Shown: positions 1 to 37,029 of the stretch, piece after piece | How positions within the stretch are numbered: the stretch's first letter is position 1 | How the letters are laid out: each line of letters begins with the position of its first letter | From: Candidatus Omnitrophota bacterium | Lineage (GTDB): Bacteria > Omnitrophota > Gorgyraeia > Gygaellales > Profunditerraquicolaceae | Length of the DNA stretch: 37,029 bases | NCBI GenBank assembly: GCA_003644385.1 | Contig: QNCD01000007.1 | Coordinates: 1-37,029, forward strand | Direction of reading: 5' to 3' | Translations under genes and position numbers: made by a program | The notes under the pieces: model-generated | What the model was told of the DNA's origin: nothing | Databases searched by the model: none | Seen by the model: the letters and a program-made list of their open reading frames with translations, nothing else

Positions 1-233
1 CTCCTTTCTCTTTAGGGCTACAAAATAGCCCGGGGTTAATAAAATATTATTAAGAGAAGGATACGCCTTTTTTAATGAAATTTCAAAGAAAATGATTTTT
101 GGCTCAAGGGCTTAAAAAATTTGACCTCTAATCTTTCGTTACAGCCACGATCTCTGGTTGAGCCATATAAAACCATTACCTCTTTGAAGCGAATTTACAC
201 AAAATCCAGTATACTACCAAAAAAATAAATTGT

Positions 234-262
234 TTGACAAAATACTTTTAGAGTTGTATTAT
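234..262 (+). promoter_or_regulatory. sigma70-type promoter upstream of the oxidoreductase operon
   Basis: TTGACA (234-239), 17-nt spacer, TATTAT (257-262); AAAGGAG-like RBS follows just before the GTG at 303. Confidence 0.75.
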
Positions 263-302
263 ATTAAAGCATTTTTTTATTTTCTCGAAAAGGAGTTTTT
301 TT

Positions 303-851
303 GTGAAAGAAACGCGAATTCATGCCCGCGCAGGCCAGGGGGCAATTACTACTGCCTACCTTTTAGGGCACACCTATTTTTTACAAGGGGTTTATTCTTA
401 CGCCTTTCCGCATTTCGGCGCTGCCAGAATGGGAGCCCCGATGAATGCCTTTGTGCGTGCGGATTCTGAGCCGGTGAGGTTAAGAAGCCAGATCTACGCC
501 CCGGATTATATAATTATCGTAGATGCCACACTTACCCGCGGCTTTAATTGTTTCGCGGGCTTAAAAGAAAAAGGTATTGCAGTGGTTAACCAGAAAGAAG
601 GGGTAGGTTTACCTAAATTAAAAGCAAGCCAAAAGGTTTTTCTTGTTCCCGCCAATGAGATCGCCTTAAAAAATATCGGCAGGCCCCTGGGGAATACCGC
701 TTTATTAGGGGCGTTTGCCGCGGCCACCAATGAAATTGAATTGGATAAATTACTCGAAGTAATTAAAAAAAGATTTTCCGGAAAAGCCCAGGAAGGTAAT
801 ATTGCCGCAGCAAAAGAGGGCTTTGAGTTTGTAAAAAATTTAAATAAATAG
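303..851 (+). CDS. porG: 2-oxoacid:ferredoxin oxidoreductase, gamma subunit
   Basis: GTG start with upstream AAGGAG; RAGQGAITTAYLLG...GAARMGAPMNAFVRAD typical of the POR gamma family; followed by delta, alpha and beta subunits. Confidence 0.9.
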   Translation: MKETRIHARAGQGAITTAYLLGHTYFLQGVYSYAFPHFGAARMGAPMNAFVRADSEPVRLRSQIYAPDYIIIVDATLTRGFNCFAGLKEKGIAVVNQKEGVGLPKLKASQKVFLVPANEIALKNIGRPLGNTALLGAFAAATNEIELDKLLEVIKKRFSGKAQEGNIAAAKEGFEFVKNLNK

Positions 852-860
852 GTATTTTTT

Positions 861-895
861 ACTCTGTACTCTGTACATTCCGAGCGAAGCGAGGA
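861..895 (+). repeat. GTAC-rich intergenic repeat ending in GAGCGAAGCGAGGAA
   Basis: ACTCTGTACTCTGTACATTCCGAGCGAAGCGAGGA directly upstream of the ATG at 899. Confidence 0.6.
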
Positions 896-898
896 AAA

Positions 899-1162
899 AT
901 GTTTGGACCGCTAATCGTAAAACCCGGAACAAGCAGGAAAAATAAAACCGGCTCCTGGCGCACCGAAGCAAAGCCGAAATTCCTGCATCAAAACTGCATT
1001 GGCTGCAAGATGTGTATTCTCTACTGCCCTGAGGGTTGCATTGAGGGGGAGGAAAAGAATACCTATAAATGCGATTATAGTTTTTGTAAGGGTTGCGGAA
1101 TTTGCGCAATAGTATGCCCGAAAAAAGACATAGTGATGATTAAGGAAGAGGAGAAGGAATAA
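899..1162 (+). CDS. porD: 2-oxoacid:ferredoxin oxidoreductase, delta subunit (2x[4Fe-4S])
   Basis: CIGCKMCILYCPEGC and CKGCGICAIVCPKK ferredoxin motifs; operon position. Confidence 0.9.
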   Translation: MFGPLIVKPGTSRKNKTGSWRTEAKPKFLHQNCIGCKMCILYCPEGCIEGEEKNTYKCDYSFCKGCGICAIVCPKKDIVMIKEEEKE

Positions 1163-1166
1163 ATAG

Positions 1167-2351
1167 ATGAGACAGTTTTTAGAAGGTTCCAGGGCAATCG
1201 CCGAAACAATTAAGCTGTGCAAGCCCGGAGTGATTTCTGCTTATCCGATTACTCCCCAGACCCATATCGTAGAAGAGTTAGCCCAGATGGTAGCTAATGG
1301 AGAATTGGATTCTCAGTTCGTCAATGTAGAATCAGAACACTCTGCCGCCTCAGTAGTTTTAGGGGCAGTAGCTACAGGTGTACGCGCTTTTACTGCCACA
1401 AGCTCCCAGGGCTTGATTTATATGTCAGAAGTGCTTTTTAATATTGCCGGAATGCGCCTTCCTTTGGTTTTAACCTGCGCAAACCGGGCAATGTCAGCGC
1501 CGATCAGTATCTGGAATGACCACCAGGATTCGATTTCTCTGCGCGATACCGGCTGGATGCAATTTTATGCAGAAAATATCCAGGAGGCAGTGGATTTGCA
1601 CTTGATTGCTTATAGGGTTGCCGAAGATAAATCAGTAATGCTTCCGGCTATGGTCTGTATAGACGGTTACATTTTAACCCACGGTATTGAAACAGTAGAT
1701 ATGCCTAGCCAACAAGAGGTAGAGGAGTTTTTACCTAAATATAAACCTTTATATAAACTTGATCCCCGAGAACCCCTGACTATGGGGCCTTTAGCCGACC
1801 CGGATTATTACATGGAGACGCGTTATGCGATTCAAGAAACCCATAAAAAGGAAGTTTTAAAATTAATTCCGGCTATTGCCGCTGATTTTGCCAAAACTTT
1901 TAACCGTAATTATAACGGCCTGATAGAGCTTTACCATATTAAAGGAGCGCAAAAGGTTATTGTGGCAATGGGTTCTGTCTGCGGATCCATAAAGCAAGTG
2001 GTGGGTGAATTAAGGGCGAAGGGCAAGAAGGTGGGGTTATTAAAGATTAGCACTTACCGGCCTTTTCCCTGTAAAGAAATCTACGAGGCATTGAAAAATA
2101 TTCCTAAAGTAGCAGTAGTTGATAAAGCTTTATCTTTAGGGTCTCTACCTCCTTTAGCTTCTGAAATAAGGGCATTATTTTTTGGCAAAAAACAGAAACC
2201 TTCGGTAATCAGCAGTTTTGTGGCGGGATTAGGCGGGCGCGATGTTACCAAAGAATCAATTAAGGAGATGTTACGCCAGCTGAATACAAAGGAAAAGACG
2301 GGTGAGTTTATAGATTTAAAACCGGAACTTTTAAGAGAAAATTATGAATAA
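1167..2351 (+). CDS. porA: 2-oxoacid:ferredoxin oxidoreductase, alpha subunit
   Basis: AYPITPQTHIVEELA, VESEHSAASVVLGA, FTATSSQGL motifs. Confidence 0.93.
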   Translation: MRQFLEGSRAIAETIKLCKPGVISAYPITPQTHIVEELAQMVANGELDSQFVNVESEHSAASVVLGAVATGVRAFTATSSQGLIYMSEVLFNIAGMRLPLVLTCANRAMSAPISIWNDHQDSISLRDTGWMQFYAENIQEAVDLHLIAYRVAEDKSVMLPAMVCIDGYILTHGIETVDMPSQQEVEEFLPKYKPLYKLDPREPLTMGPLADPDYYMETRYAIQETHKKEVLKLIPAIAADFAKTFNRNYNGLIELYHIKGAQKVIVAMGSVCGSIKQVVGELRAKGKKVGLLKISTYRPFPCKEIYEALKNIPKVAVVDKALSLGSLPPLASEIRALFFGKKQKPSVISSFVAGLGGRDVTKESIKEMLRQLNTKEKTGEFIDLKPELLRENYE

Positions 2352-3222
2352 ACATTTATTTGCTTCAGGTCATACTGCCTGTTCAGGCTGCGGCCAGTCA
2401 TTGGCAGCGCGTTTAGTCCTTGAAGCCAGCGGCCCTAGTACTATTATAGCTAACAATACCGGCTGTCTGGAAGTCTTTACCACCAAATATCCGGAATCTG
2501 CATGGGAAGTTCCTTTCATTCATTCTTTATTCGAGAATTCTGCGGCAGTAGCTTCCGGCGTTGAGGCGGCATTAGTTTATTTAAAAAAGAAAGAAGATAT
2601 CCATGTAATTGCCCAGGGCGGCGATGGCGGAACCGCGGATATCGGTGTACAGGCATTATCGGGAATGTTAGAGCGCGGCCATGATATCCTTTATGTTTGT
2701 TATGATAATGAGGCCTATATGAATACTGGCATACAACGTAGCGGACTGACACCTTTTAATGCCAATACCACCACTAGCCCTGTGGGTTCTCAGTCTCTAG
2801 GAAATATCCGGCCTAAAAAACCTCTGCCTGAAATCGCCAATGCCCACGCCATAGCTTATGTTACTACGGCAACAGTAGCGTTTCCTCAGGATTTACAACG
2901 TAAAGTAAAAAAAGCACATTCGCTTAAAGGCCCGAAGTATATCCAGGTTCATGTACCTTGCCCTTTAGGCTGGCGGCATGAGTCAAGCCTTACGCTTGAA
3001 GTAGCGAAGGCAGCTGTTGAAACAGGGCTTTTTCCTTTGATTGAGTATGAGAATGGCAAGCTCATCGGCGTACGCAAAATCGCTCCTAAGCCTGTGCAGG
3101 AATATTTAAAACTTCAGGGCAGGTTTAAACACTTACTAAAAAATTCAGAGGCTTTAAAACAATTGCAGGAGATTGCGGATTATAATATCCAAAAATACGA
3201 TTTAAGGGCGCAGGCTACTTAA
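2344..3222 (+). CDS. porB: 2-oxoacid:ferredoxin oxidoreductase, beta subunit (TPP-binding)
   Basis: GHTACSGCGQSLAARL, AQGGDGGTADIG, YDNEAYMNTGIQRS motifs; overlaps the end of the alpha subunit. Confidence 0.93.
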   Translation: MNKHLFASGHTACSGCGQSLAARLVLEASGPSTIIANNTGCLEVFTTKYPESAWEVPFIHSLFENSAAVASGVEAALVYLKKKEDIHVIAQGGDGGTADIGVQALSGMLERGHDILYVCYDNEAYMNTGIQRSGLTPFNANTTTSPVGSQSLGNIRPKKPLPEIANAHAIAYVTTATVAFPQDLQRKVKKAHSLKGPKYIQVHVPCPLGWRHESSLTLEVAKAAVETGLFPLIEYENGKLIGVRKIAPKPVQEYLKLQGRFKHLLKNSEALKQLQEIADYNIQKYDLRAQAT

Positions 3223-3239
3223 ACATAAGGAGGGCGAGG

Positions 3240-3719
3240 ATGGGAAAACAGGCCAGGGCAATTGTAGATTTAAGCTTGAAGGATTTAGTCAAGGATTTAA
3301 ATAAGGCATACGCGGATGAATGGTTGGCATTTTACCTTTACTGGTATATGTCCCAGGTTGTTTCCGGCAAGGCCTATGAAGGGATAAAGCAGTTTTTGGA
3401 TAAAATCGCCAAAGACGAATTAGAGCATGCCCAGGAACTGGCAGATTTAATTTGTAAAATGGGCGGCCTGCCGCTTGCTAACCCTATGGATTTAGAAAAG
3501 AATGCCAATGCCCCTTATATGATGCCTCCGAAAAACAGCTCAGATATAAACAGGATTATCCGAGTAGTTACTGAAGCAGAGGCGCAAGCAATAGATGTCT
3601 ATAATAAAATCGCCAAGAAAACATTTGGTAAAGACAGCGTCACCTACCAGTTAGTTACGCATATATTATCCGAAGAAGTAGACCACGAAGAGATGTTTGA
3701 GAACTTACTGGAAAGGTAG
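3240..3719 (+). CDS. ferritin-like diiron protein (bacterioferritin/Dps-like)
   Basis: Helical protein with spaced E...ExxH motifs (DEWLAFYLYWYMS, KDELEHAQELA, EAEAQAID, EEVDHEEMF). Confidence 0.75.
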   Translation: MGKQARAIVDLSLKDLVKDLNKAYADEWLAFYLYWYMSQVVSGKAYEGIKQFLDKIAKDELEHAQELADLICKMGGLPLANPMDLEKNANAPYMMPPKNSSDINRIIRVVTEAEAQAIDVYNKIAKKTFGKDSVTYQLVTHILSEEVDHEEMFENLLER

Positions 3720-3770
3720 CCTGGCAATTACCAATTACGAATTGCTATTTTTAACGGAGGTTAAACAATT

Positions 3771-3956
3771 ATGGCGAAAGTAACCGTTGATGCATCGGCT
3801 TGCGTAGGTTGCGGTTTATGCGAACAGTCTTGCCCTGAGGTTTTTGAGGTAGGCGGCGATGGTATTGCCCGCGTGAAGCAGCAGAGTTGCGCACTGCATA
3901 ACCTCAAGGAAGTAGCGGAACAGTGCCCGGTTAATTCGATTAAAATTACGGATTAG
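3771..3956 (+). CDS. 4Fe-4S ferredoxin, single cluster
   Basis: CVGCGLCEQSCP...CPVNSIKI. Confidence 0.9.
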   Translation: MAKVTVDASACVGCGLCEQSCPEVFEVGGDGIARVKQQSCALHNLKEVAEQCPVNSIKITD

Positions 3957-3958
3957 GT

Positions 3959-5389
3959 TTAGCGGCGACCTGTTTTTAATTCTTCTATGTAATTCTGGAA
4001 ATAGGCCATTTTTTTCTGCATTAGTAACTTTTCTCTAAATTCCTCTTTTTCCTTTTCAAACTTATTTTTGTCTATTTCGATTTTTTCTTTTATCCTTATA
4101 ATATAATATCCCAAAGCAGCTTGAATAATTTCGCTGAGCTCATTTTCTTGTAATTCCTGCGCCCGCAGGAAAAATTCATCTGAGGCCCCGATTCCTTCTA
4201 TTTCGCTGCCGAATTTAAATAATTCAGTAGTGCCGCTTTTTAAATTATAATGCCCAGCCAGTCTTTTAAAATTAATTTTTTTGGTTTTCGGTTCCCGTTT
4301 TTGAGTTAAATCCGCCAGGCATTTATCAAGCTCCTCCTTGGCTAAGATTGCAGCCTTATTTTTAATCAGCGCTTGTTTAACTTTATCCTTGATTGTTTCT
4401 AATTCGGGGATGTAGGGCTGTTTTTTTTCTTTAATTTTACATATATAATATGAATTTTCTACAAGAAAAGGAGGTAGTATCTGCCCCTTCGGCGCTTGGG
4501 CAGCTAAATTTATCACGTCGGGTACCCAGCCAATTTCGGGAATGGCTTCAGTTTGCGCAAAAAGGCCGGTTTCTTTTATTTTTAAATCGTAATCTTTGGC
4601 TACTTCACTGAATTCTTCAGCAAGATTAAGGCGGGAAAATATTTCTTTTATTTTTTCCTCCACTATTGTTTTTTCGGCGCCTTGCGCCTCTAATGAAATA
4701 TATTCCAGATTAAAAGAGGGGGGTTGTTGAAATTCTAGTGGATTCTCACTGAAGTAATTTTTAATTTCTTCTTCGCTTGGGTTTAGGTCTTTTTCAAAGT
4801 CCGCAAAGAGTGCGGCAAGGTAATCGATACTCAACTCTTCGTTTAATTTCCGGTATTCTTTTTCTACTTCTGCAGCGTCTACTTCTATGCTCGAGGTGAC
4901 CTGGGAGTAAAGTTTAAAAATTTTTAAGTCCTGACGGATCTGCTCTTCAAAGGACCGGGGTTGGGTATTAAAGGTATATTTTAGGAGGTATTGGTATATG
5001 GAGTTATCGAATTGACCTTTTTTCTGAAAAATAGGCAGGTTTTGGATTGAGCGCGCGACTTCGTTGTCGCTTACATTTATTTTCTGTCTTTTAGCTTCGG
5101 CCAGGAGGATCAGGCGCAGCCAGGCCTCAGACTCCAGGTTTCTTTTTTCTAATTCACTTAAGGCATCTTCTCCGTAGTCTAAGATTGCCCTGTTTTTTAC
5201 CGCATTTATTGCGTCCTGGAATTCCAGGGTAGAAATATTTTTTCCGAAAATCTTGCCTACATATGCAGATTCTTTTTTGCCGCGGATAATGCTGGATGAC
5301 CCCCAGAATATAAAAGCCGGTACAATGATGATTGCCAGGATAGTCCAAATCATCCTAGCTAATTTCTTTTTACGTAGTTCTCCAAGCAT
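3959..5389 (-). CDS. SurA/PpiD-like periplasmic chaperone / peptidylprolyl isomerase-related protein
   Basis: N-terminal TM anchor (ARMIWTILAIIIVPAFIFW), SurA_N-like helical region, parvulin-like segment; only minus-strand gene in the window. Confidence 0.8.
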   Translation of the reverse strand: MLGELRKKKLARMIWTILAIIIVPAFIFWGSSSIIRGKKESAYVGKIFGKNISTLEFQDAINAVKNRAILDYGEDALSELEKRNLESEAWLRLILLAEAKRQKINVSDNEVARSIQNLPIFQKKGQFDNSIYQYLLKYTFNTQPRSFEEQIRQDLKIFKLYSQVTSSIEVDAAEVEKEYRKLNEELSIDYLAALFADFEKDLNPSEEEIKNYFSENPLEFQQPPSFNLEYISLEAQGAEKTIVEEKIKEIFSRLNLAEEFSEVAKDYDLKIKETGLFAQTEAIPEIGWVPDVINLAAQAPKGQILPPFLVENSYYICKIKEKKQPYIPELETIKDKVKQALIKNKAAILAKEELDKCLADLTQKREPKTKKINFKRLAGHYNLKSGTTELFKFGSEIEGIGASDEFFLRAQELQENELSEIIQAALGYYIIRIKEKIEIDKNKFEKEKEEFREKLLMQKKMAYFQNYIEELKTGRR

Positions 5390-5413
5390 GATTGTCTCCT
5401 TTAGATTAAATTT

Positions 5414-5441
5414 ATTATAATGGAAAAAGTCATAATTGCAA
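5414..5441 (-). promoter_or_regulatory. possible promoter for the SurA/PpiD-like gene
   Basis: On the minus strand TTGCAA, 16-nt spacer, TATAAT. Confidence 0.4.
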
Positions 5442-5463
5442 GGTTATCTTGCAGCCAAGAGAA

Positions 5464-5507
5464 AGTCAGAAGTTGCAAGTCTCAAGGTCAGAAGGTTACA
5501 ATGTCAC
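5464..5507 (+). repeat. imperfect tandem repeat, unit about 22 bp
   Basis: AGTCAGAAGTTGCAAGTCTCA / AGGTCAGAAGGTTACAATGTCAC. Confidence 0.55.
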
Positions 5508-5541
5508 AGGCAATTATATTTAAAATAGACTATTATTTTTC

Positions 5542-5570
5542 TTTACAAAGCGAAATTGCCTTTGTATAAT
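5542..5570 (+). promoter_or_regulatory. sigma70-type promoter upstream of hisG
   Basis: TTTACA (5542-5547), 17-nt spacer, TATAAT (5565-5570). Confidence 0.75.
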
Positions 5571-5714
5571 AATTGGACGTGCCGAAAAAGACAAAGAAAA
5601 AAGTATTAAAATCAGAAAAATATGGGTGATAAATCCGAGCACCCGTATCAAAAAGAGCAGCAAAATATATTGCAGGTAAAAAGAAAAACAGCAAAACCAG
5701 AAGGATAATTGATA

Positions 5715-6593
5715 ATGAAAGCTAAAATTTTAAAATTAGGCCTGCCCAAAGGAAGCCTGCAGGAGGCGACCTTTCGGCTTTTTAGGAAGGCAGGATTTCG
5801 CCTTGAGGTTTCAGAGCGTTCCTATTTTCCGGTTATTGACGATCCTGAAATCGAACCGGTGTTATTGCGCGCGCAGGAGATGTCGCGTTATGTTGAAACC
5901 GATTTAGATTGTGGTATTACCGGACAGGATTGGGTATTGGAAAATAATTCCAAGGTCAAGGAAGTCAGCGAATTAATTTACGCTAAACAGTCCTTAAGGC
6001 CGGTACGCTGGGTGGTAGCTGTCCCCAGGGATTCATCGGTTAAAAGATTGAAGGATCTAAAAGGCAGGCAGATTGCTACCGAACTTTACAACGTAACTAA
6101 AAAATTTTTTAAATCCAGGAAAATAAAAGCAAATATAGAATTTAGCTGGGGAGCGACCGAGGTAAAGGTCGCTCAGGGGTTAGTCGAAGCGGTAGTTGAA
6201 CTTACCGAGACAGGAAAAAGCCTTAAGGCAAATAAATTAAAAGAAATTGCTACTATTTGTGAGTCTACTACTAAATTTATCGCCAATTATAACAGCTGGC
6301 AGAACAGCTGGAAGAGGGCTAAAATAGAACAGATAGCCCTTTTGTTGACCGGGGCAATTGCTGCGGAGGAAAAAGTAGGGCTTAAAATGAATGCCAGAAA
6401 AGAGAACTTAAATAAAATAATAAAGCTTCTTCCGGCATTGAAAAATCCCACCATTTCCGAGCTTTCGAAAGCGGGGTGGCTGGCGATTGAAACGGTAATC
6501 GATGAAAAAATAGTCAGGAACCTGATCCCAAACTTAAAAAAAGCCGGGGCCCAGGGGATTATCGAGTACCCTTTGAATAAGGTAATATATTAG
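5715..6593 (+). CDS. hisG: ATP phosphoribosyltransferase, long form
   Basis: KLGLPKGSLQEATFRLFRKAGF, DCGITGQDWV, VEAVVELTETGKSLKAN; ATG 5715 preferred over the TTG at 5709. Confidence 0.92.
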   Translation: MKAKILKLGLPKGSLQEATFRLFRKAGFRLEVSERSYFPVIDDPEIEPVLLRAQEMSRYVETDLDCGITGQDWVLENNSKVKEVSELIYAKQSLRPVRWVVAVPRDSSVKRLKDLKGRQIATELYNVTKKFFKSRKIKANIEFSWGATEVKVAQGLVEAVVELTETGKSLKANKLKEIATICESTTKFIANYNSWQNSWKRAKIEQIALLLTGAIAAEEKVGLKMNARKENLNKIIKLLPALKNPTISELSKAGWLAIETVIDEKIVRNLIPNLKKAGAQGIIEYPLNKVIY

Positions 6594-6647
6594 TACAGCG
6601 TACCGAGTACGGTGTACCGAGCATTAATCGGAGCGAAAGCGAGGAAG
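6593..6647 (+). repeat. GTAC-rich intergenic repeat ending in GAGCGAAAGCGAGGAA
   Basis: GTACAGCGTACCGAGTACGGTGTACCGAGCATTAATCGGAGCGAAAGCGAGGAAG; related to 861-895 and 26731-26762. Confidence 0.6.
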
Positions 6648-6649
6648 TG

Positions 6650-6751
6650 ATGCCTTGCGGCAGGAAAAGAAAGAGAAGAAAAATAAGAACCCACAAGAGA
6701 AAAAAGGCGCGTCGTCGCCTTCGCCATCTCAAGAAAAGGTCCTGGGGTTAA
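6650..6751 (+). CDS. 33-aa highly basic microprotein, AURKAIP1/COX24 (bS22)-like; absent from the ORF track
   Basis: ATG 6650 to TAA 6749-6751: MPCGRKRKRRKIRTHKRKKARRRLRHLKKRSWG; resembles small MPCGRKRKR..KIxTHKRKKxRR proteins of the COX24_C/DUF1713 type; GAGGAAG just upstream. Confidence 0.8.
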   Translation: MPCGRKRKRRKIRTHKRKKARRRLRHLKKRSWG

Positions 6752-6777
6752 TAGGTCCCTATAAACTTAAGGTTTAT

Positions 6778-7767
6778 ATGGCAACTAGGATTTTAAACTT
6801 AAAAGGATGGCTGGTTTTTTGCCTTTTAACACTTCTTTTATTAGGTAAGAGCGCAGAAAGCTTTGCTTTAGATAAAAAAATATCAAAGACGTTATCCCAT
6901 TTTATTATAGCGGGCTTTTATGATCGGCTCCAAGACAGCGAAAGCGCGATAAAAGAATACAAAAAGGCCCTAAAAACAGATTATCAAAATTCGGTTATAC
7001 ATTTCAATTTAGCTTCTGTTTACCTGAAAGATAACCAGACCAAAAAGGCAATTGAAGAGTTGGAACTCGCCGCAAAATTCGACCCCGAAGCTGTGGAGCC
7101 GCATTTAATATTAGCGCTTGTATATTCAATCCAGAATAACCCTGAATTAGCAACCGCTGAATATGAATTAGCTCTTAAGAATGCTTCTAATCTTGACCCA
7201 AAAAATTTAGATATCTATAAAAATTTGGGACTGATTTATCTTAAGCAGAAAAAATATCAAGCAGCTGAAAGCGCATTCAGGCTAATTCTGGAACAAGGCG
7301 CTGAAGACGCGGAAGTTCATTTTTATTTAGGCAATGTTTACGATGGCCTTAAAGATAAAGAACGGGCAATAAGAGAGCTTAAAAAAGCCTTAGAGTTAGG
7401 CCCTGATTTTCACGAGGCGCTTAATTACTTAGGTTACCTCTACGCTGAAGAAAACATTAATTTAGATTCTGCAGAAGTGATGATAAAAAAAGCCTTAGAG
7501 TTAGACCCTGATAACGGCGCTTACATAGACAGCTTAGGCTGGCTTTATTATAAACAAGGTAAAATCAAAGAAGCGGTTATAGAATTAGAAAGGGCAAGTA
7601 AATTAATGCCTGATCCGGTTATCTATGATCATTTAGGAGATGTTTACTTCAAGATCAATGAGCGGCAAAAGGCAGAGGCGAGCTGGGAGAAATCGTTAGA
7701 ATTAGATCCTGAGCAGGAAGAGGTAAGAAATAAAATAGAGTCACTCATGACAAATGACAAATATTAA
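6778..7767 (+). CDS. TPR-repeat protein with N-terminal signal/TM segment
   Basis: ATG 6778 (MATRILNLKGWLVFCLLTLLLLGKSAESFA) followed by multiple TPRs; the track start at 6655 overlaps the micro-ORF out of frame and is probably spurious. Confidence 0.85.
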   Translation: MATRILNLKGWLVFCLLTLLLLGKSAESFALDKKISKTLSHFIIAGFYDRLQDSESAIKEYKKALKTDYQNSVIHFNLASVYLKDNQTKKAIEELELAAKFDPEAVEPHLILALVYSIQNNPELATAEYELALKNASNLDPKNLDIYKNLGLIYLKQKKYQAAESAFRLILEQGAEDAEVHFYLGNVYDGLKDKERAIRELKKALELGPDFHEALNYLGYLYAEENINLDSAEVMIKKALELDPDNGAYIDSLGWLYYKQGKIKEAVIELERASKLMPDPVIYDHLGDVYFKINERQKAEASWEKSLELDPEQEEVRNKIESLMTNDKY

Positions 7768-7806
7768 ATACCAAATGACAAAATCTAAGGTTTTGGTATT
7801 TGTCAT
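7745..7806 (+). repeat. intergenic repeat/inverted repeat built from ATGACAAAT and AAATACCAAA words
   Basis: AAATACCAAA...TTTGGTATTT 10-bp inverted repeat plus ATGACAAATGACAAAT iterations; ends directly at the putative transketolase start. Confidence 0.6.
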
Positions 7807-8643
7807 TTGAATTTACAGAATATGTCTTATAGCGAAGCAGAGATTAAAGAATTAGAAGCAAAGGCAAAAGAAGTACGGCGCCTTATTATAAAAATGATCG
7901 CTGAGGCAGGCTCGGGACATCCCGGAGGCAGCCTTTCTGCTACGGATTTAATCACCGCATTATATTTTTCCGTATTAAGGCACAATAGCGCTGAGCCAGA
8001 TTGGAATGAGCGCGATAGATTCCATATGTCAAAAGGGCATTGTTGCCCCCTTTGGTATGCAGTATTGGCATTATCGGGTTATTTCCCGGAAAAGGAACTT
8101 TTGACTTTAAGGAAATTGGGTTCTTTTTTACAAGGCCATCCGGATAAGCGCACTCCAGGCGTCGAGGTAGCTTCGGGTTCACTAGGCCAGGGTTTATCAG
8201 TAGCTTTAGGAATGAGCCTGGCGGCTAAAATAGACAAAAAAGATTACCGCGTTTATTGCCTGATGGGGGACGGAGAAATTCAGGAAGGCAATATTTGGGA
8301 AGCGGCAATGGCTGCTGCTCATCATAAATGTGATAATATTTGCGCAATATTAGATTATAACGGATTTCAAATTGACGGTGAAGTTCAGGATATTATGGGC
8401 CTTGAGCCTTTACTGGAAAAATGGAAGGCTTTCGGGTGGCATGCGATAGAGATTGACGGCCACAATATGAAACAGATCTTGAGTGCATTCCAAGAGGCTA
8501 AAAAAATAAAAGAAAAGCCTACAATCATCATTGCTCATACCACAAAAGGCAAAGGCGTATCTTTTATGGAGAACGTGGTTGATTTCCACGGCCGCGCCCC
8601 GACAAAAGAAGAAGCGGAAAAAGCGCTGGGAGAGTTAGAATAA
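7807..8643 (+). CDS. transketolase, N-terminal subunit
   Basis: GSGHPGGSLSATDL, GSLGQGLSVALGMSLAAK, GDGEIQEGNIWEA; TTG 7807 or ATG 7822 start. Confidence 0.92.
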   Translation: MNLQNMSYSEAEIKELEAKAKEVRRLIIKMIAEAGSGHPGGSLSATDLITALYFSVLRHNSAEPDWNERDRFHMSKGHCCPLWYAVLALSGYFPEKELLTLRKLGSFLQGHPDKRTPGVEVASGSLGQGLSVALGMSLAAKIDKKDYRVYCLMGDGEIQEGNIWEAAMAAAHHKCDNICAILDYNGFQIDGEVQDIMGLEPLLEKWKAFGWHAIEIDGHNMKQILSAFQEAKKIKEKPTIIIAHTTKGKGVSFMENVVDFHGRAPTKEEAEKALGELE

Positions 8644-8648
8644 CTATT

Positions 8649-9578
8649 ATGACTGAAATGCTTTATCAACGTGATGTATACGGAAAAACATTAGCTGAAT
8701 TAGGACGGCAGAATAAAAATATTGTGGTTTTGGACGCCGATTTATCCGGTTCAACACGCACCAGCCTTTTTGCCAAGGAATTTCCGGAAAGGTTTTTTAA
8801 TTTCGGAGTAGCGGAACAAAATATGATTGCATCTTCCGCAGGATTAGCCAGTTGCGGAAAAGTCGTTTTTGTTTCTACTTTTGCTATGTTTGCTACCGGA
8901 AGGGCCTGGGACCAGGTAAGAAATACAATCGCCTACAATAATTTTAATGTTAAAATAGTCGCTTCTCATGCCGGAATTACCGTCGGGCCTGATGGCTCAA
9001 GCCACCAGGCTATAGAAGACATTGCCCTTATGCGGGTTATCCCGAACATGAAAGTCATTGTTCCCTGCGACGGCCCCCAGACAAAGGAGGCGGTTTTAGC
9101 TGCAGTAAATATTCCGGGACCTTTTTATATACGACTGGGAAGGCCGAAAGTCCCTACCATAGAAAATAAAAGTAACTTTAAATTAGGAGAAGCTCAGGTA
9201 TTAATTGAGAGCAAAGATATTGCCATTATTGCCTGCGGTGTAATGGTAGATGCTGCATTAAAGGCGGCAAACAATCTTTTAAAGAGGGGAGTCAAAGCCG
9301 GAGTAATAAATGTGCATACAATCAGGCCTTTAGATTCTAAGTCCCTGCTTGATGCTGTTGGTTCAAGTCGGGGTATTGTAGTCTGCGAAGAGCATAGCAT
9401 TGTTGGCGGATTAGCTTCGGCTATCGAGGAGGCCCTTACAGAAAATAACCCTTTAAAACTGGTAAGGGTAGGCATAAAAAACCGTTTTGGACAGTCCGGA
9501 GAGCCCGCGGAACTTTTAAAAGAATATAATTTGACCAGTGAAGATATAGAAAGTGTTGCTTTATCGCTTGCCTCTTAA
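8649..9578 (+). CDS. transketolase, C-terminal subunit
   Basis: LDADLSGSTRTSLF, FNFGVAEQNMIASSAGLA, GPDGSSHQAIEDIALMR. Confidence 0.92.
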   Translation: MTEMLYQRDVYGKTLAELGRQNKNIVVLDADLSGSTRTSLFAKEFPERFFNFGVAEQNMIASSAGLASCGKVVFVSTFAMFATGRAWDQVRNTIAYNNFNVKIVASHAGITVGPDGSSHQAIEDIALMRVIPNMKVIVPCDGPQTKEAVLAAVNIPGPFYIRLGRPKVPTIENKSNFKLGEAQVLIESKDIAIIACGVMVDAALKAANNLLKRGVKAGVINVHTIRPLDSKSLLDAVGSSRGIVVCEEHSIVGGLASAIEEALTENNPLKLVRVGIKNRFGQSGEPAELLKEYNLTSEDIESVALSLAS

Positions 9579-9584
9579 AAGAAA

Positions 9585-10463
9585 TTGAACCTCAATTCCT
9601 ACGCTAAATTAAATCTCTATCTTGAAGTTATCGGCAGACGCAGAGATAATTACCATAATATCAGGACTCTTTTTGAAAGAATAGACCTTGGCGATAAAAT
9701 ATCCCTTAAGCTGCGGCAGGATAGAAAAATAAGGGTTATTTGCCAGGGTAAGTTCAAGGTCCCCAGCGGAAGTTCAAATTTTGCCTACCGTAGTGCCAAA
9801 TTGCTCCAGGAAAAATTCAGCGTTAAAAAAGGAGTAGATATTAAAATTAAAAAATCTATTCCTGTTGCCAGCGGTTTGGGTGGAGGCTCCAGCAATGCCG
9901 CGGTAGTGCTTATTGGGTTAAATAAGCTTTGGGGTTTAAGCTTAGAGAGGAAAGATTTAGCGGGCCTGGCTGCCAAATTAGGCAGCGATACCGCGTTCTT
10001 TATATATGATTGCCCCTTTGCTATAGGTGAGTGGCGCGGAGAAAAGATAAGTTGTTTGCCGGCGCTTAATAAAATGCGCCTTTGGCATCTTTTGATTATA
10101 CCAAAGATGAGGGTATCCACCGCTTCGATTTACGCGAAATGGGATAAATTTAGAGAGAGTTTTAAATTGACAAGGCCCAGGCATAATGTTAAAATATTAC
10201 TTCATGGGCTTAAAAACGCTGACCATGGCCTAATAGGCAAGGCATTATTCAACAGCCTGCAGGAAGTTACGTTTAAAACGCATCCTTTTTTAAAACAGGC
10301 GCAAAAAGAGCTGATTAAGCTGGGGTTGGAGGCAATTCTTATGTCCGGAAGCGGACCAGCAATTTTTGCAATTCTTCGATCAAGAAAGGAGGCAAAGGCT
10401 TTATTTAAGCGTATTAAGCAAAAAAAGAAATCCTGGCAGATTTTTATTGCACGCACAATTTAG
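9585..10463 (+). CDS. ispE: 4-diphosphocytidyl-2-C-methyl-D-erythritol kinase
   Basis: SYAKLNLYLEVIGRRRDNYH, PVASGLGGGSSNAA, MSGSGPAIF GHMP kinase motifs; TTG start. Confidence 0.93.
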   Translation: MNLNSYAKLNLYLEVIGRRRDNYHNIRTLFERIDLGDKISLKLRQDRKIRVICQGKFKVPSGSSNFAYRSAKLLQEKFSVKKGVDIKIKKSIPVASGLGGGSSNAAVVLIGLNKLWGLSLERKDLAGLAAKLGSDTAFFIYDCPFAIGEWRGEKISCLPALNKMRLWHLLIIPKMRVSTASIYAKWDKFRESFKLTRPRHNVKILLHGLKNADHGLIGKALFNSLQEVTFKTHPFLKQAQKELIKLGLEAILMSGSGPAIFAILRSRKEAKALFKRIKQKKKSWQIFIARTI

Positions 10464-10563
10464 AGGGGGTAGCTATTGATAGCCAGCAAGAGGCGCGCAA
10501 TATTTATATTTTTAGAGAGGGATTCAGCGTGCCTGGGGGCATTACTCAGCAGGAGGAAAGCAT

Positions 10564-10956
10564 ATGGAAATTACAGAAGTAAGAGTGTTTTTGAAGGATT
10601 CACCGGATAAAAAGCTGAAGGCGTACGTTACTGTTACCTTTGACAATGCTTTTGTAGTTAGGAATATAAAAGTAATTGAGGGTTCTAACGGATTGTTTAT
10701 CGCTATGCCTTCCAGAAAGATAAAACAACCCTGCCCAAAGTGCAATTTTAAAAACGAAGCACGCAGTAAATACTGTAACCAATGCGGCACGCAGTTGCCT
10801 ACTACGGCTCGCCTGGCAGGCCAAGAGGTAAACGCGCAATTAGAGCATAAAGATATCGCCCATCCTATAACCCAGTCCTTTAGGGAATATTTACAAAAAA
10901 GAGTTCTGGAGGCTTACGAACAGGAAAAAGCAAAGACCCCTGGCAGTTTGGGATAG
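10564..10956 (+). CDS. spoVG: SpoVG-family regulator with inserted zinc ribbon
   Basis: MEITEVRVF...LKAYVTVTFDNAFVVRNIKVIEGSNGLFIAMPSRK ... KDIAHPIT with CPKC...CNQCG in between. Confidence 0.88.
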   Translation: MEITEVRVFLKDSPDKKLKAYVTVTFDNAFVVRNIKVIEGSNGLFIAMPSRKIKQPCPKCNFKNEARSKYCNQCGTQLPTTARLAGQEVNAQLEHKDIAHPITQSFREYLQKRVLEAYEQEKAKTPGSLG

Positions 10957-10996
10957 TCAAATTAGAAGAAACAGAGTTAGGTAAATAACTCTAATT

Positions 10997-11067
10997 TGGG
11001 ATGTCGTCCAATGGTAGGACACGAGAATTTGGGTCTCGCTATTCTGGTTCGAGTCCAGACGTCCCAG
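10997..11067 (+). tRNA. tRNA-Gln(TTG)
   Basis: Acceptor TGGGATG/CGTCCCA, D stem GTCC/GGAC, anticodon arm CGAGA-ATTTGGG-TCTCG, T arm CTGG-TTCGAGT-CCAG. Confidence 0.95.
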
Positions 11068-11131
11068 CGAACCTAGGTCGCATTAATTAATATAGATTGT
11101 TTAGCTTAAAAACTATAGGTTAATAGGAATA

Positions 11132-12388
11132 ATGTTAAAGGAAAAAACCGCTGTTATTTTATTGGCCGCAGGTAAAAGCACGCGGATGAAATCAGATTAT
11201 CCCAAAGCCCTGCACCCTATTCTCTCTAGGCCGATGTTAGGCTATTGTTTAGATTTAGTTAAGAGCCTTACTGCAGATAAGGCAATTTTAGTTTTGGGAC
11301 ATAAACACGAACAGATAAAGCCGTTAATTCAGGGAAAAATAAAAGTGGTAATCCAAAAAAAACTTATAGGCACCGCCGACGCAGTAAAGATTGCTTTAAC
11401 TCAATTAAATAATTTTAAGGGTACGGTTCTGGTTCTTTATTGCGACAATCCTTTATTGAAAAAGGAGACAATAAAAAATCTTCTTAAACAACATATAGCC
11501 AGCCATTCCGAAGCTACTTTATTAACCGCAGTTACCGATAAGCCTTTTGGTTATGGCAGGATCTTGCGGGATAAATACCAGAGTATTTGCGGTATCATAG
11601 AAGAAAAGGACGCCAGCGACTTTCAAAAAAATATCAAGGAGATAAATACCGGAACCGTTTGCTTTAGGAAAGATAGCCTTTCCTATGCATTGAATAGGGT
11701 AAAGGCGGATAACCGCAAAAAAGAATATTACCTTACTGACACAATAGGCATACTTTATAAAAGAGGGTCTTTGATTGATTCGTTTAAGCTTGACGATTTA
11801 GGCCAGGCTTTGGGTATAAATTCTCGTTCCGACCTGGCAGAAGCAAATAAGATTATGCAGCGCCGTATTAACGAGGATTTTATGAAAAACGGAATTACTA
11901 TAGTAAATCCGGAAAATACCTTTATCAGTTATGGTGTTACGATAGGTAAGGATTCGATAATTTATCCCTTTACAGTAATAGATAGAAATGTTAAAATTGG
12001 TAAACGTTGTAAGATTGGACCATTTGCCCACATAAGAGGAGGCAGCCGCCTTAGCGACGATGTTTCGGTAGGCAATTTTATAGAGGTAAACCGCTCTAAA
12101 CTTGCTTCAAAAGCCAGAGCTAAACACTTTAGTTATCTTGGCGATGCACGGGTGGGCCGATTTGTCAATATCGGCGCCGGCACGGTAACCGCAAATTATG
12201 ACGGCAAAAAAAAGAATATTACAGTAATAGGAGATAAAGCTTTTATTGGTTCGGATACGATTTTAGTCGCACCGGTTAAAATTGGTAAAGGCGCTAAAAC
12301 CGGAGCAGGTTCGGTGGTTACAAGGAATAGGAACGTCGCGGCTAATAGCACGGTAGTAGGGGTCCCGGCCAAGCCGTTAGAGAAATAA
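11132..12388 (+). CDS. glmU: bifunctional UDP-GlcNAc pyrophosphorylase / GlcN-1-P N-acetyltransferase
   Basis: LLAAGKSTRMKSDYPKALHP, LbH repeats, GAGTVTANYDGKKK. Confidence 0.93.
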   Translation: MLKEKTAVILLAAGKSTRMKSDYPKALHPILSRPMLGYCLDLVKSLTADKAILVLGHKHEQIKPLIQGKIKVVIQKKLIGTADAVKIALTQLNNFKGTVLVLYCDNPLLKKETIKNLLKQHIASHSEATLLTAVTDKPFGYGRILRDKYQSICGIIEEKDASDFQKNIKEINTGTVCFRKDSLSYALNRVKADNRKKEYYLTDTIGILYKRGSLIDSFKLDDLGQALGINSRSDLAEANKIMQRRINEDFMKNGITIVNPENTFISYGVTIGKDSIIYPFTVIDRNVKIGKRCKIGPFAHIRGGSRLSDDVSVGNFIEVNRSKLASKARAKHFSYLGDARVGRFVNIGAGTVTANYDGKKKNITVIGDKAFIGSDTILVAPVKIGKGAKTGAGSVVTRNRNVAANSTVVGVPAKPLEK

Positions 12389-12429
12389 ATTAAATAAACA
12401 CTTAAATATTTAAATACGAGGTAGAAAAT

Positions 12430-13368
12430 ATGGATAAAATAGCGGTTTTTTGCGGGAATGCCCATCCTCAATTAGCTAAAGATATCTGTAAATATTTAAA
12501 GGTTAAATTATCAGAGGCTTTTGTAGGCAGGTTCAGTGAGGGAGAGATAAGGGTAAAAATTAATGAAAACGTAAGAGGAAAAGATGTTTTTTTGGTTCAG
12601 CCCACTTCACCTCCGACAAATGATAACCTGATGGAGCTTTTGATTATAATCGATGCTTTAAAGAGGTCTTCCAGTCAGCGTATTACTGCGGTTATTCCTC
12701 ATTTTGGTTATGCCCGTCAGGACCGTAAGGATCAGCCGCGCGTTCCCATTACCGCAAAATTAGTGGCTAACCTTATAACTACCGCTGGTGCAAACAGGGT
12801 GTTGACTATGGATTTGCACGCTGGCCAAATACAGGGTTTTTTCGATATACCCGTCGACCATCTTTTTGCAGTAGGCATTTTTATAGATTATCTGAACACC
12901 CTGGGAATTAAAAATCTAGTAGTGGTCTCTCCGGATGTGGGAGGCATAAAAATGGCCAGGGCCTACGCTAAAAGATTGGGAGCCGGCCTGGCGATTATAG
13001 ACAAGAGGAGAATCTCTCCTGAAAAAGCCGAAGCAATGCATATTTTAGGCGAAGTAGAAGGTAAGAATGCAGTGATTGTTGACGATTTGATTGCTACTGG
13101 CGGCTCGCTGATAGAAGCAGTCAATGCCTTAAAAGATGCTGGAGCCAATAGTATCCGCGCGGCAATTACGCACGGAGTATTATCAAACTCAGCAATAGAA
13201 AATATTAATAAATGCGCATCTTTAACAGAGTTGGCAATAACAGACAGCATACCGTTTAGTGAACAAAAAAAACACCCCAGGATTAAAGTTCTATCAGTTG
13301 CCGGGCTTCTGGGCGAGGCAATAAGAAGAATACACCATGAGGAGTCGGTAAGCAGCTTGTTTGATTAA
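12430..13368 (+). CDS. prs: ribose-phosphate pyrophosphokinase
   Basis: FSEGEIRVKINENVRGKDVFLVQ, HFGYARQDRKDQPR, VDDLIATGGSL. Confidence 0.95.
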   Translation: MDKIAVFCGNAHPQLAKDICKYLKVKLSEAFVGRFSEGEIRVKINENVRGKDVFLVQPTSPPTNDNLMELLIIIDALKRSSSQRITAVIPHFGYARQDRKDQPRVPITAKLVANLITTAGANRVLTMDLHAGQIQGFFDIPVDHLFAVGIFIDYLNTLGIKNLVVVSPDVGGIKMARAYAKRLGAGLAIIDKRRISPEKAEAMHILGEVEGKNAVIVDDLIATGGSLIEAVNALKDAGANSIRAAITHGVLSNSAIENINKCASLTELAITDSIPFSEQKKHPRIKVLSVAGLLGEAIRRIHHEESVSSLFD

Positions 13369-13422
13369 AGATAACTATAAGTACTGAAATTTTTATACAA
13401 AACACATTTAAGGAGCAATTAG

Positions 13423-14151
13423 ATGGATGAGATATTGTTAGATGCACAACCAAGAAAAGATTTAGGCGGGGGCAAGTTAAAGGATCTCAGGAGAAATGGT
13501 TTTGTGCCGGCAGTAGTCTATTCAGCTGGCAAGAAATCACAAGCTATACAGGTCTCTCATCGCGAATTAATGCGCTTGATTCACCATTATCATATAGAGA
13601 GCGTGGTAATTAACCTGAATATTAAAGAAAATAAGGATAAAGATCCCAAAGCCAAAAGCTGTTTAATCAAGGAGATTCAATATAATCCGGTTAGCGATGA
13701 CGTTATCCATGTGGATTTCAATGAGATTTCTTTAACTAAGGCAATAAAAGTGAATGTGGCTGTAGTTGCTAACGGAGAGCCGATCGGCGTAAAACAAGAG
13801 GGCGGGTCTTTGGAGCATATTCTTTGGGAAATTGAAATCGAATGTTTGCCAAGAGATATTCCTAAAGAAATTCCCATTGATGTCAGCCAGATGAAGATAG
13901 GCGATGCTATACACATAAAAGATATTGTTTTTCCCGCAAATGTAAAAGTCTTGGCTGATCCGGAGGCAATTGTTTTGACCGTAATTGCCCCGATAAAAGA
14001 GGAAGAAGTCGCACCTTTGGCTGAAGGGGAGGGATCCCAGGAGCCGGAAGTTATAAGGGAGAAGAAGGAAGCTGCCGAAGGGGAAGAAGGAACCCAGGAA
14101 AAGAAAGAAGAGAAAAAGGAAAAGAAAGAAGAGAAAAAGGAAAAGGGTTAA
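13423..14151 (+). CDS. rplY: 50S ribosomal protein L25/TL5/Ctc
   Basis: L25 domain, TL5-like beta domain, long Glu/Lys-rich tail; position between prs and pth. Confidence 0.92.
   Translation: MDEILLDAQPRKDLGGGKLKDLRRNGFVPAVVYSAGKKSQAIQVSHRELMRLIHHYHIESVVINLNIKENKDKDPKAKSCLIKEIQYNPVSDDVIHVDFNEISLTKAIKVNVAVVANGEPIGVKQEGGSLEHILWEIEIECLPRDIPKEIPIDVSQMKIGDAIHIKDIVFPANVKVLADPEAIVLTVIAPIKEEEVAPLAEGEGSQEPEVIREKKEAAEGEEGTQEKKEEKKEKKEEKKEKG
14101..14142 (+). repeat. perfect 21-bp tandem duplication in the rplY tail
   Basis: AAGAAAGAAGAGAAAAAGGAA x2, encoding KKEEKKE twice. Confidence 0.9.
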
Positions 14152-14195
14152 AGCCCTTTCTTTTCTAGAGCCATCCTTATTTTTTAAATCAAGGG

Positions 14196-14762
14196 ATGAA
14201 GTTAATCGTTGGGTTAGGCAACCCCGGGCGGGTTTATATAAATTCAAGGCATAATATAGGTTTTGCGGTAATCAAGGCTTTAGCAAAAACCAGTAAGATA
14301 AAGTTTAAAAAAGATAAGAATACTTTATCTTTAAAAGGCAGAGGAAAAATAGCAGGGTTTGATGTGATATTGGCTATGCCGCTTACGTTTATGAATTTGT
14401 CGGGTATTAGCGTAAAGGCTCTGCTTGAGAAGTATAATTTGGATTTAGGAGAATTATTGATAGTTTGTGACGATTTAGACCTTAACTTTTCCAGGCTTAA
14501 AATCAGGGCCAGCGGCTCCTCAGCAGGCCATAAGGGGCTTGAGTCAGTAATAGAGAATTTAGGGTCTTTGAAATTCGCCAGATTGCGTATCGGAATCGGC
14601 AGGCCGCAGAAGAGTATGGGGGCGGCAGAGTATGTGCTGGCTTCTTTCGGGAAAAATGAGAAAAAGCATTTGCCCAGAATAATCAATGATGCCTGCGCAT
14701 GCTGTTTAAGCTGGGTGAGCGAAGGAATTTCTCAGTCAATGAATATTTTTAACAAGTGGTAG
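14196..14762 (+). CDS. pth: peptidyl-tRNA hydrolase
   Basis: MKLIVGLGNPGRVYINSRHNIGF, MPLTFMNLSG. Confidence 0.95.
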   Translation: MKLIVGLGNPGRVYINSRHNIGFAVIKALAKTSKIKFKKDKNTLSLKGRGKIAGFDVILAMPLTFMNLSGISVKALLEKYNLDLGELLIVCDDLDLNFSRLKIRASGSSAGHKGLESVIENLGSLKFARLRIGIGRPQKSMGAAEYVLASFGKNEKKHLPRIINDACACCLSWVSEGISQSMNIFNKW

Positions 14763-14819
14763 TACAGTCAACGATTAGCTTTTAAACCATTTGAATTAAG
14801 AAACAGAGAGGGCTTGAGA

Positions 14820-15107
14820 ATGAACAAATATGAAGCTATGTTTATAGTTAATCCGGAATTATCCGAAGAAGAAAAGAAAAGTTTATTTAAACAGATTCAT
14901 GAAGTGATAACTAAAAACGAAGGAGAAGTTACTTCGGCTGATATATGGTCAGAGAAAAGAAAGCTCTCTTTTCCCATTAAGAAACATAAAGAAGGCATAT
15001 ATTATCTGGTAAATTTTAACATAGCGGCCGGAAAGGTCACAGATATAAGACACGCTTATAAGTTAAATGAAAATATACTCAGGGTGTTAATTACAAGGCA
15101 TGAATAA
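14820..15107 (+). CDS. rpsF: 30S ribosomal protein S6
   Basis: MNKYEAMFIVNPELSEEEKK...SEKRKLSFPIKKHKEGIYYLVNF; ATG 14820 preferred over TTG 14814. Confidence 0.93.
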   Translation: MNKYEAMFIVNPELSEEEKKSLFKQIHEVITKNEGEVTSADIWSEKRKLSFPIKKHKEGIYYLVNFNIAAGKVTDIRHAYKLNENILRVLITRHE

Positions 15108-15162
15108 GGGCTTTGCGTATCCGTGAAAATAAAGTATAATATTTAGAAGCAAAGGAGGGCAT

Positions 15163-15405
15163 ATGGAAGGAGAAATGGCTTTAGATTTTTTGTTGCAGAA
15201 TATAGCAATTTTTGCGAGTATTATCGGCATCCTCTTCGGGATTGACTTAATTTTTGGGGCTAAATTTATGAAATTGTTAAAACAACTGCTGGAAAAGTCT
15301 TTAAATCTTGACCATGTTATAATTGAGGCTAATCCTCGGATAATCATTGGTGTGGTGTTTTTGGTGCTATCGTTACTGATAATTTTTTTAATTAAGAAAG
15401 CGTAA
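15163..15405 (+). CDS. small two-TM membrane protein
   Basis: 80 aa, two hydrophobic segments; AAAGGAGGG RBS; in the rpsF-ssb gap. Confidence 0.7.
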   Translation: MEGEMALDFLLQNIAIFASIIGILFGIDLIFGAKFMKLLKQLLEKSLNLDHVIIEANPRIIIGVVFLVLSLLIIFLIKKA

Positions 15406-15456
15406 TTTAGTTTGAGTTTTTAGCATTGTAATTAAAATTTAGATTCGGAGAAGAAG

Positions 15457-15903
15457 ATGGCTAATTTCAATAAGGTGATATTGGTGGGCAATTTGACTAA
15501 GGATCCGGAGTTACGTTATACTCCTCAAGGTACGGCAGTTGCAAATTTAAGAATGGCGATAAACAGGCGCTATAGAGATAGGAGCCAGAATTTAAAAGAA
15601 GAGAGCTGTTTTGTAACAGTAGTAGTCTGGAATAAACAGGCAGAGTCCTCTAACCAATATTTACGCAAAGGAAGCCCTGTCCTGGTAGAGGGAAGCTTAC
15701 AGTCCCGTTCCTGGGAAGATAACTCGGGTCAAAAGCGCAATGTTCTGGAGGTGAGGGCGCAGCGGGTACAGTTTTTAGGTTCTCCTGTCGCCAGGGAAAT
15801 GACTGGGTCAGTTCAAGAGCAGCATGTGACCGAAAACATCGAGGAGAGTACTGAATCGTCTTGGCTTGAAGAGGAACCTAAAGAGGAAGAAAATGTTAAT
15901 TAG
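15457..15903 (+). CDS. ssb: single-stranded DNA-binding protein
   Basis: [39 protein letters not shown]. Confidence 0.95.
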
Positions 15904-16153
15904 AAAAAGAACAAGAAACGTCAAAAAGAAAAAAAAGTTTTTACTTGCCAGAAAGAAGTTTTGCCGGTTATGCGTAGACAAAGTAAAGTCGATAGATTAT
16001 AAGGATGTAAAGAGACTGGAATCGTTTGTCAGAGAAAGAGGCAAGATAATCTCTCCGCGTATCTCTGGTAATTGCGCTAAGCACCAAAGGATGGTTAGAG
16101 AGGCAATCAAAAAAGCGAGGTTTGTATCTCTGCTTCCTTACACGCGCATATAG
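15893..16153 (+). CDS. rpsR: 30S ribosomal protein S18, Cys/zinc-type
   Basis: [49 protein letters not shown] 15893 overlaps the end of ssb. Confidence 0.92.
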
Positions 16154-16241
16154 CCGCACTTTTTTAAAAAATTATTTAATAAATTCTAATTTAAACTTTT
16201 CGGATAATATCCGTTTAAGAAAATCGAATAACAACGCTCCC

Positions 16242-16682
16242 ATGGAAGTTATTTTAAAACAGAATGTAGACCGGCTGGGTAAGACAGGAACAATCGTTAA
16301 GGTAAAGGACGGCTTTGCGCGTAATTTTCTTTTACCTAACGGCTTGGCTGTTGCCTTAACGCCGGAGAATCTAAAAAAACTGGAGCAGGAAAGGCAAAAA
16401 GAGTCCCTCCAGCTTGAACATTCCAAAAAAGAAGCCCTTGCCCTTAGAGAGAAGCTATCAGGATTATCTGTAACTATTAGCGTTTTAACTCACGAAGATA
16501 AACTATATGGCAGCATAACTAATTCTGAAATAGCGCAAGCCTTAAAAGAAGAGGGTTTTGATATCGACAAGAATAAAATTATTCTACAAGAGCCGATAAG
16601 GTCGCTGGGTATTTATGAGGTGTCTGTAAAACTGGCATCCGAAGTAGAAGCCAGAGTCAAAGTCTGGGTTGTGAAAAAATAA
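16242..16682 (+). CDS. rplI: 50S ribosomal protein L9
   Basis: MEVILKQNVDRLGKTGTIVKVKDGFARNFLLPNGLAV; start 16242 rather than the track start 16122. Confidence 0.94.
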   Translation: MEVILKQNVDRLGKTGTIVKVKDGFARNFLLPNGLAVALTPENLKKLEQERQKESLQLEHSKKEALALREKLSGLSVTISVLTHEDKLYGSITNSEIAQALKEEGFDIDKNKIILQEPIRSLGIYEVSVKLASEVEARVKVWVVKK

Positions 16683-16706
16683 AGAATTCAAAAGCAGGTA
16701 TTTAAA

Positions 16707-18038
16707 ATGGCGGATATTCTTGAAAAAATTACACCCCAGAATCTAGAAGCTGAGATGGCGGTATTGGGTTCTATGCTTATAGATGAAGATGCAGTTTCAG
16801 TGGCGATAGAAAGATTAAGCAAGGAATTCTTTTACCGTGATACACATCAGAAGATATTTGAGGCGATTTCTCTTCTTTACAATAGCAATAAGGCTATTGA
16901 TATTATCACGCTTACCGACGAATTAAAAAGGTTGGCAATCCTCGATGAAATCGGCGGAGTGAGTTTCTTAACAAACCTGGTGAATTCCGTACCCACTGCC
17001 GCTAATATTAATCACTATGTTAATATTGTAAGAGAAAAAAGTATTTTGAGAACATTGATTAACAATGCCACCCGCATTGTTTCTCTATGTTACGAAAGCG
17101 AAGGTAATATCGATCAGGTTGTAGATAGCGCTGAGAAACTCATATTTGAAATAAGCGAAAGAAAAAGCCAGGGGACATACTTACATTTAAAAGAAATCAT
17201 AAAAGAGAGTATTGAAAACATCGATAGGCTTTATCAAAAAAAGGCTCATGTCACAGGTATTCCTACCGGCTATATAGATTTTGACAGCAGGACCGCAGGT
17301 TTACAGCCTTCCGATTTAATTGTTATTGCCGGAAGGCCCTCAATGGGTAAAAGTGCCCTTGCCTTGGGCATTGCCGAGTATGCGGGAGTAATAGAGAAAA
17401 TCCCGACAGCTTTCTTTAGTCTAGAAATGTCAAAGGAGCAACTGGTGCAGAGGATGCTTTGCGCGCATGCCAAAGTGGATGCGCACAAGGTCAGGACAGG
17501 TTATCTTTCGCCTTCTGACTGGCCGCGCCTTACTGCTGCAGCAGGCAAACTTTGCGAGGCGCCTATATATATAGACGATACACCGGCAATTTCCGTAATG
17601 GAATTGCGCGCTAAGGCCCGGCGCTTAAAAGCCCACCAGGACATTCGTTTAATCATTTTAGATTATTTGCAGTTAATGCGCGGAGCAGTTAATTCCGAGA
17701 ACAGGCAGCAGGAAATATCGGAGATCTCGCGCTCTTTGAAGGCATTGGCTCGGGAATTAAATGTTCCTATAGTAGCTATAAGCCAGCTTTCCCGGGCGGT
17801 AGAGTCTCGAGAAGACCATCGCCCGAAACTTTCGGACTTAAGGGAATCAGGGGCAATAGAACAGGATGCCGATGTAGTTACGCTTATCTTAAGAGAAGAA
17901 TATTATAAGCCTTCCGCCGATAACCAGGGGATTGCCGAATTAATTATTGCCAAACAGCGCAATGGTCCCGTAGGTTCAATAAAATTAGCCTTTATTAAAG
18001 AGTATACCCGGTTTGAAAACCTTGCTCCGGTTGAGTAA
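16707..18038 (+). CDS. dnaB: replicative DNA helicase
   Basis: PQNLEAEMAVLGSML, DLIVIAGRPSMGKSALAL, IILDYLQLM. Confidence 0.96.
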   Translation: MADILEKITPQNLEAEMAVLGSMLIDEDAVSVAIERLSKEFFYRDTHQKIFEAISLLYNSNKAIDIITLTDELKRLAILDEIGGVSFLTNLVNSVPTAANINHYVNIVREKSILRTLINNATRIVSLCYESEGNIDQVVDSAEKLIFEISERKSQGTYLHLKEIIKESIENIDRLYQKKAHVTGIPTGYIDFDSRTAGLQPSDLIVIAGRPSMGKSALALGIAEYAGVIEKIPTAFFSLEMSKEQLVQRMLCAHAKVDAHKVRTGYLSPSDWPRLTAAAGKLCEAPIYIDDTPAISVMELRAKARRLKAHQDIRLIILDYLQLMRGAVNSENRQQEISEISRSLKALARELNVPIVAISQLSRAVESREDHRPKLSDLRESGAIEQDADVVTLILREEYYKPSADNQGIAELIIAKQRNGPVGSIKLAFIKEYTRFENLAPVE

Positions 18039-18115
18039 GAAGATTTAAAGATGAATATTAATGGGATTTGGATTAAGTTTAAAGCAGTGAATTTTATTTA
18101 GGTAATTTAAATATA

Positions 18116-20476
18116 ATGCAAAGAAAAAAAATAATACTGCTGCTATGTAGCTTCTTTTTTTTATTTGGAGCTGTTTACTGCCATTGCTTCGCCCAAAACT
18201 TTCCTGATGTACAAGGTGAAGATTACAGATCTCAAGTCCCTTCCGAAAAAATAATCACCGCCATAGAAGTTAAAGGAAATAAACATATAAGTACTAATGC
18301 GATAATCTCTAAAATGAAACTGCGCGTAGGAAGCCCTTATAAAGAAAATATCGCCAGCGACGACTTGAAGCGCCTTTATTTATTGGGTTTTTTCAGCGAT
18401 ATTGAGATTAACACAGAGCTTTATAAAGAAGGGGTTAAAATAATCGTTAATGTAAAAGAAAGGCAGATTATCGAAAAAGTTTCTTTTTTGGGGATAAAAC
18501 GCCTTAATACGAAAGAAGAAAAGCTTAAGGATAGCCTTAAGACAAAGGAAGGGCAGTATTTAGATTATCCTAATCTGGAAGATGATATGCGTACCTTAAA
18601 GAAGATGTACGAGAAAATAGGTTATTCACAAACGAAAATAGATTATGAGGTTAAAATAAGCGAGGAGGCCAATAAGGCAAGGATAGAATTTAAAGTAAAC
18701 GAGGGTAAAAAGATAAGAATCAAATATATTTTTGTCGAGGGAAACAGGTCTTTTGCTAAAAACCGTATTTTAAAATTAATGAAGACGAAAAGAGCCTGGT
18801 TGTTTAATCCCGGGATACTCAAAGAAGAAGTTTTAAAGGAGGATATGGAGCGGATTAAGTCTTTTTACCGTCGGGCGGGCTTTGCCGATGTAGTGGTAGA
18901 TTATGAAGTTCGGGAAGATCCCATACGACCGTTTTTATATATTACCGTAAAGATTAATGAAGGGAAAAAATATCTCGTAGGTGATGTTAGAATAGAGGGC
19001 AATAAAGATATTCCTAAAAGGGAAATTCGCGCTAAGCTTACCCATTGTACTACGGGAAAAGTTTTTAATCAGGAAGCCTTAAAACAGGATATCGTAGAAA
19101 TACAAAGCCTATATTTTGACCGCGGTTATATTTTTGCCCAGGTGCAGGAAGTAACCAGTTTAAACCAGAGCACCGGCCGCATCGATATAGTTTATAATAT
19201 TTTTGAAAATGAAGTCGCCTACGTGGAAAAAATAAAAGTGCGCGGGAACGTAAAAACTAAAGACATAGTGGTGCGCCGCGAATTAAGAATAATGCCCGGG
19301 GACCGTTTTGACGGTAGTAAGCTTAAACGCAGTAAGGAAAGATTAGAGAACCTGGGATTTTTTGAAGAAGTAAGCTATGATACCGAAGATACGTCTGTGC
19401 CGAACAGAAAGGATTTGGTGGTAGAGGTCAAAGAGACAAAGACCGGAGCCTTTAGTTTTGGGGGCGGCTATAGCAGCGTTGACGAATTTATCGGATTTAT
19501 TGAAATAGAGCAGAAAAACTTCGATTGGAAAAACTTTCCTTATTTTACCGGAGACGGCCAGGATTTGAGGCTGAGAGGTTCAACGGGAACATTGAGCAGC
19601 AGTTTTGATTTAAGTTTTACTGAGCCTTGGCTGTTTGATTACCCTATAGCTTTTGGTTTTGACGCTTATAAAAGGAGCCACAACCGCGAAACTGATGTGG
19701 GTTACGGTTATGACGAAGATATAACAGGAGGGGACTTGCGGCTGGGGAAAGAGATATCGGAATATACAACTGCTAATTTGCTTTACCGCTATGAAACTAT
19801 AGATATAACTGATATAACCGAGAATGCCTCGGCTGACCTTACAAAAGAATACGGAGAAAATACGATCAGCAGCATGGAGTTTGGGATTACTTTTGATAGC
19901 CGCGATAATGTATTTGATCCTACCCGGGGCAATGTTTTTGCGGTATCGCTTGAAGGGGCTGGCGGGCCCTTTGCAGGGGATAAGGATTTTTTAAAACTTT
20001 ATTCGCGGGCTTCGCATTATTTGAAGGTTATTCCTCAGGGTGCGGTATTAGAGTTGAGGGCGAGGCTGGGATTGGCCGATGATTACGGGGATTCTGATAA
20101 CGTGCCCATATATAAGAGATTCTTTGCAGGCGGAGCTTATACAATAAGGGGTTACAACGAAAGGAAAGTAGGGCCGATTGATCCTTCTTCCGAGGATCCC
20201 CTGGGTGGCGAAGCCATGTTGGTGGGCAATATTGAGTATACTTACCCTTTATTTGACTTTTTGAAAGTCGCTGTTTTCTATGACATAGGAAATGTATGGG
20301 CTGAAATGGATAATATCGGTTCGGGCGGTTTCAAGTCGGGAGTGGGAATGGGTCTAAGGCTGAAGACCCCTGTCGGCCCGATTATGCTTGATTACGGTAT
20401 TCCTTTAAATAAAGAGACCGGGCAGGAAGAGAAAGGCGACGGAGAGCTGCACTTCAGCATGAGCCACGGTTTTTAA
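18116..20476 (+). CDS. bamA: outer membrane protein assembly factor BamA (POTRA + barrel)
   Basis: Signal peptide, repeated POTRA domains, C-terminal barrel with RGYNERKVGP. Confidence 0.94.
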   Translation: MQRKKIILLLCSFFFLFGAVYCHCFAQNFPDVQGEDYRSQVPSEKIITAIEVKGNKHISTNAIISKMKLRVGSPYKENIASDDLKRLYLLGFFSDIEINTELYKEGVKIIVNVKERQIIEKVSFLGIKRLNTKEEKLKDSLKTKEGQYLDYPNLEDDMRTLKKMYEKIGYSQTKIDYEVKISEEANKARIEFKVNEGKKIRIKYIFVEGNRSFAKNRILKLMKTKRAWLFNPGILKEEVLKEDMERIKSFYRRAGFADVVVDYEVREDPIRPFLYITVKINEGKKYLVGDVRIEGNKDIPKREIRAKLTHCTTGKVFNQEALKQDIVEIQSLYFDRGYIFAQVQEVTSLNQSTGRIDIVYNIFENEVAYVEKIKVRGNVKTKDIVVRRELRIMPGDRFDGSKLKRSKERLENLGFFEEVSYDTEDTSVPNRKDLVVEVKETKTGAFSFGGGYSSVDEFIGFIEIEQKNFDWKNFPYFTGDGQDLRLRGSTGTLSSSFDLSFTEPWLFDYPIAFGFDAYKRSHNRETDVGYGYDEDITGGDLRLGKEISEYTTANLLYRYETIDITDITENASADLTKEYGENTISSMEFGITFDSRDNVFDPTRGNVFAVSLEGAGGPFAGDKDFLKLYSRASHYLKVIPQGAVLELRARLGLADDYGDSDNVPIYKRFFAGGAYTIRGYNERKVGPIDPSSEDPLGGEAMLVGNIEYTYPLFDFLKVAVFYDIGNVWAEMDNIGSGGFKSGVGMGLRLKTPVGPIMLDYGIPLNKETGQEEKGDGELHFSMSHGF

Positions 20477-20517
20477 TAGGATAATTTAAAATGTAAAATG
20501 AAAAAGGAGGATAAATA

Positions 20518-21024
20518 ATGAAAAAAACAAGAAATATTTTTTTGGTGACAATTTCATTTTCGATTATTGCGTTCAATATTGCATTTGCCGCTGAAAAAAT
20601 CGGATATATAGACGTAACGCGCACTTTTAACGAATATAACAAGACAAAGTCTTTTGACAAAGAACTTACCAATGAACAGGAAAAATATGAGAAAGAAAGA
20701 GAAAAAAAGGTTAATGAAGTTAAAAAATTACAGGATAAGATTAATCTTTTAAGCGAGAAAGAGAAAGAGGCGCAACAGCCCGCCTTGGAAGAAAAAATAA
20801 GATTACTTCAGGATTTTGACCGGCAGCAGCAGACGGAACTGCGCAAGGAACGGGATGAAAGAATGAAGGAGATTCTGAAAGATATAGACGATGCGGTAGA
20901 AGGTTACGCTGAAAAAGAAGGTTACTCTCTTATTTTTAACGACCAGGTGCTAGTTGCCCAGGATGAAGATTTAGATATAACCGATCAAATTATAAGTATT
21001 TTAAATAAGAATTCAAAAGAGTAG
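20518..21024 (+). CDS. OmpH/Skp-family periplasmic chaperone
   Basis: Signal peptide, IGYIDVTRTFNEYNKTK, coiled coil; between bamA and lpxD. Confidence 0.88.
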   Translation: MKKTRNIFLVTISFSIIAFNIAFAAEKIGYIDVTRTFNEYNKTKSFDKELTNEQEKYEKEREKKVNEVKKLQDKINLLSEKEKEAQQPALEEKIRLLQDFDRQQQTELRKERDERMKEILKDIDDAVEGYAEKEGYSLIFNDQVLVAQDEDLDITDQIISILNKNSKE

Positions 21025-21054
21025 AAAAAACTGCTTTTTTCGTTTATTTATACT

Positions 21055-22113
21055 ATGCGAAAAACATTAAAAGAAATAGCTTCTTATGTCGAGGGCGAGG
21101 TTATTGGTGACCAGGGATTAGTCATTACCGGCATTTCCGGAATAGAGGAGGCTGGGGAGGGGGATATTACATTTGTGGCTAATCCGAAATACATCCCGAT
21201 GATTGAGAAGACCTGCGCTTCTGCGGTGATAACCTCCCGCGATGTAAAAAAAGCCTCTAAGCCGATTATCCGCACCGATAATCCTTCGTTAGCATTTGCT
21301 AAGGTGATTTCGCTGGTAAAGCCCACTAAGAAAATTCATCCCCAGGGAGTAGACCCAAGCGCTGTTTTAGGAAAGGATGTCGCATTAGGTGAGAATGTGG
21401 CTATAGGTGCGCATACGGTTATTGCAGATAAGGTTTCAATCGGAGATAATAGCGTAATTTACGCCGGTTGCTTTATTGGTGAAGCAACACGCATAGGAAG
21501 TAATACTTTAATTCATGCCAATGTTTCTATTAGAGAAGAGACAACTATTGGCAGTAATGTTGTGATTGATAGCGGCACGGTTATCGGTTCAGACGGTTTC
21601 GGATTTATTACCATAGAAGGTAAACACCAGCGTATACCGCAGGTCGGCGTGGTAATTATTGAAGATGATGTTGAGATCGGTTCCAATGTTTGTATCGACC
21701 GTGCGCGTTTTGATAGAACCGTAATCGGACGGGGCACTAAAATAGATAACCTCGTTCATATAGCCCACAATGTAATAATCGGGCCTGATTCTCTGGTGGT
21801 TGCGCAGGTAGGTATTTCCGGAAGCACAAAAATCGGTAAAGGCGTAACTCTTGCCGGACAGGCAGGCCTGGTTGGCCATATTAGCGTTGGCGATAATGCG
21901 ATAGTTATGGCGCAGTCCGGAGTAAACAAATCTATTCCGGCTGAAACTGCTGTTTGGGGTTACCCTGCAAAGGCAGTAAATATTGCCAGGCGGGTAAATG
22001 CCTGTGTCCAGAATTTACCGCGCCTGTTTCAAACAGTGACAGGCCTTAAGAAAAAAATAGAAGAATTGGAAAAAATTATTAAAAATCAAATAGATAACCC
22101 TAAAAAAAATTAA
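21055..22113 (+). CDS. lpxD: UDP-3-O-acyl-glucosamine N-acyltransferase
   Basis: Hexapeptide repeats; IDNLVHIAHNVIIGPDSLVVAQVGISGS. Confidence 0.94.
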   Translation: MRKTLKEIASYVEGEVIGDQGLVITGISGIEEAGEGDITFVANPKYIPMIEKTCASAVITSRDVKKASKPIIRTDNPSLAFAKVISLVKPTKKIHPQGVDPSAVLGKDVALGENVAIGAHTVIADKVSIGDNSVIYAGCFIGEATRIGSNTLIHANVSIREETTIGSNVVIDSGTVIGSDGFGFITIEGKHQRIPQVGVVIIEDDVEIGSNVCIDRARFDRTVIGRGTKIDNLVHIAHNVIIGPDSLVVAQVGISGSTKIGKGVTLAGQAGLVGHISVGDNAIVMAQSGVNKSIPAETAVWGYPAKAVNIARRVNACVQNLPRLFQTVTGLKKKIEELEKIIKNQIDNPKKN

Positions 22114-22122
22114 TTTAAAACG

Positions 22123-23439
22123 ATGGAAAGACAAAAAACCATTGCCAAGCAGGTTACTTTAGAAGGCATCGGCTTGCATACTGCTAATAAAGTAAACCTT
22201 AATTTTAAGCCAGCGCCGGAAGATTCCGGCATTCGTTTTATCCGTACGGACTTAGCCAATAAGCCGGTTATTAAGACTTGCGTTGAGAATTTACTTGATC
22301 CTTATCAGCGCATACGCCGGACCAGCATAGGTAAAGATGGCGTTGAAATCCAGACTGTCGAACATCTCCTGGCGGCTTTAGCGGGAATGAATATAGATAA
22401 TCTTGATATCGAAATTAATAACCAGGAGGTCCCTGGCGCAGACGGCAGTAGCATTGAGTTCGCAGAGATAATCAGTCGGGCAGGTATAAAGGAACAAGAT
22501 AAAGAGCGGAATTATTTCTCTATCAAAGAGCCTATATTCGCCCAGGAAGAACAGGCCTCAATCGTAATATTGCCGGCAAAGGATTTTACTATTTCTTATA
22601 CTTTAAGCTACAATCACCCTTTACTTAAAGTACAGTTTTTAGAGATAAATATGGACCGCGAAAAATTTAAAGAGAATTTAGCCGGTGCGCGCACATTTTG
22701 CCTGGAAAGCGAAGTAGGCAATTTGCAGGAGCAGGGCATTGGTTTGGGAGCCAGTTATAGTAATACACTGGTAGTAGGTAAAGAAGGAGTAATAAATAAT
22801 AAGTTACGCTTTGAAGATGAATTTATCCGTCATAAAATTTTGGATTTAGTAGGCGATTTATATATATTAGGCCAGCCCTTAAAGGGGCATATTATTGCTT
22901 TAAAAAGCGGCCATTCACTCAACCTGAAGATGCTTAAAAAAATACATCAACAGAGAGAAAGGTATTTATTGGGAGGTGTTGGAGTAGATTCCCGCCCTAA
23001 TGATGAGCATGAGTTAGATAGAGAGGCGATTATGAAGATACTGCCTCACAGGCCGCCATTTTTATTCGTGGACAGGATTCTTTCATTAGAACAGGGAAAG
23101 CATGCCAGAGGAATAAAATATGTGACTAAGGACGATTATTATTTTAAAGGGCATTTTCCCCAGAAGCCGGTTATGCCCGGCGTTTTGATGATTGAGGCAA
23201 TGGCACAGGTAGGCGGGGTAATGATGTTGGCTGCCAAAGAGAACCGTGGAAAACTCGCCTATTTTTTAGCTGCTAATAACGTTAAATTCAGAAAAACAGT
23301 TGTCCCCGGAGATGATCTTGTACTTGATGTAACCGCAGTCAGGGTAAAATCTAAGACCGGCACAGTTCATGCTAAGGCGCTGGTAGAGGGAAAGGTAGTG
23401 GCAGAAGCAGATCTGATGTTTACGCTTTCGGAGGAATAA
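22123..23439 (+). CDS. lpxC/fabZ: fused LpxC deacetylase / FabZ dehydratase
   Basis: N-term KQVTLEGIGLHTANKVNL, TVEHLLAALAGM; C-term ILPHRPPFLFVDRI, GHFPQKPVMPGVLMIEAMAQ. Confidence 0.95.
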   Translation: MERQKTIAKQVTLEGIGLHTANKVNLNFKPAPEDSGIRFIRTDLANKPVIKTCVENLLDPYQRIRRTSIGKDGVEIQTVEHLLAALAGMNIDNLDIEINNQEVPGADGSSIEFAEIISRAGIKEQDKERNYFSIKEPIFAQEEQASIVILPAKDFTISYTLSYNHPLLKVQFLEINMDREKFKENLAGARTFCLESEVGNLQEQGIGLGASYSNTLVVGKEGVINNKLRFEDEFIRHKILDLVGDLYILGQPLKGHIIALKSGHSLNLKMLKKIHQQRERYLLGGVGVDSRPNDEHELDREAIMKILPHRPPFLFVDRILSLEQGKHARGIKYVTKDDYYFKGHFPQKPVMPGVLMIEAMAQVGGVMMLAAKENRGKLAYFLAANNVKFRKTVVPGDDLVLDVTAVRVKSKTGTVHAKALVEGKVVAEADLMFTLSEE

Positions 23440-23443
23440 GTAT

Positions 23444-24256
23444 ATGCAGATACATCCCACGGCGATAATTTCCAAAAATGCTAAAATAGCTGGGCATTGT
23501 CAAATAGGGCCTTATACAGTTATCGGCGATGCTGTAACCGTGGGCGAAGCCTGCCAAATCGGCCCTTATTGCGTAATTGAAGGAAATACAACTATCGGGA
23601 AAAATTGTAAAATTTTTACCGGGGCAGTATTAGGAAGCTCCCCTCAGGATTTAAAATACAAAGACGAAAAGAGTTTTCTTAAAATAGGCGACGGTAATGT
23701 CATCAGGGAATACTGCACGTTTAACCCCGGCACAGAAGAGGGATCGGTTACTAAAATAGGAAATGATAATCTTTTTATGGCCTATTCGCATATCGCTCAT
23801 GACTGCTTTGTAGGTAGCAACTGTATAATCGCTAATAACGGCACTCTCGCCGGCCATGTCAGTATAGAAGATAAGGCTGTAGTGGGAGGTCTGGTAGCCA
23901 TACATCAGTTTGTAAGAGTGGGGACCTTGTCTATTATCGGGGGATGCTCTAAGGTGGTGCAGGATATACCTCCTTTTTCTACCTGCGACGGCCATCCAGC
24001 AAGAGTTTACGGTTTAAATCTCATCGGCTTAAAGCGCCAAGGCACAGCAAGGGAATCTATTAAACAGCTGCACCGGGCCTTTAATATTTTGTTTCACGCT
24101 GGTCTTTCCAAGAAGAATTCTTTAGAAAAAATAGAAAAGGAAATGAAACCAAGTCAGGAGGTCTCTTACCTGATAAATTTCGTAAGAAAATCAGAGAGAG
24201 GCGTTGTACGTTCCTGCCGTATTGAACGAATCAATAAAGATACCGGCATTAATTAA
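23444..24256 (+). CDS. lpxA: acyl-[ACP]-UDP-GlcNAc O-acyltransferase
   Basis: MQIHPTAIISKNAKIAGHCQIGPYTVIG, VGGLVAIHQFVRVG. Confidence 0.94.
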   Translation: MQIHPTAIISKNAKIAGHCQIGPYTVIGDAVTVGEACQIGPYCVIEGNTTIGKNCKIFTGAVLGSSPQDLKYKDEKSFLKIGDGNVIREYCTFNPGTEEGSVTKIGNDNLFMAYSHIAHDCFVGSNCIIANNGTLAGHVSIEDKAVVGGLVAIHQFVRVGTLSIIGGCSKVVQDIPPFSTCDGHPARVYGLNLIGLKRQGTARESIKQLHRAFNILFHAGLSKKNSLEKIEKEMKPSQEVSYLINFVRKSERGVVRSCRIERINKDTGIN

Positions 24257-24335
24257 TCTGCTTTTTGGTTTTAGATGATTCAATATAGGCAAACTCGAAT
24301 TTATTAATAAAAAGACTTTTTGTTTTCGCATTAAT

Positions 24336-25139
24336 ATGGAGAAAATAGGGATAATCGCGGGAAGTAAAAAATTTCCCATTATATTTTCGCAGGGCGCGAA
24401 GAAAAAAGGCTGCTTCGTCGTAGCAGTAGGCATAAAAGGGGATACTTCTCCCAAGTTGAAACGTTACGTTGATAAGCTCTATTGGATTAGCATCCGGGAT
24501 TTTAACAGTATTGTCGAAATATTCAAAAGCGAGGGGATAGCTAAAATTGCCATGGCCGGGCAGATTCATCCGCGCCGGCTGTTCAGCAAAGAATTGAAGC
24601 GCAGCGAAGAAGCCCAGAACATTCTTAATCAGTTAAAGGATAAAAAGGCGGATACCATATTTGGGGCAATCGCGCAAAAATTAGAGGATGCGGGCCTGAA
24701 GCTCCTAGATACGACAACTTTCGTAAAAGAATATCTTCCTCCTAAGGGCGTCTTGACTAAAACCGCTCCTGACTTTAGCGCCTGGGAAGATATATATTTT
24801 GGTTTCGATATAGCTAAAATAATCGCCCATGCTGATATAGGCCAGACTGTAGCGGTCAAAAATAAGGCAATAGTAGGCGTAGAGGCTTTGGAGGGGACGG
24901 ATAACCTTATTCTCCGGGCCGGCAAAATTGCCGGACGTGGTTCCACTCTGGTAAAGGTGAGTAAGCCAAAACAGGATATGCGTTTTGATATTCCGGTAGT
25001 TGGTTTAAATACAATAAAAAACCTGGTTAATTGTAAGGCAAAATGCCTGGCCATCGAGGCAGACAAAACTCTTTTTATAGATAAAGAAGAAAGCATTAAA
25101 ATGGCCGAGAGAAAAGGCATTTCTATCGTTGCGATATAA
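24336..25139 (+). CDS. lpxI: LpxI-family UDP-2,3-diacylglucosamine pyrophosphatase
   Basis: IGIIAGSKKFPIIFSQGAKKKG, GQTVAVKNKAIVGVEALEGTD; follows lpxA. Confidence 0.9.
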   Translation: MEKIGIIAGSKKFPIIFSQGAKKKGCFVVAVGIKGDTSPKLKRYVDKLYWISIRDFNSIVEIFKSEGIAKIAMAGQIHPRRLFSKELKRSEEAQNILNQLKDKKADTIFGAIAQKLEDAGLKLLDTTTFVKEYLPPKGVLTKTAPDFSAWEDIYFGFDIAKIIAHADIGQTVAVKNKAIVGVEALEGTDNLILRAGKIAGRGSTLVKVSKPKQDMRFDIPVVGLNTIKNLVNCKAKCLAIEADKTLFIDKEESIKMAERKGISIVAI

Positions 25140-25200
25140 AATAAAGGCTTGTCTTTTATTTTAGAGTGTGTAATTTTAATACTCACCTGATTAAAAGTCC

Positions 25201-25229
25201 TTGACTCTTTGGGAATTATTTAATATGAT
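25201..25229 (+). promoter_or_regulatory. sigma70-type promoter upstream of the CBM48 gene
   Basis: TTGACT (25201-25206), 17-nt spacer, TATGAT (25224-25229). Confidence 0.7.
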
Positions 25230-25252
25230 TAGGTAGGAACAGGGAGGTAGAT

Positions 25253-25537
25253 ATGGCCAAAACAGCAAAAAATACAGGTGCGAAATTGACGGCTTTTAAA
25301 TTTCGCGCCCCCCAGGCAAACAGGGTTAGCCTTGCGGGAAGTTTTAATAATTGGGATACCCAGACTTTTACAGCCAAAAAAGATTCACGCGGTAACTGGG
25401 TAGTAAAGGTCCGACTCCAACCCGGCAGGTACGAATATAAGTTCTTTGTTGACGGGAACTGGATGGAAGATCCTAATAATAAAACACGCTCTTTCAATAC
25501 GTTCGGCAGTCAGAATTCTGTAATTGAAGTAAAATAA
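25253..25537 (+). CDS. small stand-alone CBM48 / AMPK-type glycogen-binding protein
   Basis: FKFRAPQANRVSLAGSFNNWDTQ...LQPGRYEYKFFVDGNWMEDPNN; GGGAGG RBS. Confidence 0.85.
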   Translation: MAKTAKNTGAKLTAFKFRAPQANRVSLAGSFNNWDTQTFTAKKDSRGNWVVKVRLQPGRYEYKFFVDGNWMEDPNNKTRSFNTFGSQNSVIEVK

Positions 25538-25553
25538 TCAGGTTAATTTCAAT

Positions 25554-25640
25554 CCACCTTTTTATTTTTTAATTAAGCCGCATAGGTTTTTAATTAAATC
25601 TAAGGATCGGCTAAGATAAAAAATGAAAAGGTGGTTTTTT
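25554..25640 (+). terminator. long hairpin terminator after the CBM48 gene
   Basis: CCACCTTTTTATTTTTTA (25554-25571) pairs 17/18 with 25617-25634, followed by TTTTTT; inner AGCCG/CGGCT stem. Confidence 0.7.
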
Positions 25641-25670
25641 ATAATGTGATTTCATAATATAATATGAGAT

Positions 25671-26390
25671 ATGAAATATATATATGGCCCGGTTAATTCC
25701 CGCAGGCTGGGTCTTTCTCTAGGCTTAAGCTTGGTGCCCTACAAGACATGTACTTTTGACTGTATTTACTGCCAGTTGGGCCGTACTACCGATTTAGTCT
25801 GCGCAAGGAAAGAATATTTAGAAATAGCCAGGATTCTGGATGAATTGAAATTTTGGTTAGAAAATAATAACAAAGAAGCAGAAAGGCTTAATTTTATAAC
25901 GCTTTCCGGGATGGGAGAATCTGCCTTAAATAACAAAATCGGCGCACTGATTCAGGAGATAAAAGATCTAAGTCGAGTTCCGCTGGCGGTAATTACCAAC
26001 TCTTCGCTGATAAATTTACCTTCGGTGCGCCAGGACTTGCTGAAAACAGATTTAATCGTACCCTCTTTGGATGCGGCGCAGGGGCAGGTATTAAAAAGAA
26101 TCAATTCCCCCCATACGCACATAAAAATAGAAGAGATTATCAACGGACTGATAAATTTAAGAAAAGAATTTAAGGGTAAGATTTGGCTGGAAATTATGCT
26201 GGTAAAAGGCGTAAATGATGACCTCAGGCATATTAAGAAATTAAAAGAGATCATTGAAAAGGTAAATCCGGATAAAATTCATTTAAATTCTCCAATACGA
26301 ACAGCTGCCTTAGCTAATATAGCGACAGTAGATAAGAATAAACTTAAAAAAATTCAGAGAATCTTAGGCGAAGCCTGCACCATCCTTTAA
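25671..26390 (+). CDS. radical SAM protein (COG0731-like)
   Basis: YGPVNSRRLGLSLGLSL...CTFDCIYCQLGRT CX3CX2C motif. Confidence 0.88.
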   Translation: MKYIYGPVNSRRLGLSLGLSLVPYKTCTFDCIYCQLGRTTDLVCARKEYLEIARILDELKFWLENNNKEAERLNFITLSGMGESALNNKIGALIQEIKDLSRVPLAVITNSSLINLPSVRQDLLKTDLIVPSLDAAQGQVLKRINSPHTHIKIEEIINGLINLRKEFKGKIWLEIMLVKGVNDDLRHIKKLKEIIEKVNPDKIHLNSPIRTAALANIATVDKNKLKKIQRILGEACTIL

Positions 26391-26461
26391 GGCCGCATCA
26401 TCTAGGCCGGGTCTTGACACCCTTTAGTGATAAATAAGTTAGAGAAATAAATTTTCAATTT

Positions 26462-26590
26462 ATGCGCCTGTAGCTTCACGCTTCAATCGCTTAATACATC
26501 TGAGGCGGGATGCCGCAGAGATAAATAATAGAAATGGGGGACAATTAGATACCTGCCTGCCGGCAGGTAGGCAGCGCCGGCCTTGGAGTC
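26462..26590 (+). pseudogene. possible broken tRNA-Arg-like fragment with insert
   Basis: ATGCGCCTGTAGCT (26462-26475) identical to 26646-26659; AGCGCCGGCCTT (26573-26584) matches 11/12 with 26671-26682. Confidence 0.4.
26552..26571. repeat. palindromic element CCTGCCTGCCGGCAGGTAGG
   Basis: 12-bp perfect core CCTGCCGGCAGG, extended to 20 nt with one G.T pair. Confidence 0.7.
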
Positions 26591-26647
26591 ACTCGTAGAG
26601 CTGTAGACTAGACCCGAGCATTAATGACTTTCGAACTTATATATGAT

Positions 26648-26721
26648 GCGCCTGTAGCTCAATTGGATAGAGCGCCAGCCTTCGGAGCTGGGCGTTGCTG
26701 GTTCGACTCCAGCCAGGCGCA
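26648..26721 (+). tRNA. tRNA-Arg(TCG)
   Basis: Acceptor GCGCCTG/CAGGCGC, anticodon arm CCAGC-CTTCGGA-GCTGG, T arm GCTGG-TTCGACT-CCAGC. Confidence 0.96.
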
Positions 26722-26730
26722 TTATTTAGT

Positions 26731-26762
26731 TCGGAGTACGGTGTACGGTGTACGGAGTGAGG
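26731..26762 (+). repeat. GTAC-rich intergenic repeat
   Basis: TCGGAGTACGGTGTACGGTGTACGGAGTGAGG after tRNA-Arg; same word set as 861-895 and 6593-6647. Confidence 0.55.
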
Positions 26763-26819
26763 GCGTTTTTGGATTAATTAAAATAGTGGAGCCGAAGGGA
26801 ATTTTATGCTAATATATTT

Positions 26820-27938
26820 TTGATGTTAAATAGACAAAAATCCAGTAGACCCATCCGAAAAAGATATAAAAAAGTAGTTATTTTTTTATATCTTTTTTTG
26901 TTTTTATTTCCTTTTATGATTTTGGCCCAGGAGGTTCTTACAGAGAGGAATAAAGCAATATGCGAAGCTATGCAAAAAGGCGCAGAAATTTCCGATTCAG
27001 GCGATTTATCCTTAAAGGTTGAAAATAATGCCCAGCTTCTGGAACCGATTGAGTTACCGGGGCAGGATTATATACAGCAGTTCACATTTAGGGATTATAT
27101 TTTAGATTTATGTATAATGTTAGGCTACATGACCGGAGATACCACTTACGATTTTGATAACCACACCAGCGAATTAAAATTTCCTCTTGGCAATGGCGTA
27201 ATCGGCGGGAATCTCAGTTTAGGTTATGGTAATTTCTCAGTTAATAGCGAAGCCTGGGTGCCATTCACTAATCATGTACGCGAGAAAATGACGGATAAGG
27301 ATTGGGCACTTGGGATTTTAATTTCATCTACTGATTCGAATACGGATGCGGATGCTCTCATATGGGATGCTAACCTGCGATACGATTTTTTTAATAAAAG
27401 CCTTTTTTCTGATGAAGAAAATTTGGCCTTACAGGAATCTGATTTTTTAAAAATTGGTGTTTTATTGGGATATAAGTATGAAAGATTTGATTTCGACATG
27501 TCTGATTTATACTATGAGGTTGACCTATTGGGGGGTAACCAGGGCCAAACGCTTTATCAGGGTGATACGGTTTTGACTTACCATATTAAATATAATCTTC
27601 CGTATATTGGCTTAGCAGCAGATGTATTACGAGAAAGCTATGGAGTCAGGGTTAACCTAAAATATTCTTTCTATCCCACTGCCGAGGATGAAGATAACCA
27701 TCTTCTAAGAGGGCTGACCTTCTATGGAGATTATGATGATGGGTCAGCGGTGATTGGCAGTATGCAAGGATTTTGGAAAATTAATCAAGGCTGGGAATTA
27801 CGGGCGGGATTAGATGGGACTTTAATCAGTATTGATGGAAGAACCTGGGAGGAAAGCCATGATCCGTCATGGGATAGAGACCAGGATACAGATAGCTTAC
27901 AGGGAATACTTTGGTTAGGCTTAAGTTACAAATTCTAA
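26820..27938 (+). CDS. omptin-like outer-membrane beta-barrel protein, putative protease
   Basis: Signal peptide; DKDW, LGYKYERFDFD, YNLPYIGLAAD, AEDEDNHLLRGLTFYGDYD, C-terminal aromatic YKF; pattern similar to OmpT. Confidence 0.65.
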   Translation: MMLNRQKSSRPIRKRYKKVVIFLYLFLFLFPFMILAQEVLTERNKAICEAMQKGAEISDSGDLSLKVENNAQLLEPIELPGQDYIQQFTFRDYILDLCIMLGYMTGDTTYDFDNHTSELKFPLGNGVIGGNLSLGYGNFSVNSEAWVPFTNHVREKMTDKDWALGILISSTDSNTDADALIWDANLRYDFFNKSLFSDEENLALQESDFLKIGVLLGYKYERFDFDMSDLYYEVDLLGGNQGQTLYQGDTVLTYHIKYNLPYIGLAADVLRESYGVRVNLKYSFYPTAEDEDNHLLRGLTFYGDYDDGSAVIGSMQGFWKINQGWELRAGLDGTLISIDGRTWEESHDPSWDRDQDTDSLQGILWLGLSYKF

Positions 27939-28015
27939 ATTACGTATAACCTGCCCAAAAAATCCATTTTAAATTTATTCATATCCTTGTTTTACCCCCT
28001 ATAACAAATCATGTA

Positions 28016-28044
28016 TTGAAAATACATCTGATTTTTGTTAAAAT
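28016..28044 (+). promoter_or_regulatory. putative promoter upstream of the tRNA-Lys leader
   Basis: TTGAAA (28016-28021), 17-nt spacer, TAAAAT (28039-28044). Confidence 0.55.
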
Positions 28045-28288
28045 ATATTGGTTTATTCTAGGCCATTAAGACTCTGTGCCATAAAGATTGGCGGGTGTGG
28101 CAAAGTATTGCGGTGGACATTAACAGATGACTAAAAGCAAATATATTAACTCCTCGCAGCCAATGGTCTTTATAGTTGCTGCTCGGAGTAAATTTTCATA
28201 ATGTAACAGCTGGAAAATTTACGGCCATTAATTCATAACCTTAGCAAACTTAGATAGAATCATGAATAATGGCTGACAAATAAATTTA

Positions 28289-28361
28289 GGGCCATTAGCT
28301 CAATTGGCAGAGCAGGACACTCTTAATGTCAAGGTCGAAGGTTCGACTCCTTCATGGCCCA
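28289..28361 (+). tRNA. tRNA-Lys(CTT)
   Basis: Acceptor GGGCCAT/ATGGCCC, anticodon loop CTCTTAA, T arm GAAGG-TTCGACT-CCTTC. Confidence 0.95.
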
Positions 28362-28448
28362 CGGATTTTTTACGTAATAAAAAATGAGTCCCGAGCTTCA
28401 ATATATCATTATAATATTATTAGAAGCGAGGGGTGGCTAAGATTATAA

Positions 28449-28880
28449 ATGAAAGAAAAAAAATACCAAATATTAGAGCATACCGCAGATATAGGCATCA
28501 AGGTTAAAGGTAAAGATTTAAAAGAATTATTTAAAAATGCCGCTGTTGCGATGTTTGATATTATTGTTGAAAAAAAACCAGAAAACACACAGAATGGCTT
28601 GGATTCCAAGAAGATTTTCATCCGGCAGGAGGCTCAAAATTCAGAAGAGTTATTTATTAACTGGTTAAACGAATTACTTTCTTTATCGGCGGCAAAAGAG
28701 ATGATTTTTGAAGATTTCCAGATTAATAAATTAGATGAAGAAAATCTCATTGCGCAAGTAAGAGGCGTAGATACAAATAAATATAAAGTAAATACAGAAA
28801 TCAAAGCCGCCACTTACCATGGCTTAAAGATTGAAAAAGGAAGCACTGGATGGCAGGCAGAGGTTATCTTTGACGTTTAA
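28449..28880 (+). CDS. archease
   Basis: YQILEHTADIGIKVKGKDLKELFKNAAVAMFDII...WLNELLSL; directly upstream of rtcB. Confidence 0.92.
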   Translation: MKEKKYQILEHTADIGIKVKGKDLKELFKNAAVAMFDIIVEKKPENTQNGLDSKKIFIRQEAQNSEELFINWLNELLSLSAAKEMIFEDFQINKLDEENLIAQVRGVDTNKYKVNTEIKAATYHGLKIEKGSTGWQAEVIFDV

Positions 28881-28885
28881 TCTCT

Positions 28886-30346
28886 ATGGCTGAATCATGG
28901 AGCGGGACTTTAGAAAAAATAGATAATTACCGTTGGCGTATTTCTAAATCCTACAAGCCGGGAATGCGCGTTCCGGGAATTATTTATGCAGATGAAAAGC
29001 TTTTAAAAGATATACGCCAGGATAAAGCAGCAGAGCAGGTGGCTAATGTGGCATTTTTACCGGGGATAGTACATGCTTCTTTAGCTATGCCGGATATACA
29101 CTGGGGGTATGGTTTTTCTATAGGGGGGGTGGCGGCAACCGATATTGAGGCAGGAGGAGTAATTTCTCCTGCAGGCGTGGGCTACGATATCAACTGTGGC
29201 GTAAGGCTCTTAAAGACTAATTTTAAATACGACGAGATAAAGGATAAAATCAAGGGTTTAGTCTATGTATTATTTTCCGATATACCTTCAGGCGTAGGCT
29301 CAAAAGGAGATATCCGGGTAAGCGAAAGAGAAGAGAGAGAGATTTTAGTAAAGGGTGCTGAGTGGGCAGTCAAGAGAGGATACGGTTGCCAGGAAGATTT
29401 AGATAATACAGAAGAATCCGGCGCTATGCAGGGAGCGGATCCTTCAGCTGTTTCTGAAAGGGCTTACGAAAGAGGCAAGGCGCAATCTGGAACCCTTGGC
29501 TCGGGAAATCATTTTTTGGAAGTACAGGTTATTGATCAGCTTTACGACCGTGATATTTGTGATGAATTACAGCTTACGTTAGGTCAAATAACTATAATGA
29601 TTCATTCCGGATCACGGGGTTTAGGTTATCAGGTCTGCGATGATTATACCAAGAGCATGATTCGTTGCCTTCAGAAATATAATATTAATGTTCCCGACCG
29701 GCAGCTCGCCTGCGCCCCGGTTAATTCTCCCGAAGCTAAAAGTTATCTAGGGGCGATGAAGTGCGCTGCGAACTATGCCTGGGCAAATAGGCAGTGCCTT
29801 ACGCATTTGACTCGTCTTGTTTTTGAGAAGGTTTTTAATAGATCTTGGCATAAGATGGATATGCATTTGATTTATGACGTCGCGCATAATATTGCCAAAA
29901 TAGAAAAATATGTTATTGGCAGTAAAGAGAAAAAATTATGCGTACACAGAAAAGGCGCCACTCGTTCATTCGGGCCAGGTCAGCCGGGACTTCCTGAAAG
30001 ATATAAAAAGATCGGACAACCGGTAATAATCCCCGGAGACATGGGCAGGAATTCTTATCTACTTGTGGGCACGCAAAAGGCTATGGATGAGACTTTTGGC
30101 TCTACTTGCCACGGCGCAGGAAGAGTAAAATCCCGTAGTGCAGCGATTAAATCTATAAATATGAACTTATTAATGAAGGAGTTGGAATCTAAGGGTATTA
30201 CGGTGAAGTCTTCTGGCAGGGGGACAATTGCCGAAGAAGCACCTTTGGCTTATAAAGATGTGAATCAGGTAGTGGATGTGGTGCATAATGCCGGAATTTC
30301 TAAGCGCGTCTGCCGGATGCGACCGCTAGGGGTCATTAAAGGCTAA
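28886..30346 (+). CDS. rtcB: RtcB-family RNA-splicing/repair ligase
   Basis: MPDIHWGYGFSIGGVAATD, GVGYDINCGVRLL, GTLGSGNHFLEVQ, HRKGATRSFGPGQ. Confidence 0.96.
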   Translation: MAESWSGTLEKIDNYRWRISKSYKPGMRVPGIIYADEKLLKDIRQDKAAEQVANVAFLPGIVHASLAMPDIHWGYGFSIGGVAATDIEAGGVISPAGVGYDINCGVRLLKTNFKYDEIKDKIKGLVYVLFSDIPSGVGSKGDIRVSEREEREILVKGAEWAVKRGYGCQEDLDNTEESGAMQGADPSAVSERAYERGKAQSGTLGSGNHFLEVQVIDQLYDRDICDELQLTLGQITIMIHSGSRGLGYQVCDDYTKSMIRCLQKYNINVPDRQLACAPVNSPEAKSYLGAMKCAANYAWANRQCLTHLTRLVFEKVFNRSWHKMDMHLIYDVAHNIAKIEKYVIGSKEKKLCVHRKGATRSFGPGQPGLPERYKKIGQPVIIPGDMGRNSYLLVGTQKAMDETFGSTCHGAGRVKSRSAAIKSINMNLLMKELESKGITVKSSGRGTIAEEAPLAYKDVNQVVDVVHNAGISKRVCRMRPLGVIKG

Positions 30347-30361
30347 CCAGAGAGGAAGATA

Positions 30362-31630
30362 ATGCTGGATATTAAATTTATTAGAGATAATTTAGAGTTA
30401 GTGAAAACTTCAATTAAGAACCGGGGCCTTAAAATAGACTTAGAGGAAATAATTCAAATTGATAATTCAAGGAGAGAGGTTTTAAAGGAGCTTGATTCAT
30501 TGCGCGCAAAGAAGAATGAGGCAAACCGGGAAATAAGCGCTTTATTGAAAGCAAAGAAAGATGTCAAACCAAAGATCGCCGCGATGAAAGAGGCCGCGGA
30601 TAAAATCGATGCGCTGGAAGCAAAATTAAAAGAAATAAATCCCAGCCTGGAAAGCAGCCTGCTGAATATTCCAAACATTGCACATTATTCTGTACCGGTG
30701 GGAGACGCTTCCAAAAAAGAGATTAGTTCTTCCTGGGGAAAAAAGCGCGATTTTGATTTTCCGCCGGTTTCCCATATAGAATTAGCGGAAAATCTGGATA
30801 TTATTGATTTTCCCAGAGCTACAAAAATTAGCGCTACTAATTTTATCCTCTATAAGGGATGGGCAGCTAAGTTAGAGAGAGCGCTAATTAACTTTATGCT
30901 GGATTTGCACACCAAAAAACATGGATATACCGAAATATTCCCCCCATTTTTAGTCAACCGCGCTTCGATGACAGGCACAGGCCAGCTTCCCAAACTGGAA
31001 GAAGATATGTATAGGTTTAAAGATGACGATTTATTTCTTATCCCTACTGCAGAAGTACCGCTAACCAATATACACCGCGATGAGATCTTAAATGAAGAAG
31101 ACCTGCCGATTTATTATGCCGCCTATACAGCTTGTTTTAGAAGAGAAGCCGGCTCTTACGGGAAAGATACCAAAGGTTTAATCCGCGTTCATCAATTTGA
31201 TAAAGTAGAATTAGTCAAGTTTGTCCGGCCGCAAGATTCTTATGCAGAATTAGAAAAATTACTTCAGGATGCCCGGGAAGTACTTCAACTTTTAGATTTA
31301 CCTTATAGGGTTATAATATTGCCTACTGCGGATATAAGCTTTGCTGCAAGTAAATGTTATGATTTAGAGGTTTATGCTCCGGGAATAGATAAATGGCTGG
31401 AGGTTTCCAGCTGCAGCAATTTTGAAAGTTTCCAGGCAAGGCGTGCCAATATAAGATTCCGTAATAAAGATACCAAAGAATTGGATTTCGTTCACACCCT
31501 TAACGGTTCGGGCATTGCCTTGGCGCGTACAATGGTCGCGATATTAGAAAATTATCAGCAAAAAGACGGTTCGATACTAGTGCCTAAAGTATTAAAACCT
31601 TACGTTGATGGCAAAGAAAGAATTCAGTAA
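30362..31630 (+). CDS. serS: seryl-tRNA synthetase
   Basis: MLDIKFIRDNLELVKTSIKNRG, coiled-coil arm, TGTGQLPKLEEDMY, FRREAGSYGKDTKGLIRVHQFDKVE. Confidence 0.96.
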   Translation: MLDIKFIRDNLELVKTSIKNRGLKIDLEEIIQIDNSRREVLKELDSLRAKKNEANREISALLKAKKDVKPKIAAMKEAADKIDALEAKLKEINPSLESSLLNIPNIAHYSVPVGDASKKEISSSWGKKRDFDFPPVSHIELAENLDIIDFPRATKISATNFILYKGWAAKLERALINFMLDLHTKKHGYTEIFPPFLVNRASMTGTGQLPKLEEDMYRFKDDDLFLIPTAEVPLTNIHRDEILNEEDLPIYYAAYTACFRREAGSYGKDTKGLIRVHQFDKVELVKFVRPQDSYAELEKLLQDAREVLQLLDLPYRVIILPTADISFAASKCYDLEVYAPGIDKWLEVSSCSNFESFQARRANIRFRNKDTKELDFVHTLNGSGIALARTMVAILENYQQKDGSILVPKVLKPYVDGKERIQ

Positions 31631-32303
31631 GCAAACAGCTCCTTCCAAAGAAAAGCCTTTTCCTTATCAAGATCAGCAGACGCCTGCTGTAAGAGCTTCT
31701 GTTTTTTCCGGCCGCAGCTTTACACTCATTAAGTTAATTTTAGGGATTTGTTTACTTCCTTTTGTATACGGATATACATTTAGTTTTTTAAATGAGCTGT
31801 ATCTTATTGATAAATTATCTCAGAAAATATTTTGGGCAGGCTTGGTTGCTTTTTTAATCGTTTATCTTTTTATATGGGAGCCAGCAAATATTTATTTAAA
31901 AGGCCAGCGTATCTTACAATTAGTTTTTAATTTTTTTAGCCCTCTGGTCAAGGTAGCGCCGTTTCTGTTGCCGATTTATACAATAATCATTTTTATCTTA
32001 TATGCAACAATATCTTTTAGATTTCAATCTCCGGCTATAACTAATATTACACTTTTTCTTGCAGGTTTTAGTGTAGGGTTGCACCTGATTTTTAGCGCAA
32101 AATCAATGCGCACCAAGCAAAAGGATTTTTTAAAAGCAAATTATATTTTTGGCTTCCCCTTGATTTATCTCATTAATTTGACTATACTTGCTTTTTGTTT
32201 TAGTTTAGTTTTTCGAACTTTCTCATTCGCGACTTTTATAAATACCGCTTTTCAGTCAGGGATAAATATATTCAGTTCTATAATTAAGCAGCTTTTTTTC
32301 TAA
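31608..32303 (+). CDS. hypothetical multi-pass membrane protein
   Basis: Several hydrophobic segments; ATG 31608 overlaps the end of serS. Confidence 0.65.
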   Translation: MAKKEFSKQTAPSKEKPFPYQDQQTPAVRASVFSGRSFTLIKLILGICLLPFVYGYTFSFLNELYLIDKLSQKIFWAGLVAFLIVYLFIWEPANIYLKGQRILQLVFNFFSPLVKVAPFLLPIYTIIIFILYATISFRFQSPAITNITLFLAGFSVGLHLIFSAKSMRTKQKDFLKANYIFGFPLIYLINLTILAFCFSLVFRTFSFATFINTAFQSGINIFSSIIKQLFF

Positions 32304-32342
32304 AGATTTGTTTGACTGAATTATCAATATTAAGTTAGATCC

Positions 32343-32429
32343 GGTGGGGTTCGGGAGAGGTTTAACCGGCCTGTCTTGAAAAGAGATGAAGACGCAAGCC
32401 TTCCGTGAGTTCGAATCTCACCCCCACCG
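32343..32429 (+). tRNA. tRNA-Ser(TGA) with irregular anticodon stem
   Basis: Acceptor GGTGGGG/CCCCACC, D stem CGG/CCG, loop CTTGAAA, variable arm GAAGACGCAAGCCTTC, T arm GTGAG-TTCGAAT-CTCAC; anticodon stem CCTGT/AGAGA pairs at 3/5. Confidence 0.8.
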
Positions 32430-32459
32430 CTTTTAAAGTATTAAAAAACGAGATAAAAA

Positions 32460-35400
32460 ATGAAATTTCCGGTTAAAAATATATTTAGAAAAAAAAGCAT
32501 ATTAATCCGCACTACCTTATTATCTTGGTTAGTAATTATTTTGACCCTGGAGATATTTATTTTTTCTTTCATCCCCTATCAGAGAAAAACCTTAAAAGAG
32601 GATTTAGAACTGCAGGCTAAAGCTATTACTTCTTCTTTACGCGATACGACACTAACTTCGATTGACCTGGAGGATTATAGCCTGATAACCAAACAGTACA
32701 GTTCTATTTTAAGCGAAAACCCCTTTGTACTTTATTTAGTTATCACCCGCAGGGATGGATTTTCTTTAATATTTACTAAATATAATAGAAAGGCCTATGA
32801 TACGGATTATCTGCAGGGGGTTTGGGTTGAACCACTGCCCACAGGAAATAGCGGTTACAGTTTTATAGAAACCAAAATAATACCGGAGCGTACTTTTCAC
32901 TATAAATCACCGATTGAATATTTAGATACTCAATGGGGCTGGATGCACGTAGGCCTTTCTTTAGAAAAATATTATAATGACCTTAAAACTTTTTATTTAC
33001 ATAGCGTCTGGCTTGCTATTTTATGTATCCTCGTCGGGTTACTAATTGCTTTTTTCTTTTCAAGGCAATTAGTCAATCCGATTTATAAGTTGAGCAAAGT
33101 TGTGGAAAGTTTTGGCAAAGGGGATTTTTCGCTCAGGGCAGAAGTATCCTCAGGAGACGAAATAGAAAATTTAGCTTCCTCTTTTAATCGAATGGCACAG
33201 ACTTTAGAAAATTCTCAAAAAGAGCTAATCACCGCTAAGGAGTATATTGAAAATATTATAAGCTCAATAACCGATGCTTTAATTGTTACTGATAAGGCTT
33301 TAAATATTAAGCTTGTAAATAAGGCTGCTTACAACATTTTAGGATATTATGAGAAGGAGTTATTTAATAATCCTTTAAGCGTAATTTTCAGGGAAGATGA
33401 CTACGTAAATTTTGTAAATCACGATTTATTAGTGTTAGTTAAAAACGGCTCTATCATAAACAGAGAGTTAAATTGTAAGACGCGGGACGGCAGGGTTATT
33501 CCTACGCTTTTCTCAGGCGCAGTGATGAGAAGTGATAATGGCTCGCTAGAGGGCATAGTTATAATAATAAAAGAGATTACTGACCGTAAACAAATAGAGA
33601 TGGCATTACGAGACAGCGAGCAGCGCTATAGATTCCTTTTTGAGCAAGCTCCAATAGGAATAGGCCTTATGACCGCTGAGGGCAGAATAATTGCAAGTAA
33701 CCACGCAATGCAGGAAATTTTCGGGTATTCCAAAAAGGAATTTGAAAAGATAAATGATAGAGATTTATACGTGCAGCCGCAGGATAGAAATCTTTTATTG
33801 GATAAAATGAATGAGAAAGAAAGCGTTGGCAATTTTCAGGCTCTATTAAGACGCAAGGACATTTCTGTATTTGAAGCTATTTTAAACGTTTCCAAAATCC
33901 GTATTATGGGTAAGGATTTGTTTCAGACTACCTATTTTGATTTATCCGAGAGGAAGAAGATCGAGGATCAGTTTAAAGAAGCAAAGGAAAAAGCAGAGCT
34001 TTTATATAAAGTTGTGCCCAGCGCCATTTTTACGGTGGATAAAGAGCGCCGTATTACAAGCTGGAATGATAAGGCTAAGGAGATTACCGGATATAGCTTT
34101 CAGGAAGTCGTAGGCAAAGAATGTTCTTTATTTGCTAAAGCTCCCTGTGAAGACAAGTGCGGCCTTTATAGTGAAGATATAGATAAGCCAGTGATTGCAA
34201 GAGAATGCATGATTATATGCAAGGGTGGAGAAAAAAGAATAATTTCCAAGAATGCGGACTTTTTAAAAGACGCCAGCGGCAATATTATCGGAGGCATAGA
34301 GAGCTTTGAGGATATCACCGAGCGTAAGAAAACCGAGGGAATATTAAAAGAGAGCGAAAAAAAATTCAGAGACCTGGCGGAATTATTACCTCAAACTATT
34401 TTTGAATTCGACACTAATTTAAAAATAAGATTTGCAAACAAGATAGCATTTGATGTTTTCGGCTATCAGCCTGAAGATCTCGATAAAGGTCTGGATGTAC
34501 TTGATATGTTGGCTCTAGCGGATAGGGATAAGGCTGCAAAGATACTGCAAAGGGTTTTGAAAGGAGAGAGAGTCGGGGGCCTGGAATTCAGCGCAGTAAA
34601 AAAAGACGGTAATATCTTCCCCTGTATTATATATGTTAATCCTATTCTTAGCGAAAATAAAGTTACGGGAATAAGAAGCGTTCTTGTTGATATTACTGAG
34701 CGTAAAGAAATAGAGCGGGCTTTACGGGAGTCGGAAGAAAAAATGCGTGCGGTGCTGGAAAATTCCCCTGATGTTATCTTAAGTATCAATCGCCAATATA
34801 ATATTCTTTTTGTTAACCGTTTAGGAATGGATGGCCGGATTATAATCGGCGAATCCTGTCTTAATTTTGTAAAGCAAGAATTCCGCTTGCCAATGAAAGA
34901 ATGTATCGACAGGGTGTTTGCCAGCGCGGAGAATGACAGTATCGAGTTGGCCGGCATAGACGGAAAATGGTATTCTTGCCGTCTTGCTTCTATCAGAAAA
35001 GAAGGAACGGTAAGTAACGTTATTATAATCGGAACGGATGATACTCAAAGGAAGGCGGCAGAGGATGCACTGAGGAAGGCATATCACGAGATAAAAACTA
35101 CTCAAAACCAGCTTAATGTAGCAGAAAAGATGGCGGCTATCGGAAGAATCGCCAGCGGCGTTGCGCACGAAATTAAGAACCCTCTGGCCATCATCATGCA
35201 GGGAGTGGAATATCTTTCTAACGTAAATAAAACAAAAGATAAAAATATCAATTCTACTTTATTATTTATGAATGATGCCGTAGTAAGAGCGAACAGGATA
35301 GTTAAAGGCATATTGGATTATTCGAGTATGACTAAAATGGATTTTGAGATGCAAAACTTGAGTAATTTAATAATTAACTGTTTATTATTGCTTAAGGTGC

Positions 35401-35852
35401 AATTGGCCGGAAGGAATATAGAAATAATTAAAGAGATTAGTCCTGATTTGCCTCAGGTCAGGCTAGATAAGAACAGGATTGAGCAGGTATTTATCAATAT
35501 CCTTATGAATGCAATTCAATCCATGCCTGCTGGAGGGAAATTATTTATAAAAGGATATAAAAAAGAATTGCATAGAGGTGAAGGTATAGGCTTTAGAAAG
35601 GACGATTTATTTACTCCGGAAGAGAAGGTGGTATTTATTGATATTATAAATACAGGTTCTAAAATACCTGCCGCAGACTTGGATAAAATATTCGAGCCTT
35701 TTTATACAACACGGCGCGACCTGGGGGGGACAGGACTGGGATTGTTTATTGTGAAGAATATTATGGAGATGCACAGAGGAGATATAAAAATCGAAAATAT
35801 AGAAGACGGCGTCAAGGTGAGCTTAATTTTTAAAATAGAGAGGCAGGGGTAG
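32460..35852 (+). CDS. membrane sensor histidine kinase: periplasmic sensor, HAMP, about five PAS domains, HisKA, HATPase
   Basis: Two N-terminal TMs, HAMP, repeated PAS with DITERK junctions, GVAHEIKNPLAIIMQG H-box, NILMNAIQSMPAGG, GGTGLGLFIVKNI. Confidence 0.93.
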   Translation: MKFPVKNIFRKKSILIRTTLLSWLVIILTLEIFIFSFIPYQRKTLKEDLELQAKAITSSLRDTTLTSIDLEDYSLITKQYSSILSENPFVLYLVITRRDGFSLIFTKYNRKAYDTDYLQGVWVEPLPTGNSGYSFIETKIIPERTFHYKSPIEYLDTQWGWMHVGLSLEKYYNDLKTFYLHSVWLAILCILVGLLIAFFFSRQLVNPIYKLSKVVESFGKGDFSLRAEVSSGDEIENLASSFNRMAQTLENSQKELITAKEYIENIISSITDALIVTDKALNIKLVNKAAYNILGYYEKELFNNPLSVIFREDDYVNFVNHDLLVLVKNGSIINRELNCKTRDGRVIPTLFSGAVMRSDNGSLEGIVIIIKEITDRKQIEMALRDSEQRYRFLFEQAPIGIGLMTAEGRIIASNHAMQEIFGYSKKEFEKINDRDLYVQPQDRNLLLDKMNEKESVGNFQALLRRKDISVFEAILNVSKIRIMGKDLFQTTYFDLSERKKIEDQFKEAKEKAELLYKVVPSAIFTVDKERRITSWNDKAKEITGYSFQEVVGKECSLFAKAPCEDKCGLYSEDIDKPVIARECMIICKGGEKRIISKNADFLKDASGNIIGGIESFEDITERKKTEGILKESEKKFRDLAELLPQTIFEFDTNLKIRFANKIAFDVFGYQPEDLDKGLDVLDMLALADRDKAAKILQRVLKGERVGGLEFSAVKKDGNIFPCIIYVNPILSENKVTGIRSVLVDITERKEIERALRESEEKMRAVLENSPDVILSINRQYNILFVNRLGMDGRIIIGESCLNFVKQEFRLPMKECIDRVFASAENDSIELAGIDGKWYSCRLASIRKEGTVSNVIIIGTDDTQRKAAEDALRKAYHEIKTTQNQLNVAEKMAAIGRIASGVAHEIKNPLAIIMQGVEYLSNVNKTKDKNINSTLLFMNDAVVRANRIVKGILDYSSMTKMDFEMQNLSNLIINCLLLLKVQLAGRNIEIIKEISPDLPQVRLDKNRIEQVFINILMNAIQSMPAGGKLFIKGYKKELHRGEGIGFRKDDLFTPEEKVVFIDIINTGSKIPAADLDKIFEPFYTTRRDLGGTGLGLFIVKNIMEMHRGDIKIENIEDGVKVSLIFKIERQG

Positions 35853-35858
35853 TATATT

Positions 35859-36251
35859 ATGGGGAAAAAAAAGATACTGATTGTGGATGACGAAGAGAAT
35901 ATAGTCCAATTATTAAAGCTGAATCTTGAACGCAGCGGCGAATTTGAAATCAGGACAGAAACCAGGGGTAGGCAGGCATTTTCGGCTGCAAAAGAGTTTA
36001 ATCCGGATTTAATTATATTAGATATGACCATGCCGGATGTGGGAGGAAAAGAAGCAGCGCTTCAGATAAAGGCAGAGGAATCTCTGAAAAAAATTCCTTT
36101 TATTTTTTTGACCGGGCTCGTTGATGAAAACGCGCTGAACACAAAAAACAGCGAGTTAGCCGGCTGCCCTTTTTTATCTAAGCCGGTCTCTACGAAAGAT
36201 CTGATCAGCTGCATAAAAGAGGAACTTTCCAATAAAAAAGGAGGCGGATAA
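35859..36251 (+). CDS. single-domain response regulator
   Basis: KKILIVDDEENIVQLL, LIILDMTMPDVGG, FLTG, SKPV. Confidence 0.92.
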   Translation: MGKKKILIVDDEENIVQLLKLNLERSGEFEIRTETRGRQAFSAAKEFNPDLIILDMTMPDVGGKEAALQIKAEESLKKIPFIFLTGLVDENALNTKNSELAGCPFLSKPVSTKDLISCIKEELSNKKGGG

Positions 36252-36253
36252 TT

Positions 36254-36631
36254 ATGGAAAAGAGAAAAATAATGGTTGTTAATGACGAACTGACTTTTTT
36301 GCAGATGATGAAATTAAATTTAGAAGAGACGGAAAAATATGAAGTCTTGACTTTGGCCGGAGCAAAGGACATCTTGGCTCATGTAGAAAAATTCAGGCCA
36401 GACGTAATATTGTTAGATTTAGTCATGCCTACGATCGGAGGATTGGAGGCCTGCGAGATGTTAAATAACCACCCTATCGGTAAAAATACCCCTATTATTG
36501 TTCTCACTGCTTTGGATAAGGATATCGACAAGCTTAAGGCTTATAAAAAAGGAGTAGTGGATTACTTGGTAAAACCGGTTGAGACGGAAAAAGTAGTGGC
36601 GACAATAGAAAAAGTTCTGAGGCAAGATTAG
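36254..36631 (+). CDS. single-domain response regulator with VNDE acidic pocket
   Basis: RKIMVVNDELTFLQMM, VILLDLVMPTIGG, IVLTAL, VKPVE. Confidence 0.9.
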   Translation: MEKRKIMVVNDELTFLQMMKLNLEETEKYEVLTLAGAKDILAHVEKFRPDVILLDLVMPTIGGLEACEMLNNHPIGKNTPIIVLTALDKDIDKLKAYKKGVVDYLVKPVETEKVVATIEKVLRQD

Positions 36632-36696
36632 TCTTAGCGGACCAATCGAATAAGATGAACATAGTGTCCCAAATTTATAAGGTTAAAATTATCTAG

Positions 36697-37029
36697 ATGA
36701 AAATAAATTTAGCTAATATTTTACAAAATAAATATATTATCTGTATAGATATTGGAGCTTCTTCTGTAAAATTAGCTCATTTCAAGAAAAATAAAGAAGG
36801 ATTGCTTTTGATCAAGGCAGGTTGCCGGAATTTCGGATTCAGAGGCGGAAAGAATTTACGAGGCCAAGAAATAATATCGATTTTAAAAGATTTTTTTAAA
36901 GAAATTAATCTTGAAAAAAATGATTTTGTTTTAACGGTAAATTCCCCCAAAACGGCTGTAAAAATTATCAGCGCAGTCTGTTCTTCAAAAAAAGAATTAG
37001 GAGAAATTTTAAAAGCCGACCTTCAAAAC
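36697..37029 (+). CDS. pilM: PilM-like type IV pilus assembly ATPase, 5' part only (truncated by window end, not in ORF track)
   Basis: Open from ATG 36697 to the end: MKINLANILQNKYIICIDIGASSVKLAHFKKNKEGLLLIKAG... actin-like phosphate-1 motif. Confidence 0.75.
   Translation, partial: MKINLANILQNKYIICIDIGASSVKLAHFKKNKEGLLLIKAGCRNFGFRGGKNLRGQEIISILKDFFKEINLEKNDFVLTVNSPKTAVKIISAVCSSKKELGEILKADLQN

Follow-up and report, generated by a model that had tools for sequence, protein, structure and literature searches.

A probable bS22 ribosomal protein gene downstream of hisG in Omnitrophota

Introduction

A short and highly basic open reading frame lies between hisG and the gene of a TPR-repeat protein in a 37,029-nucleotide stretch of DNA (hereafter the window, meaning the whole stretch that was analysed) from a bacterium of the Candidatus Omnitrophota, which belong to the PVC group. 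Is it a gene in its own right, and if so, what does it encode? A first-pass annotation had proposed a missed putative ribosomal microprotein gene, and this proposal is now backed by homology to solved chains, phylum-wide conservation, synteny and codon selection. We consider it highly probable that the frame is the Omnitrophota gene for bS22, a protein of the small ribosomal subunit, with its own Shine-Dalgarno (SD) site and a place in a hisG-bS22-TPR-transketolase cluster; its ribosomal site and role would be those seen in relatives.

The bS22 family is already known, and the window protein is a member of it with a lineage-specific LRHLKKR-x-W tail. What is new is a phylum-wide bS22 census, the linkage to hisG, a set of bridging forms, and the conservation of the LRHLKKR-x-W tail in the window's lineage. 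A literature search, confined mostly to sources other than subscription journals, found no work linking Omnitrophota with bS22. With this result the list of ribosomal proteins known for a large uncultured phylum grows by one, which the family models that we tried do not recognise.

The open reading frame

The bS22 gene occupies positions 6650..6751 of the + strand and consists of 33 codons plus TAA. Translation from the ATG at 6650-6652 to the TAA at 6749-6751 gives MPCGRKRKRRKIRTHKRKKARRRLRHLKKRSWG, exactly as first read, and this frame is out of register with a TTG-started extension of the TPR open reading frame. The gene begins 56 nt downstream of the hisG stop and ends 26 nt upstream of the TPR ATG at 6778. 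The SD-like sequence GCGAGGAA (6638..6645, + strand) is placed a few bases upstream of ATG 6650. A GTG at 6647, in the same frame, could lengthen the peptide by one Met; the start codon used in homologues is the equivalent of ATG 6650, not of GTG 6647.

Lys and Arg make up 58% of the peptide, its pI is about 12 and its sequence contains no signal peptide. The window has 60 ATG-started frames of 25-45 amino acids, and this is the sole one in which Lys and Arg exceed 50%. The AF2 model predicts a single alpha helix over residues 4-31 (mean pLDDT 87), which taken alone is weak evidence for bS22 identity.

Conservation and selection

Homologues that are 94% identical are present in the same family. 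A search with the single sequence found matches in 268 of 352 Omnitrophota genomes, and a profile search found bS22 in 232 of the 258 high-quality genomes (at least 90% complete, at most 5% contaminated), mostly with one match per genome; about 10% of good-quality genomes have no profile match. Given the close homologues within the family and the presence in 232 of 258 genomes, conservation of the frame is far beyond chance. Relatives carrying the MPCGRKRKR start, whose absence would have refuted the first-pass annotation by its own standard, do exist.

Frame 0 is uninterrupted in every one of 35 long-type homologues, and each of the other forward frames in 6 of them. Codon variability is concentrated at third positions. 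The pN/pS ratio is 0.127 in the bS22 frame against 2.06 and 1.67 in the other forward frames, values that are approximate because synonymous changes are near saturation. The bS22 frame is thus under strong purifying selection and the other forward frames are not. The start site is also conserved, with an SD core in the correct interval at 37/37 Omnitrophota bS22 loci compared with 12.6% of background ATGs.

Identity as bS22

A search of PDB sequences with the peptide alone gave Borrelia bS22 as the best match (8fmw_V, E 3.9e-6); bS22 of Flavobacterium johnsoniae (7jil_5, E 2.8e-4) and 9i5v_10, annotated AURKAIP1/COX24 (E 0.0059), were also recovered. Profile A1, an alignment of 18 rows from Omnitrophota and several other phyla, matched the same three chains at 1.2e-12, 7.1e-11 and 2.8e-9, respectively. 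The elements MPCG, KRK, KI, THKRKK and RH are invariant in all 18 rows. The window protein is 63-75% identical to chains observed bound in ribosomes. It also has the length (28-33 amino acids), the composition (about 60% Lys+Arg) and the helical character of Borrelia/Bacteroidota-type bS22, and the Omnitrophota proteins combine lineage-wide, mostly single-copy presence with purifying selection. Its closest relatives are of this type and not of the mycobacterial type.

The Borrelia burgdorferi protein (bb0822, 8fmw chain V; PMC10618245) has, like the window protein, an MPCGRKRK start, a THKRKK core, an RH near the C-terminus and about 60% basic residues, and its small gene was likewise overlooked by annotation. 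Its solved chain comprises 28 residues and its gene starts with GTG, whereas the window protein has 33 residues and an ATG start, and the LRHLKKRSWG tail is an extra of the latter. F. johnsoniae bS22 (7jil chain 5) and the Bacteroidota AURKAIP1/COX24 domain proteins fall into the same size class, with an MP-x-G-KKRKR start and a THKRKK core, but they end in RHKKKK where the window protein ends in RHLKKRSWG. Unlike the window's gene, the Bacteroidota genes have neither an SD-like upstream sequence nor a hisG neighbour. One record titled Streptomyces griseus (L048, CALPIT020000020.1) contains a bS22 of the Bacteroidota type that is not preceded by an SD; this bin is probably misnamed or contaminated.

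The family models tell a different part of the story. The window peptide had no match in a scan of Pfam, including PF08213 (COX24_C, curated cut-off 23 bits), or of NCBIfam, including NF047430 (ribo_bS22, curated cut-off 34 bits). The structure-proven bS22 proteins of Borrelia and Flavobacterium also stay below the cut-off of the COX24_C and NCBIfam bS22 models, so the null result reflects a limit of the models. Current models hence miss the MPCG-type branch of bS22, structure-proven proteins included.

The hisG neighbourhood

The upstream neighbour of bS22 is hisG (5715..6593, + strand), which encodes ATP phosphoribosyltransferase and was named in the first-pass annotation and from its sequence (LGLPKGSLQEATF). 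Comparison of micro-ORFs that follow hisG in related genomes had been suggested as a check, and bS22 is found there at almost every locus that we looked at: hisG immediately precedes it in 35 of 37 loci, in 18 of 19 loci of a second set and in 14 of 14 loci with divergent forms. One of the two exceptions among the 37 lies at a contig end. The TPR gene follows bS22 in 34 of the 37 loci. Beyond it, two frames at 7822..9578 (+ strand) appear to be split transketolase-like genes, a name taken from a sequence motif and not from a family search; frames with the N-terminal motif AGSGHPGGSLS follow the TPR gene in most relatives of the same order.

We examined 12 good genomes without bS22. Nine of them also have no hisG match, and in one hisG is at a contig end. 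In the other two (L173 and L174), hisG is followed directly by the TPR frame with no bS22 between, which indicates that the TPR gene can stand without the microprotein. Together with the roughly one-tenth of genomes left unmatched, this arrangement indicates that bS22 can be lost, moved or diverged.

A search for hisG adjacency in the loci of other phyla found it only in Omnitrophota and in L035 (MDLB01000107.1), a symbiont record named 'PVC group bacterium (ex Bugula neritina AB1)' in which bS22 directly follows hisG. In eleven Bacteroidota loci (L032, L041, L042, L043, L064, L073, L076, L108, L111, L139 and L141) a weakly TPR-like frame (E about 1e-5 to 1e-3) is found just upstream of bS22. 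The window itself has a tandem imperfect 14-nt repeat (AGTACAGCGTACCG / AGTACGGTGTACCG) at 6592-6619, between hisG and bS22.

Divergent forms and the COX24 connection

The first-pass annotation had seen a resemblance to the COX24/bS22 family and had suggested a search with the COX24_C/DUF1713 model. The resemblance to solved bS22 chains stands, and the window peptide itself is unmatched by COX24_C. Two divergent Omnitrophota orthologues located directly after hisG (L181 and L186) do exceed the PF08213 cut-off of 23 bits, with scores of 26.5 and 23.7. L181 (MGSLVKKRRKKINNHKRKKRLRLNRHKKS) resembles actinobacterial bS22; against NF047430 the best score among the Omnitrophota orthologues tried was 22.6 bits, under the cut-off of 34. 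Members of families f21 and f22 (L179, L180, L182 and L183) have a divergent core, HWFKKRRKxQRH, and are still immediately 3' of hisG.

The MPCG type and the COX24/actinobacterial type are connected by their shared position after hisG. By sequence the two would be joined through transitive homology only, and the link as a whole is drawn from synteny and short-sequence similarity and not from a phylogeny. The common neighbourhood is positional evidence that MPCG-type bS22 and its COX24-like counterpart are one and the same gene, and this equivalence bears on the question of a bacterial ancestor common to bS22 and mS38. Actinobacterial bS22 (NF047430; e.g., 5o61 and 8crx) occupies the same pocket and has the same size according to the published papers, and the L181-like Omnitrophota members resemble it; the PDB and NCBIfam searches gave no direct match between it and the window protein. 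The cited papers place mS38 (AURKAIP1/COX24, PF08213) and eL41 in the equivalent pocket. Of these two, mS38 is mitochondrial and longer, and its family model is the one reached by the two Omnitrophota orthologues; eL41 is an archaeal/eukaryotic analogue to which we saw no sequence match.

A wider interpretation can be offered tentatively, at somewhat short of even confidence. bS22 may be an ancient, broadly distributed protein of the bacterial small subunit, in which the MPCG and COX24-like forms, both retained beside hisG throughout Omnitrophota, unite the Spirochaete/Bacteroidota, actinobacterial and mitochondrial versions as one orthologous family, and the window's lineage may have gained a conserved, Trp-containing tail at the C-terminus with a distinct ribosomal contact.

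Alternative explanations

The region could instead encode the N-terminus of the TPR protein, read from TTG 6655, the basic peptide being an out-of-frame accident. This frame is open through to the TPR stop and is preceded by the same SD-like sequence as bS22. However, when the TPR frame is walked back it meets a stop before the bS22 start in 32 of 34 loci, remaining open only in the window and in L002, so that relatives do not conserve the frame of 6655-6777. Selection is confined to the bS22 frame, and in relatives the TPR protein begins with a hydrophobic stretch at about +90 to +430 from the bS22 start. We regard this explanation as very improbable and the TTG-started extension (6655..6777, + strand) as a spurious, largely out-of-frame reading of bS22, in agreement with the first-pass annotation. 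Since the upstream frame is closed in nearly all loci and relatives have their hydrophobic starts after bS22, ATG 6778 is most likely the true TPR start, as had also been proposed. The protein encoded from there (6778..7767, + strand) has a signal peptide/TM segment, MATRILNLKGWLVFCLLTLLLLGKSAESFA, at its N-terminus, and all of its Pfam TPR matches lie downstream of this hydrophobic segment. No clear SD was found at ATG 6778. A 10-nt inverted repeat (CCCTATAAAC / GTTTATATGG) at 6757-6781 spans this start codon; it is a possible hairpin and could couple TPR translation to that of bS22.

Two further explanations concern what the bS22 peptide does. A peptide so rich in Lys and Arg might act outside the ribosome as a basic nucleic-acid-binding or antimicrobial-type peptide, and free C. 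acnes bS22 peptide does inhibit bacterial growth and cell-free translation (PMC10085706). We give hardly any credence to this as a replacement for a ribosomal role, against which it has to be set that the protein is nearly universal across the phylum, closely similar to ribosome-bound chains and devoid of a signal peptide; a moonlighting role, were there one, would be secondary. The other explanation is a variant of the preferred one, in which bS22 has an extra lineage-specific job in its LRHLKKR-x-W tail, for example by making contact with another bridge element or with a biogenesis factor. In a comparison that took in the window protein and L176, L177, L184, L185, L187 and L188, the long-type Omnitrophota proteins have LRHLKKR-x-W or something close to it at their C-terminus and share the Trp at position 32, and a similar KK-x-WS end recurs in the distant Omnitrophota families f60, f61 and f64. 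The remaining Omnitrophota and other phyla, including the Borrelia and Bacteroidota types, end in RHKKK. Such a job seems unlikely; conservation of the tail may instead come from packing against lineage-specific rRNA.

Proposed role in the ribosome

Structures of relatives give an idea of where Omnitrophota bS22 would bind. Borrelia bS22 in the solved ribosome is found in a 16S pocket formed by h2/h27/h44/h45 and contacts H68 of the 23S rRNA (PMC10618245). C. acnes bS22 contacts H67 and forms an extra inter-subunit bridge (PMC10085706), and in yeast an inter-subunit bridge depends on mS38, as do the stabilisation of h44 and the efficient formation of mitoribosomes (PMC6582356). By analogy, we infer that the 33-residue Lys/Arg-rich peptide, once translated from its own SD site within the cluster, would fold as one helix, probably bent as in relatives with solved structures, and would insert into the h2/h27/h44/h45 pocket beneath the mRNA channel. 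There it may touch H67/H68 of the 23S rRNA, adding an inter-subunit bridge, and would stabilise h44 and the decoding region.

It has also been relayed that bS22 could help initiation on leaderless messages that have no SD sequences (PMC6582356). A search of the window's own genome assembly for the 16S 3' (anti-SD) end did not find it. Within the window, SD cores are present upstream of 16 of the 32 usable starts, a count that leaves out bL9. This proportion, together with the SD that precedes Omnitrophota bS22 itself, does not favour support of SD-less translation as the general role of bS22.
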